Below, in pieces: positions 1-57,470 of a DNA stretch of 57,470 nucleotides. Below the pieces are notes generated by a model. It was not told the origin of the DNA, did no database searches, and saw only the letters and a list, made by a program, of their open reading frames with translations. The translations under genes and the position numbers were made by a program. Position 1 is the stretch's first letter. Each line of letters opens with the position of its first letter. The stretch is taken from the NCBI GenBank assembly GCA_900318375.1, contig ONKG01000008.1:1-57470 (forward strand), read 5' to 3'. Source of the DNA: an uncultured Lachnospiraceae bacterium (GTDB taxonomy: Bacteria > Bacillota > Clostridia > Lachnospirales > Lachnospiraceae).

Positions 1-192
1 GATGATGCGGGCATTTGCCGAAGCCAGTTCTTTTTTGAGGCGGCCGATCTCAGAGTCCTTTTTCCGGATCTCGGCCCCATGCAGCTTTTTAAGCTTTACA
101 TACCGCTCTCCGGATTCAAACTCTCTGATCCTCAGTTTCTGCGCGCGGACCTTATATTCAAGATTTGTGACGTGATCGTAATCGAACCGCAT
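1..192 (-). CDS. IS66-like transposase, N-terminal part (runs off the window)
   Basis: This is an open frame of 64 codons starting with ATG at 192 and continuing past the left edge. The product begins MRFDYDHVTNLEYKVRAQK and is rich in charged, heptad-like stretches (FESGERYVKL, then a Lys/Glu-rich helix), so a coiled coil is likely. From memory, this opening matches the coiled-coil N-terminus of a group of IS66-family transposases common in Lachnospiraceae. The catalytic domain lies outside the window. It sits 43 bp downstream of, and in the same direction as, the small gene at 236-610, which is the usual companion arrangement. The family call rests on pattern memory only. Confidence 0.5.
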   Translation of the reverse strand, partial: MRFDYDHVTNLEYKVRAQKLRIREFESGERYVKLKKLHGAEIRKKDSEIGRLKKELASANARII

Positions 193-235
193 GTATTTCC
201 TCCACGCACAGCCCGAACCGGAATGTCCGTATGCA

Positions 236-610
236 TTATTCCAGATAACCTGCAGATGTACGCCTGTGGATGTCTGAAATGATGTTCCTGAGTGTGTTGC
301 ATTGTTTCAGCAGTCTGGCATTTTCCTTTTTGACTGCCTCGAGTTCTTCCCTGCAGCGGGCAAGTTCCGCTCTGCATGCCGCAAGTTCCGCGGCACTGCT
401 GTCCTCAGCAGGCCCTTCAGCCGGAACATCCTGTTTTTTGGGGCGGCCCCGGCGGCCGTTGGTGGGGATGATCGATTGTGTCTCCTCATCCCATCTGCCC
501 AGGTAAGTACGCGTGGGACGTGCCTGGCCTTTTTCCGGATCCCACTTTGGCGTTGACTCGTAACAGTAGATGATGCCGGTTTTTGGATTTTTGTATTTGA
601 CGATCCCCAT
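236..610 (-). CDS. Small IS-associated accessory protein with AT-hook-like motif
   Basis: The protein has about 124 residues and begins MGIVKYKNPKTGIIYCYES. A basic GRRGRPKK stretch near residue 55 resembles an AT-hook (core RGRP), followed by a Glu/Ala-rich coiled coil (roughly residues 70-115). Proteins of this shape commonly precede IS66-like transposases in Clostridia. An ATG at 628 is also in frame, but the Shine-Dalgarno AGGAGG lies inside that stretch, 7 nt before the ATG at 610, so 610 is the better start. Its molecular role is not known to me; DNA binding is inferred from the AT-hook-like motif. Confidence 0.6.
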   Translation of the reverse strand: MGIVKYKNPKTGIIYCYESTPKWDPEKGQARPTRTYLGRWDEETQSIIPTNGRRGRPKKQDVPAEGPAEDSSAAELAACRAELARCREELEAVKKENARLLKQCNTLRNIISDIHRRTSAGYLE

Positions 611-630
611 AGTGGAACCTCCTTTCATTC

Positions 631-667
631 ATAGGCATATTATACCACATACACATGCCTATTTATA
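631..667 (-). promoter_or_regulatory. Promoter of the IS gene pair, with an overlapping 8-bp inverted repeat
   Basis: On the minus strand there is an extended -10, TGGTATAAT (TATAAT at 644-639), with only a weak -35. An exact inverted repeat, ATAGGCAT (631-638) and ATGCCTAT (655-662), brackets the -10. It could be an operator or lie near the element's end. I could not identify the terminal inverted repeat of the IS. Confidence 0.45.
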
Positions 668-931
668 GGGTAAAACCTGGGGGTTTTATGCACTATGACG
701 ACGGCGATTCTTTGTTTTTGCTGTCCGGGAACAGGTCAGCAAAAACGGCAGAGCAGTATCTACAGTCCTGTTGCAACGTATGGCTCACGGAAAAATGCAG
801 CAGGGGCGTATGCCGCTGCTGCATGGGTAAAAAAGCGTTTAATTTTTGTTGGGATTATTTTTATATATTTTCAGGTGGGCCTGAACAGTAACTGCCGGAG
901 AAAAGCATGCAGGGCACAGGACGAATAGGAT

Positions 932-960
932 TTGATAACAGACAATGGGTATGGTATACT
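932..960 (+). promoter_or_regulatory. Sigma-A promoter for the CNNM gene pair
   Basis: TTGATA (932-937), a 17-bp spacer and TATACT (955-960) preceded by TGG form a good extended -10 promoter about 120 bp before the first CNNM gene. The rest of 670-1083 shows no convincing gene; the short open frames there lack ribosome sites and family features. Confidence 0.7.
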
Positions 961-1083
961 TGCGAAAATCAGGTTTTTTCAGTGCTCCGGATTTGTAAGT
1001 GAGCCTTGGACCTGCAGCCGGGAAATGAACCCGGAAAATAAGTTTTATAAGAAGATTTGTAAGAAGGAGAGTGATAATCTTCT

Positions 1084-2652
1084 ATGGACGATGGCAGTCA
1101 ATCTACATGGCTGATTGTAATACTGTTGCTTTTAGCCGCCATGCTGTTTGCTGTAATGGAGACGGCATTTGCGTCGGTTTCCCGTGTGCGTCTGAAGACG
1201 GGCGCCGAGAAGGGAGAGAAAAGGGCGGAGCGCGCCCTCTTCGTGACAGAGCATTTTGACAGGGCGATCACGACGCTCCTGATCTGTACAAACATAGTTC
1301 ATCTCGCCACTGCCTCGATCGTGACAGTCTATGTGACTAAGCGGTGGGGTGTCTCGGCAGTTTCCATTTCCACATTGATCACCACGCTGGTAGTGTTTTT
1401 CTTCGGAGAGATGCTGCCTAAAAGTATTGCGCGAAAATACAGCGAACCTCTGAGTCTCGCGACAGCGGGAATTCTTTGCGCGCTGATGACCATCCTTCGT
1501 CCTGCGGCAGCGCTGCTGACCTGGATCGGAAACACAGCGGCCAGGATGACGAAGGGGGAGATAGAGAGCTCTGTGACAGAGAACGACATCTATGACATTA
1601 TCGAAGATATGGCTGAGGAGGGAAAGATCGACGAGGAGCAGGAAGATCTGATTTCCTCCGCGCTGCAGTTCGGCGATGTCACGGTGGAGAGCATTCTGAC
1701 AAGCCGGGTGGATGTCGCCGCAATCGATATCGATATGTCACAGGAGGAGATCCTATCCTTTATCAAAGAGCAGAATCACAGCCGTCTGCCGGTCTATGAG
1801 GGGTCTATTGATAACATTATCGGCATCCTGCATATAAGGCGTTTTATCCGAAATTATATTCGTAAGGGTGAGGCACTCGATATCCGGCCCCTGCTATACG
1901 AGCCCTTTTTTATCCACCAGTCCACAAAAATTGATGATCTGCTCACAGTCATGTCCAAAAAAAAGATCAACCTGGCAGTGGTCACGGATAATTACGGGGG
2001 CACTTTGGGAATCGTCACGGATGAGGATATCCTGGAGGAACTGGTAGGTGAAATCTGGGATGAGGACGACAGGGCCGTGCGCAATGTTGTGCCTATGACG
2101 GACGGTTCCTACAGCGTCAATCCCGAGGAGCATGTGATCGATGTCCTGGATGAACTTGGCGTATCCTACAGAGAGGAGCAGGAAGAGGAAATCGGACGAA
2201 AGCTCATGAGCGAACTCGCCTACGAAGTATTTCCTCACATACCTGTTGCAGGCGACAGCTTCCGTTATCTGGGAACAGAAATGTCCGTCCTTCTCATGCG
2301 TCAGAACCGTATCCTTCGTATGAAGGTGCGCCGTCTTTCCGAACCGGAACTGGAAGAGGACGCGGCCATGGCGGATCTTGAGGCGGAAGATAGTGAAGCC
2401 TCCCCGGGTAATTCACACGGTGACAGCAGAAACGGAGCAAAGAACGAAAGCAGGTCCTTGTCTGACGGCAGGGCATTCGACGGCAGAGCATTTCTGGAGA
2501 ACCGTCCCTACAAGGTGCACCAGGCACAGGGCAAGCATTATGCACAGCGCAGCCCGGAAAAGAACTCCAGGATTTCCGCGGCAGGATCTTCGGGCGGAAA
2601 GCAGGACAGATCGCAGAAAAAAGGCACATCGCGGGGAGGTGAAGGAAGATGA
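1084..2652 (+). CDS. CNNM/CBS-pair membrane protein (HlyC/CorC family), long C-terminal tail
   Basis: The 522-residue protein has the classic layout: a DUF21/CNNM membrane domain (residues about 8-155, with GEMLPKSIARK at 108-118), two CBS domains (about 205-262 and 272-328, the second with DNYGGTLGIVTDEDILEEL) and a CorC_HlyC domain to about 420. Family members are linked to Mg2+/Co2+ efflux or membrane integrity; the old hemolysin label is historical. The last 100 residues are hydrophilic, low complexity and rich in Ser, Gly and Arg, which is beyond the usual length of about 430. The gene overlaps the next by ATGA, so translation is probably coupled. AAGGAG sits 14 nt before the start; a stop at 1075-1077 rules out an earlier start. 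Confidence 0.85.
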   Translation: MDDGSQSTWLIVILLLLAAMLFAVMETAFASVSRVRLKTGAEKGEKRAERALFVTEHFDRAITTLLICTNIVHLATASIVTVYVTKRWGVSAVSISTLITTLVVFFFGEMLPKSIARKYSEPLSLATAGILCALMTILRPAAALLTWIGNTAARMTKGEIESSVTENDIYDIIEDMAEEGKIDEEQEDLISSALQFGDVTVESILTSRVDVAAIDIDMSQEEILSFIKEQNHSRLPVYEGSIDNIIGILHIRRFIRNYIRKGEALDIRPLLYEPFFIHQSTKIDDLLTVMSKKKINLAVVTDNYGGTLGIVTDEDILEELVGEIWDEDDRAVRNVVPMTDGSYSVNPEEHVIDVLDELGVSYREEQEEEIGRKLMSELAYEVFPHIPVAGDSFRYLGTEMSVLLMRQNRILRMKVRRLSEPELEEDAAMADLEAEDSEASPGNSHGDSRNGAKNESRSLSDGRAFDGRAFLENRPYKVHQAQGKHYAQRSPEKNSRISAAGSSGGKQDRSQKKGTSRGGEGR

Positions 2653-3914
2653 GTGGATTCTACTTTTACATCGCCGGCATTATTCTCTGCGTCATATGTT
2701 CGGCCTTTTTTTCCGCATCGGAGATGTCTTTTTCATCCTGCAGCAAGGTCCGCCTGGAGCATGCTCACGAGAACGGCGACAAAAAATCCGGCCTTGCAGT
2801 CTGGATCAGGGAGAGGTTTGATGACGCACTTTCGACGATCCTGGTGGGCAACAACCTGGTGAACATCGCAGCGTCCTCCATGGGGTCTCTGGCGGTGATG
2901 GCTGTCCTGAGCGAGGATTACGCCTGGCTCTCCACCCTGATCATCACAGTGGCAGTCATTATCTTCGGCGAGACGATTCCCAAGATCGCGGCGCAGAAAA
3001 ATGCCACCCGCTTTGCGCGTTCTTTCGCCTATCCGGTGCGCGTCCTGATGTTCATCCTGCGTCCGGTCACATTGATCGTGGTCGGATTAGTGAATGCGAT
3101 CACCCGTCTTCTTCCGGATATGAAGGAGGATGACAGCGACGCTGCTCTTGAAGAACTGCATACTATGATCGATATGGCCGAGGACGAGGATATCCTGGAT
3201 GAGGATGCTTCCGAACTGGTCAGTGCGGCTATTGATTTTGCGGATATTTCTGCTTCCGAAGTCATGACGTCCCGTGTCGACATGGTTGCAATTGATATCG
3301 ATGATCCCTGGGAGGAGATCCTTCACATCATCGATCATTCTCCGTATTCCCGCATTCCCGTATATGAGGACAGCGCTGACCACATGATCGGAATCCTGTC
3401 TTTGAACCGTTTTCTCAAGGCCATGATCGACAAGGATGTAGTTGAAATCCGTTCCCTGCTCCTGCCGACCTGCTATGTGTACAAGACAATGAAGCTTCCC
3501 GCTGTACTCTCGTCTCTGCGGAACGCCCAGCAGCATCTGGCCGTCGTCACGGATGAGTACGGAGGAACCCTGGGCGTCGTCTCCATGGAGGATGTCCTTG
3601 AGCAGCTGGTCGGAGATCTCTGGGATGAGACCGACATTGTTGAACGTGATGTCGTCCAGCAGGGCGATGGTGTCTATGAGTTGGACGGAGATATGCCTGT
3701 CTCCGAGTTCCTGGAGCTCATGAACTGGGACGAGGACGATTTCGATTTTGACTCCGAGACTGTCGGCGGCTGGTGTATCGAGATCAGCAACGGCTTCCCG
3801 AATGTCAATTCCATCTTTGCCTACGAAGACATCGAGGTCCGGATCCTGGAGGTCTCGGAACGGCGCGTGCGGCGCATTCTTGTAAAAAAAGACATCAGTG
3901 AGCAGACGGACTGA
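2649..3914 (+). CDS. Second CNNM/CBS-pair membrane protein (HlyC/CorC family)
   Basis: This 421-residue paralogue of the preceding gene has the same order: three to four membrane segments in a DUF21 domain (residues about 5-145, with GETIPKIAAQK), two CBS domains (SRVDMVAIDID and TDEYGGTLGVVSMEDVLEQL) and a C-terminal CorC_HlyC domain. It lacks the long tail of its partner and ends soon after the CorC domain. The start ATG overlaps the upstream stop. The tandem pair probably arose by duplication and may form heteromers at the cytoplasmic membrane; that is inference. A terminator follows at 3965. Confidence 0.85.
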   Translation: MSGFYFYIAGIILCVICSAFFSASEMSFSSCSKVRLEHAHENGDKKSGLAVWIRERFDDALSTILVGNNLVNIAASSMGSLAVMAVLSEDYAWLSTLIITVAVIIFGETIPKIAAQKNATRFARSFAYPVRVLMFILRPVTLIVVGLVNAITRLLPDMKEDDSDAALEELHTMIDMAEDEDILDEDASELVSAAIDFADISASEVMTSRVDMVAIDIDDPWEEILHIIDHSPYSRIPVYEDSADHMIGILSLNRFLKAMIDKDVVEIRSLLLPTCYVYKTMKLPAVLSSLRNAQQHLAVVTDEYGGTLGVVSMEDVLEQLVGDLWDETDIVERDVVQQGDGVYELDGDMPVSEFLELMNWDEDDFDFDSETVGGWCIEISNGFPNVNSIFAYEDIEVRILEVSERRVRRILVKKDISEQTD

Positions 3915-3964
3915 TATAAAACGGTTTGATAAGTTTTTTAATAGAAACACGGTTTTCTTTAGTA

Positions 3965-4005
3965 GAAATGCGGTTTTCCCTTTCGGACAGCCGCGTTTCT
4001 TTTTT
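3965..4005 (+). terminator. Intrinsic terminator after the CNNM pair
   Basis: GAAATGCGG (3965-3973) pairs with CCGCGTTTC (3991-3999), with one G-U pair, followed by TTTTTT. It lies 50 bp after the second CNNM stop. Confidence 0.75.
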
Positions 4006-4191
4006 ACTTTATAGTGACACGGCCCGTGTAATGTATTTTTCTTTCTTACGGCGGACACGGGCGGTCGCGGGCAGAGGGCGGCAGGGCCGCCTCTATCATA
4101 TTGCGGTGTCTCTCCCGTGGTATAAAGTCCATAGATGTGGTATCTTTTATAGAGACTATTTTTTGATCTTCGGATCGGAAAGGTACAGGCT

Positions 4192-5451
4192 ATGGCAAAG
4201 GCGAAGTGGTACGAACTTGACAATAACGCAAAGATTGTTCCCTCGACGACAAAGGGATCCGATACGCGTGTTTTCAGGATCACCTGTGAGTTGAAAGAGG
4301 AAGTAAACGGCGAACTGCTGCAGCAGGCACTGGACAGGACGGTTACGATTTTTCCTCATTTCGCGAGTGTTCTGCGCAAGGGTCTGTTCTGGTATTATCT
4401 GGACAGCAGTAATATCCGCGCTGTGGTGCAGCGGGAGAATAAGCCTCCCTGTGCGGCAATCTATCGGGACGGGAGGCGCAGGCTTCTTTACAGGGTCAAT
4501 TATTACCGCAGGCGGATCAATCTGGAGATGTTCCATGTGCTTACAGACGGTACAGGTGCCTTTGCCTTTCTGAGGACGATCGTATGCAATTATCTCATTC
4601 TGGCGCACAACCTGGATGAGGAGCTCCCGCCGGATGTCTCAAGTGTAAAGGAAAAAGCAGACGACGCTTTCAACCGGTATTACAGCAAGGAGACAAAGGG
4701 AAAGCCGAAGGAGCAGAAGACACTTCCCCGACGCGCCTATCATCTGCAGGGAGAACGAGATGAGTATCTGCAGATGCATCTGATCGAGGGTACCGTTTCC
4801 GCCTCGAAGTTTCTGCAGGCGTCCAGGAATCATAATTCCACCGCAGCTGCCTTTATGACAGCGCTCTTTATGGAATCCATCATAGAGGAGATGCGTGTGC
4901 GGGATAAAAAACTCCCCATTGTGCTGAGTGTCCCGGTGAATCTGCGCAATTATTTTCCTTCGGATACGGCGCGCAATTTTTTCGGCGTCATCAATGTCGC
5001 TTTTTATCCGGAGCAGTATGACGGGACGATTGAGAGCATCCTTGAAGAAGTGCAGGCTTCCTTCCGACGTCAGCTCACGCAGGATCAGATTTCCCTGTCC
5101 ATGCATGATTATGCCCGGCTAGAGCATAATATTGCAATCAGACCGGTTCCTCTGTTTATCAAAAATCTGGTGATCGCTGCAGTCAACAATAGTGTTCAAA
5201 AGGGCATAACCGGTACGGTTTCCAACGTCGGAAAGATCACAATCCCTGAGCCTTTCTCTTCCTACATCGACCGCTTCAGCTGTTTTATGGCTGCTCCTGA
5301 TATACAGATCAGTGTCTGCTCTTTTAACGGGAAGATGTGCTTCGGGGTCGGCAGTGCTTTTGAGACAAATCCTGTCATCATGCGTTTTTTCAGAAAAATG
5401 GTTGCCCTCGGTATTGATGTGGAAATCGCCACAAACGATTCCTGGGAATAA
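4192..5451 (+). CDS. Condensation/acyltransferase-superfamily protein (alcohol acetyltransferase-like)
   Basis: The protein has 419 residues. The motif HVLTDG (H115, D119, G120) matches HxxxDG, the catalytic signature of CoA-dependent acyltransferases and condensation domains, and the length fits that two-lobed fold. A second conserved-looking block is SVPVNLRNYFPSDTARNFFG, which resembles the bridging-strand region of these enzymes. No signal peptide is seen, so it is likely cytosolic. It is followed closely by a DUF6320 membrane protein, a pairing I recall from Lachnospiraceae. The acyl donor and acceptor are unknown. A purine-rich AAAGG precedes the ATG. Confidence 0.65.
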   Translation: MAKAKWYELDNNAKIVPSTTKGSDTRVFRITCELKEEVNGELLQQALDRTVTIFPHFASVLRKGLFWYYLDSSNIRAVVQRENKPPCAAIYRDGRRRLLYRVNYYRRRINLEMFHVLTDGTGAFAFLRTIVCNYLILAHNLDEELPPDVSSVKEKADDAFNRYYSKETKGKPKEQKTLPRRAYHLQGERDEYLQMHLIEGTVSASKFLQASRNHNSTAAAFMTALFMESIIEEMRVRDKKLPIVLSVPVNLRNYFPSDTARNFFGVINVAFYPEQYDGTIESILEEVQASFRRQLTQDQISLSMHDYARLEHNIAIRPVPLFIKNLVIAAVNNSVQKGITGTVSNVGKITIPEPFSSYIDRFSCFMAAPDIQISVCSFNGKMCFGVGSAFETNPVIMRFFRKMVALGIDVEIATNDSWE

Positions 5452-5489
5452 TGCACAGACGATTCCCGGGAATAATGCAGGAGAGAAAA

Positions 5490-6317
5490 ATGCAGTATTG
5501 TCCGAGTTGTATGATACAAATTCGAGGAAAAAAGGCACGCTGTCCGCTCTGCCAGAGAGAGCTGATGGACTCCGATCCCGGTATGGCAGTTCAGGCGTGC
5601 CCGCCGGCGGAAAACCATCCGGAGACTGAATCCGGACCGGGTGCAATGACACCAACGGAAGAAAGACCGGAGACAGGCTCCGCGGCAGCCGGCGGCAATG
5701 ATGCGGACGCTGGCCCGGATCAGGTCCTGCAGGCAGTGAACTATGAAGATGATGATCCTTTTGTCCGGCTTCCCAGCCCTAAAGTAAGCTTTATGCTGAT
5801 GGTCCGCATGGTGACCTTTGTCTGCATCAGTCTGGAAATACTGTTGGGAGCGGCACAGATCATTTCCGGGGGCAGCGGATGGTTTCTGGGGGCCATGCTG
5901 TTTATCCTTCTGGGCTGGGCAGACTTCAGGATCGCGGTCTATTATCGCAGCAATATGATCCGGATGCTGACGACGCAGGTCTACATCATTATGATCGCAT
6001 GTCTGATCATTGCGCACATAACCAGAACCGGAAGCTGGGCGGTTACCTGGGTGGTTCCTTCTATGTTCTGTCTTCTGATTGCCGTCACATTTGCCGCGGC
6101 CAGGGCACAGGGCATGGAATTGCAGGAATATATTCTGTACCCTGCTTTTGATGTACTGATGAGCCTTCTGCAAATCATACCGATCGTTCTTGGGGTTAAT
6201 CCCCTGCCTGCGCCTGCGATTATCTGTATAGCAGCAATGCTTATTCTGGTTAACAGCCTTATCGTTTTCCGTGGCAGGATGCTTCGCCAGGCAGCGGAGA
6301 AATATCTCCACCTTTAA
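5490..6317 (+). CDS. Zinc-ribbon membrane protein, DUF6320-like
   Basis: About 275 residues. The N-terminus MQYCPSCMIQIRGKKARC carries CPSC and CPLC pairs forming a zinc ribbon (residues about 4-22). A hydrophilic acidic linker follows (about 30-90), then six hydrophobic segments (about 100-270). The frame is open from 5451, but AGGAGAG at 5479-5485 is well placed for the ATG at 5490, which also puts the cysteines at the very N-terminus. It lies 38 bp after the acyltransferase-like gene and probably shares its transcript. The shape fits DUF6320, of unknown function. Confidence 0.7.
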   Translation: MQYCPSCMIQIRGKKARCPLCQRELMDSDPGMAVQACPPAENHPETESGPGAMTPTEERPETGSAAAGGNDADAGPDQVLQAVNYEDDDPFVRLPSPKVSFMLMVRMVTFVCISLEILLGAAQIISGGSGWFLGAMLFILLGWADFRIAVYYRSNMIRMLTTQVYIIMIACLIIAHITRTGSWAVTWVVPSMFCLLIAVTFAAARAQGMELQEYILYPAFDVLMSLLQIIPIVLGVNPLPAPAIICIAAMLILVNSLIVFRGRMLRQAAEKYLHL

Positions 6318-6455
6318 CAAAGATCCGGCTGCGGTCAGACCTAATATTTCCGGCTGCGGACCGAAGCACAGTTTTTCGTTTGCGGACCTAAGCAAATTCA
6401 TCCGGTCGCGGGCCGGGGCAATACGATCCTGCTGCTTCCAGAACTGCGTCCGTCG

Positions 6456-6630
6456 GGCAGGATGGGTAAGCAGGCAGGACAGGTAAGCAGGCAGGATGGG
6501 TAAGCAGGCAGGGCGAGTAAGCGTCAGGGCGAATAAGCGGTCAGGGCGAATAAGCGTGCAGGGCGAGTAAGCGTGCAGGATGAGAAAGCGTGCAGAATGA
6601 GAAAGCGTGCAGGACGAATAAGCGGGCTGC
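6456..6630 (+). repeat. Degenerate 16-18 bp tandem array before the esterase gene
   Basis: About nine to ten imperfect copies of a unit like GTAAGCGTGCAGGGCGA fill the gap between the DUF6320 gene and the esterase-like gene. Neighbouring copies differ by one to four bases. The array ends just before the esterase ribosome site (AGAGGA at 6641). I see no gene in 6318-6655. Confidence 0.75.
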
Positions 6631-6655
6631 CAATATGCTGAGAGGATTTTAATAC

Positions 6656-8275
6656 ATGGAACAGGAGAAACGTCAAAGCCTTGCGGGGCACGCCATTGAA
6701 GCCCTGCAGGAAAAGCTTGGAGAGCATCCCGTCGAAGTTCTGCAGGAAAAGCTGGGTGAGCACCCCATCGAGGCCCTGCAGGAAAAGCTGGGTGAGCACC
6801 CCATCGAAGCCCTGCAGGAAAAGCTTGGAGAGCACCCCATCGAGGCCCTGCAGGAAAAGCTGGGTGAGCACCCCATCGAGGCCCTGCAGGAAAAGCTTGG
6901 AGAGCATCCCATTGGGGCGCTGCAGGAAAAGCTGGGTGAGCATCCCATCGAAGCCCTGCAGGAAAAGCTTGGAGAGCATCCAATTGAGGCACTGCAGGAG
7001 AGAGTCGGAGACCGCGCGGAGCAGGCAATCGGAAGCATGATTGAGAAAACGCGGCTTGAGGCGCCGGAGCTGCAGGTCTGTCCGGGACTGGGATTCTCGC
7101 AGGAAGTGCCGAAAGCGGAGCTGCGCCAGTGGTACCGCGTTCCGGTGGCGGGCGGCAAGACTGCGGACGGCTCGGAGTATCATATCTATATCCGTAAGGG
7201 AACAACAGATCATCTGTGTGTTTTTTTGTCCGGAGGAGGCATTGCCTGGAATCCCTATACGGCTGAACGCCCTGTGACCGGAGGCCGGGTCCTGACGTGG
7301 CAGCCCAATTATTACTGGAGCAATCTGCGGCCTTTCACACAGGTCTTTAATATCGGCGTCGGCATCACTGACAACAGCGCCCGGCTGAATCCCTTCCGGG
7401 ATTGGAACTTCATTGTGATCACCTATGCAACGGGAGATATGCATCTTGGACGGAATAATTACCGTTATAAGGATGAAGAAGGACAGGAGAAGTGCCTGTA
7501 TTTCCATGGCTATGAGAATTTCATGCAGTCTATGCGTATCGGAAAGGCACTATTCCAACAGGCAGACAAACTTCTGATCGCCGGAGAAAGTGCGGGTGCC
7601 TTTGCCGTACCTGCCCTGGCGGAGCAGATCCATCAGGAATTTTATCCGGAATGCCACGATGTGACGCTTTTTTCGGACAGCGCCCTGCTTCTGAACAAAG
7701 AGTGGAAAAAAACAGCCCGGGAAGTATGGAATGTCCGTCCTGAGACCGCTGCGGATATCAAGGGGCGGAATCTTACGCTTGACTGGTACCGCGCTCTGTA
7801 CCGGAGAAGAGGAAATCAGTACAAATACCTCTATGCCTGTTCGGTTCGGGACTATCTGCTGAGCGCCTTCTACAACGACGTGAAGAACAAAACCTATGAG
7901 ACCGACGAACGGATGCAGCGGATCTTCACCCGTCAGCTCCGCGATATGGTCCATGCCATGCAGAAGATGAATCCATCCTTCGGAATCTTCCTCTACGACT
8001 GGAGACGGCCGGTCCTCTACCGGGGCGGTACGATCCACACCATGGTGCGTCAGCCCGAATTCTATCTGCATCGAAAAGGAATGCCCAGCATGGCAAAATG
8101 GCTGGCAGCCGCTGTGAACGGAGAGGTGCAGAGTGTGGGTCTTGAGCTTCTGGAAAAGAAAAAAAGAGGGAGAAGAAAGAAGAGAAAGCCCGGGGAAAGA
8201 GAAAGGGAATATATTGAACTCCCCCTGAAGCCATTGCAGGAAGCCGAAAACAGGGTGAAGGACGGGCAGCTCTGA
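6656..8275 (+). CDS. Pectinacetylesterase-like serine hydrolase with 12-residue tandem repeats
   Basis: The 539-residue protein has two parts. Residues 16-123 are eight copies of ALQEKLGEHPIE plus a degraded ninth, probably a long amphipathic helix. Residues about 140-490 form an alpha/beta-hydrolase resembling pectinacetylesterases: a glycine-rich LSGGG near 192 (oxyanion region) and the nucleophile elbow GESAGAF near 309-315 (Ser 311). The tail (about 500-525) is very basic (KKKRGRRKKRKPG). There is no signal peptide, which is odd for a true pectin esterase, so the substrate may be intracellular or another acyl ester. AGAGGA at 6641 supports the start. The catalytic assignment is family-level inference. 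Confidence 0.65.
   Translation: MEQEKRQSLAGHAIEALQEKLGEHPVEVLQEKLGEHPIEALQEKLGEHPIEALQEKLGEHPIEALQEKLGEHPIEALQEKLGEHPIGALQEKLGEHPIEALQEKLGEHPIEALQERVGDRAEQAIGSMIEKTRLEAPELQVCPGLGFSQEVPKAELRQWYRVPVAGGKTADGSEYHIYIRKGTTDHLCVFLSGGGIAWNPYTAERPVTGGRVLTWQPNYYWSNLRPFTQVFNIGVGITDNSARLNPFRDWNFIVITYATGDMHLGRNNYRYKDEEGQEKCLYFHGYENFMQSMRIGKALFQQADKLLIAGESAGAFAVPALAEQIHQEFYPECHDVTLFSDSALLLNKEWKKTAREVWNVRPETAADIKGRNLTLDWYRALYRRRGNQYKYLYACSVRDYLLSAFYNDVKNKTYETDERMQRIFTRQLRDMVHAMQKMNPSFGIFLYDWRRPVLYRGGTIHTMVRQPEFYLHRKGMPSMAKWLAAAVNGEVQSVGLELLEKKKRGRRKKRKPGEREREYIELPLKPLQEAENRVKDGQL
6701..7024 (+). repeat. 36-bp coding tandem repeat, eight full copies plus one degenerate
   Basis: The unit is exactly 36 bp, so the reading frame is kept. 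From copy 3 onward, copies alternate between AAGCTGGGTGAG and AAGCTTGGAGAG variants, giving a 72-bp higher-order period. This suggests expansion by whole dimers. Copy 9 (6989-7024) is diverged. Confidence 0.95.
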
Positions 8276-8445
8276 GAATCAGCAGGATCAGAATAATTAG
8301 AGCGAAACGCATGTCGATATAAGATTATTTGCTCTCAGAGCTTTATACCGCGAGTGGTCCGGATCTCCGCTGACCGCATTGCGGCGCCGCTTCATCGAGC
8401 AGCATGTCGGAAAGAGCACACGACTCGCGAGTGCCTCTTATATTC

Positions 8446-8483
8446 ATACGGGAGGTGCACGATAGTCAGTGCGCCTCCCGTAT
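8446..8483. terminator. Strong hairpin at the end of the SRAP gene, likely bidirectional terminator
   Basis: ATACGGGAGGTGCAC (8446-8460) pairs with GTGCGCCTCCCGTAT (8469-8483), 15 bp with one G-U pair and an 8-nt loop. It covers the SRAP stop codon and separates the convergent esterase and SRAP genes. The T-run is short on both sides, so strength as a terminator is uncertain. Confidence 0.6.
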
Positions 8484-9479
8484 TTCCATCTCAGTCAGGG
8501 AATATTTCAACAGATCCTCCGGTTTTGCCTGCGGCCGTACCCATTCCAGTGCAGCATCAGGCGGCAGGATCAGGGGCATCCGGTCATGGATGCGGGAAAG
8601 CTCCCTTCCCGGTTCTCTTGTCAGCACCACGAAGACCGGGACATTATTCTCAATCCGGTAGAGACCGCAGAGCCAGGTGACGGAAGAGGCCTTTCGGACT
8701 GTTTCGGCGAGAATATTTCGCGGAGCAGTTGATGTAGAGGAGGTTTTTTCTAAAGCTGATGTTTCTACAGTATAGGTTTCCGGAGAAATTGTCTTCAGGG
8801 CAGAGACTGCTGAAACAGACATCTCATTCTGCAGAGAGGATGGTCCGGGGCAGATTGCGAATTTCCTACCTGTTTTTTTTCTTCCGTTTTCGTCTGTAAA
8901 GTGCTCCCATTCATAGTACCAGGAAGCCGGGATGATGCAGCGGCGGCATGCCCATGCCTCACGAAATGAGGCCTTCACGGCGGCGGTTTCAGAACGCGCG
9001 TTGACGAGAAGCTTTCCCTTTGCGGAAGGACCGAATCTCCGGCCTGAATTCCGGCCGGGATTCTGACCGGATTTCTGCAGGGAATGGGGGGTTTCGGCAT
9101 TTCCCGATTCTGCCGGCAGACGGAATCCCCACTCCATGGGGTAGACAGCTGCATTTCCGTTTTTATCAGGTGCCAGGACAGGGACAATATCGGTCGGACG
9201 GATTTCCCCGGAAATGCTCAGGATCTCTGACGTAGATCCTGCCTTGTCTGCATCCGCATTATTTTGGGCCGATGACGCAGCAGAGGACCCGCCAAAGTCT
9301 GAGTCTGTAAAAGACAGCTGCTGCGCAATCATCCTATCCCTCTTGTCAGGGTTGTTCCCGGGCATGATTTTACTCATCCGGTTATGTACAAACCGTCGCA
9401 GTAGGGGAGACTTCTCTGCTGTCTTGACAATATATTCCAGATCCGGCGAACCGGGCAGAATGTAAAACCGGGTACACAT
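8466..9479 (-). CDS. SRAP-domain protein (YedK/HMCES-like)
   Basis: Key SRAP residues are visible: Cys2 directly after the start Met (it forms the thiazolidine crosslink to abasic sites), NARSET (Asn160, Glu164), the CIIPASWYYEW block (181-191) and RIHDRMPLIL near the C-terminus with the conserved His. The family shields abasic sites in single-stranded DNA. At 337 residues it is about 110 longer than usual. The extra length is in three low-complexity Ser/Ala/Thr-rich inserts (about 55-88, 122-155 and 205-255) that leave the core blocks intact. It stands alone, convergent with the esterase gene. I see no SOS box that I trust. Confidence 0.85.
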   Translation of the reverse strand: MCTRFYILPGSPDLEYIVKTAEKSPLLRRFVHNRMSKIMPGNNPDKRDRMIAQQLSFTDSDFGGSSAASSAQNNADADKAGSTSEILSISGEIRPTDIVPVLAPDKNGNAAVYPMEWGFRLPAESGNAETPHSLQKSGQNPGRNSGRRFGPSAKGKLLVNARSETAAVKASFREAWACRRCIIPASWYYEWEHFTDENGRKKTGRKFAICPGPSSLQNEMSVSAVSALKTISPETYTVETSALEKTSSTSTAPRNILAETVRKASSVTWLCGLYRIENNVPVFVVLTREPGRELSRIHDRMPLILPPDAALEWVRPQAKPEDLLKYSLTEMEIREAH

Positions 9480-9763
9480 GATCGCGAAATAACCTCCTTG
9501 TTACAATCAGGTATCAGAACGGGATAATTTCTTTATAGTCAGGTTACGGATTCCTGTCAAGAAAATTTCCGGGCTACCAGGGGATAGACAATTTGCGGGA
9601 CATCGGGGGACAGAAATTTCCGGGACACAGTGAGGGACACTGGGAGTTTATCTGCTTTTATGTGCTGTTTATCGTGAGACAGCAAAAATAGTCAGACAAA
9701 GTGTATACTAAAACTGTCAGAAAAAGCATTGGAACAAGTGATACGCCAAGGGGGAGGTACATA

Positions 9764-10531
9764 ATGAAGAGATTGACGGCCTGTTTATTGATGATGTTGA
9801 TGATTACAATATTTGCGCAAAATGTCAGTGCCTACGAGTCTTGGATTGAAGAGCAGCTTGAACCGGCAGACTGCAAAATCGATATGGGAGATGGAAGCAC
9901 TGAGACTGGCGACCCGATCAGGTATTCAAATCGATATGAAGCATATCTTGATGTGGTCGAGAAGTGCATCGAACAGTATGGGGCTACAGACTTCTCAAAT
10001 TATTCTTCCGGGTGGAGGCCTCATTTTACTGGACTATCTTTTCTTAAACTTGTTGACTTCAACGGCGATGGGATAGAAGAATTGATGCTTGTGTTTAATT
10101 CGCGGCCGGAGGAGGATTTCGAGAATTCCAATATACGTGATTATGTTTACAATATCTGGGGTTACGATGGAAAACAGGCAGTGCTGCTGCAGGACGGCAG
10201 GGGGCTGTTTGGCACAAATGGAGGAATGCAGACAATTCAGTTTGTAAATAATCCATTTGGAACCTTCCTTCGCAGAGGTGCAGCGGATAGCTTTCAGTAC
10301 GACTTTTACTATGGTTATGAAGGAGAGAAATTCGGTCTTTGTAAATCTTTGGTCTGGGAGCTGAAATATAACGAGGCATCTAAACGGTCGGAACCGGTTT
10401 ACTATGAAGATGATAAGTCCGTAACGGAGGATTTTTACAACAGTGAAAAAAAATTATGGGATGGGGGGGGCTTCTTCCTGTTATGCAGAACTGTACTTTT
10501 TGACACCCTCCAGCGAAGAAGAAAAAGATAA
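9764..10531 (+). CDS. Secreted zinc-protease gene, 5' part (frame broken near 10446-10470)
   Basis: GGGAGG precedes the ATG at 9764. The product starts with a clear signal peptide (MKRLTACLLMMLMITIFAQ, cut after about residue 22), then an acidic domain including FNGDGIEELML, as in calcium-binding or FG-GAP-like repeats. The sensible sequence runs to SEKKLWDGG; after the G8 tract it becomes an Arg-rich tail (FDTLQRRRKR) and stops. Removing one base from either the A8 (10446-10453) or G8 (10463-10470) tract joins it in frame to the next entry, giving one protein of 730 residues. It is probably one gene that is switched off, decayed or mis-sequenced. Confidence 0.7.
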   Translation: MKRLTACLLMMLMITIFAQNVSAYESWIEEQLEPADCKIDMGDGSTETGDPIRYSNRYEAYLDVVEKCIEQYGATDFSNYSSGWRPHFTGLSFLKLVDFNGDGIEELMLVFNSRPEEDFENSNIRDYVYNIWGYDGKQAVLLQDGRGLFGTNGGMQTIQFVNNPFGTFLRRGAADSFQYDFYYGYEGEKFGLCKSLVWELKYNEASKRSEPVYYEDDKSVTEDFYNSEKKLWDGGGFFLLCRTVLFDTLQRRRKR

Positions 10532-11957
10532 AGTCTGGGACCTTATTGAAGAAACGATCAGCTTCCTGGAGCAGCATTGCGAGGAGTTATCAGTTACCCG
10601 GGAAAAAGGTAAAACGCTTCTGAACGTGCAGTTTCATCAGGCGCAGGAGAATCCTCCGGTATATATGCTGGTTCAGAAAAACATGTATACGGCAGAAGAA
10701 AAGACGATTGCATTACTGCAGCCTCCTTCAACGTCAGATGATGAAGAAGATAAGGAATATACGATCACTTACGATTTTTCCACTCAGCTGAATCTTGAAA
10801 GCGGCTCGTACCAGTTCAAGCTGATTGATGAGAAAGCACCTGAGGATGCTGAACCTGCAATGGTAGTGTCATATATCTATGATGAAAATGAGAAGATTGC
10901 GGAAGATGATGAGTTTGGAAACGAGAGGGAGTACAGAAGGCTTGTGTCTTTTTCAGAATATGATAATCCCCTGGATGATCCTCTCGTAATAGAGAATATT
11001 CGCAGCAGGCTGTTAAACACGGTACTCAAAGAGAAAACAGTTGATAAAATAATCACCAGGCTGTCGCATGCGCCTGATCGGGTTTCAAAAGTATTTTTGT
11101 ATGAGTTTTATAAATACACATTCGATAGTACCAAGGGCGGATCATCTAATACAACAAGCACGAGGACGATCCATATTAATGAGGAAATGGCTTCGAAGGA
11201 TGACTATGATCTTCCCTTTGCCATATTCCACGAGTCGGGACACCTTGCCGAAGCGCTCTATATGCTGGACAAAGGCGGGTTCTGCTTTGCTAACAGGGAT
11301 ATGATCTATAACATGCTCTGTGAAGATACTATGGATATTATCGAAATGGTCCTTCAGGAATGGGCGGATGAGGAAAAAAAGACACTTACCAAAAGTGACC
11401 TGGCTCATACTGGAGACAGCCTGCTGGCAAATATTTCCAAGTGTATTTTAAGCGATAAATATATATATTCCAGTTTCGGAGAACTTTGCTTACGTGACCC
11501 GGACGGGTTGACACCCGAGGAACTGGATGCCTACAATTTTGTGATAGAGAAGCTTGGAGACAGCATAAGGGGGGATTTCCTGAATCCGGCAATGAACGGT
11601 ATATCAGGAAAATTGAATGAGTTACTTGTTAACGGAAACATGGTGATAGATGTTCTTCCCGGATTGACAAATAATAAGCTCTATGCCGACTATTCATTTT
11701 GGGATCATATCCAGGCTGTTTTGGGAGTCTACGGAAAGGGGCATGGGCCTGGATTTGGAGATTGGTATTATTGGTATTCTGAAGACGGGCATCCAAGGGA
11801 ATTGTTCGCCAGAGAAGCGTTTGCAGAGTATTACGCTTCATATTATGCAAAGGACACTGTTCTGCTTTCAATCAATCAAGAGTATTTTACATCCACATGC
11901 GATTTTTATGATGATCTGATTTATGACTTGGCAAAGTATTATGAATCAGTGTTCTGA
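10443..11957 (+). CDS. Zinc-protease gene, 3' part with HESGH catalytic domain
   Basis: This frame overlaps the end of the previous one and has no ribosome site of its own; its first possible start is a GTG inside coding sequence. It continues the 5' part and carries FHESGHLAEAL (the HExxH zinc motif, first His codon at 11229) and, about 190 residues later, ELFAREAFAEYYASYY, a plausible glutamate ligand and support helix. That spacing and the FAEAF-like helix recall the catalytic domain of anthrax lethal factor (ATLF). The restored protein would be an exported metalloprotease. The substrate is unknown. Resemblance to ATLF is by motif only. Confidence 0.7.
   Translation: MKKNYGMGGASSCYAELYFLTPSSEEEKDKVWDLIEETISFLEQHCEELSVTREKGKTLLNVQFHQAQENPPVYMLVQKNMYTAEEKTIALLQPPSTSDDEEDKEYTITYDFSTQLNLESGSYQFKLIDEKAPEDAEPAMVVSYIYDENEKIAEDDEFGNEREYRRLVSFSEYDNPLDDPLVIENIRSRLLNTVLKEKTVDKIITRLSHAPDRVSKVFLYEFYKYTFDSTKGGSSNTTSTRTIHINEEMASKDDYDLPFAIFHESGHLAEALYMLDKGGFCFANRDMIYNMLCEDTMDIIEMVLQEWADEEKKTLTKSDLAHTGDSLLANISKCILSDKYIYSSFGELCLRDPDGLTPEELDAYNFVIEKLGDSIRGDFLNPAMNGISGKLNELLVNGNMVIDVLPGLTNNKLYADYSFWDHIQAVLGVYGKGHGPGFGDWYYWYSEDGHPRELFAREAFAEYYASYYAKDTVLLSINQEYFTSTCDFYDDLIYDLAKYYESVF
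10446..10470 (+). other. A8 and G8 homopolymer tracts at the frameshift point
   Basis: Eight A (10446-10453) and eight G (10463-10470) lie 9 nt apart exactly where the two open frames must join. Loss of one base, or slippage by polymerase, restores the 730-codon frame. Such tracts are typical of phase-variable genes but also of sequencing errors. Confidence 0.8.
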
Positions 11958-11961
11958 TGCT

Positions 11962-11999
11962 GATGCCTGTGCAAAAGGTGCTCCGGCATGCTGTAGAAG
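11962..11999 (+). repeat. Dispersed repeat family 1, copy 1
   Basis: This begins 5 bp after the protease stop codon and matches copies at 33206-33259 (+) and 25510-25563 (-). The shared core runs from GATGCCTG through GGCATGCTGT to GAAG, with ATGCC...GGCAT able to pair. Confidence 0.75.
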
Positions 12000-12019
12000 G
12001 AAGAAAGCAAATGAACGAT

Positions 12020-12070
12020 AAAGGCCGGAAGTTGAGAAGACAGTTTTGTTTTCTTAACCTCTGGCCTTTT
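12020..12070 (+). terminator. Long hairpin after the protease gene
   Basis: AAAGGCCGGAAGTTGAGAAGA (12020-12040) pairs almost fully with 12049-12069 (21 positions, one mismatch, a few G-U pairs), with an 8-nt loop and a short T-rich tail. It is probably the transcription end for the protease locus. Confidence 0.6.
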
Positions 12071-12077
12071 GATTTAT

Positions 12078-12161
12078 TGAGGAGCTGCCGAAAGGTATCT
12101 TTCGCCTGAAGGCTAACGACAGCCCGCAGGAGGGCAGAGGGCGGCAGGACCCCTCTACCAT
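12078..12161 (+). repeat. Hairpin-prone repeat element, related to 4069-4099
   Basis: CTGCCG near 12082 and CGGCAG near 12142 form the outer arms. The segment 12132-12161 (GGGCAGAGGGCGGCAGG and following) closely matches 4069-4099 upstream of the acyltransferase-like gene. The rest of 11958-12370 has no convincing gene. Confidence 0.5.
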
Positions 12162-12347
12162 GCATGTGTTCGACAATGTGCCCTGGCTGGGTGACCACGG
12201 TTTCCGTGCCCAAAACCTCAATATAGAACCCTCCCTCAAAAACTCTCAAAAACCATTGATAGTGGGACAATCAGAACCGTCCCCGGTGTCCCGATCATTT
12301 ATGAAAAACTATGCAGAATTTCGTTTTTTCGGCAAAACTTAAAACAC

Positions 12348-12426
12348 GTGCAAAAAAGGATATGACCTGTTACAATAATTGTACTGCACAGGGCAAAGCC
12401 GCCGTTTTTACGGAGGTGATTGTGTG
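12348..12426 (+). promoter_or_regulatory. comEA promoter and SD-sequestering leader (shared with comEC)
   Basis: An extended -10 (TGTTACAAT, TACAAT 12371-12376) with a weak -35 places the transcript start near 12383. The short leader contains GCACAGGGCAAAGCC (12386-12400). GCCGCCGT (398-405) can pair with ACGGAGGT (410-417) around a UUUU loop with one G-A mismatch, covering the Shine-Dalgarno. TGCACA (12385-12390) can pair with TGTGTG (12421-12426), which includes the GTG start. The same element precedes comEC at 17467. This is a candidate riboswitch or translational switch; no ligand is known. Confidence 0.65.
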
Positions 12427-13392
12427 ATTATTAATTGGAGTATTGATTTTTTAAACGCAGCTGTCCGTAATGTCAGAAGGCTGCGATTTTCTGTTGAAAA
12501 AAACAACATCCTGATTATCGCCTTGCTATTGCTGTCTCTGTTCTTTTTGTGCAGCTGCTCCTCAAGAGCGGAAGAGCCCGTTTTGGAGACAATCAGGACC
12601 CAGGAAAGCGCAGACGATCCTGGATCCGGAGAAAGGAAAGACGGCATCATATCCGGAGACAACAGCGACAGGGTTTCATCCGGAGGCGGCAGTGACAGGG
12701 CTTTATCCGGAGACAACAGTGACGGGGCTTCATCCGAAAACAGCAAAGGCAGTACCTGGTCCCGGAATGATACTGGAGATCAGACTGCTTCCGGCGGTGC
12801 GCTGAGCGCACCCGGGCAGGAGGAATATGACAGCCGGCAGCTTCTTACAGTACATGTCTGCGGCGCGGTTAAGAAGGAAGGCGTGTACACACTTCCGCCG
12901 GGCAGCCGGATCCGCGACGCGGTTGATGCCGCCGGCGGATTTTCCGAAGATGCGGACAGGTCCTACCTGAACCTGGCAATGGAGCTGGAGGATGCATGGC
13001 AGATTCGTGTACCTGCAAAAAAAGAGACAGAAGCGCTTGAGACACCGCAGAGCGCGGCAGAACAGGGATCGTCGATGAACGCCGGAGGCGGTTACGGAGT
13101 TCTGACCGGACAGGATTCTCCTTTTATTGTAAAAGGAGGAGCGGCCGGCGACGGGACCGGGACGGGCGGCTCCCTTCAGGAAGGTTCAGACACAGAGAAC
13201 GAGAAAATCAATCTGAACACAGCAACTGCACAGGAGCTGATGAAAATACCCGGCGTCGGTGAAAAAAAGGCGCAAAGCATTATAGACTATCGTGAAAAAA
13301 ACGGGCGGTTTGAGGCAATCGAAGATCTGATGAAGGTTCCCGGCATCAAGGATGCCAGTTTCCGGAAGATGAAAGACTACATCACGGTGTGA
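12424..13392 (+). CDS. comEA: ComEA-like DNA-binding competence protein
   Basis: The 322-residue protein starts at GTG 12424, set by GGAGG 7 nt upstream. It has an N-terminal hydrophobic segment (about 32-45, ending LFFLCSCSS, so possibly a lipoprotein or membrane anchor), a repetitive Ser/Gly/Asp linker (about 65-130), an SLBB domain (about 138-200, VHVCGAVKKEGVYTLPPG) and a C-terminal pair of helix-hairpin-helix motifs (about 258-322, INLNTATAQELMKIPGVGEKKA). This is the ComEA layout: an anchored receptor that binds incoming double-stranded DNA and hands it to ComEC, whose gene is 4 kb downstream and shares the leader. Confidence 0.85.
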   Translation: MIINWSIDFLNAAVRNVRRLRFSVEKNNILIIALLLLSLFFLCSCSSRAEEPVLETIRTQESADDPGSGERKDGIISGDNSDRVSSGGGSDRALSGDNSDGASSENSKGSTWSRNDTGDQTASGGALSAPGQEEYDSRQLLTVHVCGAVKKEGVYTLPPGSRIRDAVDAAGGFSEDADRSYLNLAMELEDAWQIRVPAKKETEALETPQSAAEQGSSMNAGGGYGVLTGQDSPFIVKGGAAGDGTGTGGSLQEGSDTENEKINLNTATAQELMKIPGVGEKKAQSIIDYREKNGRFEAIEDLMKVPGIKDASFRKMKDYITV

Positions 13393-13460
13393 ATAAATAT
13401 CTACAGGATATATCTGAGGCAGATATATCATTTTACATAATTTGAAGGAGTGACAGATTT

Positions 13461-14162
13461 ATGGCATTAAAGATACTGGTCGTGGACGATGAGAAAATGA
13501 TCGTGAAAGGACTGCGCTTCAGTCTTCTTCAGGATGGGTACGAAGTGGATTGTGCCTATGACGGGGAAGAAGCTGTCAACATGATCCGGGAAAAACAGTT
13601 TGACATGATTCTTCTGGATGTAATGCTCCCCAAACTGTCGGGGTTTGAAGTGCTGCAGCAGGTCCGGGAGTTTTCGGATGTGCCGATCATTATGCTCACT
13701 GCACGCGGTGATGACATGGACAAAATTCTCGGCCTCGATTACGGGGCGGACGACTATGTCACCAAGCCCTTTAACCCGCTGGAGGTCAAGGGGCGGATCA
13801 AAGCCATTCTCCGCCGCACCTCACGCGGAAAAAAGGCTGAGGCTGTAAATGAGAACATCATTGAAGTGGGTGATCTGCGCATGGATCTGGACAACCGCCG
13901 TGTCACTCTTTCAGATAAGGAAATCAATCTGACCAGCAAAGAATTCGAGCTGCTCGAGCTCCTTGCGACACACGCCGGTAAGGTCTACAGCCGAACCATG
14001 CTGCTGCAGATGGTATGGGGCAAGGAATACCCCGGTGACGTTCGAACAGTGGATGTCCACATCCGCCGTCTGCGTGAAAAAATCGAACACAATGCTTCAG
14101 AGCCCAGGTATGTGCAGACAAAATGGGGAGTCGGCTACTATTTCCGCAGCCAGGAGAAGTAA
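13461..14162 (+). CDS. OmpR/PhoB-family response regulator
   Basis: The 233-residue protein has a receiver domain (residues 4-118; acidic pair D9 D10, phospho-acceptor D53 in LLLDVMLPK, switch Thr in MLTARG, Lys in TKPF) and a winged-helix DNA-binding domain (about 132-230, LTSKEFELLELLATHAGKV and VDVHIRRLREKIE). It is close in style to WalR/PhoP regulators. AAGGAG lies just before the ATG. Its partner kinase follows after a 265-bp repeat-filled gap, so they are probably co-transcribed. Targets are not evident from this window. Confidence 0.9.
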   Translation: MALKILVVDDEKMIVKGLRFSLLQDGYEVDCAYDGEEAVNMIREKQFDMILLDVMLPKLSGFEVLQQVREFSDVPIIMLTARGDDMDKILGLDYGADDYVTKPFNPLEVKGRIKAILRRTSRGKKAEAVNENIIEVGDLRMDLDNRRVTLSDKEINLTSKEFELLELLATHAGKVYSRTMLLQMVWGKEYPGDVRTVDVHIRRLREKIEHNASEPRYVQTKWGVGYYFRSQEK

Positions 14163-14427
14163 GAAGTCCTGATCGGAGAAATGTGAAGTTTCGGAGAACG
14201 AAGTAACGATGTGCGGAAAACCAGACATCTCATGAGGAGGGCTGAGAAGTCCTGCCCGGAGAAATGAGAAGTCCTTTACAGACGGGACAAGTTGTTCCTG
14301 GCTTGAAAGCAGCAGTTACGTGCCTAAAAGCAGCAGTCCCAGGCTTGAAAGCAGCAGTTACGTGTCTGTAAGCAGCAGTCCCAGGCTTGAAAGCAGCAGT
14401 TTTGTGTTTGTAAGATAAAGAAAATCT
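14163..14427 (+). repeat. Tandem repeats between response regulator and kinase genes
   Basis: Two imperfect copies of a GAGAAGTCCTG...CGGAGAAATG segment (about 14156-14275) are followed by three copies of a 42-bp unit (about 14295-14420) built from two half units sharing AAGCAGCAGT. The last copy runs to within 20 bp of the kinase start and leaves it without a strong ribosome site. No gene is seen. Confidence 0.75.
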
Positions 14428-16287
14428 ATGCGTGAAAAAATCAGGAGGATCCTTGACAGACTGACTATTTTCAAAAGTCTGCGGGTCATATTTTTCATCA
14501 TTATATTTATGGTCGGTGTGGTGCCGTGCATTCTGCTTCAGAACGGTATCCTTCGAAACTACGAGGAGCGTGCTGTCGAAGTGCGTGTGGAGCAGGTCAA
14601 GGGCCAGCTCCGGTCCCTGGCTAACCACCTGATCAACAGCAACTATCTGGTCAACCCCGAGTCCGGACAGGTCGATGCGGAGCTCTCCGAATTCTCGACT
14701 TTGTACGACGGACGGCTCATGATCATCGACACGACGCTGACGGTTGTCAAGGACACTTACGGGCTGTCGGAGAATAAGACGATCGTCTCCCAGGATGTCA
14801 TTTCCTGTCTTGTGACAGGAGAGCGCAGTGGTTCGGAAAATTACGACAGAAAATACGGATTTATTGAAATTGTCGTCCCTATCATCGAGACTAAATCCAT
14901 GGAGGGCCTGGACTATGTTGTAAACGGCAGCGACAGCACTTCCGAAAAAGACAAAAGCATCGATTCCATACAGGGAATCCAGAACGACGGGAATAACCAG
15001 GCAAATACAGTACGAGGCGTACTGCTTGCCAGTACTTCTACGGAATATATCCAGAAGACCAAGGAAATCCTGAGAAGAAAGGCTTTTATGCTGCAGCTGG
15101 TCATGCTGGTCATTGTCTTTTTTGCGTCCATCTTTTTTTCCGGTATGCTCGTGCGTCCTTTTGAAAAGCTGTCCATAGACATCCTTGAAGTCAAGGAGGG
15201 ATATTCCAACGAGCCCATTTCCGCGCCTCAGTACACAGAGACTATGCACATCGCGGACTCCTTCAATACTGTTCTTGGCCGCATGAACGCTCTGGACCAG
15301 TCGCGGCAGGAGTTTGTCGCCAATGTTTCTCATGAGCTCAAGACACCCATGACATCCATGAAAGTTCTGGCAGCGTCTCTGTTGTCGGAGGAGAATGTGG
15401 ATGCCGCTGTCTACAGGGAATTCCTGGAGGATATCGACAGCGAGATCGACCGTGAAAACAAGATCATTTCGGATCTTCTGGCCCTGGTCAAGGAGGACAG
15501 GACTGATATTGATTTCGAGGTGTCAGAGACGGATATCAACGGGCTTGCCAAAAATGTCTTAAAGCGCATGCGTCCGATCGCGGAAACCCGGGATATTGCA
15601 CTGACCCTTGTGAATCGCAGGGAGGTATTGGCGGAGGTCGATTCCACCCGCATAAATCTGGTGCTGACAAATCTGGTGGAAAATGCTATCAAATACAACA
15701 GGGAGCATGGAGAGGTCACTGTTACCGTCGATGCGGATGAAGAATATTTTGAACTGATCGTCTCGGATAACGGCATCGGAATTCCCGAAGAGGAGCAGAC
15801 ACGCATCTTTGAGAGATTTTATCGTGTAGACAAATCCCGCTCCCGTGAGATCGGCGGCACCGGACTTGGGCTGTCGATCACAAAGAGCGCGATCATCCGC
15901 CATCACGGAACGATTTCGGTCGAGAGCACAGAGGGAGAAGGAACAACCTTTACAGTGCGGATCCCCCTTCATTATTCTGAGCAGCCTATGGAACTGCGTG
16001 TCGGGAATCAGCGCAGACAGATCCTGCGTCTTTTGCGGGGAGGCAGAAAAGACAGTGCCAAAAAAGAATACATGGAAAAAACAGTCCATGTCTCCAGGCG
16101 TAAATTCAAACCAGGGTCAAAAGCGGCGGACAATCCGCAGAATCAGCAAAATCCTCAAAATTTGCAAAAACCGCAAAATCAGCAGAATCCGCAAAACCAG
16201 CAGAATCCGCAGAACTATGACCGGGAGCTGGTGAATGAGAATTTCGAAGATAAAGCACCGGGACAGGAAGGGGGGCATCGGACATGA
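14428..16287 (+). CDS. Membrane sensor histidine kinase
   Basis: The 619-residue protein has TM1 (about 19-39), an extracytoplasmic sensor region (40-218), TM2 (220-242), HAMP (about 240-292), HisKA with VSHELKTP (phospho-acceptor His302) and HATPase_c with N-box Asn419, DNGIGI (448-453) and GTGLGL (478-483). This is a complete, active-looking kinase of the WalK/PhoR type. The C-terminal 80 residues are atypical: basic, then a Gln/Asn/Pro repeat (NPQNQQ, coded by about 16129-16215). It overlaps the next gene by 4 bp. The ribosome site is weak; no better start is seen. Confidence 0.88.
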   Translation: MREKIRRILDRLTIFKSLRVIFFIIIFMVGVVPCILLQNGILRNYEERAVEVRVEQVKGQLRSLANHLINSNYLVNPESGQVDAELSEFSTLYDGRLMIIDTTLTVVKDTYGLSENKTIVSQDVISCLVTGERSGSENYDRKYGFIEIVVPIIETKSMEGLDYVVNGSDSTSEKDKSIDSIQGIQNDGNNQANTVRGVLLASTSTEYIQKTKEILRRKAFMLQLVMLVIVFFASIFFSGMLVRPFEKLSIDILEVKEGYSNEPISAPQYTETMHIADSFNTVLGRMNALDQSRQEFVANVSHELKTPMTSMKVLAASLLSEENVDAAVYREFLEDIDSEIDRENKIISDLLALVKEDRTDIDFEVSETDINGLAKNVLKRMRPIAETRDIALTLVNRREVLAEVDSTRINLVLTNLVENAIKYNREHGEVTVTVDADEEYFELIVSDNGIGIPEEEQTRIFERFYRVDKSRSREIGGTGLGLSITKSAIIRHHGTISVESTEGEGTTFTVRIPLHYSEQPMELRVGNQRRQILRLLRGGRKDSAKKEYMEKTVHVSRRKFKPGSKAADNPQNQQNPQNLQKPQNQQNPQNQQNPQNYDRELVNENFEDKAPGQEGGHRT

Positions 16288-17423
16288 AAAAAGATACCGC
16301 TTTCCTGACGAACATCCAGAGAGATTTCCGGACAGAATTCCAGTCGGATTTCCGGACAGAATTCCAGCTGGATTTCCGGACAGAATTCCAGACAGAATTC
16401 CAGCCGGATTTCCGGAGGGATTTCCAGACAGAATTCCGTACAGATCTCCGGACGAAAAAAGCTGTGCAGCCTCTATTGCGGAATGCAAAGCTGAGCCGAA
16501 TCATAGCATACCTTCTTATTCTGTGTCTTCTGGGCGGTCTGTGCGGCAGCCTTTCAGGCTGTGCAGCAGCGAAAGAAGACGAGGAGGCAGTACGTGTTTT
16601 TTATCTGAATTCGGAAAAGACCGGACTCATTCCCAAAGCCCAGAAGCTCCATGCGGAATCCGTCTATGGAAAGACAGAAGAACTGCTGGACCTTCTTGCA
16701 TCTGTCCCGGACGGTGAGATGTATTGCGCACCCATCAGCGGATTTGAACGCAAGGATTACTCGATCGAGAATGATACAGTGCTTCTGGAGTTTTCCGGAG
16801 AGTATCGGAGTATGGATACGATCTCCGAAAAGCTGACCCGTGCCGCAATCGTCAACACGTTGTGTGAACTTACTGAAATCCACCACGTCACAATCCGTGT
16901 GAACGGAGCCCTGATCGTGGATGAACACGGGAACAAATCGGAAAATATGACCGCGAACCAGTTTATCTACAACGCCGGCAGCGAAATGCTCAACTTCGAG
17001 CGTGAGGAAATCCACCTTTATTTTGCTTCTGAGGACGGCAAATCGCTGGTCGAGACTTACAGAACTGTTGTTTTCAACAGTAATATTCCCATGGAGAGAC
17101 TGGTCGTTCAGGAAATCATCCATGGGCCGAATACGGATTTCAATTATCCGACGGTCAATGAAAATACGAAAGTCGTAAACATTCTGACCCGTGACAACAT
17201 CTGCACAGTGACACTGGATTCCACTTTTCTCACGAATCCCTATTCGGTCGACCCCGAGGTCGCTGTTTACTCGATCGTCAACTCCCTCACGGAGCTCCCT
17301 GCAATACGCCAGGTCCAGATCATCATTGAAGGAGAGAACAACCCTGTTTTCATGGATACCTTCAAGCTTGATTCGGAGACCCTGCTGCAGAAAAACACCA
17401 AACTCATCCAGACCAGACAATAA
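16284..17423 (+). CDS. GerMN-domain lipoprotein with repeat-coded N-terminus
   Basis: The 379-residue frame overlaps the kinase by ATGA. Residues about 14-57 are repeats of FRTEFQxD, followed by a hydrophobic segment (about 71-92) and lipobox LSGC (Cys93). The mature part carries two GerMN-like domains (about 105-235 and 245-375), as in GerM and the lipoproteins often encoded beside two-component pairs. A 70-residue n-region is abnormal for a lipoprotein signal; a GTG at 16464 would give an ordinary one but has no clear ribosome site. The protein probably sits outside the membrane and may feed into the adjacent kinase; that is inference. Confidence 0.75.
   Translation: MKKDTAFLTNIQRDFRTEFQSDFRTEFQLDFRTEFQTEFQPDFRRDFQTEFRTDLRTKKAVQPLLRNAKLSRIIAYLLILCLLGGLCGSLSGCAAAKEDEEAVRVFYLNSEKTGLIPKAQKLHAESVYGKTEELLDLLASVPDGEMYCAPISGFERKDYSIENDTVLLEFSGEYRSMDTISEKLTRAAIVNTLCELTEIHHVTIRVNGALIVDEHGNKSENMTANQFIYNAGSEMLNFEREEIHLYFASEDGKSLVETYRTVVFNSNIPMERLVVQEIIHGPNTDFNYPTVNENTKVVNILTRDNICTVTLDSTFLTNPYSVDPEVAVYSIVNSLTELPAIRQVQIIIEGENNPVFMDTFKLDSETLLQKNTKLIQTRQ
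16325..16450 (+). repeat. 24-bp coding tandem repeat in the lipoprotein N-terminus
   Basis: Imperfect copies of GATTTCCGGACAGAATTCCA with a variable 4-base end encode FRTEFQ-type octapeptides. About five to six copies are present. The array lies before the lipoprotein signal, not in the mature protein. Confidence 0.85.
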
Positions 17424-17431
17424 ATATATTG

Positions 17432-17516
17432 TTGAAAATATTCAAAAATATGGTATAATGAACTTATCGCACAGGACAAAGCCGCCGTTTTGGATAACGG
17501 AGGTGTCTGAGCGATG
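17432..17516 (+). promoter_or_regulatory. comEC promoter and SD-sequestering leader (shared with comEA)
   Basis: TTGAAA (17432-17437), a 16-bp spacer and an extended -10 TGGTATAAT (TATAAT 17454-17459) place the transcript start near 17466. The leader is almost entirely the conserved element: GCACAGGACAAAGCC (17469-17483). GCC-G-CCGTT (481-489) can pair with AACGG-A-GGT (496-504) and so hides the Shine-Dalgarno. TCGC-A-CAG (467-474) can pair with CTG-A-GCGA (507-514), reaching the start codon. It aligns with the comEA leader but has a longer loop (TTGGAT against TTTT) and an extra T-A loop-closing pair. Confidence 0.7.
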
Positions 17517-20318
17517 CATACACGGATAAATCGTGCACACGGCGCAGCCACCCGAAATACTCGGGGGCTGCGCTTTTTTTCTTATATGACAAGAAGACCG
17601 CTGTTTGCATTTTTTTCAATCCTTGCAGCCGCCATTGGGCTCACAGTGCTGCTCCTTCCAGTGAGAATCAACGATTACGAGTCCCTGCGGGAGGAAAACG
17701 TGCAGCTGACCGGCACAATCAGCGCAATTGAACAAAAACCGGAGGGGGATATGCCGGTCTGGCGGATGATCCTCACCGACGTAGACATAGAAAAAATGAA
17801 CCTGTCCGCGGGAGCGGGGACCGGAAAGAAAGCAGGTATGAGCGAAGCCTCTGACAAAGATGGGACAGGGGAAAAAGCGGTCATGAACGAATTCTCCGAC
17901 AGAGGTGAAATCGGTGAAATCACTCTGGATAAAGACAAGAAAGTTCTCTGTGTGCTGGATCATGCGCCGGAAGGAGAAATGAGTGCCCGCGTTCGTGTCA
18001 GGGGAAAGCTGTTTCCATTTCGCAGCGCCATGAATGAAGGGGAATTTGACCTTCGCATGTACTACCACATCCTGCGGATAGAGTTTTCTCTGCGCGATGC
18101 TGAGATCATGGCCGTCTCTGCGCCCACAGACAGGATTGCGGCAATACTTTTCAATTTCAAAAAAAATTTGTCCTCTATTATAGACCGTGTCTTTTCCAAA
18201 CAGAATGCACCAATCCTGAAAGCCATGCTTTTAGGGGAAAAGGGCCTTTTGGAAGAAGAGACAAAGGAACTGTATCAAGGAGCAGGAATTGTTCACATTC
18301 TCAGTATCAGCGGGCTTCACCTCTCCCTGATCGGGATGGGACTTTTTTCGCTGACCGGAAAGTGCAGGTTTATTCCCCTGCCGCTCCGCGCGGCATTATC
18401 AGTTATTGCAGTTTTTCTGTACGGAAAAATGATAGGTTTGGGCACATCTGTTTTCCGTGCCCTTATCATGCTGACTCTTTATATCATTTCAAAAGTCATC
18501 GGCAGGACCTATGACCTTCTGACAGCTGCCTCCATCGCCGCATTTCTCCTGCTGCTGGACCAGCCTCTTTACCTTCTTCATACAGGCTTCCAGTTCTCAT
18601 TTGGTGCTGTCCTTGCGATTGGCATTCTGCTGCCTGCCCTCCCCGGCCGTGCCCTGAAGACGCTGGCCATTCCGGCTGCCACTCTGCCTGTTTATTTATG
18701 GGCGTACGGCACTTTTCCCGTCACTTCTCTGCTTTTGAATCTGATCGTCATCCCTCTTATGACAGTCGTCATGGTCAGCGCCGGCGGAGCTGTGCTGCTG
18801 GCAGGACTGCCTGACTTTTTTTCAGGCGGAGGCGGAATGCCGGATACTCTCTCCGCTAACAGAGCGCTGCCGTCCGCTCTGAAATGGCTTCCGCGTATCC
18901 TGGGCCTTCCTGCGGAGCTGATCCTGGATTTTTACCGTTTCCTCGCCGAATCTTCCGAAAAGATTCCCGGACATGAGATTGTATTGGGCAGACCTTCACC
19001 GATCCGGATTCTGTTTTTCTATATTATGCTGCTTATCCTTGCGGCCATCTCTGTCCGTCTCCAGATGCCGCACATGCGAAGGCGTATCGAAGCGGAAGCA
19101 GTTTCCATGCACACTGAAGATGATGGCCGGAAGAAACTCGACCACTTTGTTGAAAATTCTGATCGGAAGAAATACAGCAGTCTGGATGAAAACCGGGCAG
19201 ACATGCTATTGCGTCGGGCGGCTTCAAAAATATGTCAGATGCTTCATCTTCGTGACAATCACTCAAGAAAGAACTTTGCCTGCATTTGCACCGTCCTATG
19301 GATGGCTGCTGCATTTTTTGTGCTGGTATACCACCCTTGGCCGGCTTTGGAAGTGGATATGATCTATGTCGGACAGGGGGACGGAATCTTTATCAGTTCC
19401 CGGGGAAGGCATTTCCTGATCGACGGTGGAAGCTCTACCAAAGAGGAACTTGCCAAATACACCTTGCTTCCATATCTGCACAATAAGGGAGTTGGCCGCC
19501 TTGACGGAATCTTCCTGACCCATGACGATACAGATCACTGCAGCTGCCTTCTTGAATTCCTGGAAGCAGCAGCGGAGGACAAGCCTCTCATCCTGATTAA
19601 TGCTGTGTATCTTCCCGATATCGCAGAAGCCGCAAAAGGTGAAAACTATAGAAGGATCGAGCTGCTTTCCGGACAGGTCGGTATCCCAGTCTGCTACATA
19701 AGCCGGGGACAGCGGATCCGCAGCGGGAACCTTACCCTGGACTGCCTCCACCCTGCGCGGGGGGCCTCTTATGAGGATGCCAATGAATACTCGACGACTC
19801 TGCTGCTGAGGTATGGAGATTCTTCAAAATTGATATCAGACAATTCCGACATTGCCTCACGTTTGTCAGGAAAAGAAAAGGGCTTCTCTGTTCTCTTTAC
19901 CGGGGACCTGGAAGGGCAGGGAGAGGAAGATTTTCTGCACTACCTCGCGGAGACAAAGCTGCTGAAAACTCAAGATGGCTTGCTGAATATTGATGTACTG
20001 AAAGTAGCTCATCATGGCAGTAAAAATGCTACTTCCTCGGAATTCCTGCAGGCGGTGCACCCTGACATGGTCATGATTTCCGCGGGTATTAACAACATGT
20101 ACAAACACCCGTCAGAGGAACTGTTGAACAGGCTGGCAATATCGATTCCTGATTCATCTGTTTACAGGACAGATTTACAGGGGGAAATCACGATCTGCCA
20201 CAAGAAGGGGGGAGACGACTATCGAGTCAAGACCTTTTCAGGAGGCACAACAGAGGTTTTTTCTGCTTCGAAAAGAAGAAGCCTGGGAAGCGAAGCGACG
20301 GAAGTTCCGAAAAAGTGA
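17514..20318 (+). CDS. comEC: ComEC/Rec2 DNA-uptake channel protein
   Basis: The 934-residue protein has N-terminal membrane segments and a DUF4131-like region, the Competence channel domain (about 240-520, with many membrane helices and ILSISGLHLSLIGMGLF), a charged insert (about 525-600), then a metallo-beta-lactamase domain (about 615-880) with VGQGDGIFI, THDDTDHCSC (HxDxDH) and AHHGSKNATS. It should pass one DNA strand through the membrane while the lactamase domain may degrade the other. It is longer than the usual 750-800 residues through two inserts (Gly/Asp-rich near 100-145; charged near 525-600) and a C-terminus coded by the following repeat array (SEATEVPKK). Confidence 0.9.
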   Translation: MHTRINRAHGAATRNTRGLRFFSYMTRRPLFAFFSILAAAIGLTVLLLPVRINDYESLREENVQLTGTISAIEQKPEGDMPVWRMILTDVDIEKMNLSAGAGTGKKAGMSEASDKDGTGEKAVMNEFSDRGEIGEITLDKDKKVLCVLDHAPEGEMSARVRVRGKLFPFRSAMNEGEFDLRMYYHILRIEFSLRDAEIMAVSAPTDRIAAILFNFKKNLSSIIDRVFSKQNAPILKAMLLGEKGLLEEETKELYQGAGIVHILSISGLHLSLIGMGLFSLTGKCRFIPLPLRAALSVIAVFLYGKMIGLGTSVFRALIMLTLYIISKVIGRTYDLLTAASIAAFLLLLDQPLYLLHTGFQFSFGAVLAIGILLPALPGRALKTLAIPAATLPVYLWAYGTFPVTSLLLNLIVIPLMTVVMVSAGGAVLLAGLPDFFSGGGGMPDTLSANRALPSALKWLPRILGLPAELILDFYRFLAESSEKIPGHEIVLGRPSPIRILFFYIMLLILAAISVRLQMPHMRRRIEAEAVSMHTEDDGRKKLDHFVENSDRKKYSSLDENRADMLLRRAASKICQMLHLRDNHSRKNFACICTVLWMAAAFFVLVYHPWPALEVDMIYVGQGDGIFISSRGRHFLIDGGSSTKEELAKYTLLPYLHNKGVGRLDGIFLTHDDTDHCSCLLEFLEAAAEDKPLILINAVYLPDIAEAAKGENYRRIELLSGQVGIPVCYISRGQRIRSGNLTLDCLHPARGASYEDANEYSTTLLLRYGDSSKLISDNSDIASRLSGKEKGFSVLFTGDLEGQGEEDFLHYLAETKLLKTQDGLLNIDVLKVAHHGSKNATSSEFLQAVHPDMVMISAGINNMYKHPSEELLNRLAISIPDSSVYRTDLQGEITICHKKGGDDYRVKTFSGGTTEVFSASKRRSLGSEATEVPKK

Positions 20319-20956
20319 AAGATCACCACCATGGGAGAGGGAGCGAAGCGACCGGAGGCCGCAGCAGGAAAAAGGTCACGCGTGCCAGGAAAAAGCGAAG
20401 CGACCGAGGCGCCGAAAGAGCAAAAGATCACCACCATAGCGGAAGGAGCGAAGCGACCGGAGACCGCAGCAGGAAAAAGGTCACGCATGGTGCGAAAAAG
20501 TGAAGCGACAGAGACGCCGAAAGAGCAAAAGATCACTACTGAGGCAGAAGGAGCGAAGCGACCGGGAGCTGGGAAGGGAAAAAGGTCACGCATGGTGCGA
20601 AAAAGCGAAGCGACCTAGATGTTTCAAGAGCAAAAGATCACTACTGCGGGAGAGGGAGCGAAGCGACCGGAGGACGTGGAGGGAAAAAAGGTCACGCATG
20701 GTGTGAAAAAGCGAAGCGACCTAGATGTTTCAAGAGCAAAAGATCACTACTGCGGGAGAGGGAGCGAAGCGACCGGAGGACGTGGAGGGCAAAAGGTCAC
20801 GCATGGTGTGAAAAAGCGAAGCGACCGAGACGCCGAAAGAGCAAAAGATCACCACCATGGCAGAGGGAGCGAAGCGACCGGAGGCGGTGTAGGGCAAAAG
20901 GTCACGCATGGTGCGAAAAAGCGAAACGACAAAAATGAGACAAGAGCAAAAGATCA
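20293..20956 (+). repeat. 105-bp tandem array bridging comEC and the next gene
   Basis: Six units of about 105 bp and a partial seventh, each holding GCGAAGCGACC twice about 52 bp apart, GAGCAAAAGATCAC and AAAAGGTCACGC. Unit length is divisible by three, so long open frames run through it without ribosome sites; I treat them as non-genes. The first unit encodes the ComEC C-terminus. The last runs to 30 bp before the start of the nuclease-like gene. Units 4 and 5 are nearly identical, so turnover is recent. Confidence 0.9.
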
Positions 20957-20985
20957 CTACTATGAAAAAAGAAAGGGGTATTGGA

Positions 20986-21798
20986 ATGAATTTGCATGAA
21001 ATTATACAGATAGAGGCAGACAGGCTTGAAAAAGAGGTTCATGAATTGGAGACGAGGCTTGAAAAGGCTCCTAAAGGATCGCTGCGGTGTCATAAGAATG
21101 GAAAAAGCTTCAGGTGGTATTTCATAGACGAAAAAGATCATAGGGTAAAGGAGAAAAATGCAAAGCGAAAATACATTTCCAAAAAAACAGGGCGCCCTTT
21201 GGCAGAGAAACTTGCAAGAAAAGCTTATGACAAAAGAAAACTGGCTGGTTGTAAAAAAGAATTAACTGCGCTGAAAAGATATCTGAACTGCAGTAATTCT
21301 GAAATAATGCCGGAGCAGAAATACCTATGTGAGAACTCCGGATTCAGGGAACTGCTTATTTCTGGTATGCCATTAATGAACAGGGAATTAGAAGAATGGA
21401 GAGTGGCTGACTATCTCAGAAATCCGTTTTATCCGGAAAATCTTCAGATCTGTTCTTCTGACGGAACTATGGTGAGATCTAAATCAGAGGCTCTTATTGC
21501 CTCTGGACTGGCATCTAATGGAATCCCTTATCGATATGAGTGCGCATTGGAACTCGAAGGACAGACACTTTACCCTGATTTTACGATCAGGCATCCTTTT
21601 ACAGGAAAAGTATTCGTATGGGAGCATTTTGGTATGGTTGATCAGGAGGAGTATTTGGAACGCACACTGAAAAAACTCAGGGTATATCTTCGCAATGGCT
21701 TTATTCCCGATATTAATTTTATTATGACTTTCGAAACGCGTCAGGTGCCCCTGGGATACGATGTCGTTTTTCGAGTAATTCAGGATTATTTTATGTAA
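20986..21798 (+). CDS. PD-(D/E)XK nuclease-like protein
   Basis: A 270-residue protein starting at ATG 20986 (AAAGGGG upstream); an open extension to 20908 is repeat sequence. The N-terminal 100 residues are a basic, helical, coiled-coil-like region. The C-terminal part holds RSKSEALIA (Glu168), YECALEL, LYPDFTI (Asp198) and VWEHFGM (Glu213), the spacing of a PD-(D/E)XK nuclease core in which the last motif is WEHxG. I recall such stand-alone proteins as uncharacterised in Clostridia. Base composition is more A-rich than its neighbours, hinting at transfer. Nuclease activity is inferred. Confidence 0.6.
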   Translation: MNLHEIIQIEADRLEKEVHELETRLEKAPKGSLRCHKNGKSFRWYFIDEKDHRVKEKNAKRKYISKKTGRPLAEKLARKAYDKRKLAGCKKELTALKRYLNCSNSEIMPEQKYLCENSGFRELLISGMPLMNRELEEWRVADYLRNPFYPENLQICSSDGTMVRSKSEALIASGLASNGIPYRYECALELEGQTLYPDFTIRHPFTGKVFVWEHFGMVDQEEYLERTLKKLRVYLRNGFIPDINFIMTFETRQVPLGYDVVFRVIQDYFM

Positions 21799-21831
21799 GA
21801 GGCTTAATCAAGTATGAGCAGTATTTATGGA

Positions 21832-21860
21832 TGCATAGGGTGTGTGAAAGATGATATAAT
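21832..21860 (+). promoter_or_regulatory. Promoter of the Ser/Thr kinase gene
   Basis: Extended -10 TGATATAAT (TATAAT 21855-21860) with a poor -35 (TGCATA). The leader of about 100 nt ends with GGAGGA near 21949. Confidence 0.5.
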
Positions 21861-21967
21861 TATTAACAGTTTTTCGTTTTATTAAACAACTGCCTCTGGA
21901 AAAGGAATCTCCCTAAGATTCCCTTCCGATATAACGGCGTGAGGAATAGGAGGACGGACAGCAGATC

Positions 21968-24328
21968 ATGAGCAGCAGTTACGATATAAAATGTAAGGTA
22001 ATCGAGGAAGAACTCAGGTCCGTGTGGCCGGACTGGCATGTTGCCGGGCGTCTGGGCGGCAGCACCTCCAGCGATGTCTTTCAGATTTACAGGGACAATT
22101 TCGGGATCCGAGTGGATTCCGCCCTCAAAGTCATCCAGGTCGACAGCGGGACGGCTGCAGTGACGTCGTCCTCCAGGGGACAGGATGACGGGGAAACTGA
22201 GGCCGGAGAAGCGGAAGCCGAGAAAACGGAAGCAGTAGGTCAAAGTGATATCCCTGAAGCGCTTCTTGGTGAGATTCAGATCATGGAGGCCCTCCGCGGA
22301 GCACCGAATATTGTGGCTATAGAAGATTATTCTTTCAAGAGGGAAGGTTCGACCTGCAGTCTCTTCGTGCGGATGGAACTGCTCACCAGCCTTCAGGAAA
22401 TCCTGGCGGGGAGAGGCGGACACGGTCCCCTGTCCACCATCCTGGAGATAAGCAGATTGGGCAGGGATATCTGTACCGCATTGATGCACTGTGAGAAAAA
22501 AGGCATCATCCACCGGGATATCAAGCCGGAAAATCTGTTCGTGGATGAGTTCGGTCATTACAAGGCAGGGGATTTCGGCACCTCAAAGCGCATGGATACA
22601 GTACATGCTGCCCGGACCATGACCGGCATAGGAACAATCTCCTACATGGCACCCGAGATCTTCCAGGGGCGGTCCTACAACAATACAGCGGACATTTACT
22701 CTCTGGGACTCATCCTCTACCAGCTCCTTAACAATGGCAGGATGCCCTTTCTTCCGACAGAGGATTCCTATACTGCGCAGGATGTCGACAGCGCCAATTA
22801 CCAGCGCCTGAACGGGATGCCCGTTCCCGGCCTGGCCGGAAGAACAGTCGGGGGCGAGATGATCGACAGTCGGCTTGATGCTGTTGTGTGCAAGGCCTGC
22901 GCTGTGGATCCCGAAGACCGCTATCAGACTGCGAAGGAGTTTTACGAGGCCCTGGAGCTTAAAGAGACAGCAGAGAAAAAAAACGTACCGGTATATAAAA
23001 AAAGACCGCAGGGCTCTCTGGCGCCGATTGAGTCTTTACAAAATCAGCAGCAGGAAAGATTACAGGCGGAATCCGGGATAAAACCTTTCGTAGACCTGGA
23101 ACCTGCCGTATCTATTTTGAGCCTCCTGGAGGAGAAGGAGAGATTAAAGTCAGAAGAAAAGATGTCGGCTTCCCCGCCGCCGGACAGGTCTTCAAAGAGT
23201 CTGCCGCCGGAAAGGGAAGAATCGGAGCCGGGAGAAAAGGAAAAACCATCGGCTTCCCCGCCGCCGGACATGTCTTCAAAGAGTCTGCCGCTGGAAAGGG
23301 AAGAATCGGAGCCGGGAGAAAAGGAAAATCCATCTACCGCCCCGCTGCCGGACATGTCTTCAAAGAGTCTGCCGCCGGAAAGGGAGGAATCAGAGCCGGG
23401 AGAAAAGGAAAATCCATCTACCGCCCCCCTGCCGGACAGTTCTTCACAGATTCTTCCGCATGAAATAAGGCTATCATGGCCGGAAGAAATGACATCGGCC
23501 GCCCCGTCGAAAGAAGAAAAGCGCTCAGGCAGAAAAAATAAACCCGTAATCGCCATTGTGCTCCTGCTAATTATTGCGGCAGTGGCACTGGTCGCCTTAC
23601 ATAACGGAAGAGGAATTTCTGTGAGTCCCGATACTGAAGCTCCGTACACGGTATCCACAGATAACGATCGTGCTCCCCGGCGGCTTACCGACTCCTGGGA
23701 TGAGATCATCGCCGCGGGAAAAGACGGGACCTATATTTACAAATACCGGATAGGGGATACGAAAGAACTTGACCTGGGAGAAGAAGGTCTGATTGAAATG
23801 GAGCTTGTTGCTTTCGATGCAGACGAACGGACATTTTTCTTCGGGAAAGCCCATATGACCTGGATTGCAAAGGATCTTCTGAAGACAAAGCAGCCCATGA
23901 ATAAAAAATGGACGAATCGAGGCGGCTGGCCTAAATCGGACATGCGCGCATGGCTGCGGAAGAATGTTCTTCCCTTGTTACCGAAAACGGTACGCTCGAA
24001 CATCAAAAAAGTGAAGAAATATTCCTACTCGCAATCCGATGGAAAGACAATCTCCTCTTCAGATAAGATCTGGATTCCATCCAGGATGGAGATTTTCGGA
24101 AAGAATGACGCTTTTGAGGACAAAGGACCGGAATATGTAACGGCTTTTACGGATGATGCTTCCAGGATAAAACGGCACCCCGGTAATTCTAATCCGTCGC
24201 ACTGGTGGCTGCGGTCCACTCCCTATTCTGGTGAAGATTCTTTCAGCGGTGTCAGCGACTCTGGGGCCAAATGGAAGGGAGCCGGTCCCAGCGGTTATCA
24301 AGGCGTAGCAATCGGCTTCTGTTTTTAA
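21968..24328 (+). CDS. Membrane Ser/Thr protein kinase with extracellular DUF6273-like domain
   Basis: The 786-residue protein has a Hanks-type kinase domain (about 22-335): Lys54 in ALKVI, HRDIKPENL (182-190), DFGTSK (202-207) and APE (228-230), all intact. The glycine loop (GRLGGSTSS) is unusual and an acidic insert (about 66-92) interrupts the N-lobe. A linker (about 400-515) has three 28-residue repeats plus a fourth decayed one, then one membrane helix (about 526-545). The outside part (about 590-786) matches DUF6273: SDMRAWL, KIWIPSRMEIFG, HWWLRSTPYS and a final GVAIGFCF. The layout suggests a receptor kinase using DUF6273 instead of PASTA sensors. Confidence 0.8.
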   Translation: MSSSYDIKCKVIEEELRSVWPDWHVAGRLGGSTSSDVFQIYRDNFGIRVDSALKVIQVDSGTAAVTSSSRGQDDGETEAGEAEAEKTEAVGQSDIPEALLGEIQIMEALRGAPNIVAIEDYSFKREGSTCSLFVRMELLTSLQEILAGRGGHGPLSTILEISRLGRDICTALMHCEKKGIIHRDIKPENLFVDEFGHYKAGDFGTSKRMDTVHAARTMTGIGTISYMAPEIFQGRSYNNTADIYSLGLILYQLLNNGRMPFLPTEDSYTAQDVDSANYQRLNGMPVPGLAGRTVGGEMIDSRLDAVVCKACAVDPEDRYQTAKEFYEALELKETAEKKNVPVYKKRPQGSLAPIESLQNQQQERLQAESGIKPFVDLEPAVSILSLLEEKERLKSEEKMSASPPPDRSSKSLPPEREESEPGEKEKPSASPPPDMSSKSLPLEREESEPGEKENPSTAPLPDMSSKSLPPEREESEPGEKENPSTAPLPDSSSQILPHEIRLSWPEEMTSAAPSKEEKRSGRKNKPVIAIVLLLIIAAVALVALHNGRGISVSPDTEAPYTVSTDNDRAPRRLTDSWDEIIAAGKDGTYIYKYRIGDTKELDLGEEGLIEMELVAFDADERTFFFGKAHMTWIAKDLLKTKQPMNKKWTNRGGWPKSDMRAWLRKNVLPLLPKTVRSNIKKVKKYSYSQSDGKTISSSDKIWIPSRMEIFGKNDAFEDKGPEYVTAFTDDASRIKRHPGNSNPSHWWLRSTPYSGEDSFSGVSDSGAKWKGAGPSGYQGVAIGFCF
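23168..23419 (+). repeat. 84-bp coding repeat in the kinase linker
   Basis: Three copies of a 28-residue unit (SSKSLPPEREESEPGEKE core) plus a diverged fourth up to about 23500. The segment is Pro/Glu/Ser-rich and lies between the kinase and membrane helix, so it probably acts as a flexible spacer. Confidence 0.85.
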
Positions 24329-24344
24329 TACAGACGCTATTCAG

Positions 24345-24366
24345 CCGGCGGGCTTCGTCCCGCCGG
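24345..24366 (+). terminator. GC-rich hairpin after the kinase gene
   Basis: CCGGCGGG and CCCGCCGG form a perfect 8-bp stem with loop CTTCGT, 16 bp after the stop. There is no T-run, so termination would be weak. Confidence 0.5.
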
Positions 24367-24473
24367 ATTGGGAAATGTTCGTCTAAAGTAGAGGTAAGTC
24401 AATCCGTATTTGTGGGGTAATAATTAATGTTCGCACAGGATGTATTCTCCGCATATTGACGGATGAAAAAATG

Positions 24474-24514
24474 CCGGCTGCGCCATGGCTTCATAACAGT
24501 CATGGCGCAGCCGG
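24474..24514. terminator. Bidirectional terminator between convergent genes
   Basis: CCGGCTGCGCCATG (24474-24487) and CATGGCGCAGCCGG (24501-24514) form a perfect 14-bp stem. On the minus strand it is followed by CATTTTTT, and on the plus strand by TTATTTT. It serves the lipoprotein gene at 24558-25367. Confidence 0.85.
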
Positions 24515-24557
24515 TTATTTTACCAAATTGCTGTTTACGAAAGCGCAGAGAGCGCTT

Positions 24558-25367
24558 TTACTGAATGCTGTTGACCATTGCCGTCAGTCTCTCGGCGTTC
24601 AGTCCGAAATCTTCATCTCCGCCGAGGCCTTCGGCTACGATGCTGAAATACATATTGTCCACTGTCCAGATGCTCTTTGCTGCATCGCCTTCCCTGTTGC
24701 CGAAGCAGGTCACTTCAATTCCATTGACATCCTGCGTCCAGGTGTTGGCATATTCTGTGTAATCTCCGGATATGTCGCCTTCTTCGGCATAGGTACCCTT
24801 GCGGACTGTCAGGGCACTTGCCGGATATTCCAGACGGGCTTCTGCAATGCCGTGCATGCAGCGGTATGTCTTTTCAAAAAGCTGTCCGAGATCGAGGCCG
24901 GGATCATCTGCGATCACAAAACTGTCGATGCCGGCTCCCTTTGCGGCTTCTTCAGCGCTTTCCACATCGCTCCAGGGATTGCCGACGCCTGTGTTCTCTT
25001 CTGCTGCATCACGCAGCGCTGAAGAAGTGCTTTCTTTTTCATCCGCAGAAGTTGTCGCCGCTTCAGTGTTTTCTTTTTCATCCGCAGAAGCTGTCGCCGC
25101 TTCAGTGCTTTCTGTTTCATCCGCAGAAGTTGTCACCGCTTCAGTGCTTTCTGCTTCATCCGCAGAAGTTGTCGCCGCTTCAGTGCTCTCGGTTTCAGGT
25201 GCGGTATCCTCTGCCTTTGTCTCAGCAGGCGCTGCTTCTTTTTGAGTGCTTTCTGCTGCGGCGGGCTCTTCCTTCTGCGCAGCAGAACCGCCGGAACCAC
25301 ATCCCGCAAGCAATGCTGCGAGCATGACGGCAGCAAGGATCATAGATAAAAAGATTCTCTTTTTCAT
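24558..25367 (-). CDS. Repeat-containing lipoprotein
   Basis: The 269-residue product starts at ATG 25367 (AAGGAG 6 nt upstream); an in-frame ATG at 25385 lies before that site. Signal peptide with lipobox LLAGC (Cys23). Residues about 30-115 are a Glu/Ala/Thr/Ser-rich stalk including four 13-residue repeats. The C-terminal domain (about 125-269) has aromatic and Gly-rich segments (GLDLGQLFEKTYRCMHG, TYAEEGDISGDY) but I do not recognise a family. It is probably a surface-anchored protein on a flexible stalk. Confidence 0.75.
   Translation of the reverse strand: MKKRIFLSMILAAVMLAALLAGCGSGGSAAQKEEPAAAESTQKEAAPAETKAEDTAPETESTEAATTSADEAESTEAVTTSADETESTEAATASADEKENTEAATTSADEKESTSSALRDAAEENTGVGNPWSDVESAEEAAKGAGIDSFVIADDPGLDLGQLFEKTYRCMHGIAEARLEYPASALTVRKGTYAEEGDISGDYTEYANTWTQDVNGIEVTCFGNREGDAAKSIWTVDNMYFSIVAEGLGGDEDFGLNAERLTAMVNSIQ
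25035..25190 (-). repeat. 39-bp coding tandem repeat in the lipoprotein stalk
   Basis: Four copies of ESTEAATTSADEK-type units (13 residues each) with small differences, then a truncated fifth. Confidence 0.9.
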
Positions 25368-25509
25368 TTTTTCTCCTTTTTCCATGTGTTACAACTACAT
25401 TTGGAATGTGATAGACAACAGACCAAAAAACGGGGTCTTCATTGATTGATATATCACATTGTTAGATAAACCACAATGGGATAGGGTTTATTAACATCAA
25501 TATTTCACA

Positions 25510-25563
25510 CTCTTCCACAGCTTACCGGAGCACCTTGTGCGCAGGCATCGTCAACGAGAAATT
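25510..25563 (-). repeat. Dispersed repeat family 1, copy 3
   Basis: Read on the minus strand it runs TTTCTCGTTGACGATGCC, then GCGCACAAGGTGC and GCTGTGGAAGAG. It matches 33206-33259 along its full length and 11962-11999 in the core. In this copy GCAC and GTGC can pair around AAG. Confidence 0.75.
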
Positions 25564-25640
25564 CGTGTTTTGATTTTCGAATAACGAATAATCGTGTAAA
25601 AATTTGTGCATTTATTGTATATGAATGATATAATAATCGG

Positions 25641-25789
25641 AAAGACAGAATAAGACAGCTTTTATCAGCAAAAGTCAAATACGGAAAGACGGTAACACCA
25701 TGACGGAGAGAACGAATACTTTTGTAATCACACAATTCTGACTTTATAAGCACATTCTGCAGGTGAAGATCCTTCGGAATGTGCTTTTT
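25641..25789 (+). ncRNA. Candidate small RNA or leader, about 150 nt
   Basis: An extended -10 (TGATATAAT, 25629-25634) is followed about 150 nt later by a good terminator: AGCACATTC (25749-25757) with GAATGTGCT (25777-25785) and TTTTT. Inside, ATG 25700 opens a 13-codon frame, MTERTNTFVITQF, with four Thr codons, just before the terminator. It could be a free small RNA or an attenuated leader; no amino-acid gene follows. No known riboswitch consensus fits. Confidence 0.45.
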
Positions 25790-25954
25790 GTGTGTGAATG
25801 TGGAGCAGTTTTAAAGGAGCGTATGACAGCTCGATTGCTTCGCGGCGGCGGGCTGCCATGAGGAGGTCTTTTCACCTCTTCAGTAATATTATTCTCGTTC
25901 TTTTAGGGGAGACTTGGAAAGAGCGGGGAGCTTTTCCGGAGAAAGGAGGTTTTT

Positions 25955-27940
25955 ATGAAACTTCGGAAATTTTTGACAGCAATAGCCCTCTGTACCATTC
26001 TGGCTGGCTGCGGTGCGGCCAATTCTGCGTCCGGAGCACCCGCCGGACAGGCTGCAGAGGCGGCAACGGCCGGTAAAGCCAGCGAAGCAACAGCGACCGA
26101 CGAGGCAAGTGAGGTTACAGCAGCCGACCAGGTACCTGAGGAAGCTGCTGCTGAGCCCGTCCGTTTTGATCCGTCCGTGGAGTATACAGCGGAAGACAAG
26201 CCTGTTCTGGATACAGAGCTGGTTTCTGTGACGATCACAAATATTGCAGCAGATGAAGAAGGACTCAGGACGGAATTGCAGATTGAGAATAAGTCAGATA
26301 AGGCATACTCCTATGATTTCTCAAAGATCTGCCTTAACAGCTGTATGGTGTCTTCTTTTGATTACGATCAAGAAGCATTAGGGGAAAATGTAGCCGCCGG
26401 TGAGACAATCAACACATGGTTCAAGATTCCCGCTACACAATTTGACAAATACATGCAGGCAGCTGCCGACAGACTCTGTTTTGCGATTAATGGAACCTCG
26501 GAGGATTACAGTCCTATACAAGACAACGGTGATGAGTCAAGCCGGTTTTCAGAAAAGATCACTCTGTATCCTACCGGAAAAACAGAAGATGCGATTACCT
26601 TAAGCCGTGATATTACAGAGGAGGAGTGTGAGTTTCTCATTGATAATGATGATTTTTCTTTCGGTCTGATCAAAACGGTCTCGACGGAAGGTGACGAGAA
26701 GTCCGAAGTGGTTGGTTTCTATGTTGAGAATCATACGGATCATGATATTTACGGGAATATGCAGGATATCTATGTCAATGATACTCCTGTAAAAATACCG
26801 GTCAGCAATCCGGAAGGTGTAAGTGGAGTGCCAACCGAAATGGATGCATTTATTCCTTTTAATTTGTACGCAGGAACGAAAACAAGAACAGCCATGATCA
26901 CGAAGAAGATCTTTGACTACAATGATTTCGGATTTGTCAAAGACCTGGCCTTCAAACTGACTGTTATGAATGATGATGGTACTGAACTGGAATCCAAAGA
27001 TGTGGAATACCACTTTGAGGGAACAGAACAGGCAGAAGCTGAGGGCGCTGATGAACAGGAAGCGGCAGAGAGCAATTATGTCAATGAGCCTCAGGTTCTG
27101 GTCGATTCGGACATGTACAGCCTTACAGTGACCGGATACCGTCAGAACAAACGCGGCTTTACGGTCCTGTGCGAGATCATGAATAAGGCGGAAAAAGCAT
27201 ATCACTACACTCTGAGCAGGAATGGATCGATTTTGAATCAGTTCTATATCAGAGATGATTTTGGAGCGGGTATGAATTTTGGAGAGTCCGTTGATGTCGA
27301 AGCCGGAGAAACATCTTCCTGCGAACTGACGATCCCTGCTGCTGCCCTGGAAAACTATGAAATTGAGGTGGTGGACAGAGCATCTTTTTCAATCAGCGGC
27401 GGTTCAGTAGACGATATGAATGCGGCGTCTGCAGCCCATAGTGAAGGCAATTTTGATTATGAAGACAAAGACGAGAGACTGGAAGTCAAAACTGTCACTG
27501 TCTATCCTACGGGAAAGACAGAAGAAGAGATCAATGACGCTGTTTCTGTAAAAGAAGAGGACTGTGCTGCTTTTGTCAGCACGGACAATTTTGTTCTGGG
27601 GATCACAAAAAAGATCAACAGGAATAATACCGATGGCGTTATAATGACATATTTTGAGAATAAGACAGATCAGGAACTGTTTTTGCAGCTGGATGAAATA
27701 TCTGTCAATGGTACACAGCTGATCTCGGAGTTCGAGGGCAGCAGCGATACTAAAAAGGAGACTCTCGAGCTCCCTCCGCTGACAAAAGGATTTATGCCGC
27801 TGATAAGTCCTGCTCTCCTGGAGAAGCAGGAAATTACGGAAGACATTTCCAAATTGGAGTGCACTGTTTATCACAAGGAGCACCCTGCGCAGGGAAACCA
27901 GTTTGCCTACTATTCGGAAACAATCTCTTGTGATTTCTGA
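25955..27940 (+). CDS. Large lipoprotein with internal domain duplication
   Basis: The 661-residue protein starts after GGAGAAAGGAGG. Lipobox LAGC (Cys19) is followed by an Ala/Thr/Glu stalk (about 20-75). Two halves look duplicated: about 85-365 and 395-661 share an order of blocks, for example VTITNIAADEEGL against LTVTGYRQNKRGF, IENKSDKAYSYDFS against IMNKAEKAYHYTLS, LYPTGKTED against VYPTGKTEEE, and FYVENHTDHDIY against TYFENKTDQELF. The fold looks beta-rich. I do not recognise a family; an outer-surface role is inferred from the lipobox. Confidence 0.75.
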   Translation: MKLRKFLTAIALCTILAGCGAANSASGAPAGQAAEAATAGKASEATATDEASEVTAADQVPEEAAAEPVRFDPSVEYTAEDKPVLDTELVSVTITNIAADEEGLRTELQIENKSDKAYSYDFSKICLNSCMVSSFDYDQEALGENVAAGETINTWFKIPATQFDKYMQAAADRLCFAINGTSEDYSPIQDNGDESSRFSEKITLYPTGKTEDAITLSRDITEEECEFLIDNDDFSFGLIKTVSTEGDEKSEVVGFYVENHTDHDIYGNMQDIYVNDTPVKIPVSNPEGVSGVPTEMDAFIPFNLYAGTKTRTAMITKKIFDYNDFGFVKDLAFKLTVMNDDGTELESKDVEYHFEGTEQAEAEGADEQEAAESNYVNEPQVLVDSDMYSLTVTGYRQNKRGFTVLCEIMNKAEKAYHYTLSRNGSILNQFYIRDDFGAGMNFGESVDVEAGETSSCELTIPAAALENYEIEVVDRASFSISGGSVDDMNAASAAHSEGNFDYEDKDERLEVKTVTVYPTGKTEEEINDAVSVKEEDCAAFVSTDNFVLGITKKINRNNTDGVIMTYFENKTDQELFLQLDEISVNGTQLISEFEGSSDTKKETLELPPLTKGFMPLISPALLEKQEITEDISKLECTVYHKEHPAQGNQFAYYSETISCDF

Positions 27941-28114
27941 TCCGGAATCATACACCGGCTCGCCGGTAACCGCAGTGGCGAACCTCTTTCCGGCCTTTCT
28001 CATTGCCTGCTTACTTGCGGGCGGCAGATTGGAAAGCGTCCGGGATACCGTCAGGTGCGGTAAGCGAGTCTTAAGCAGAAAAACAGCCATTATGCTATAG
28101 ATGGCAGGATATAC

Positions 28115-28218
28115 CCCGGAGCGGCGAAAAAGCTCCGGGGACGGTTTTGAGTCACGAGGGACGGTTCTGCCCGACTCATTGCGCGCAATGAGTCAGGCAG
28201 AACCGTCCCTCGTGACTC
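28115..28218. repeat. Two adjacent palindromes, including a 70-bp near-perfect one
   Basis: A small stem, CCCCGGAGC with GCTCCGGGG (28115-28141), is followed by a 70-bp palindrome centred at 28183/28184. Arms 28149-28183 and 28184-28218 differ at one position and contain GGGACGGTTCTG and CAGAACCGTCCC. It belongs to the GGGACGGT repeat group also seen near 43376, 44861 and 47124. It has no T-run and may be a mobile or REP-like unit. The rest of 27941-28472 shows no gene. Confidence 0.85.
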
Positions 28219-28472
28219 ATGTACTGCGGCGAGAAAAAGAAATAGGAAAAAATCGTTGCTTTTTTTGTGAGAGATGGAATTGCAGTGCTGTTTCGTGGTA
28301 CAATTATTCATTAGTACTCTTATGTACATAAGCGTGGAAATAAATGGGAAAAAGTGAACCAAATCCGTTTAAAACATTATATTTTCTGTAGAAGAAAGCT
28401 CTGGGAAAAGCATGATCCCGGGAGGATCGGGCTTTGCAGGAAAGAGCCGGATTGGACAGAGAGGAAATATAC

Positions 28473-30767
28473 GTGAAAAAAATAAAGAACTTTGTTATAG
28501 GCGGAATTGAGAACAAGATTTTCAATCTGGTACTGGTGACTACGATCCTGATTGTGGCAGTCTATACTTTTGTGATCTATCATCAGTCGAATCGTCTGAG
28601 CACGCTGGTGAGCGAGACCAATGACAAGCAGAAGCAGTCGATCATGGAAATCTCTGACGGTACCATGGAAAGCGTTGTAAATGCCTATCTTGTCAATGAT
28701 ACACAGCTGAAGGCGAATGTCGCGGAAGAGGTTTTCCAGGATATGAAGTCCAATGTGACGATGCTGGGGGATTATGCCGGGGCTCTTTTCGAGCATCCGG
28801 AGAATGTAACTCCCGGGGAAGCTGCGCGTCCGAATCCTTCCATGGATGGGAAAACGTCCGTTCAGCTTTTATCAGATGCCGGCGTTGACTTAAGTGACCC
28901 GGATATTTCCGGACGTGTTGGTCTGATTGCGAATATGTCCGATATGATGAGGAGCATGTTTGATAACACGCAGCTGGATTCCTGCTTTATCGGGCTTCCC
29001 GAGGGCGTATTTCTGATTGCGGAAGATCGGGCAGGTGCCAAATTTGATGAGAATGGTGAGATCAAGACCATACCGGTGACGCAAAGACCCTGGTATACAG
29101 GGGCTGCGGAGACAGGAAAGCTGTATTTTACCGATGTGGAAGTGGATGCCTTTAACGGCAGCATCGGAATTGTCTGCTCGGTTCCGGTATATCAGGACGG
29201 AAAGCTTGTCGCCGTTGTGGGAGCGGATCTGTTTCTGAACTCTCTTCAGGAGTATGTGGAAGCGTCGGATGAATACGGCGGCTTTGTATGCATTGTCAAT
29301 GAGCAGGGACATGTGATTTTTTCTCCGAGAAAAGAAGGTACTTTTCAGGTACGTCTTTCCTCTGAGGGCAAGGATCTTCGCGAGTCCGACAATACAGATC
29401 TGGCTTCTTTTGTCAAAGATTCGATGCAGAAACCGACGGATGTACGTCTGATCGAAGAAGACGGTACCCTTTATTATATGTCGGGAGCGCCTCTGCCGAC
29501 GATCGGCTGGACAGTGATCACGGCAGCCAGCTATGAGAGAGTGATGAGTCCTACTGTCATGATGGAGGAAAAATATGATTCCATCCTGGATGAAGCGGTC
29601 AGGACCTATGATGAAGAAAACGCGGGCGCCAGGAGGACGATCCTGATTCTTCTTCTGGTGGTATTTATTCTCTCGACCGCGAGCGCATTGATCCTTTCAA
29701 AAAGAATTGTAAAGCCGCTCAATACAATCTCGAAAAACGTGGAGAGATTAAGTGTGTCACATGATCAGTTCCGCATGGAGGATGTATATCGGACCGGTGA
29801 TGAAATCGAAGTTCTGGCGGAAAAATTTGCCAGCCTGTCATCCAGAGCTGTCCACTATGTGGACCAGATCAAGAGAGTTACAGCGGAAAAAGAGAGAATC
29901 AATTCGGAACTGGAGATGGCAAACGCCATTCAGGTCAGTCAGCTGCCCCACCTGTTCCCGGCATTTCCGGACAGGAAGGAGTTTGATATTTATGCCTCGA
30001 TGACACCTGCCAAAGAGGTCGGCGGAGATTTCTATGATTTCTTCCTCGTTGACAATGACCATATCGCTCTTGTTATGGCGGACGTCTCCGGAAAAGGTGT
30101 TCCGGCTGCCCTCTTTATGATGGTTTCCAAACTTCTGATCCGCAGCCGTGTCCAGAGCGGGGAGAGCCCCGGTCTGGCTTTGAGGAACGTAAACAACCAG
30201 CTCATTGAAGGAAATGAGATTGAATTTTTTGTTACGGTATGGCTTGCTGTCATTGAGATTTCGACAGGTAAGGGCGTGGAAGTCAATGCAGGACATGAAC
30301 ATCCTGTGCTCCGCCGTTCCGATGGGGACTTTGAGCTTATTAAATATCGTCACTCACTGGCAGTGGCGGCAATGGAAGATATTTCCTTCAGAGAGAGAGA
30401 GTTTCAGCTGTATCCGGGCGATACCGTCTTTGTCTATACGGACGGCGTGGCGGAAGCTGCCAATTCCCGAAATGAGCTTTACGGTACAGAACGTATGCTG
30501 TCAATCCTGAATTCAAAGCCGTGTGAAAATCCCGAGCAGGTCTTACGCAACGTAATGCATGGTATTAATGACTTTGTGGACGGGGCGGAGCAGTTCGACG
30601 ATATTACCATGTTGTGCTTCAGGTATTCGGGGCCCGATAAGACAGAAGAAATCAGTGACCATGCGGAAGCAGCGGAAACAGTGGATGCAGTGGAAGTAGT
30701 TTCAGGTAAAATCTCGTCTGCTGATGAGACTTTATCCGGAAAAGGCTCGACAGATACAGAATCATAA
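28473..30767 (+). CDS. Cache-HAMP-PP2C (SpoIIE/RsbU-type) membrane phosphatase
   Basis: Start GTG 28473 follows AGAGAGG at 8 nt; a TTG 13 codons earlier has no such site. The 764-residue product has TM1 (about 14-35), a Cache-type sensor (about 50-365, with RPWYTGAAETGKLYFTDV and VVGADLFL), TM2 (about 388-408), HAMP (about 408-465), a short coiled coil with EMANAIQVSQLPHLFP, then a SpoIIE/PP2C phosphatase domain (about 515-735; GGDFYDFF, MADVSGKGVPAALFM, VYTDGVAEAAN, DDITMLCFRY). The acidic metal-binding residues are present. Such proteins dephosphorylate anti-anti-sigma factors; no partner lies nearby. Confidence 0.88.
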   Translation: MKKIKNFVIGGIENKIFNLVLVTTILIVAVYTFVIYHQSNRLSTLVSETNDKQKQSIMEISDGTMESVVNAYLVNDTQLKANVAEEVFQDMKSNVTMLGDYAGALFEHPENVTPGEAARPNPSMDGKTSVQLLSDAGVDLSDPDISGRVGLIANMSDMMRSMFDNTQLDSCFIGLPEGVFLIAEDRAGAKFDENGEIKTIPVTQRPWYTGAAETGKLYFTDVEVDAFNGSIGIVCSVPVYQDGKLVAVVGADLFLNSLQEYVEASDEYGGFVCIVNEQGHVIFSPRKEGTFQVRLSSEGKDLRESDNTDLASFVKDSMQKPTDVRLIEEDGTLYYMSGAPLPTIGWTVITAASYERVMSPTVMMEEKYDSILDEAVRTYDEENAGARRTILILLLVVFILSTASALILSKRIVKPLNTISKNVERLSVSHDQFRMEDVYRTGDEIEVLAEKFASLSSRAVHYVDQIKRVTAEKERINSELEMANAIQVSQLPHLFPAFPDRKEFDIYASMTPAKEVGGDFYDFFLVDNDHIALVMADVSGKGVPAALFMMVSKLLIRSRVQSGESPGLALRNVNNQLIEGNEIEFFVTVWLAVIEISTGKGVEVNAGHEHPVLRRSDGDFELIKYRHSLAVAAMEDISFREREFQLYPGDTVFVYTDGVAEAANSRNELYGTERMLSILNSKPCENPEQVLRNVMHGINDFVDGAEQFDDITMLCFRYSGPDKTEEISDHAEAAETVDAVEVVSGKISSADETLSGKGSTDTES

Positions 30768-30890
30768 GAGTCGTGTGCAGAAACAGAATGTTTAGAAATA
30801 GGGTAATAAAAACAACGAATTCGGAACTCTAATATTCGTACATGCAGCCAAGGCATTCTGTTTCAAATATGGATGAACATGGATGAAAAA

Positions 30891-30935
30891 ATACCCGCTC
30901 AGCATCCTCCGGTGAGGATTTTGAGCGGGTATTTT
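30891..30935. terminator. Strong terminator after the phosphatase gene
   Basis: ATACCCGCTCA (30891-30901) pairs with TGAGCGGGTAT (30922-30932), enclosing a second hairpin ATCCTC/GAGGAT, then TTTT. A-rich sequence on the other side allows use in both directions. Confidence 0.85.
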
Positions 30936-30941
30936 CATTTG

Positions 30942-31200
30942 AATGTTCAGCCTGCACTGAACAGGCGGGAGTCGATAAGCATTCGGAACTTCAGCATGCT
31001 CCGACGAAGCGGGAACCGATAAACCTTCGGAACTTCAGCCTGCTGCGGCGAGTCGGGTGCAGAAAGGATCCGGAACTTCAGCCTGCTGCGACGAGTCGGG
31101 TGCAGAAAGGATCCGGAACTTCAGCCTGCTGCGACGAGTCGGGCGCAGAAAGGATCCGGAACTTCAGCCTGCTGCGGCGAGTCGGGCGCCATAAGGATCA
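30942..31200 (+). repeat. 43-bp tandem array abutting the dehydrogenase stop codon
   Basis: About six copies: two diverged (from about 30942 and 30985), then three near-identical 43-bp copies (from about 31029, 31072 and 31115) and a last one from about 31158 that ends on the stop codon (31198-31200) of the minus-strand dehydrogenase. The unit begins GGAACTTCAGCCTGCTGCGA. No gene is seen here. Confidence 0.85.
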
Positions 31201-32151
31201 GCTCACGACATTGATGGGTTTTCCGTCAAAGAATCCGCGGATATCATCTGCGATGACGCCGACTAGACGCTGGCGGGTTTCGAGTCCTTTCCATCCCATG
31301 TGCGGTGTGATGATCACATTGTCCAGAGTATAGAGCGGATTGTCGGCAGCGGGCGGCTCTGTCTCCTGAACATCCAGGCCGGCGCCGGCGATCTTCTTGT
31401 CGGAGAGCGCGCGGATCAGAGCGGGCTCATCGATCAGGGCGCCTCTGGAGGTATTGATCAAGAATGCGGAGGGCTTCATGAGGGCAAGGGTGTCTTCATT
31501 GATTAAGTGACGTGTCTTATCGTTCAGAGGGCAGTGGAGTGAGATAAAGTCACTGTTTTTGAGGAGTGTGTCCAGAGTGACGAAGGAGAGATTGTCTTCA
31601 TCGGGTCTTGCAGTCCTGGTATAGCACAGGACCTTCATATCCAGCGCCTGTGCAACGCGGATCACCTGGCGTCCGATATTTCCGTATCCGACAACGCCCA
31701 GCGTTTTTCCGTTCAGTTCCACATGAGGCACCTTCAGATGCTCTGTGAAATTACTGCGGTCGCCTCTGCCCAGCATCTTTATCTGGGTCTGCATTGTGGA
31801 CGAGAGGTTCAGCATCATCATGATAGCAGTGTGTGCCACTCTGTGGGAGCTGTAAGCGGGCACATTGCAGACACTGATTCCTTTTTTCACCGCCGCATCG
31901 ATCGCAATATTATTATAGCCTGTTCCCGCTTCACAGATCAGCCTGACACTGTCAGGAAACTTCTCGATCATCTCCGCCGGTACCGGAAGTTCTTTTGTCA
32001 CAACGACACAGGCACCCTGGATCCGATCGATGATCTCTTCCGCTGAGCTGTCCTCATATACAATCGTCTCCGGAGACAGAATGCTGAAGTCCAGCAGTCC
32101 GTCATAATTCATTTTTGCCGCGTTCAAAACGACTACTTTCTGATTGCTCAC
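31198..32151 (-). CDS. D-2-hydroxyacid dehydrogenase
   Basis: The 317-residue protein has the D-isomer-specific dehydrogenase layout: catalytic domain halves at the two ends and a central NAD-binding Rossmann fold with VVGYGNIGRQ (GxGxxG). Catalytic residues are visible: Arg in INTSRGALID, Glu in LDVQETEPP and His in IITPHMGW. Sequence style is close to glycerate dehydrogenase/hydroxypyruvate reductase. The substrate cannot be fixed from sequence. It is transcribed alone toward the phosphatase gene. Confidence 0.85.
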   Translation of the reverse strand: MSNQKVVVLNAAKMNYDGLLDFSILSPETIVYEDSSAEEIIDRIQGACVVVTKELPVPAEMIEKFPDSVRLICEAGTGYNNIAIDAAVKKGISVCNVPAYSSHRVAHTAIMMMLNLSSTMQTQIKMLGRGDRSNFTEHLKVPHVELNGKTLGVVGYGNIGRQVIRVAQALDMKVLCYTRTARPDEDNLSFVTLDTLLKNSDFISLHCPLNDKTRHLINEDTLALMKPSAFLINTSRGALIDEPALIRALSDKKIAGAGLDVQETEPPAADNPLYTLDNVIITPHMGWKGLETRQRLVGVIADDIRGFFDGKPINVVS

Positions 32152-32484
32152 AGGTTCCTCCTTTGCGTTTGCACTGACGATTTTTCATATTTTATTTTAC
32201 TACGCTGAGGATTTCGATGGCAATGAAAAGTCTGTGGATATCGCGTGCGATTTACCGGACAGATACGTATATTCTCCCGACGGGAAAGTATTGCGGCGGT
32301 ATATGCAGCTGCCGGGTACATTCTTTTCAGGGGTGTATAACAGCTGTTTGTTTATACCGGATGATTTCCATAGGGACTGCAGGAAATATCCGGCGGAAAT
32401 GCCCGGTAAAAATATGTCACGGCTTCTTATGTTGACGGTATTGGGTTACAACTATAAAATAGGAAACTGTAACAGAAAGTATGA

Positions 32485-32650
32485 ATAAACAGCGAGTCAA
32501 GCGGCTGCAAATGCCGAGCCGGCTCGAGCATTTGCGGGTACTGGCCCATGGCCGCAAGTATAATAAACAGCGAGTCAGGCGGCCGCGGCGCGGAGCAGTG
32601 CGTAGTATATTCATATTAGTCTGTGGGTGCAGGAACATGGCCGCAAGTAT
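32485..32650 (+). repeat. Dispersed hairpin repeat family 2 with partial tandem duplication
   Basis: ATAAACAGCGAGTCAAGCGGC (32485-32505) recurs at about 32563-32583, and CATGGCCGCAAGTATA occurs at about 32547 and 32635. The first copy includes a palindrome, GCAAATGCCGAGCC (32507-32520) with GGCTCGAGCATTTGC (32521-32535). The same element, with compensated stem changes, is at 39821-39863. The rest of 32152-32665 has no gene. Confidence 0.8.
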
Positions 32651-32665
32651 AGGAGAAATGCTAAG

Positions 32666-33187
32666 ATGAAAAAAATACTGATTGTCATTGATATGCAGAA
32701 CGACTTTATCGACGGTGCGCTGGGAACAGCGGAAGCACAGGCAATCGTGGAGGCGGTGAAGGAGAAGATCCGGTCTTATCCTGCGGAGAATGTGATCGCC
32801 ACAATGGATACTCATTATGAAGACTATATGCAGACGCAGGAGGGAAAATATCTCCCTGTACCGCACTGTATCAGGGGAACAAAAGGCTGGGAGATCCGTT
32901 CCGACATTGCCGGTCTTCTGGAAGGCGCTGAAATCTATGAGAAACCCACATTCGGAAGTATGCGGCTTGCACAGGATATGAAGGCTCTTGCGGACAAGGA
33001 GGAAGTTGAATTCGAAATCGTCGGTCTCTGTACGGATATCTGTGTGGTATCCAATGCCCTGCTTCTGAAAGCGGCTATGCCCGAGGTGAAAATTTCCGTG
33101 GACGCATCCTGCTGTGCCGGTGTTACACCCGCAAAGCATGAGGCGGCACTTGAGACAATGCGCTCCTGCCAGATTCAGGTTTTCTGA
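32666..33187 (+). CDS. Isochorismatase-family hydrolase, nicotinamidase-like
   Basis: The 173-residue protein starts at ATG 32666 (AGGAG 10 nt upstream). The triad of the family is visible: Asp9 in VIDMQNDF, Lys93 in EKPTFGS and a Cys in GLCTDICV (Cys126 in the usual position). DTHYEDY (Asp48, His50) and PVPHC (His67) fit the metal site of nicotinamidases (PncA), so conversion of nicotinamide to nicotinate is the best guess. It sits right after the family-2 repeats, one of which supplies sequence up to its ribosome site. Confidence 0.8.
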   Translation: MKKILIVIDMQNDFIDGALGTAEAQAIVEAVKEKIRSYPAENVIATMDTHYEDYMQTQEGKYLPVPHCIRGTKGWEIRSDIAGLLEGAEIYEKPTFGSMRLAQDMKALADKEEVEFEIVGLCTDICVVSNALLLKAAMPEVKISVDASCCAGVTPAKHEAALETMRSCQIQVF

Positions 33188-33205
33188 TTCCCTGCAGAGC
33201 AGAAA

Positions 33206-33259
33206 TATTTCTCGTTGACGATGCCTGCGCAAAAAGTGTTTCGGCATGCTGTGGAAGAA
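33206..33259 (+). repeat. Dispersed repeat family 1, copy 2
   Basis: It lies 19 bp after the nicotinamidase-like stop and matches 25510-25563 (opposite strand) over about 54 bp and 11962-11999 over about 38 bp. Confidence 0.75.
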
Positions 33260-33318
33260 TGAAAACCAAAGGAAAACAGAAAAGAAGGAAAAAAGAAGGA
33301 GAAAGAGGAGAAAAGAAC

Positions 33319-33807
33319 ATGAAAAGATTTATTCTGAAGAGGACTGTGCTGTTTATCATGGCTGCAGTCATGATCGCTGCGCTCGCAGCCTGCGGCAGGA
33401 AAGAGGATAGTAAGGAGCCGCTTGCCCTTATCGATGCCAGGGCTGACGGCAGTATCGTTTCCAATTATGATAAGACTGATATTGGCACCGGAGGCGGATC
33501 CGGGTTTACGATCGAAGAAGGAGAGTATCTTGTAATTGAAACGGCGCTCACAGAGGGAAAGGTTCATGTCAGAGTAACACATGACGATTCCGACATCGAC
33601 AAAGTCCCTGTGGCGGATACAGACACTGCCGCAGTCATTGATTATGTGTTCGAGGGGAGCGGAACCACGGAGTATATGGAAATCGAGCCCGGAAATTATA
33701 TGTTTGATGTGACTGTCGAGGAAAAGGCAACAGGGACCATCACCGCATCAAAGAAGCCTTTTTCCGATGACTCCGCATCGGCAGGTGAAACAGTTTCCGC
33801 GCAGTAA
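33319..33807 (+). CDS. Small lipoprotein of unknown function
   Basis: The 162-residue product starts at ATG 33319 after GAGGAG; an upstream in-frame ATG at 33259 would add a Lys/Arg/Glu-rich run and lies before that site. Signal peptide with lipobox ALAAC (Cys27). The mature part is acidic with beta-type segments (GFTIEEGEYLVIETALTEGK, YMEIEPGNYMFDVTVEEKA), resembling small extracellular beta-sandwich proteins, but no family is recognised. Confidence 0.7.
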   Translation: MKRFILKRTVLFIMAAVMIAALAACGRKEDSKEPLALIDARADGSIVSNYDKTDIGTGGGSGFTIEEGEYLVIETALTEGKVHVRVTHDDSDIDKVPVADTDTAAVIDYVFEGSGTTEYMEIEPGNYMFDVTVEEKATGTITASKKPFSDDSASAGETVSAQ

Positions 33808-33854
33808 AGCAGGCACATAATGGAAAAATATCAGAGTATCAAAAAGCAGACCGG

Positions 33855-34030
33855 AAAAGATATAGTAAAGATATAGTAAAAAAGAAAAATGTAAAAAAGA
33901 AAAAGGAAAATGAGACAGATTTACGTGAAAGACTGACGTAAGAAACCAACGTAAAAAATCAACGTAAAAAATCAACATAAAAGATTTACATTAAAGATTT
34001 TACGTGACAAATTTACGCAGAAAAACGTAA
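33855..34030 (+). repeat. A-rich degenerate tandem repeats
   Basis: GATATAGTAAA occurs twice, then several copies of a roughly 13-bp AACGTAAAAAATC-like unit. Composition is strongly A-rich compared with the neighbours. No gene is visible. Confidence 0.7.
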
Positions 34031-34125
34031 ATCCGGCAGGAGTCAGAGGTGTAAAATGCCTGCAGTGGAGTCTTTCCGCCGCGGAGCTGAAAGAACTTGA
34101 CGACGCCCTTGCGGCTGTTTTCTGA
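34009..34125 (+). pseudogene. Possible 3' remnant of an enzyme gene
   Basis: The frame ending at TGA 34123-34125 encodes VKCLQWSLSAAELKELDDAL, which looks like the C-terminal helix of an aldo/keto reductase, but no start or upstream domain exists and the frame runs back into A-rich repeats. Low confidence. Confidence 0.25.
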
Positions 34126-34179
34126 CAGAAAGATTATTTCAGAAATCACAGACTGACCGCGGTCTGATGGAGAGCGGCA

Positions 34180-34755
34180 ATGAAAATACGAATTCCGAGA
34201 CAGGAAATCCGATGCATCCTCGGCGGACGCTATGAAAATCTGCATAGAGAGTTTCTTGGAATCGATATTTCCGGCCGCGGCGTGGATCCCATTTACCAGA
34301 AGGTATATTACGTCAGCTATCATGATGACACCGGCTGGAGCATGTACTGGAATGACGCGCCTGCCTTGTGCGATTTCCGCGACGGCTCAATTTACTGCTA
34401 CCATGATCCGTCCCTTCCCTTAACGGAAGTCCGCCTGGTGCATGAATTTGTGCACCGTGCTGCCCGCTTTCGGCAGTCCATCGGTGTCTGGTCCTCAGGC
34501 GTAGTGGTCGGAAAACCCTGGGTGAAGATCAATGAGGGACTTACGGAGTATATTACAAGCCTCTTGTGCGGTCCCCGATATGAAGAGATGGTTTCACCGG
34601 AAAACCGCTACCTTCTCTACCTGCCGTCAATCAGACGAGTGGAGGAGAAGATTGGCAGGGAAGCCCTGGTCCGGGCTTATCTGGACCACAATGCAGAAAT
34701 ATTCCGGGATTATATTACGCCGGCGGGAAACAGCGGTATGTACCGCTTCCGCTGA
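34180..34755 (+). CDS. Small HExxH zinc-metallopeptidase-like protein
   Basis: The 191-residue cytosolic protein has VHEFVHRAA (His88, Glu89, His92: HExxH) and INEGLTEYITSLL (Glu123 as likely third ligand), the arrangement of small gluzincins. GGAGAG precedes the ATG. No signal peptide. The C-terminus NSGMYRFR and the stop are coded by the first unit of the following 75-bp array, so the natural end has probably been overwritten. Substrate unknown. Confidence 0.65.
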   Translation: MKIRIPRQEIRCILGGRYENLHREFLGIDISGRGVDPIYQKVYYVSYHDDTGWSMYWNDAPALCDFRDGSIYCYHDPSLPLTEVRLVHEFVHRAARFRQSIGVWSSGVVVGKPWVKINEGLTEYITSLLCGPRYEEMVSPENRYLLYLPSIRRVEEKIGREALVRAYLDHNAEIFRDYITPAGNSGMYRFR

Positions 34756-34925
34756 AGGGCACAGAAAATACCGGCCGGGGCTTCAGCAGCCGGACAGTAC
34801 GGGGGAAATGGTATGTACCGCTTCCGCTGAAGGGCACAGAAAATACCGGCCGGGGCTTCAGCAGCCGGACAGTACGGGGAGAAGTGGTCTGTACTGCCTT
34901 CGCTGAACGGCATAGGAAGCCGCGG
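34735..34925 (+). repeat. 75-bp tandem repeat at the 3' end of the metallopeptidase gene
   Basis: Two near-identical 75-bp units start with GGTATGTACCGCTTCCGCTG at 34735 and 34810; a diverged third starts near 34886. The first unit contains the stop codon of the upstream gene. CCGGCCGGGGCTTCAGCAGCC inside each can fold. Confidence 0.9.
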
Positions 34926-34961
34926 CATAGATTGCGTCAGGAAAAGGGAAAAAGGAAATCA

Positions 34962-35729
34962 ATGGCAGAATTCAGTTCAGAGAATACACTGAGGACAGAA
35001 GATCTTGAAGAGACAGGAAATCTGGAAAAGACAGAAGACCTTGATAAGACAGAAGAGCTGAAAAAGACAGAGCAGAAGACAACTATCTATCTGGTGCGGC
35101 ACGGTACGACCCGGTGGAATCAGATGCTGCGCTATCAGGGCAGGGCGGACAATCCGCTGGATGAGGCCGGAGAGCGGCAGGGCGTGCTGCTGGAAAAGTA
35201 TTTTGCCGATATCGATGTAGATCTGGGAGTCACCAGTCCTCTGCAGCGCGCAAAAAAGACTCTTCAATATGCCCTGGCCTCTCAGAAGCACCCTGTGCCG
35301 GTAATCGTGGAGCCGATGATCACAGAGTTTGATTTCGGTCTTGCGGACGGCATGACCAGAGAAGAAATAGAGGAGCAGTATCCGGAATTTTACAGGAAGT
35401 ATGTCCTGAATGAGGATCGGGGGCACGCGGCAGCGCCCGGAGGAGAGTCGCTGGAACAGGTCTATCACAGGATGAGGGACGCAATCCTGAGGATCGCCCG
35501 GGAGCATCCCGGGGAGAAGATCGTGGCTGCCTCTCATGGAACAGCGATCCAGACATTTCTGAATTATGCCTCCGGCATTCCCTGGGAGGAAATGAAACAT
35601 TTTCTGCTCTATAATGTCAGCGTGAGCTGTGTGGAAATCGATCCCGACGGCACGCCCCATATCATTTTTCTGGGAGACCACAGTCACGTTCCGGAAGATC
35701 TCGAGTTCTGCTACGCCAGAAAGAAATAA
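34962..35729 (+). CDS. Histidine phosphatase family protein (phosphoglycerate-mutase-like)
   Basis: The 255-residue protein starts at ATG 34962 after AAAAGGAAAT; the longer open frame upstream is repeat sequence. Residues 10-40 are a degenerate Leu-x-Lys-Thr-Glu repeat. The catalytic core begins at 42: LVRHGTTRW (Arg46, His47 as phospho-acceptor), SPLQRAKKT, and ASHGTAIQ with the second His. These are the family hallmarks. Substrate could be a sugar phosphate or nucleotide. Only 22 bp separate it from the next gene, so they probably form an operon. Confidence 0.85.
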   Translation: MAEFSSENTLRTEDLEETGNLEKTEDLDKTEELKKTEQKTTIYLVRHGTTRWNQMLRYQGRADNPLDEAGERQGVLLEKYFADIDVDLGVTSPLQRAKKTLQYALASQKHPVPVIVEPMITEFDFGLADGMTREEIEEQYPEFYRKYVLNEDRGHAAAPGGESLEQVYHRMRDAILRIAREHPGEKIVAASHGTAIQTFLNYASGIPWEEMKHFLLYNVSVSCVEIDPDGTPHIIFLGDHSHVPEDLEFCYARKK

Positions 35730-35751
35730 TTGAAAAAGAAAGCGGTGTGCT

Positions 35752-36597
35752 ATGAGTGAAGTCCTGTCCCTTCCGGGCAGAGGAAATACGTATTTTTATT
35801 TTACGCAGATGGGGGAGGATGGATTTTCTCCTGAACAACAGCAATATATTCGGAATCTGATTCTGGCTTATCGGACCCGCTTTCCCGGGCTTGAGATCAC
35901 GGCAGTCTGGGATTTCGGTATGGAGGGGGGCACACCCTACGAAAATGATAAATACGGGGTCTTTGCCGACTGTCCCGATCTGGCTGTGTCCAACAGGGAC
36001 ATGGCATCCATTTCTTTTAATCATATCCGGGTCAGCCGTATGCCCATGGATATTCCCCAGGACCTTCTGGAAAAGATTCTGACGCATTATGAGGCGGTAA
36101 AGCATATATCTGCCATGGCTGCCCGCATGCGTCCGCAACTGATGTCGCAGGGAACTCCGCCCGCCGGTATTCTGGCGACTGTTAATGAGGAAGCGTCAAA
36201 GTATCTGGACGAAAAAGGAATTCCTGCAGAAGAAATAGGAGGAGCGGATCATCCCGGTTGCATCGCGCCGGGCCCCCATAATTTCCTGCCCCTGGAGGAT
36301 CCGTATTTTGCGGATGTCTGGGCCATCCGGCAGCTGGAGGAGAGCATGAGCATCCGCAGGCTGACGGTACACGAGATCGGACATGCTCTGTCTGATGTCT
36401 ATAATGTTTCGCGGGATAAAAGAGTCCGCAGGCTGCTGGCAAAATGCAGGGACGGCTTTGAGGACAGGGAGGAATTCTGCGCTGAGTGCTTTATGGCATC
36501 CGAACTGACAGACCGGATCCCGCTGGCAAACGAAACTGCTGCGATCTACCGTTCCTGCGCAAAATGTACTTTGCAGGCTTTTTCAGAGGGGCTATAA
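35752..36597 (+). CDS. HExxH zinc-metallopeptidase-like protein
   Basis: The 281-residue protein has no signal peptide. Near the C-terminus are LTVHEIGHALSDVY (His207, Glu208, His211) and EEFCAECFMAS (Glu near 241-247 as possible third ligand), again recalling lethal-factor-like zincins with a FAE-type helix. The first 190 residues are not recognised. It follows the histidine phosphatase closely and ends 35 bp before a terminator. It is the third HExxH protein in the window. Confidence 0.6.
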   Translation: MSEVLSLPGRGNTYFYFTQMGEDGFSPEQQQYIRNLILAYRTRFPGLEITAVWDFGMEGGTPYENDKYGVFADCPDLAVSNRDMASISFNHIRVSRMPMDIPQDLLEKILTHYEAVKHISAMAARMRPQLMSQGTPPAGILATVNEEASKYLDEKGIPAEEIGGADHPGCIAPGPHNFLPLEDPYFADVWAIRQLEESMSIRRLTVHEIGHALSDVYNVSRDKRVRRLLAKCRDGFEDREEFCAECFMASELTDRIPLANETAAIYRSCAKCTLQAFSEGL

Positions 36598-36631
36598 TTA
36601 GAAATTGATGATAACTGTAAAGACCTGCCTG

Positions 36632-36648
36632 AAACGCAGGGCGTTTTT
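36632..36648 (+). terminator. Compact intrinsic terminator
   Basis: AAACGC and GCGTTT form a 6-bp stem with loop AGG and TT tail. It ends the phosphatase/metallopeptidase transcript. Confidence 0.6.
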
Positions 36649-36679
36649 CGATGAGTTATTCTTTCATCGGTGCGGACGC

Positions 36680-36770
36680 ATCGCGAAACTCCCGGGAATA
36701 CAGGCGAACGCCCGGGAAAGGCAATCGCGGTATTTTACGGTCACCCTCCGGTCAGGAGTGCGGCCGGCAA
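36680..36770 (+). promoter_or_regulatory. Possible structured leader of apt
   Basis: TCGCG near 36681 and 36724 flank CCCGGG (36691-36696) and CCCGGG (36711-36716), which can pair around a 14-nt loop; a second GC-rich fold follows near 36748-36768. No purine, PRPP or guanidine riboswitch consensus is recognised and no clear promoter was found. Confidence 0.3.
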
Positions 36771-36799
36771 GAACTTTTTAACCAAGAGGAGGATGAGAA

Positions 36800-37324
36800 A
36801 TGAAAACACTTGACGATTATATTCGTGTGATCCCTGATTTTCCGGAGCCCGGAGTAATGTTCCGTGATATTACAACCGTATTTCAGGATGCTGACGGTAT
36901 GCAGCTGGCGATCGACCAGATGCAGGATGCCGTGAAGGATCTGGACTTTGACGTCATCGTCGGAGCAGAGTCACGTGGTTTTATTTACGGCGCTGCGATG
37001 GCTTATAATCTGCATAAACCCCTGGTCCTGGTCCGCAAAAAAGGCAAACTTCCCTGGAAGACAGAGTCTGTCGACTATGACCTGGAGTATGGCAAGGCAA
37101 CTCTGGAGATTCATATTGATGCGATCAAGCCCGGTCAGAGAGTCCTTCTGGTAGATGACCTTCTGGCTACAGGCGGAACCGTCAAGGCGGCAGCGGAACT
37201 GATCGAGAAACTCGGCGGTGTTGTGGCCGGAATCCTTGTCATGATTGAACTCAAGGGACTCGACGGCAGGAAAAAACTTGAGGGATACCGCGTTGACAGT
37301 GTGATCGCCTACGACGGCAAGTAA
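36800..37324 (+). CDS. apt: Adenine phosphoribosyltransferase
   Basis: The 174-residue protein is full length for Apt. It starts MKTLDDYIRVIPDFPEPG, typical of the family, and has GAESRGFIYG (substrate loop), KLPWKTESVDYDLEYG (flexible catalytic loop) and the PRPP-binding motif VLLVDDLLATGGT (115-127). It converts adenine and PRPP to AMP in purine salvage. GAGGAGG lies 8 nt before the ATG. No (p)ppGpp synthetase gene, a common neighbour, is adjacent. Confidence 0.95.
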   Translation: MKTLDDYIRVIPDFPEPGVMFRDITTVFQDADGMQLAIDQMQDAVKDLDFDVIVGAESRGFIYGAAMAYNLHKPLVLVRKKGKLPWKTESVDYDLEYGKATLEIHIDAIKPGQRVLLVDDLLATGGTVKAAAELIEKLGGVVAGILVMIELKGLDGRKKLEGYRVDSVIAYDGK

Positions 37325-37381
37325 AAGAGATTTCCGGCATAAATCAGACGATGTACGCTCAAGATACTCCTTCCCTTGCTA

Positions 37382-37548
37382 TTGACAGCCTGACCGCAAA
37401 GCGATATTATGCACTTTGCGCGAAGCTTTGAGCCCATGCACGGCAAGATCAAAACACGGGCGCGTCGAGCCCGTTTGTAAGTGACAGGATTTTGATTTGT
37501 ACGTATACGGTGAAGGCTGCGCACCTGCCGGCATGGCAGGTGCGTTTT
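37382..37548 (+). promoter_or_regulatory. serA promoter and leader with terminator-like hairpin
   Basis: TTGACA (37382-37387), exactly 17 bp, then TATTAT (37405-37410) is a near-consensus promoter. The leader of about 195 nt holds ACGGGC/GCCCGT and then CGCACCTGCC (37520-37529) with GGCAGGTGCG (37535-37544) followed by TTTT, still 65 nt before serA. That is the layout of an attenuated or riboswitch-controlled leader. No T-box or other known class is recognised. Confidence 0.6.
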
Positions 37549-37613
37549 CGCAAATGGTTGTTGGAAAAACAGTAATTTTTTACTGGCAGAATCAGGAAGG
37601 AAACAGGGAAGAT

Positions 37614-38786
37614 ATGTTTAAATACGCCTGTCTGAATAATATTTCGGAAAAAGGACTCAGCAAATTCACCGATCAGTATCAGCTGACTGACGATCTGAAG
37701 GAGGCAAACGGCATTCTGGTCCGCAGTGCTTCCATGCACGGGATGGAACTGACAGAGGAGACGCTTGCGATTGCCCGGGCGGGCGCAGGTGTAAATAATA
37801 TCCCGATCGATGAGTACGCAAAGAAGGGAATCGTGGTCTTCAACACGCCCGGCGCCAACGCCAACGGCGTCAAGGAGCTTGTTTTTGCCGGCATGCTTCT
37901 GGCTTCCCGCGACATTGTTGAAGGTGTCGACTGGGTGCGCGCGAACTGGAATAACGAGGATATAGCCAAAATCGCGGAGAAAGAGAAGAAGAGATTTGCG
38001 GGCTCGGAGCTGCAGGGCAAGAAGCTGGGCATCATCGGACTGGGCGCGATCGGAGTTCAGGTCGCCAACACGGCGGTCAACCTCGGCATGCAGGTCTATG
38101 GATACGACCCTTATGTCTCTGTGGATTCCGCATGGCATCTGTCCAGCCGGATCCATCATGTCATCCGTATCGAGGACATCTACGAGGTCTGTGATTATAT
38201 CACGATCCATGTTCCTGCCCTTCCCTCCACAAAGGGAATGATCGACGATCATGCCATCGCCATGATGAAGACAGGCGTGATCCTGATCAATATGGCACGT
38301 GACGTCCTGGTCGACGAGGAGGCAGTAGTCATTGCTCTCCGCGCCGGAAAGATCCGCCGCTATGTCTCTGATTTCCCCAATCCCACGGTTGCAGGCCGCC
38401 GCGGATGCATCACGATCCCCCACCTCGGCGCTTCCACCGAGGAGGCAGAGGACAACTGTGCTGTGATGGCAGTTGAGCAGCTCTCCGATTACCTGGAGAA
38501 CGGCAATATCAAGAACAGTGTCAACTACCCCAACTGTGATCTGGGAAAATGTGAGACAGGAAACCGTATCAGTGTTTTCCACGAAAACAAGGCAAATATG
38601 ATCACCCGTTTCACCGGAATCATCGGCAGATCCGAAGTCAATATCGCCGGCATGACCAGTAAGTCAAAGGGAGACGTCGAGTATACGATTTTTGACCTCG
38701 ACAATGCACCGGCACAGGAACTGATCGAAGAGATCAGCGAGGTTCCCGGCGTATTCCGTGTCCGCGAGATCTGCCGCAATGAATGA
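37614..38786 (+). CDS. serA: D-3-phosphoglycerate dehydrogenase
   Basis: The 390-residue protein starts at ATG 37614 after an AGGAAGG/GGGAAG stretch; the open frame upstream is leader. It has the 2-hydroxyacid dehydrogenase core (GIIGLGAIGVQ Rossmann motif, NMARD with catalytic Arg, TIPHLGAS with catalytic His) and a C-terminal ACT domain (about 318-390; NMITRFTGIIGRSEVNIAGM) for serine feedback. This is the type-II SerA layout of Clostridia; it starts serine synthesis. It stands alone here without serC. A terminator follows at 38879. Confidence 0.92.
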   Translation: MFKYACLNNISEKGLSKFTDQYQLTDDLKEANGILVRSASMHGMELTEETLAIARAGAGVNNIPIDEYAKKGIVVFNTPGANANGVKELVFAGMLLASRDIVEGVDWVRANWNNEDIAKIAEKEKKRFAGSELQGKKLGIIGLGAIGVQVANTAVNLGMQVYGYDPYVSVDSAWHLSSRIHHVIRIEDIYEVCDYITIHVPALPSTKGMIDDHAIAMMKTGVILINMARDVLVDEEAVVIALRAGKIRRYVSDFPNPTVAGRRGCITIPHLGASTEEAEDNCAVMAVEQLSDYLENGNIKNSVNYPNCDLGKCETGNRISVFHENKANMITRFTGIIGRSEVNIAGMTSKSKGDVEYTIFDLDNAPAQELIEEISEVPGVFRVREICRNE

Positions 38787-38794
38787 TGCAGGCT

Positions 38795-38878
38795 GTCTGG
38801 AATAAAAAAATATCGAAAAAACAAAAATATATCGAAAAAAACAGACCGAAAAAAGAAACAATCGAAAAAAGAAAAAAA
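38795..38878 (+). repeat. ATCGAAAAAA degenerate repeats
   Basis: Several spaced copies of ATCGAAAAAA/ACCGAAAAAA between the serA stop and its terminator. The region is strongly A-rich on this strand. Confidence 0.6.
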
Positions 38879-38914
38879 GCAGTGCAGCCCGTTGGGCGGG
38901 GCACTGCTTTTTTT
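38879..38914 (+). terminator. serA terminator
   Basis: GCAGTGC (38879-38885) pairs with GCACTGC (38901-38907), with an inner CCC/GGG, then seven T. The preceding A-run makes it usable for the convergent LOG gene as well. Confidence 0.9.
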
Positions 38915-38987
38915 GTGTCAGAGATTGCTGATACTTGGATCTGTGCAGGAAGCGGCCTGGTTTTCAGTGGTGGAATACCGGTATTTT

Positions 38988-39548
38988 TTACCGTTTGCGC
39001 CTGTTCAGGCCCGTGGCATGTTCGATGTGCCATGCGGCAGATTCAACATTTTTGGCAAAAAAGACTTTTTTGAGATCATTTTTGTCCAGGAAACCTTCCT
39101 CGACCATTTTTTCGAGCATGGCCCTGAGCGGATCATAAAATCCTTCAATGTTCAGGATGGCCGCAGGCTTTTCTGTACGTCCGAGCTTCTTCTGGGAGAT
39201 GACTTCGGAGATTTCCTCCAGTGTCCCTGTTCCGCCGGGGAAAGCGATAAAAGCGTCACCCATTTCAATCATTTTTGTGCGGCGTTCCTCGATCGTGTCT
39301 GTGACGATCATCTGAGTCAGGCCGTCGTGCTGCATATTGTTCTTCAGGAAGAATGCAGGCTCGATTCCGATGACTTCACCGCCGTGTTCCAGAACGGAAT
39401 CCGCAAGGATTCCCATCAGGCCGATTTTGCTGCCGCCGTAAATCAGCCGGTGCCCGTTTTCTCCAATCCATTTGCCCAGGGTCTTTGCTTCGTAAACATA
39501 CATCTGGTCTCCACCCATACTGGCGGCTAGATAAACTGTAATATTCAT
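38988..39548 (-). CDS. LOG-family protein (TIGR00730, nucleotide 5'-monophosphate phosphoribohydrolase-like)
   Basis: The 186-residue protein has the family signature PGGTGTLEE (104-112), an upstream basic pair in EERRTKMIEMGD, and YGGSKIGLMG near 37-46 for the nucleotide pocket. LOG proteins release the base from nucleotide monophosphates (cytokinin activation in plants); bacterial roles are less clear. The old lysine-decarboxylase label is wrong. It is a single gene convergent with serA. Confidence 0.88.
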   Translation of the reverse strand: MNITVYLAASMGGDQMYVYEAKTLGKWIGENGHRLIYGGSKIGLMGILADSVLEHGGEVIGIEPAFFLKNNMQHDGLTQMIVTDTIEERRTKMIEMGDAFIAFPGGTGTLEEISEVISQKKLGRTEKPAAILNIEGFYDPLRAMLEKMVEEGFLDKNDLKKVFFAKNVESAAWHIEHATGLNRRKR

Positions 39549-39688
39549 AATTCTGATTCCTTTTTCACTTTATTAGACACGGAAAATACGCTTAATGACA
39601 GATGGAATCGCCGCGCGCTGTGTTACCTGCTCACGCCCTTCCAGGGGGGCATGTACTGCAACAAACAGAGCTTTCACTGCACGTAATT

Positions 39689-39720
39689 ATTATAACAAAT
39701 ATTGTACATGCAATACAATC
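39689..39720 (-). promoter_or_regulatory. Promoter of the LOG gene with a palindromic overlap
   Basis: On the minus strand TTGTAT (39718-39713), an 18-bp spacer and TATAAT (39694-39689). The palindrome ATTGTA-n7-TACAAT (39701-39719) covers the -35 and could be an operator. The leader to the LOG start is about 140 nt. Confidence 0.55.
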
Positions 39721-39800
39721 CTTATAAAACTAATCATTAATAAATCAGGCGATATAAAATTTATTTATTCCATAGCGGTTCATACCGGAAGAGTTCTGCT

Positions 39801-39863
39801 ATAATGGGTATGAATATACGGCGAGCCAGGCGGCTGCAAATGCCGGGCCCGCCCGGACATTTG
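39801..39863 (+). repeat. Dispersed hairpin repeat family 2, second site
   Basis: GCGAGCCAGGCGGCTGCAAA (39821-39840) matches 32492-32511. The palindrome CAAATG-CCGGGC-CC-GCCCGG-A-CATTTG (39837-39863) keeps the same outer arm as the copy at 32507 but has changed both sides of the inner arm together. A TATAAT at 39800-39805 may be the uridine kinase promoter, putting the hairpin into its leader. Confidence 0.75.
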
Positions 39864-39908
39864 AGAAAAACTGGTGAGCGTCCAGACTTGAGGGAGGAGC
39901 CGACACCT

Positions 39909-40523
39909 ATGGATACAATACTGATCGGTATCGCCGGAGGCAGCGGCAGCGGGAAGACTACATTGGCAAACAGCCTGGTGAATTATTTTGGCGAGGATGA
40001 AGTCAGTATCCTGCGTCATGACAATTATTATAAGCGCCACGATGAGATGACCTTTGAGGAACGCAGACATCTCAATTATGACCATCCGGATGCTTTTGAC
40101 ACGGATCTTCTGTGTGAACACATCAGGGAACTGAAAGCAGGCCGCCGGGTAGAGATGCCGGTCTATGACTATTCCATCCATAACCGGTCGGACAAAACGA
40201 CAGCGGTCCTTCCCAATCCGGTCATCATTCTTGAAGGAATCATGATCTTTGCGGAGCCCACGCTTGTGGATCTGATGGATTTCAAGATTTTTGTAGATAC
40301 AGATGCCGATGAGCGCATCCTGCGCAGGATCATGCGCGATGTAAATGAGCGCGGCCGCTCTCTTGAAAGTGTTGTCCGTCAGTATCGCGAGACGGTCAAA
40401 CCCATGCACGAGCAGTTCGTGGAACCCAGCAAGCGCAAGGCGGATATCATTATTCCGGAAGGCGGGAAAAACGATGCTGCCATGCAGTTTATCGTGGATT
40501 TCATCCGCAATCGTCTTCGTTAG
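39909..40523 (+). CDS. udk: Uridine kinase
   Basis: The 204-residue protein starts at ATG 39909 after GGGAGGAG; the upstream open extension is repeat sequence. Walker A GGSGSGKTT (10-18), DNYYKRHDEMTFEERRHLNY (uridine-binding region), YDHPDAFD, PVYDY and a RRIMRDVNERGRS lid are all typical of Udk. It phosphorylates uridine and cytidine in pyrimidine salvage. Full length for the family. Confidence 0.93.
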   Translation: MDTILIGIAGGSGSGKTTLANSLVNYFGEDEVSILRHDNYYKRHDEMTFEERRHLNYDHPDAFDTDLLCEHIRELKAGRRVEMPVYDYSIHNRSDKTTAVLPNPVIILEGIMIFAEPTLVDLMDFKIFVDTDADERILRRIMRDVNERGRSLESVVRQYRETVKPMHEQFVEPSKRKADIIIPEGGKNDAAMQFIVDFIRNRLR

Positions 40524-40655
40524 CAGCACGCGTCAGGAGCGGGGCGTCTCCTGATTTTAAAACTACGCATTTCTTCGCGCCCTGACATTTTCTTCTGAGT
40601 TTAACCTGCTATACAGTCCTGTTTTTTCACACCATATGTTTCAAAGGAGGGAACT

Positions 40656-41366
40656 ATGAAAAAGTGCACCAGAAGGGCGTTGATCGCTCTTTGCCTGTGC
40701 CTGGTTCTGCTGGTCCCGGCATGCCGGTTTGTCCGGCCGGGTGAGCTGACCGGCGGCAGTTCGGGTACGGGCGGCGCAAACGGCGCGACACAGACACATC
40801 CCGTCACCAACAAGATACCCAAACTCTTTGGCAGCAAAGGTCTTGAGGGAAGTCTCAACAACCTCAACGTGGATATGACGACCGTTCTGGCGCTGATCCT
40901 GACCATTCTCATGATCTGGATCTTCTACGGGACCAAATGGGGTCTGCATCTGCGCGCGGTCGGTGAGCATCCTGCTGCTGCGGATACGCTTGGTATCAAC
41001 GTCTACAAGGTCCGCTACATCTGTGTCATCATTTCCGGACTTCTGGCAGGTCTGGGCGGCGCAGCCATGACACTTGCCATCGTGCCCCAGTTTATGCCGA
41101 CTGCTATCAGCGGCCAGGGCTTTATCGCCATCGCAGCTGTGATCTTCGGTAAATGGACCCCGCACGGCGGTTACCTCGCCTGCCTCCTCTTCGGTTTTGC
41201 ACAGGCTCTCACTGTTGCACTGGGCGGCGGAAACTTTGCGGTTCCCTCGGAGATCCTCGCAATGCTTCCCTATGTCCTGACGATCATCATCCTGATTCTC
41301 TTTGTAGGACGTGCTTCCGCTCCCAAGGCTAATGGCGTACCTTACAACAAGGGCTCCAGAGTATAA
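40656..41366 (+). CDS. Chimera: lipoprotein signal fused to C-terminal half of a nucleoside-type ABC permease
   Basis: The 236-residue frame begins with a lipoprotein-type signal (LCLCLVLLVPAC, then a Gly/Ser/Thr stretch) as in BMP-family binding lipoproteins. From about residue 60 it becomes the C-terminal part of a LivH/YufPQ-type permease: GTKWGLHLRAVGEHPAAADTLGIN and four hydrophobic segments (about 75-215). A whole permease has about 310-370 residues. No ATPase gene is nearby. The best reading is an internal deletion that removed the middle of a binding-protein/ATPase/permease operon and fused its ends in frame. Function is doubtful. Confidence 0.6.
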   Translation: MKKCTRRALIALCLCLVLLVPACRFVRPGELTGGSSGTGGANGATQTHPVTNKIPKLFGSKGLEGSLNNLNVDMTTVLALILTILMIWIFYGTKWGLHLRAVGEHPAAADTLGINVYKVRYICVIISGLLAGLGGAAMTLAIVPQFMPTAISGQGFIAIAAVIFGKWTPHGGYLACLLFGFAQALTVALGGGNFAVPSEILAMLPYVLTIIILILFVGRASAPKANGVPYNKGSRV

Positions 41367-41445
41367 AGCCTGAACAGAAAACCGGGCTGAGGACAGAAGC
41401 AGAAACATACTGAAGCAGCTAACTGAAAACAGAACTATAAGAACA

Positions 41446-41489
41446 GGCCGTCGGTACACATGATCATCATGTGCGCCGGCGGCCTTTTT
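41446..41489 (+). terminator. Strong terminator after the chimeric permease gene
   Basis: GGCCGTCGG (41446-41454) pairs with CCGGCGGCC (41476-41484) around an inner CACATGA/TCATGTG stem, then TTTTT. The rest of 41367-41823 is AT-rich with no gene; it should hold the lysR control region. Confidence 0.9.
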
Positions 41490-41823
41490 AACTGTTGAAG
41501 CAATTGCCATAAGAAAAACTTTTACTTGTATCATAAATCATGATTTGAATTACATGTTAATTATATGTAAACTAAGAACTATAAATAGCACGGAATTCAA
41601 TACAATTTTGCCTGATTGATAGAAATGGCTATGCGTTGCTGCGGGTTTTTATACGATTTTTAAATTATTTTTCCGGCATGCAGAAAAAGAGAACGGCTTT
41701 TTAAAAAGAATAAAGTATTAGAAGAACGGCAAAAATCAGAGAATATTATCATAACAAAGCGTCAATGCTTTATGATCGTGTCTCTGCTGGAGATAAATCT
41801 CCTGAGGGGGAGAGGAGGCGGAT

Positions 41824-42711
41824 ATGCTGCTGGATGCGAAAATTCTGTCGCTTTTGAAAGTGGTGGAGACTGGCAACTATACACTTGCAGGGAAAGAACT
41901 GAATCTGACACAGCCCGCGATCAGCCAGCATATACGGGCAATCGAAACGGAGTTCCATATCCATGTTTTTGAACGTGTGGGCAAGAAACTGATCCTCACC
42001 AGGGAGGGGGAAATCCTTGTGCGCTACTGCAGGCGCATGCAGGCTCTCTACAACAACCTGAGCAGGGATCTGCAGAGCGGGGCAGACCGGGTTCTGTCTC
42101 TGAATATCGGAATCACCCATACCATGGAGAGCAACCGGATCTCTGAGGCGCTGGCAATTTATGCCAGCACCCACAAGGGAATAACCATTACGCTTATTAC
42201 GGATACCCAGTGCGGCCTTAGAGAGAGGCTCAAGAATTATGAGCTGGATTTCGCCATCATAGACGGCAAATTCACAGACAGTTCACTCTCCAATAAGCTG
42301 CTGGATATGGACAGCCTCATGCTGATCGTTTCACCCGATCATCCTTATGCAGGGCGGGAATATGTCACGATCGATGATATCCGCTCAGAAAATCTTATCC
42401 TGCGGCTCCCCAATTCCGGAACCCGGGATCTTTTCCGCGCGTCCATGGAGAGCAAGGGACTGAAGGTGGATGAAATGAACGTGATCCTTGAAGTGGAAAA
42501 TATAGCCACGATCAAGGATCTGGTCCGGCACGGATACGGTGTCTCTGTCCTTGCAAAGAGTGCCTGCCTGGATGAACTGCGAAAGAAAAAGCTTGTCGCG
42601 CTGCCCTTTGAGAATCTCAATATGGTACGCGAGATCAATTTCGTTTATCCTCAAAAAGGAACGGACGGGAAAATCATGGAGGAGATCACAAAGATCTACA
42701 ACGACATGTAA
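41824..42711 (+). CDS. LysR-family transcriptional regulator
   Basis: The 295-residue protein has an N-terminal winged HTH (about 3-62; ETGNYTLAGKELNLTQPAIS, QHIRAIE) and a LysR substrate-binding domain (about 90-290). GGGGGAGAGGAGG precedes the ATG. It is convergent with thiE. Its inducer and targets are unknown; the AT-rich region upstream, with TNA-type dyads, is the likely site of self-regulation. Confidence 0.88.
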   Translation: MLLDAKILSLLKVVETGNYTLAGKELNLTQPAISQHIRAIETEFHIHVFERVGKKLILTREGEILVRYCRRMQALYNNLSRDLQSGADRVLSLNIGITHTMESNRISEALAIYASTHKGITITLITDTQCGLRERLKNYELDFAIIDGKFTDSSLSNKLLDMDSLMLIVSPDHPYAGREYVTIDDIRSENLILRLPNSGTRDLFRASMESKGLKVDEMNVILEVENIATIKDLVRHGYGVSVLAKSACLDELRKKKLVALPFENLNMVREINFVYPQKGTDGKIMEEITKIYNDM

Positions 42712-42732
42712 GATCTGCCCATCGGCCCGATT

Positions 42733-43326
42733 TTATGCCTCCGATTCGGAGCCTGAGTATTTCATATAGCCGGACATCATGCATCCGCCCCTGGCGCCGG
42801 CTGCAATGACAGCTTCGATGTTTGATTCTTTGATGCCTCCGATGGCGTAGACGGGTAGGGGACAGGCGGAACAGATCTCGCTTACAAACGAGAGGCCTTT
42901 CCCGCGGAGGCCTTTTTTGCATGCAGTCTCAAAAATGGTGCCGAGGATGATCCGGTCCGCGCCCAGGGCGACAGCCTGCCGCATGTCCTCCATGCTGTGG
43001 CTGCTGGTGCTGACGCATGCAAATCCGTCGGGGCGGGCTCCCAGGGCAGCCAGGGCGGGGAGAGGCAGGTGGAGATTTCTGCAGCCGATCTCTCTTGCGA
43101 TCTCGATCCTGGAATGGACGAAAAACGGGACCTTTACATCTGCTTCTTTCCCGCAGATGGCCTGCACCTTCCGGGCGAGGAGCAGATACTCCTCATCCGG
43201 AAGATCCCGTTCCCGAAGAATCAGAGAATGGGGATGGAGAGATGTGATTTTTTTGATTTGTGTCAGAAAATCTCCGCTGCAAAGACTACGGTCTGTGACC
43301 GCGATCAGATTATCATATAGATGCAT
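42733..43326 (-). CDS. thiE: Thiamine phosphate synthase-like protein (ThiE/TenI family)
   Basis: The 197-residue protein shows the TIM-barrel blocks of the family: ITSLHPHSLILRERDLP, a His-Leu-Pro segment (LHLPLPAL), VSTSSHSMEDM, GADRIILGTIFET and VYAIGGIKESN (phosphate-binding loop). It is last in the thi cluster and its upstream neighbour is thiH, so coupling of HMP pyrophosphate with thiazole phosphate is the likely role. The PGLG-type loop usual in ThiE is not seen, so a TenI-like variant cannot be excluded. Confidence 0.75.
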   Translation of the reverse strand: MHLYDNLIAVTDRSLCSGDFLTQIKKITSLHPHSLILRERDLPDEEYLLLARKVQAICGKEADVKVPFFVHSRIEIAREIGCRNLHLPLPALAALGARPDGFACVSTSSHSMEDMRQAVALGADRIILGTIFETACKKGLRGKGLSFVSEICSACPLPVYAIGGIKESNIEAVIAAGARGGCMMSGYMKYSGSESEA

Positions 43327-43375
43327 GGCGTATTACCTTTTTGCGGGAGCAAGGGACATGGGGACATGGGGCAGG

Positions 43376-43445
43376 GGGACGCTCTTTTTGTATCTGTCCC
43401 TCTGTATCAAGTAACGGGACATGGGGACAGAAACAAAAGGACCGT
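43376..43445. repeat. GGGACGGT-group palindrome between thiE and thiH
   Basis: The left arm starts GGGGGACGCTCTTTTTG and the right arm ends GGGGACAGAAACAAAAGGAC. The arms pair imperfectly over about 28 bp. It is close in sequence to 44861-44939 and 47124-47153. Confidence 0.75.
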
Positions 43446-43489
43446 GTACAATGCCGCCCAAACCCATGCCCAATGTCCATTTCCGATGT

Positions 43490-44842
43490 TCAGACATAAA
43501 TATAATCGTTGAGAACGGGCTGCAGGCCGCCCTGCTCCATATCTTCGTACATTCTTGCAAAGGAACGATTGTCGCTGATTTCAAACTGCTCGTCACCTAC
43601 ATCGTCGGAAGCGGGATCGGCACTCAAACCATCCGCAGACGGATCCTCAAATTCCACGTGATGATCAGCGGATTCGGATCGTGCCTCAAAGGTCCCTTCC
43701 TCTTTCTGCTTGTCGTATTTTTCTTCGTGGTCCCCGATACCGGTGGAGACGCCTGCGGAGACCTTGGTGGCGCAGATCTTGGCGATGCCGTTGCGGAAAG
43801 CGGCGCTCTCACGGCTGGATACGGTGATTCCGGCGAAAGGCAGGAAGATCCGGTAGGCACAGAGCACCTGACAGAGCTGGCGCTCGCCGACGTCACGGGG
43901 ACTGATCTTGTCATTGTTGACGATGGGACGAAGGCGGGGGCAGCTTAGCGAGATCTCGGCGTGGGGATACTTGCGGTTCATGAAATAAGCATGGAGCCCT
44001 GTAGCAAGCGCATCCCTGCGGTAATCAGCCAGACCCAGCAGGGCGGAGAAGGCCACCCCGCGCATGCCGCCCATCAGGGCGCGCTCCTGAGCGTCGAATC
44101 TATAGGGCCATACACGTTTGTGGCCCATCAGGTGCAGTGTCTCGTACTTGTCGGTGTCGTAGGTCTCCTGGAAGACGGTCACGTAATCGACACCGCACTC
44201 GTGTAAATATTTATATTCGTCAACGTTGACAGGGTAAATCTCTATGCCGATGTTACGGAAATACTTGCGCGCGATCTTGACTGCCTCGCCGATGTATTCG
44301 ATATCGGAGTATTTGCGGCTCTCGCCGGTCAGTAAGAGGATCTCCTCCATGCCGGTCTCGGCGATGACCTTCATCTCGTGCTCGATTTCCTCGAAGGTGA
44401 GCTTCTTGCGGCGGATCTTGTTGTAGCAGTTGAAGCCGCAGTAGATGCAGTAGTTCTGGCAGTAATTGGCAATATAAATGGGAGTAAAAATATACACGGT
44501 ATTGCCGAAGTGGTTTTTGGTCAGAAGCTCTGCTTTGCGCGCCATCTGTTCCAGAAAGGGGGCGGCAGCGGGGGAGAGCAGTGCCTTGAAGTCCTCAATG
44601 GAGCAGCTTTCCTTACTCAGGGCGCGCATGACTTCCTTTGCTGTGTAAAGAGAAGGGTCGTAGTCATCCATCAGTGCAAGGACCTTATCTTTGATGTCGG
44701 AATCGATGATCTCCATCCCCGGCATGTACTCCATATGATTCGTGCGGAAAGAGGGATCCTGCTCGAGACGGTGTTTTCTGGCAAGTGCTTCAGGGGGCAG
44801 TGTGTCGCTGTCCACAAAATAGACCTGGTTTTCTTCATTCAT
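43490..44842 (-). CDS. thiH: 2-iminoacetate synthase (radical SAM)
   Basis: The 450-residue protein starts at ATG 44842 after AGAGGT; the longer open frame runs into a palindromic repeat and is not used. The radical-SAM cluster motif is NYCQNYCIYCGF (CxxxCxxC), followed by ILLLTGESRKYS and the C-terminal BATS-type region. It cleaves tyrosine to give dehydroglycine for the thiazole ring. A Glu/Asp-rich insert (about 370-415) near the C-terminus is unusual. It lies between thiG and thiE in the thi cluster. Confidence 0.9.
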   Translation of the reverse strand: MNEENQVYFVDSDTLPPEALARKHRLEQDPSFRTNHMEYMPGMEIIDSDIKDKVLALMDDYDPSLYTAKEVMRALSKESCSIEDFKALLSPAAAPFLEQMARKAELLTKNHFGNTVYIFTPIYIANYCQNYCIYCGFNCYNKIRRKKLTFEEIEHEMKVIAETGMEEILLLTGESRKYSDIEYIGEAVKIARKYFRNIGIEIYPVNVDEYKYLHECGVDYVTVFQETYDTDKYETLHLMGHKRVWPYRFDAQERALMGGMRGVAFSALLGLADYRRDALATGLHAYFMNRKYPHAEISLSCPRLRPIVNNDKISPRDVGERQLCQVLCAYRIFLPFAGITVSSRESAAFRNGIAKICATKVSAGVSTGIGDHEEKYDKQKEEGTFEARSESADHHVEFEDPSADGLSADPASDDVGDEQFEISDNRSFARMYEDMEQGGLQPVLNDYIYV

Positions 44843-44860
44843 GATGTTGATACCTCTTTT

Positions 44861-44939
44861 TGGGGGGACGGTCCTTTTGCTTCTGTCCCCCTGTCTCGAT
44901 GCTCGATACATGGGGACAGAAACAAAAGGACCATCCCCA
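44861..44939. repeat. GGGACGGT-group palindrome between thiG and thiH
   Basis: The left arm contains GGGGGGACGGTCCTTTTGCT and the right arm GGGGACAGAAACAAAAGGAC. Arms of about 30 bp surround a 15-bp centre. It directly precedes the thiH ribosome site and could form a large stem in the operon mRNA. Confidence 0.85.
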
Positions 44940-44952
44940 AATGACTCAATGA

Positions 44953-45723
44953 TTAATTACCGCCCAGGAAGCCTGTGAGCGGGTCGGAAGCGCTGCCGCC
45001 GCGGGCAAGGACACGGCCCATGCCGGTCAGATAAGCTTTGCGGCCGGCTTCGATGGCAAGACGGAAAGCTTCCGCCATGGCGGGAACATCGCCGGCAGTG
45101 GCTATGGCAGTGTTTGCCATGATGGCAGCGGCGCCCATTTCCATGGCCTCACAGGCCTGGGAGGGCTTTCCGATACCGGCATCCACTATGATGGGAAGAT
45201 CGATCTCGTCGATCAGGACCTGGATCATTGCTTTTGTGGCAAGTCCCTTGTTGCTGCCGATCGGGGCTGCGAGAGGCATGACAGCTGCCGCACCGGCATT
45301 CTGCAGGTCGCGGGCAACATTGAGGTCCGGATTCATATAAGGGAGGACGATGAAGCCTTCCTTTGCCAGGACTTCCGTTGCCTTGATGGTCTCGTAGTTG
45401 TCGGGGAAGAGATATTTTGCGTCGTGCATGATCTCAACTTTTACGAAATCGCCGCAGCCCATGGCGCGGGAGAGACGCGCAATACGGACCGCCTCCTCTG
45501 CGTTGCGTGCGCCGGAGGTGTTTGGAAGGAGTGTGACACCCTCCGGGATAAAGTCCAGTATATTTTCCTTTTCTTGGGTGTTTGCCCTGCGGAGAGCCAG
45601 GGTGATGATCTGTGCGCCGCCCTGTTCGACTGCCGCCTTGATCAGCTTCAGATTGTATTTGCCGGAGCCGAGGATGAAACGGCTCTGAAATTCATGTCCG
45701 CCCAGAACGAGTGTATCTGCCAT
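44953..45723 (-). CDS. thiG: Thiazole synthase
   Basis: The 256-residue protein is full length for ThiG. It starts [20 protein letters not shown] and has [34 protein letters not shown] (catalytic Lys), [25 protein letters not shown] and AIMANTAIA: near-canonical blocks. It builds the thiazole phosphate ring from deoxyxylulose phosphate, dehydroglycine and ThiS thiocarboxylate. It sits after thiF in the cluster. Confidence 0.95.
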
Positions 45724-45744
45724 GTTAATACCGCCTTTCTTTAT

Positions 45745-45812
45745 GTAAGCTATTTATGTTATTCATTTATGTTAGTCATTTATGCAAGTCATTTATGCAA
45801 GTCATGCATGTA
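45745..45812 (-). repeat. 13-bp tandem repeats between thiF and thiG
   Basis: About five copies of a CATAAATGACTTG-like unit on the minus strand fill the 100-bp gap. They end just before the thiG ribosome site. Confidence 0.75.
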
Positions 45813-45823
45813 GGAGATGTATT

Positions 45824-46501
45824 TCAGCTTTCACCGACGATCAGCTGCAGGACTTTGTTTGCCTGGTGCCCTGCGCAGATGGCGACACGGGGAGCCATGA
45901 GTCCCGCACCGGGTGCGCTCTCCGTCGTATCGTCCCCGCAGACATAGAGCCTTCGGAGCTTCTGCTGTGTCCGGATGTCGTTTGCGTCCCCCAGACCCGC
46001 CATGCCGTTTCCGGAGACCACGATGGTATCCGGGCATTGCGAGAGGAGAGAGCCGACCAGCATGGCTTTCTGGTCCGGCCGGTCAAAGGCCTCGCACACG
46101 ATAGGCCAGCCGCCAAAGAGCTCCAGGACGTTTTCCGAAGTCACCCTGATCTGCCGTGTCTGTATATCCAGCCAGGGGTTGATCTGCATTAGAATGTCAT
46201 GCAGTGCCTGTGTCTTGGGCATGCCCAGATGGGGAATCATATACATCTGCCGGTTGAGGTTGGTGACGTCCACAAGGTCAAAATCGACCAGGAAGAGATG
46301 ACCCACGCCGGACCTGGCCAGGCTGACCGCAATGTTGGATCCCAGGCCTCCAAGTCCCGCGACAGCGACCGAGGCCTTTTGCAGTTTTTCCTTCATCCAG
46401 ACAGGAAAGCGTTCGTCAAAGGCACGGTCCAGTTCTTCTTTCGTGATAGGGGGACTGTTTTTTTCGATTTCCGGATTTTCTGCTTTCTGCATATGGATCA
46501 T
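45824..46501 (-). CDS. thiF: ThiS adenylyltransferase-like (E1-like) protein
   Basis: The 225-residue protein is a compact E1-like enzyme. It has the nucleotide loop VAGLGGLGSNIA, FLVDFDLVDVTNLNRQMY (Arg and Asp for ATP/Mg), and ICAGHQANKVLQLI near the end. It activates the C-terminus of ThiS by adenylation. The CxxC zinc pairs of the longer ThiF/MoeB type are absent, as in the short clostridial ThiF. Only 5 bp separate it from thiS. Confidence 0.88.
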   Translation of the reverse strand: MIHMQKAENPEIEKNSPPITKEELDRAFDERFPVWMKEKLQKASVAVAGLGGLGSNIAVSLARSGVGHLFLVDFDLVDVTNLNRQMYMIPHLGMPKTQALHDILMQINPWLDIQTRQIRVTSENVLELFGGWPIVCEAFDRPDQKAMLVGSLLSQCPDTIVVSGNGMAGLGDANDIRTQQKLRRLYVCGDDTTESAPGAGLMAPRVAICAGHQANKVLQLIVGES

Positions 46502-46506
46502 ATGGG

Positions 46507-46701
46507 TCAGCCCCCTCCTACAAAGCGGAGGACCTCCACGCTGTCTCCGTCCTCCAGAAGAGTACTGTTCAGAGACTCGCGGGGGATGATTTCCAGATTT
46601 TTTTCCACCACAACTCTTTCCGGGGTGTAGCCCGCCTGCTGCAGATAGGCAAGGATCGTCATGCCGGCAGCCTGCTCCTGCTTTCCGTTGATCGTGACCA
46701 T
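46507..46701 (-). CDS. thiS: Sulfur carrier protein ThiS
   Basis: The 64-residue ubiquitin-like protein starts at ATG 46701 after GAGGT; a 10-residue in-frame extension exists but lacks a ribosome site. The body (TILAYLQQAGY, VVVEKNLEIIPRESL, LEDGDSVEVLRFVGGG) is canonical and ends with the Gly-Gly that is thiocarboxylated. First gene of the cluster behind the TPP riboswitch. Confidence 0.92.
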   Translation of the reverse strand: MVTINGKQEQAAGMTILAYLQQAGYTPERVVVEKNLEIIPRESLNSTLLEDGDSVEVLRFVGGG

Positions 46702-46757
46702 TGATACCTCACTTTCTTTTCCTGGTGTCAATTGTTTTCACAAAAACATGCATACAA

Positions 46758-46789
46758 AAAGGGACGCACGTCTGCCCGTGCGTCCCTTT
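46758..46789 (-). terminator. Second hairpin terminator in the thi leader
   Basis: AAAGGGACGCACG pairs with CGTGCGTCCCTTT (13 bp, 6-nt loop), followed on the minus strand by TTTTT. It stands 55 nt before thiS. Confidence 0.85.
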
Positions 46790-46937
46790 GAATCCTTCGA
46801 TATAGGTGCGCGGACAGTGAATGCGGCCGCATGGATATGCAGTAAATGCATACTGCCCATGAAACCCCTTTTCATATATGCTGTCAGCGCCTTGGTTGTA
46901 ATGACGGCAGAGAGTGGTGCCCCCGGTCTGCCGGTAG

Positions 46938-46971
46938 AAAAAGGAACGGTACCCGCCAACGACAGGTACCG
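46938..46971 (-). terminator. Terminator directly after the TPP aptamer
   Basis: On the minus strand CGGTACC and GGTACCG form a 7-bp stem with an 11-nt loop, then TTCCTTTTT. It is placed as the expression platform of the riboswitch. Confidence 0.8.
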
Positions 46972-46985
46972 CAAAAAATCTTACG

Positions 46986-47074
46986 CTATTTCCCTACGTT
47001 GGCATTATCCAAATCAGGTTCCGGGTCTGGACGATACAGTCCACTCTCAGCCGGCTGCAAGCCAGCTCCCCTTT
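46986..47074 (-). promoter_or_regulatory. TPP riboswitch aptamer (thi-box)
   Basis: On the minus strand the conserved blocks appear in order: GGGGAGCTGGC, CCGGCTGAGAGTGG, GACCCGGAACCTGA, TTTGGATAATGCCAACG and TAGGGAA. These are the THI-element CTGAGA, ACCTGA and GGATAATGCC signatures. With the terminators downstream it should shut off thiSFGHE when thiamine pyrophosphate is plentiful. Confidence 0.97.
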
Positions 47075-47090
47075 TTCTTTCTCTTTCAGC

Positions 47091-47119
47091 ATTGTAAAAC
47101 TTTCAGGGATATGTGTCAA
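47091..47119 (-). promoter_or_regulatory. Promoter of the thi operon
   Basis: TTGACA (47119-47114), a 17-bp spacer and TACAAT (47096-47091) form a near-consensus sigma-A promoter. Transcription would start about 10 nt before the TPP aptamer. Confidence 0.85.
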
Positions 47120-47123
47120 GACA

Positions 47124-47153
47124 GAGGGGGACGGAAACAAAAGGACCGTCCCC
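47124..47153. repeat. GGGACGGT-group short hairpin upstream of the thi promoter
   Basis: GGGGACGG and CCGTCCCC form an 8-bp stem around AAACAAAAGGA. It looks like a reduced copy of the palindromes at 43376 and 44861. Confidence 0.75.
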
Positions 47154-47296
47154 TAATTTGCCGGGTTTATGTTATGATAAAAGGTAAGCCGGAGATTTGA
47201 AAACAGTCGGCGGATTTTGTGACTTTATTAGATTTGTGTGATCCATTACACGAATCATTCATAAAACGAATCATTCATAACAGTACAGGTGGAATC

Positions 47297-47791
47297 ATGC
47301 AGGATTTTTATTATAAAAGAGTGGAGGACGGCACTTATTGCGTCACAGGATATGAAGGAGATGAGCAGGATGTGGTGATCCCTGAGGACAGGGTCATCAC
47401 GATGGTGTACGACAAGGTCTTCCGCGGACATTCCGAGATCCGTTCCATCCATATCCCGGACACAGTGACGGACCTGGGGGAGTTTGTCTTTGACGGCTGT
47501 GTAAACCTCAGGCATCTTGTGCTGCCGGCAAATCTGAAAACACTCTGGGGCTATACCTTTATCCGCTGCGGAATCGAGGAGATCGTACTGCCGGACGGAC
47601 TTCGCATCATACCGCCCTTCGCCTTCAAAGAGTGTAAAAATCTTCGGAGAGTTGTGTGCGGAAGAAGGATGGAAAAAATCCATGCCTGGGCTTTCGCGGG
47701 ATGTGAACAGCTTTCCAAAGAGGGACTGATACACGCTCCCGGAGTGGAGATCAGTCCTCAGGCCTTTGAGACGAAAATCCTGAACACATGA
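47297..47791 (+). CDS. BspA-type leucine-rich repeat protein
   Basis: The 164-residue protein starts at ATG 47297 (AGGTGGA upstream). It has LRR_5/BspA-type repeats of about 22-23 residues: VIPEDRVITMVYDKVFRGH, SIHIPDTVTDLGEFVFDGC, HLVLPANLKTLWGYTFIRC, EIVLPDGLRIIPPFAFKEC and so on. No signal peptide, so it is probably cytosolic. BspA-type repeats mediate protein binding; its partner is unknown. Upstream, CGAATCATTCATAA is duplicated. Confidence 0.8.
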   Translation: MQDFYYKRVEDGTYCVTGYEGDEQDVVIPEDRVITMVYDKVFRGHSEIRSIHIPDTVTDLGEFVFDGCVNLRHLVLPANLKTLWGYTFIRCGIEEIVLPDGLRIIPPFAFKECKNLRRVVCGRRMEKIHAWAFAGCEQLSKEGLIHAPGVEISPQAFETKILNT

Positions 47792-47892
47792 TTTCTGCAT
47801 TTGCTGCATCCGCTTTGCGAAAGAGAAAGACTGCGCAGCAGGAATCGGAAAAACCACATATGTTTTTGTCCTGAAAGAGAGGAGAATATATT

Positions 47893-48687
47893 ATGTCACA
47901 GTATCTCATCATACTATTGACAAGCTTCATTTTCAGTGCCTGCGGATTTTACATGTATATCTATTTTTTTTCATTGGGATACGGCTTTTCGATTGCCGCG
48001 ATCGGCGCAGTCATGCTCTTCATCTTCAGGGGCTCTCTCACCTGGGGAACTGCGCTGCAGTGTCTGCTCTTTATGGTCTACGGCATCCGTCTGGGCGGCT
48101 ATCTGCTCATCCGTGAGATGAAAAGTCCGGCCTATAAAAAAGTTCTCAACCCTGAGCTGACCCGCAGCCGGCAGATGGGTATGGTAACCAAGGTGTCCAT
48201 CTGGATCAGCTGTGCCCTGCTTTACACCCTGGAGGTCTCACCGGTCTTTTTCCGTCTGAAAAACGGGGACGGTACAAGCGGCACAGTCATCGCAGGACTG
48301 ATCATCATGGCCTTGGGCATCTGCCTGGAAATGGCTGCTGACCTGCAGAAATCCGCCGCCAAGAAAAAGAATCCATATCGCTTTGTGGATACCGGTCTTT
48401 ACCGGATCGTGCGCTGCCCCAACTATCTGGGCGAACTGCTTCTCTGGCTGGGTGTGCTGATCTCCGGGATCGGCTCCCTGCGCGGGATCCTGCAGTGGGG
48501 CGCTGCCTCATTCGGATTTATCCTGATCGTCTATATCATGTTCAGCGGTGCCCGCCGCCTGGAGATCCGCCAGGACCGCAACTACGCACTGGATCCTGAG
48601 TATTTGAAATATATTAAAACAGTTCCCATCCTTATTCCCTTCATTCCGCTCTACAGTGTGAAGAAATATTCTTTCCTTGTAGCATAG
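47893..48687 (+). CDS. DUF1295-type membrane protein (steroid-reductase/ICMT-like)
   Basis: The 264-residue protein has six to seven hydrophobic segments. The C-terminal part holds RFVDTGLYRIVRCPNYLGEL and RRLEIRQDRNYALDPEYLKY, the signature of DUF1295 and related steroid 5-alpha-reductase and isoprenylcysteine-methyltransferase-like proteins, which bind NADPH or SAM at the membrane face. Its substrate is unknown. The ribosome site (GAGAGGAG) is good. Confidence 0.8.
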   Translation: MSQYLIILLTSFIFSACGFYMYIYFFSLGYGFSIAAIGAVMLFIFRGSLTWGTALQCLLFMVYGIRLGGYLLIREMKSPAYKKVLNPELTRSRQMGMVTKVSIWISCALLYTLEVSPVFFRLKNGDGTSGTVIAGLIIMALGICLEMAADLQKSAAKKKNPYRFVDTGLYRIVRCPNYLGELLLWLGVLISGIGSLRGILQWGAASFGFILIVYIMFSGARRLEIRQDRNYALDPEYLKYIKTVPILIPFIPLYSVKKYSFLVA

Positions 48688-48812
48688 TTTTGTGAATGGC
48701 AGAATTTTGTGAACGTTTCGCTTTTGCGCATTGCATTCCGCATTGGCGATCATAAATGATCGGCCATGCATTTTTTACTGATCGGACACGCAAGTTCTTT
48801 ACCGGTGGAATA

Positions 48813-50543
48813 ATGAGAGCATTGAACCTTTATACCCTCACAAGAATCAATGACAGCGAGGCATTCTCGGGACTGGAGAATGCGCTTTCCGGGCGCCCGT
48901 GGCACAAAGCTTTCAGCAGCCATGAAGCGGCCTCTCTCTGCGCGCTTGTGAACGGGCTGGCAGACAGTTTCATGGCAGCAGGTACCGAAGGGACATCGAC
49001 GGAACAAATCCCTGCTCCCGGTGATGACTGGGTCTCTTTCTTCGATGGATTCTATTTTTCCTATACCATTGAACATATCAGCAAGGAATTTGATCTTCTC
49101 AAATTCTCCGCAAACGCGGACTGTGCCCTCAATATCGAACTCAAGAGCGAGGCGATAGAGGAGGACCGGATCCGGAAGCAGCTTGAGCAGAACCGTTACT
49201 ATTTGTCCCATGTTTCCAGGACGATTCTTTCCTACACTTATGTCATGGAGAGTAATTCTCTGTATTACCTCAATGATCACGGTTTCCTTCGGCAATGCCC
49301 TCTCAGCGAGCTTGCCGCGGCCATGCAGCGCCCTGTCCTGCAGACCTACGTAGAGGAAAATATAGGACAGTTTTTCCGGGCACAGGATTACCTGATCTCC
49401 CCGGTCAGAAACCCCGAAAAACTCCTGACCGGACGCTATTTTCTGACCAATCAGCAGTCAGAATTCCGCAGGCAGATCCTGGAGATCCTGCAGCTCTTTG
49501 AAGACGGATTCCCGGAAATACCTGACAGCAGGGAAAACGCAAAAGGAAGGCCGGAACAGGCGGAAAATCTGAAAAAAGCAGACGCGGCTGCAGGCAGAGA
49601 GGAATCAGGAACTGTCTCTTTATCTGAACCCCCTTATACGGTGGATACTGAAGAAAAGACCGGAGGGGCGCATTCCTCCGTCCCCATGATCTCTCTGACA
49701 GGAAATGCCGGCACCGGCAAAACATTGCTTCTATTTGACCTCGCCATTGAGATCTCCAGGAAGAAAAAAGTACTCTTTGTGCATGGCGGACCGCTCAGGG
49801 AGGGACACCGCATAATCGACAGCCGCCTGCACAAGGTCCACATCTTTTCCGGAACGGAATCTTCAGCCGAAGATATCGGCAGAAAACATGATTTCACGGA
49901 ATATGCCTGCATCCTTGTCGACGAGGCCAACCGTTTTGATTCCGCCCGCCTGGAAGCGCTTGTGAAAAAAGCCATCGAGTATGAAATTCCCTGTATTATT
50001 TCCTACGATCCTCACAGCATACTGGGGGCGATCCCCCTTATGGAAGACACAGAGGCTATGATCAGCCGCTATGAGACGCTCCGCCTGGAACTCTCCGGCA
50101 ATATCCGCATCAATCGACCGATCTTTTCCTTCCTGCGCACCCTGTTCCACCGCAAGGAATGGTCCGGCTCAGCGGATTACAGCTGTATCGATGTTCTTTA
50201 TGCCGCGGACAGGAAGGAGGAAAGAAGGCTTATTATTCACTACCTGGCGAACGGGTATGAACTCATTCGGTCGACACCGGAATCCTTCAGGTCCGGCGAG
50301 ATTATCAGCCAGGAATTCGAGAGAGTCCTGATGATTCTTGACAAGCGTTTTTATTATGACGAATCCATGCATTTATGTGCGGACGGCAGGAAGGGTGCCG
50401 CCATACCGCCTCTCTACGAAGGTCTTTCACGCGCCCGTGAAAAGCTTTGCCTGCTGATTACGGGAAATGAGACACTTTTCAGGCAGATCCTGGCGATCCG
50501 CACCCATTCGGATTCTGACCCGGAGTCATCACTTCACAAATAA
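48813..50543 (+). CDS. PD-(D/E)XK nuclease fused to a DUF2075-type SF1 helicase
   Basis: The 576-residue protein starts at ATG 48813 (GGTGGA upstream). The N-terminal part (about 70-230) has EFDLLKFSANADCALNIELKS (Asp94 and the Glu-x-Lys of NIELKS), fitting a PD-(D/E)XK or NERD-like nuclease. After a linker (about 240-285) the helicase begins: Walker A GNAGTGKT (297-304), VDEANRFD (near 369-376, Walker B), a motif like Q-E-F-E-R-V near 510 and GLSRAREKL (near 537-545, motif VI). DUF2075/Schlafen-type helicases fit best. Nuclease-helicase fusions often act in phage defence or DNA repair; both are possible here. Confidence 0.65.
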   Translation: MRALNLYTLTRINDSEAFSGLENALSGRPWHKAFSSHEAASLCALVNGLADSFMAAGTEGTSTEQIPAPGDDWVSFFDGFYFSYTIEHISKEFDLLKFSANADCALNIELKSEAIEEDRIRKQLEQNRYYLSHVSRTILSYTYVMESNSLYYLNDHGFLRQCPLSELAAAMQRPVLQTYVEENIGQFFRAQDYLISPVRNPEKLLTGRYFLTNQQSEFRRQILEILQLFEDGFPEIPDSRENAKGRPEQAENLKKADAAAGREESGTVSLSEPPYTVDTEEKTGGAHSSVPMISLTGNAGTGKTLLLFDLAIEISRKKKVLFVHGGPLREGHRIIDSRLHKVHIFSGTESSAEDIGRKHDFTEYACILVDEANRFDSARLEALVKKAIEYEIPCIISYDPHSILGAIPLMEDTEAMISRYETLRLELSGNIRINRPIFSFLRTLFHRKEWSGSADYSCIDVLYAADRKEERRLIIHYLANGYELIRSTPESFRSGEIISQEFERVLMILDKRFYYDESMHLCADGRKGAAIPPLYEGLSRAREKLCLLITGNETLFRQILAIRTHSDSDPESSLHK

Positions 50544-50602
50544 TGAAATAATCTGCCCGACAAGGCGGCAGCTCATGATATCGAATCGGAGGAAACAATC
50601 AT

Positions 50603-51190
50603 ATGCAGAAAATCGTTCTTCTCTTTCCGGGCGTTGGCTATCACACAGATAAGCCGCTTCTTTTCTACGGGAGAAAACTGGCGCAGAACTATGGATATGA
50701 GACCGTGATCAGCCTTTCCTATGGGGGATTTAAAGGCGGGATCAAGGGAAATCCTGAAAAAATGAAGGAGGCATTTGAGAGTGCTCTTTCCCAGGCGGAG
50801 GAAATCTTCCGCAGGGAGTGCAAAAAGAACGGGCTCGACCGCAAGACTCTTTTTGCCGGGGATAACGAGATTCTCGTCATCTCCAAGAGCATAGGAACGG
50901 CCGTGGCAGCAGCCTTCCAGCAACAGCATGGCTTTGTCGGAAAGAACATCTATTTTACACCGGTCAAACAGAGTTTTCTGTTCATGCAGCCTGAGAGCGG
51001 GATTGTTTTTCACGGAACCGCTGATCCATGGGCGGAGACACAGGACATCCGTGAGGGCTGTGAAAAACTCCATCTTCCCCTTTATATCACGGAGGGAACC
51101 AACCACTCCATGGAGACGGGAGACTGCCTGAAGGACCTGCAGATCATGCGGGAGATTATGGAGCACTGCAATGAATATCTCAGTTCATAA
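50603..51190 (+). CDS. Alpha/beta hydrolase, dienelactone-hydrolase-like
   Basis: The 195-residue protein starts after GGAGGA. IVLLFPGVGYH (oxyanion strand), VISKSIGTAVA (nucleophile Ser in a GxSxG-like elbow where the first Gly is replaced), HGTADPWAE (acid Asp) and EGTNHSME (catalytic His) give the ordered triad. Small cytosolic member; substrate unknown. It follows the nuclease-helicase by 60 bp and precedes the M20 peptidase. Confidence 0.75.
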   Translation: MQKIVLLFPGVGYHTDKPLLFYGRKLAQNYGYETVISLSYGGFKGGIKGNPEKMKEAFESALSQAEEIFRRECKKNGLDRKTLFAGDNEILVISKSIGTAVAAAFQQQHGFVGKNIYFTPVKQSFLFMQPESGIVFHGTADPWAETQDIREGCEKLHLPLYITEGTNHSMETGDCLKDLQIMREIMEHCNEYLSS

Positions 51191-51282
51191 AGAAACTGCC
51201 CGGCAGGCACATTCATCAAAACTGAAAAGCAGGATTCAAAAAACTTTTCGGGAAAAAACAAAAATTCCGGCAAGGCGGGTAA

Positions 51283-51380
51283 AAACGGAAAATCGGGCAA
51301 AACCGGCAAGTCGGGTAAAACCGGAAAATCGGACAAAACCGTCAGATCGGGTAAAACCGGGAAATCGGGCAAAACCGGCG
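51283..51380 (+). repeat. 18-bp tandem repeats upstream of the M20 gene
   Basis: Five imperfect copies of GGAAAATCGGGCAAAACC. They keep an open frame (Arg/Lys/Pro-rich) that joins the M20 frame, but a ribosome site for that longer form is lacking. Confidence 0.85.
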
Positions 51381-51398
51381 CAAGAGGAAAAAAGGGCG

Positions 51399-52745
51399 AT
51401 GGCAAAGAGCAAAAGGGCTCTGGAATATGCGAAGATCCTGTCCCGCATGGTGCAGTATGACACTGTTTCCTATCCCTACTCCGAAACACATCCCGCCGCA
51501 GTCCAGCTGGATCGCTATCATGGCTATCACAGGCTCCTGGAAGAGCTTTTCCCCATGGTTCACGAAAAGCTGGAGAAGACGGATCTGGACGGAAGCCTTC
51601 TGTATTTCTGGAAGGGAAAGAATAATGAGCGCCCTATTGTCCTGATGGGGCATCAGGATGTTGTGCCTGTCAACGACGCGGAATGGGAGTATCCTCCTTT
51701 TTCAGGAAAGATAAGCGGCGGAAAGGTCTGGGGACGGGGATCAGTGGATACAAAGTGCTCCTGTATGGCCTTTTTCCAGGCGGCGGAAGAGCTGCTCAAA
51801 GAGGGATACATCCCTGAGCAGGATGTCTATATTTCCACCTCCTGCACAGAAGAATGGGGAGGACCCGGCTGTCCTGCCATTGTGGAGGAACTACGGAAAA
51901 GGGGCGTGAAGCCCTGGTTTGTCTGTGATGAGGGCGGGGGAATCTACACCGATCCCATGGCGGGTGTCAGGGGTAATATCGCCATGATCGGCATCGGGGA
52001 GAAGGGACGCGCCAATGTAAAGTTCATTGCAAGAGGAGAGGGCGGACATGCCAGCACCCCCAGGAAAAATTCTCCTATTGCCCGGCTTGCAGCCTTTGTC
52101 TGCGCAGTCGAAAAACACAGTCCTTTCCGAAGAAAAATGGAGCCCTCGACCAGGGCCATGCTGGAAGCCCTTGCCCCCGGCGCTGTGCTTCCCTTCCGCA
52201 TCGCTCTGCAGAATCTGAACCTGTTCCAAAAGCCCATTGAGCTTTTGACACCCCGCATCAGCGGACAGGCTGCCGCCATGCTGGGAACGACGATCACTTT
52301 TACAATGGCTTCCGGGTCGGATGCCTGCAATGTCTTTCCCACAGAAGCCGCACTGGGCGCCAATATGCGCTTTGTCCATCACCAGGATATGGAGGAGAGC
52401 CTGGCTCTGATCCGACGCCTGGCTGCAAAGTACCGTCTTGAGATGGAAGTGCTCAGCGCCGCCCCATGCACGAAGCTGGCCGATATAGGCGGCACTGCCT
52501 TCCGCTATGTGGAGCAGACCGTGATGAAGACTTTTCCCGGCATGCTCACCAGTCCCTATGTCCTCACTGCCGCGACGGATTCCGCTTTTTACGATTTGAT
52601 CTGCGACAACTGCATCCGCTTCGCGCCCATTGTCTACGGACCGGAGGAGAAAAAAGGCATCCACGGCACAAATGAGGCCCTACGCTACGACTGTCTGCCG
52701 GGAGCGGTGGATTTTTACAAAAACCTGATCACAGGGAATCAATAG
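51399..52745 (+). CDS. M20-family metallopeptidase
   Basis: From ATG 51399 the product has 448 residues, normal for the family; the frame is open back to ATG 51171, overlapping the previous gene, but that part is repeat-coded. Motifs: LMGHQDVVPV (metal His and Asp), GRGSVDTKCS (bridging Asp), STSCTEEWGGPG (catalytic and metal Glu), CDEGGG and GIHGTNEALRY (last metal His). A dimerisation domain (about 195-310) includes GGHASTPRKNSP. Likely a carboxypeptidase or acyl-amino-acid deacylase. The exact substrate is not clear. Confidence 0.85.
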   Translation: MAKSKRALEYAKILSRMVQYDTVSYPYSETHPAAVQLDRYHGYHRLLEELFPMVHEKLEKTDLDGSLLYFWKGKNNERPIVLMGHQDVVPVNDAEWEYPPFSGKISGGKVWGRGSVDTKCSCMAFFQAAEELLKEGYIPEQDVYISTSCTEEWGGPGCPAIVEELRKRGVKPWFVCDEGGGIYTDPMAGVRGNIAMIGIGEKGRANVKFIARGEGGHASTPRKNSPIARLAAFVCAVEKHSPFRRKMEPSTRAMLEALAPGAVLPFRIALQNLNLFQKPIELLTPRISGQAAAMLGTTITFTMASGSDACNVFPTEAALGANMRFVHHQDMEESLALIRRLAAKYRLEMEVLSAAPCTKLADIGGTAFRYVEQTVMKTFPGMLTSPYVLTAATDSAFYDLICDNCIRFAPIVYGPEEKKGIHGTNEALRYDCLPGAVDFYKNLITGNQ

Positions 52746-52874
52746 AACATATGCACAGCGGACCAGCGGCTGAAACCACAGGGGACCGGCAGGCTGAAAA
52801 CACAGGAGTTCATGCGGGAAACTTAAAAAAAGCACTGGGAATTTGCAGGAAATTGGCAGAAGAAGACTTAAAAG

Positions 52875-53447
52875 ATGAAAATTATTATCAGAACAGCATC
52901 CCCAAAGGATGCGGGACAGATCCGGGACATTTATGCATACTATGTCCTGCACACCGCCATCACATACGAGTATGAAGTGCCGGCACTGGAAGAGATGCGG
53001 GGACGTATAGAGAGCACTCTCCGGAAATATCCTTATCTCGTGGCAGAAGAGAAGGGGAGGATACTGGGCTATGCCTATGCCGGACCCTTAAAGCAGAGAG
53101 CAGCCTATGACTGGAGCGTCGAGACTTCTATTTATGTCTCGAAGGATAAAAAAGGGAGAGGGATCGGAAAAGGACTGCTGAATTCCCTGGAGGATTTTCT
53201 GCGAAGGCAAAACATCCTGAATGCCAACGCCTGTATCGCTGTACCTGATGACAGGGAAGATCAGTATCTCACCTTTGACAGTGTTCATTTTCACGAAAAA
53301 ATGGGATATCAGGCTGTCGGAACATTTCATTCCTGTGCCTGCAAGTTTAACCGCTGGTACAACATGATCTGGATGGAAAAAATGCTCGGCAGCCACACCC
53401 TTCCGCCGGCTCCGGTGATTCCCTTTCCGGATCTGGAAAAGGAATGA
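52875..53447 (+). CDS. GNAT acetyltransferase, phosphinothricin-acetyltransferase-like
   Basis: The 190-residue protein has the GNAT fold of the Pat/Bar/MddA subgroup: IRTASPKDAGQIRDIY, ITYEYEVP, RILGYAYAGPLKQRAAYDW (typical PLRERPAYDW-like block), SIYVSKDKKGRGIGKGLL (acetyl-CoA loop), then FHEKMGYQAVGTF. Such enzymes acetylate amino-acid analogues such as phosphinothricin or methionine sulfoximine. A strong terminator follows. The preceding 130 bp holds no gene. Confidence 0.85.
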   Translation: MKIIIRTASPKDAGQIRDIYAYYVLHTAITYEYEVPALEEMRGRIESTLRKYPYLVAEEKGRILGYAYAGPLKQRAAYDWSVETSIYVSKDKKGRGIGKGLLNSLEDFLRRQNILNANACIAVPDDREDQYLTFDSVHFHEKMGYQAVGTFHSCACKFNRWYNMIWMEKMLGSHTLPPAPVIPFPDLEKE

Positions 53448-53480
53448 ATCCATAGCGACCGATATATACGGGTATACATA

Positions 53481-53526
53481 AAAGAGGGGCAGTCACCGCT
53501 TATTTTCAGTGACTGCCCCTCTTTCC
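53481..53526. terminator. Perfect 16-bp bidirectional terminator
   Basis: AAAGAGGGGCAGTCAC (53481-53496) pairs with GTGACTGCCCCTCTTT (53509-53524) around a 12-nt loop. It separates the acetyltransferase from the convergent binding-protein gene. A second dyad, TGCGCAG (near 53605) with CTGCGCA (near 53630), lies between it and the binding-protein stop. No gene in 53448-53786. Confidence 0.9.
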
Positions 53527-53786
53527 AAATATTTGTTTTTTGTGATAGCAGACGGGCGACAGAGTTCTGAAAGCGGTTCCTGAACGCAGAATTGAACATA
53601 AGATGCGCAGAACTTGCGGAAAGTCCTGCGCACCTGATGATATTATATCAATATTGTGATTTTTTCAAAAACCGGTTTCGGCGGTGTGCTTTTTTTAGAG
53701 ATCTGCTTTCTGATCTTATGCGTCCTGGTTTTCCGGCTTTTCAGCAGCCTGCCTTTCCAATCTGGTTTTCCGGCGTGCCTTGCCTC

Positions 53787-54830
53787 TTATTTCGCGTAAT
53801 CGTTTACGTTCTCGGATGTAACTTTCTCAAAGGGTACATAGAAGAGGCTGTCGCACTCATCGGATACTGTGCATCCGGTTCCTTCGCCGGCGGGCTTGCC
53901 GTCGATCAGGTTCTTGGCAATGCGGATTGCTGCTTCTGCCTGTCCTGCTGCACTCTGGAAGACGCTCATGGACATGGTTCCGTTCTGGATTGCTTCTACT
54001 GCGTCAGCAGTTGCATCGATGCCGACGATCGGGATGGAGGCGGGATCAATTCCTTTGTTCTCCAGGGCCTTGATTGCGCCGAGTGCCATTGCGTCGTTGT
54101 TGGAGATGATGCAGTCAAACTCTTTGCCTGTTTCAAGGAAGGATTCAACGCCCTGCTGTGCCTTTGCGCGGTCGTAATCTGCGGAAATCGTTGCGACTTC
54201 AATCATGTTCAGGCCTGCGTCTTTGAGGATTTCAAGAGGCTTCTGGGAACGGATGACGGAGTGGGACAGATCCAGAGGACCCTGGATCAGCAGGTAGCGG
54301 ACATCAGTCTGTTCCTTTTCCTTGAAGTAATCTGCAAGGAATTCGCCCTGGAAGGTACCTGCAAGGTTTTCATCGGAGGCGACGCCTGCGACGTTTCCGC
54401 CGAGCAGATTGTAATCATCGGGCTCAGGCAGGCGGTTGACAAATACCAGTTTCATGTCGCCGGCGGCTTCCACACAGGCTGTCACGTCACTGGAGTAGGC
54501 TACGTTGACAATGGTGGCTTCCTTGCCTTCTGCCTTTGCCTGCTCGATGCACTGAATGACCTTGGAGGAGTCATTTCCTGCATGCTTGACTTCCAGCGCT
54601 ACATCGTTGTTTTTCGCGCTCACACTCATGTCTTTAAGCAGTTCCGACAGCCATTCATCTTCCACAGTGGAGACATAGCAGATATCATATGCACTGCTTC
54701 CCTTGGCAGTGGAGGCGCTGTCTGCAGGTGCGTTTGCTGCAGAGCCGCTTCCCGACGCGCTGCTTCCGCAGGCGGTGAGGCACATCATGGCGATCATACC
54801 AGTGGCTAAAATGTTTCTGAACTTTTTCAT
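53787..54830 (-). CDS. Sugar ABC transporter substrate-binding lipoprotein
   Basis: The 347-residue protein has a lipoprotein signal (lipobox CLTAC, Cys21), a Ser/Ala/Gly linker and a Peripla_BP_4 (ribose/galactose-type) domain: DICYVSTVEDEWLSELLKDM, VIQCIEQAKAEGKEATIVN, DCIISNNDAMALGAIKAL and PIVGIDATADAVEAIQNGTM. It would catch a sugar or related solute outside the membrane. No permease or ATPase gene lies beside it, so it works with components elsewhere or is an orphan. AGGAGG precedes the start. Confidence 0.9.
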   Translation of the reverse strand: MKKFRNILATGMIAMMCLTACGSSASGSGSAANAPADSASTAKGSSAYDICYVSTVEDEWLSELLKDMSVSAKNNDVALEVKHAGNDSSKVIQCIEQAKAEGKEATIVNVAYSSDVTACVEAAGDMKLVFVNRLPEPDDYNLLGGNVAGVASDENLAGTFQGEFLADYFKEKEQTDVRYLLIQGPLDLSHSVIRSQKPLEILKDAGLNMIEVATISADYDRAKAQQGVESFLETGKEFDCIISNNDAMALGAIKALENKGIDPASIPIVGIDATADAVEAIQNGTMSMSVFQSAAGQAEAAIRIAKNLIDGKPAGEGTGCTVSDECDSLFYVPFEKVTSENVNDYAK

Positions 54831-55438
54831 TTTGCTTCCTCCTTCATGTCTGTCTTTTCAGTGTTTGATATTCATTCTTTTATCAATCATTAGTGCTTCA
54901 GGTGAATTGTTTTGCTGTATCTTTTTTGTGTTTTTCTGTGACCTGCTGTTTTCTTTGATGATTTGATTATAGGTGCTTTACTGCAATGATTTCAGAGGGT
55001 TTGCTGACTGAAAATGTAAAAAAACTGACATACTCAATGGAGACGCTGTTTTTATAAGAAATACGGGAAATCCAAGGGAAAACAGGCTGGGAAACGGCTT
55101 GTGTTTGTGACAAAGAGACTATAAAATGTAATAAAACCGACTTAAAACAGCAGGTTATAGACGATATTCATTTTTCTGCATGTGATTTCCATACCCGTTT
55201 TTATCAGAATGCTCCGGCGCAATGTGTTATTTCCGCCTTGCGATGGGCGCAGGCAGAGCGGGGCAGAGGCCGGCATGGACGTCTCAAACCTATTGATGGC
55301 AATTGAGGCTTTAAAGAATTGAGCTTTTAAAGAATTGAGGTGTAAAAGATAATTAAGGCATAAAAGATAATAAAGACATTAAAGATCATTCACAGATTAA
55401 AGACTATGAAGTGTCATTAAGACAGATGAGGACCGGAA
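54831..55438. promoter_or_regulatory. Divergent control region for the binding protein and araC
   Basis: On the minus strand TATAAT (54971-54966) with a weak -35 (TGAAAT) is a likely promoter of the binding-protein gene. Toward araC the stretch 55305-55410 holds degenerate repeats of TAAAGAATTGAG and TTAAAGAT types. No gene is seen in these 608 bp. Confidence 0.4.
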
Positions 55439-56335
55439 ATGATACGTTATCAGAAAAACAGACTTGTTCTGGCAAGTGACAGTAAAGAACTTTTAGAGAA
55501 AGAATCCGAGGGTCTGCCCTTTGTGTGCAACTTCAATGAGAGCAACGTGTTTATCGGACACCATATTCCCTGGCACTGGCATGAATGGTTCGAGATCAAT
55601 TATACGGAGAGAGGGTCTTATTTGCTCCAGACACCGGAAAATACCGTGGAGATCCACCAGGGTGAGGCTGTTTATATCAACGGAAGTATTCTGCACGCTT
55701 ATGACTTTCCTGTGGACGGCGGTTATTACTCCCTGTCCTGCGATACCCGCTTTCCGGGCGGAGAGTTCGGGAGTTATCTGGACAGAAAGTATTTTTCACC
55801 GCTTCTGCGGTCCAGATCCCTGACCTTCCTGCATATAAAGCCCGACACAGAGAGAAGGATCCGCCTGATCGGTTATATTCTGCAGCTTCTGGATGTTTTG
55901 AGAGAGGAGCCCAGGGGCTATGAGCTGGCCGTAAGACAGATACTGGGGGATTTTCTGATTCTGCTCTCTGAGGAGGCCGCAGAGATCCTTGCCAGGGATC
56001 AGGCAGGCAATGAACGGGATCTGGAGCGTATGAAACTGATGCTGGACTTTGTCTACAAAAATTATGGCGATCAGATCGGAGTGACGGAGATCGCGCAGGC
56101 GGCGGGCGTCAGCTCCCGGGAATGCACGCGGTGCTTCAAGCGGACGGTTGACCGCACACCGGTCCGCTTCCTGATCGAATACCGGGCTCAGATGGCCGCT
56201 TCCCTCCTTTTGGGAACGGGCATGAGTATTTCTGAAATTGCCGAAAAATGCGGTTTCATGTCTGACAGCTATTTCAGCAAGATTTTCCGTGAGATTTACC
56301 AATGCACTCCCCGTGAATATAGAAAAGAGAATTAA
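55439..56335 (+). CDS. AraC-family transcriptional regulator
   Basis: The 298-residue protein has an N-terminal cupin (about 35-130; HHIPWHWHEWFEINY, with the His pair usual for AraC cupins) and a C-terminal double HTH (about 195-296; GVTEIAQAAGVSSRECTRCF, SISEIAEKCGFMSDSYFSKI, CTPREYRKE). It is divergent from the sugar-binding protein, suggesting it controls that gene in response to a sugar or related signal; that is inference from position. GGACCGGA lies before the ATG. Confidence 0.88.
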   Translation: MIRYQKNRLVLASDSKELLEKESEGLPFVCNFNESNVFIGHHIPWHWHEWFEINYTERGSYLLQTPENTVEIHQGEAVYINGSILHAYDFPVDGGYYSLSCDTRFPGGEFGSYLDRKYFSPLLRSRSLTFLHIKPDTERRIRLIGYILQLLDVLREEPRGYELAVRQILGDFLILLSEEAAEILARDQAGNERDLERMKLMLDFVYKNYGDQIGVTEIAQAAGVSSRECTRCFKRTVDRTPVRFLIEYRAQMAASLLLGTGMSISEIAEKCGFMSDSYFSKIFREIYQCTPREYRKEN

Positions 56336-56507
56336 GTGACAAGACGTTACAGAAGTAGGGACCGCCGCAAAATTGGAGATAACAGGCGCTTTTGCGTCAT
56401 TTTCAAGGCAAAAACCCGCTTGTAAGGCAAAGACCGCTTGACTCTCACACTGTGGCAGGCATTATGCTTGACCTGAGCTCAAAAAGACAGCAGGAGGAGG
56501 TACCGCC

Positions 56508-57285
56508 ATGTTGAAAATCGGAGAACCACTATGATGAGATCGGTCTTTTGAAACCGGCAGAAACAGACCGCTTCACGGATTACAGGTACTACAGGGAGGA
56601 CCAGCTCCCTATCGCAGGCCGTATTGCTGCCCTGAAGGATATGGGCTTTCCGCTTGCGGATATCGTCAGGATCCTTGAAGTCTACGAGGACAGGGAGAAA
56701 CTGGAACAGTTCTTTTCTGCCCGGAAGCAAGAACTGGAGGCCTTGTCAAAAGATACGGCGAATAAGCTGACGCTTCTGGACGCAGCCAGAAAAAGGCTGA
56801 GAAAGGAAGAAGACATGAGTTATAATGTTACCCTCAAGACCTTTCCCGAGCGATATGCCGCTACTGTCCGGATGACCATTCCCCGCTACGAGGACGAAGG
56901 AATCATCTGGGGCAGGATGACAGAAGAAACCTGCCGCATGAATCTCGTGGAGGATGATCCCTGCCTATGCGCCGTGACTTATCTTGACGGCGAGTACAAG
57001 GAAGAAAACGTAGAAATGATGGCATGGAAGACCGTCAAGGGAAGCTATCCGGATACAGAACATGTGAAGTTCCGCACACTTCCGGAGGTAACGGTCGCAA
57101 GCTGCACTTACCAGGGCAGTTACACCCAGATTGTAGACGTCTACTCGGCAGTCATCGCCTGGATGGACGCGAACGGCTATGAACCCGCAGAGCCCATGTT
57201 CAACATCTACCATGTCAGTCCTCACGAGACACAGAACCCTGATGAGTTTGTGACGGAGGTCTGCTACCCGGTGAAAAAGAAATAA
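56508..57285 (+). pseudogene. MerR-family regulator with deleted helix-turn-helix
   Basis: GGAGGAGG and ATG 56508 start MLKIGE, the usual MerR opening, but the next codons read CCA CTA TGA. In another frame the sequence resumes at HYDEIGLLKPAETDRFTDY. About 13 residues that form the DNA-recognition helix are missing, with loss of frame. The rest is intact: MerR dimerisation coil (to about 56810) and a GyrI-like effector-binding domain (MSYNVTLKTFPERYAATVRM to the end). The remaining open frame starts only at a TTG (56548) with no ribosome site. Confidence 0.75.
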
Positions 57286-57470
57286 GGAAAGAAATAAGGG
57301 AAGGCATAAGGGATTACCGGGAAATACAAGAAAACAGCGGGAAATATTGGAATATCGGGTGTTGCTGATATGTTGATTCGTCACTAAACTGATCAAACCA
57401 ATTGTCGCCATTCTGCTCTTTTAGCTGTCTTTACAAGACACCATTGAAAAGTGGCACTGGTCATTGACAC
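57286..57470. other. Right edge of window, no recognisable gene
   Basis: AAATAAGGGAAGGCATAAGGG-like degenerate repeats follow the merR remnant. On the minus strand a frame open from the edge ends at a TGA near 57393 (ending RAEWRQLV), possibly the 3' end of a gene outside the window; I do not recognise it. Confidence 0.3.

Follow-up and report, generated by a model that had tools for sequence, protein, structure and literature searches.

The leaders of the DNA-receptor gene comEA and the channel gene comEC in a 57,470-nucleotide stretch of DNA from an uncultured Lachnospiraceae bacterium (hereafter the window, meaning the whole stretch analysed) probably represent a default-off cis-acting RNA gate on comEA translation, which operates in part of the Lachnospiraceae, is combined with premature termination in some lineages and has been copied to comEC in one subclade. 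Since the comEA and comEC mRNAs appear to fold over their own translation starts, the analysis suggests that an unrecognised RNA switch holds the uptake of foreign DNA shut in gut and rumen Lachnospiraceae. These are major gut and rumen bacteria with a comEA in nearly every genus searched (a ComEA-profile match in 118/120 genera), and an RNA lock peculiar to this family that acts on its DNA receptor would provide a concrete handle on transformation, besides being a regulatory cassette that includes coding sequence and is reused across unrelated genes. We know of no account of how, or whether, Lachnospiraceae switch on DNA uptake, and among the matches listed in the literature none deals with the control of this process. 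Among the matches listed for the two genes in connection with riboswitches, RNA motifs and natural competence the leader goes unreported, the 2017 set of 224 motifs being covered via Rfam only. The main texts of the genome-scan papers PMC11109978, PMC6429828, PMC8632094 and PMC2864571 contain neither comEA, comEC nor competence, and PMC5171806, in the part retrieved, names comEA a single time, in connection with an antisense ORF.

Both genes and all features described here lie on the forward (+) strand. comEA (12424..13392) encodes SLBB and HHH_3 domains and scores above the cut-off of TIGR00426 and below that of TIGR01259; comEC (17514..20318) combines PF03772 (Competence) with an MBL domain and matches TIGR00361. 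An earlier note, made from the letters of the window, had claimed that the two genes share a ~45-nt 5' UTR (12383-12426 and 17467-17516), and this common leader, which amounts to roughly the whole predicted 5' UTR, was confirmed by a window search and by shuffling: across the whole window GCACAGGRCAAAGCCGCCGT occurs only at 12386-12405 and 17469-17488 when up to three mismatches are allowed, the two copies of the shared block compare with none in 100 shuffles, and CAAAGCCNCCGT..ACGGAGGT is confined to the same two leaders. The likeness extends beyond the leader described in the note and runs on 3' of the start codon. An exact block of ~20 nt common to the comEA and comEC of one genome is found in the same situation in genome G008. 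When both strands of the own genome were searched for the 18-nt block, allowing up to two mismatches, the two leaders were accompanied by only three further matches, each with two mismatches, and the pattern of the hairpin in the coding regions (see below) recurs at two further sites only, one of them a palindrome on both strands; a dispersed repeat or mobile palindrome was accordingly rejected.

The note had also placed the beginning of both leaders near the predicted transcription start, and each indeed lies just 3' of a -10 box. In comEA this is TACAAT (12371..12376), preceded by TGT, with the first pairing arm 9 nt downstream, while comEC has the promoter TTGAAA-16-TATAAT (17432..17459, with TATAAT at 17454-17459) and a TG before the -10. 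A hexamer with at least five of six matches to TATAAT, ending 5-13 nt before this arm, is present in 45/45 leaders compared with 38/880 control positions, and the proposed comEA leader family begins at the transcription start predicted from the -10 box. Two helices make up the fold: P1 joins the first bases of the transcript to the region of the start codon, P2 joins a pyrimidine strand to the Shine-Dalgarno (SD) sequence, and the strand between them is rich in purines (in many leaders CGGG or AGGGG, and GGRCAAA in those of the window). In comEA the 5' arm of P1, GCACAG (12386..12391), lies near the predicted 5' end of the transcript and leads into the purine-rich junction J1, GGCAAA (12392..12397), which is of the CGGGG type in most relatives outside the subclade; then follow the 5', anti-SD strand of P2, GCCGCCGT (12398..12405), its 3' strand ACGGAGGT (12410..12417), which holds the SD GGAGG (12412-12416), and the 3' arm of P1, TTGTGT (12420..12425), which overlaps the start codon GTG (12424-12426). 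comEC repeats this order with GCACAG (17469..17474), the J1 GACAAA (17475..17480), GCCGCCGT (17481..17488), ACGGAGGT with the SD (17497..17504) and CTGAGCG (17507..17513), which adjoins the start codon ATG (17514-17516). Folding of the 50- and 54-nt leaders reproduced the helix GCC.G.CCGU/ACGG.A.GGU over the SD and the outer helix up to the start codon that the note had drawn, each leader forming one stem-loop with an internal loop. The z-scores of these folds are moderate (-1.8 and -2.7) and weaken to unexceptional values (-0.4 and -1.4) when ~50 more bases are added, the lowest-energy fold of comEA then being a different one.

The window leaders are a local variant of a leader that comEA carries across the genus and in some members of the family. 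Further examples in front of com genes, for which the note had proposed to search, are present when looked for with leader-built models, and on this point its proposal was not refuted. In 62 genus genomes the model R1 gave 17 hits, 14 of them com leaders (six outside the training set) and three elsewhere, and the model R2 gave 13, with twelve at comEA places (five outside training) and one elsewhere; in 250 family genomes R2 gave 15 hits, comprising ten training comEAs, two new comEAs, one probable truncated comEA and two sites elsewhere. Hits elsewhere being taken as chance, the proposed family is restricted to competence genes, although weak copies at other places may have escaped the strict speed filters. 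R2 fits a minority of loci (E<0.02 in 14/80, and in 5/33 same-family loci of another set). An order-wide element finds no support, as R2 matched 0/25 comEA loci from other families, of which 3/25 are closed at p<=0.05. As to known RNA families, the window leaders match no Rfam 15 family, and across the window and 44 comEA loci (17 + 18 + 9) only TPP elements, away from the leaders, rose above gathering; matches below gathering (e.g. miRNA-like ones at 89-167 of L196) are also off the leaders. The check for a known family covering the leader, which the note had called for, thus found none in the window or at the 44 loci.

The genus leader set draws on a comEA match in 60 genomes, 49 of which are included. 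Left out were G034, G029, G003, G032, G020 and G043 as the same or nearly the same as an included genome, G005, G058 and G002 for want of a clear leader or start, and G050 and G056 for want of upstream sequence; G038, G047 and G049, in which a convincing P1 is absent, were kept. All 55 leaders entered the own-versus-swapped test of P1 and the codon-shuffle test of the coding hairpin, while a hand-delimited pair table omits ten of them (G038, G059, G006, G013, G045, G060, G041, G047, G017 and G049) and adds G029. The family set comprises 29 + 80 = 109 comEA upstream regions, their assignment to the Lachnospiraceae resting on named records.

P1 pairing in the proposed comEA leader family is accompanied by covariation. 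Arms from the same leader pair more stably than swapped arms in the 55 genus leaders (-10.5 vs -7.8 kcal/mol), in 30 non-redundant genus leaders (-11.2 vs -7.8) and in the 109 family comEAs (-7.06 vs -6.03), with 0/10,000 permutations in each case. A sequence-only alignment of 16 leaders shows an excess of double-change cells (14 vs 5.5, 0/500) and of covariation score (0.36 vs 0.19, 0/500), the count of doubly changed pairs being unexceptional (84/500), and the family alignment A4 gives only a modest covariation excess (16/500). For P2 the result in A4 is weak, the alignment being too loose, and P2 alone is not established as covarying. The note had observed that loops and outer-helix pairs differ while pairing is largely kept; covariation beyond primary sequence, for which it had asked, shows in the wider alignment and the own-versus-swapped tests, but among the eight closest leaders zero pairs are altered on both sides.

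Opening the ribosome site, with its SD in P2 and its start in P1, costs more than at ordinary genes. The cost of opening it reaches p<=0.05 in 58/109 family comEAs (51/109 do not reach this level), in 37/49 genus comEAs and in 6/6 comEC copies, compared with 5/106 control genes. Start codons in the family were assigned automatically, not always correctly (the model favours a later in-frame start for L217, L187 and L213), and this adds noise to the own-versus-swapped and RBS-opening tests of the family. Of the switch on receptor and channel that the note had envisaged, what survives is a structured leader closing the SD and start codon of both genes, while the relation to c-di-GMP-I does not. 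We favour the reading that both leaders are members of a single cis-regulatory RNA family, which gates the initiation of comEA translation. In the closed default state 30S subunits would be unable to load, and a signal reading the purine-rich loop, of protein, sRNA or small-molecule nature, would open or lock the fold and so set DNA uptake. Other RBS-sequestering leaders (translational riboswitches, RNA thermometers and orphan motifs) likewise hold the SD, and sometimes the start codon, in a conserved fold; according to PMC11109978 the SD lies inside the fold of the dauA motif, and the P4 stem of another motif contains SD and AUG. In the com leaders, by contrast, the start codon has the extreme 5' end of the predicted transcript as its partner; they differ also in having no Rfam match, in preceding competence genes and in a cassette that apparently moved to a second gene in one lineage.

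Several other readings have been considered. The leader may be the target of a repressor acting in trans, an sRNA or RNA-binding protein, in which case the block would be kept for contact and the fold would serve to present it; this is a possibility that we regard as somewhat doubtful. It would fit the exact ~20-nt block in comEA and comEC of the same genome and in G008, and there is a precedent in Legionella pneumophila, where, according to PMC9674577 and PMC7973641, RocR and RocC control an sRNA regulon of DNA-uptake mRNAs, including comEA, post-transcriptionally via the 5' UTR. However, RocR is an sRNA that acts in trans together with a ProQ/FinO protein, and its host is a proteobacterium, whereas the family described here belongs to Firmicutes and has a cis fold in which P1 covaries inside the leader RNA itself. 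Besides the two leaders the own genome gave only three two-mismatch matches to the 18-nt block, in a search that does not resolve anything as short as an sRNA seed.

A riboswitch, in which a small molecule bound at the conserved purine-rich junction of P1 and P2 locks or opens the fold, appears unlikely. In its favour, the unpaired strand is conserved (GGG in 28/31 group-B leaders) between flanking helices that vary yet still pair, and a conserved upstream ATG is absent (none in 28/46 leaders). The same count, together with the varying places and frames of the ATG in the rest, led to the rejection of an upstream-ORF attenuator, ATG alone being considered as its start. Yet the fold is very small for a riboswitch, groups A and B have different junctions (GGRCAAA-like and CGGGG-like, respectively), and the known aptamer families give no match. 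Its fullest form, a new class of signal-sensing RNA that would bind a metabolite, a second messenger or a phage- or DNA-related signal at the junction, gate comEA translation, couple it to intragenic termination and have moved as a cassette to comEC, must be considered speculative and improbable. A passive or temperature-dependent lock, keeping comEA translation low or opened by heat like an RNA thermometer, is also unlikely: SD and start are closed across many genera that share little sequence, as such a lock would have it, but the purine-rich junction and the GCAYRG arm are conserved more than closure requires.

An operator at the DNA level, in which a regulator binds the inverted repeat GCATAG...CTATGC at the promoter, would account for a repeat at the predicted transcription start, but the spacing of the arms varies widely with the loop (G004 vs G040), the 3' arm shifts relative to the start codon and P2 includes the SD in most leaders, so that this reading is very improbable. 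The c-di-GMP-I riboswitch, which we take to be Rfam RF01051, has two hairpins that dock at a three-way junction, the first hairpin forming part of the ligand site. A degenerate or reduced relative of it, proposed in the note on the likeness of the short words GCACAGGGCAAA and CAAAGCC, can be dismissed as extremely improbable, because cmscan gives no match to c-di-GMP families either at gathering or at E up to 10, the first hairpin and the three-way junction are absent, and the words are missing from most relatives outside the subclade.

Returning to the cis-acting gate, the comEC copy, present at 6/30 comECs examined, was apparently transferred with its promoter and ~25 codons, and this in-frame cassette would be a duplication from comEA. 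Subclade comECs without the leader begin MRRPLF, whereas leader-bearing ones are extended at the N-terminus, the extension containing a segment like the AA(V/T)RxxRxLRF of comEA. About 30-65 nt downstream of the start codon, both window genes carry a hairpin with a T run; it is read in the same frame in each and encodes AA(V/T)RN..R.LRF in two non-homologous proteins. The terminator-like hairpin is weak in comEA (12456..12490, codons ~11-23; 10/150 codon shuffles as strong) and strong in comEC (17541..17580, codons ~10-23; -27.4 kcal/mol, 0/150), and comEC has the stable hairpin and U run of a putative intrinsic terminator beyond codon constraints. A mutually exclusive pairing between leader and coding hairpin is present in the window; it is not conserved by eye in relatives and was dropped as a candidate. 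The HMP-PP (thiS) riboswitch, as described in PMC6478431, also joins a compact leader with a terminator, but there the aptamer is embedded in the terminator, whereas the com hairpin lies within the coding region, apart from the leader. In some lineages such a hairpin, within codons ~10-35, may stop transcription of untranslated mRNA, and a closed leader would therefore turn off the mRNA too. RNA polymerase outruns ribosomes in some Firmicutes, which would weaken the idea of translation-coupled termination. Among 55 genes, 15 have no intragenic terminator-like hairpin at all and 13, some of them close relatives, have one at <=5/150 codon shuffles, including five of the six comECs; the U run seemingly stems, judged by eye, from U-rich codons near a membrane segment.

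In much of the genus, and in part of the family, a computed cis fold closes the Shine–Dalgarno (SD) sequence and start codon of comEA, and in one subclade the fold is also present on comEC. In the window, comEA (GTG at 12424 to 13392; SLBB and HHH_3 domains) and comEC (17514–20318; PF03772 and MBL) flank an OmpR-type response regulator and histidine kinase (13461–16287), with a Germane-domain protein encoded upstream of comEC. The earlier note had proposed that the predicted 5' UTRs (12383–12426 and 17467–17516) share a sequence block and a fold. The block is confirmed, as GCACAGGRCAAAGCCGCCGT is confined in the window to the sites before these two genes, each copy directly downstream of a -10 box. 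The fold is likewise recovered in the short leaders, with moderate z-scores; support is weaker with about 50 more bases, where neither leader is exceptional and the comEA fold differs from that of the short leader. A known Rfam family, the presence of which would have counted against the same note, was found over neither leader when the window was searched.

A search with an 18-nt core, one mismatch allowed, matched 12 of 61 genus genomes and on reading yielded eight leaders in six genomes, each before comEA or comEC. R1, a covariance model built from these eight, made 17 matches in 62 genus genomes, 14 of them com leaders and six of those new, so the further examples that the earlier note had suggested looking for do exist. 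The other three matches (3/17) lie away from com genes, and two of them, nearly identical, sit in what reads as an ABC-transporter gene. The eight closest leaders contain no pair changed on both sides and hence do not by themselves prove the structure; covariation is not seen in this set and appears in a wider one, in P1, the helix between the transcript 5' end and the start-codon region.

Of the 62 genus genomes, 60 have a ComEA and 57 a ComEC, and upstream of most of the other comEAs there is a diverged leader with the same layout: a 5' arm GCAYRG, a junction CGGG(G), the anti-SD/SD helix and a 3' arm. The 3' arm varies (CTATGC, CTGTGT, CTTTGC, CTGCGG) and shifts relative to the start codon, yet its complementarity to the 5' arm is maintained, and the helix between 5' end and start region reaches 13 bp in G004 and 11 bp in G017. 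When each 5' end was paired, alignment-free, with its own or another species' start region, none of 10,000 permutations equalled the observed value, either for all 55 genus leaders or for 30 non-redundant ones. When 16 leaders are aligned by sequence alone, P1 has 14 double-change cells against 5.5 expected (0/500), and 87.5% of its cells are paired versus 18–20% when slid by one base and 40–49% by two; the number of P1 pairs with a double change, four, is unexceptional (84/500). In 44 of the 55 leaders, opening the ribosome site costs more than it does in 95% or more of the shuffled versions (100 shuffles per gene).

With one genome taken per genus of the family, a ComEA profile matched 118 of 120. 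For the upstream regions of 109 ComEA-positive genomes, the window's own excluded, the own-versus-swapped test again gave 0/10,000, with 26 of the 109 beating 90% of swapped partners. Measured against shuffled leaders, opening cost was raised at p<=0.05 in 58/109 family and 37/49 genus comEAs, compared with 5/106 control genes, which were taken from the window and from fetched loci; among comEAs from other families of the order it was raised in 3/25. A second covariance model, R2, built from 20 leaders, recognised at E<0.02 leaders in 14/80 family loci, 21/58 genus loci and five of a further 58, all five within that set's 33 same-family loci and none among its 25 loci of other families; 20 of these 40 positive loci are R2 training loci. 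Among checked family matches at E<1, 22 of 25 lie at the comEA start and the other three elsewhere, with E of at least 0.059. Whole-genome counts are lower bounds because speed filters lose weak copies: 15 matches in 250 genomes (10 training comEAs, two new comEAs, two elsewhere and one that, from translations, is probably a comEA cut by the contig end) and 13 in the 62 genus genomes (12 at comEA places, five of these outside training, and one elsewhere). A hexamer agreeing with TATAAT in at least five of six positions ends 5–13 nt upstream of the P1 arm in 45/45 leaders versus 38/880 control positions, and from these predicted promoters the RNA would begin at the P1 arm. Exact matching against named genomes returned 11 stretches: six in five Lachnospiraceae genomes, one in a Eubacteriales MAG and four in unrelated taxa (Prevotella, two Porticoccaceae, Haloferax). 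Separately, comEA in other genera has a second group of leaders (loci L144, L148, L149, L150, L153, L176, L178, L181 and L185) whose 5' box differs and in several reads approximately AUAGGCUGAAGAYGGYAUCC; several form a continuous hairpin spanning SD and start codon, and no Rfam family matched over these leaders.

Thirty comECs were read, nine from the subclade, as assigned by similarity, and 21 others. Six bear the leader (G000, G008, G011, G014, G018 and G052); the remaining subclade members (G028, G009, G037) and the 21 others have no R1 match at E<1, and R2 applied to comECs lacking an R1 match gave a single match, at L062, with E 0.92 and on the strand opposite to comEC. The three leaderless subclade proteins start at MRRPLF, and the leader-bearing ones carry about 20–45 extra residues, including a segment resembling the comEA N-terminus, AA(V/T)RxxRxLRF, least clear in G018. 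The simplest reading is that promoter, leader and first codons moved in frame from comEA to comEC.

About 25–100 nt into the gene, the comEC copies and several comEAs contain a strong hairpin and, after it, a U run. It lies at or below 5/150 synonymous codon shuffles in 13 of 55 genes, some of them close relatives of one another, including five of the six comECs; as strong a hairpin arose in 0/150 shuffles of the window comEC. This putative terminator is accessory, since 15 of the 55 genes have no coding-region hairpin of this type and the window comEA reaches only 10/150. In the G014 comEC (L025), the in-frame terminator-like hairpin is itself present as a tandem duplicate within the first codons.

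Sequestering the SD in a helix is an established mode of control, and the comEA leader is predicted to do likewise; in Legionella, com mRNAs including comEA are reported to be repressed via RocR/RocC. A term search of four genome-scan papers, a check that did not extend to the 2017 set of 224 motifs, found neither comEA nor competence. We file the comEA leader as a new RNA family of a known kind, with no Rfam counterpart, and its design as unusual in that the start codon is paired by the transcript 5' end and the whole is reused as a cassette. Translation would be off by default, a signal would recognise the purine-rich junction, and in some lineages the leader may be coupled to early termination; the signal may be an sRNA or protein, a small molecule or temperature, or there may be none. 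Elsewhere in the window, the N-terminus of the Germane-domain protein (16284–16500) contains FRTEFQ/DFRTEFQ repeats, open frames of repeats of about 25 residues (e.g. KSEATEAPKEQKITT) directly follow comEC at 20331–20999, and a TPP riboswitch is found at gathering threshold at 46973–47082 on the minus strand.
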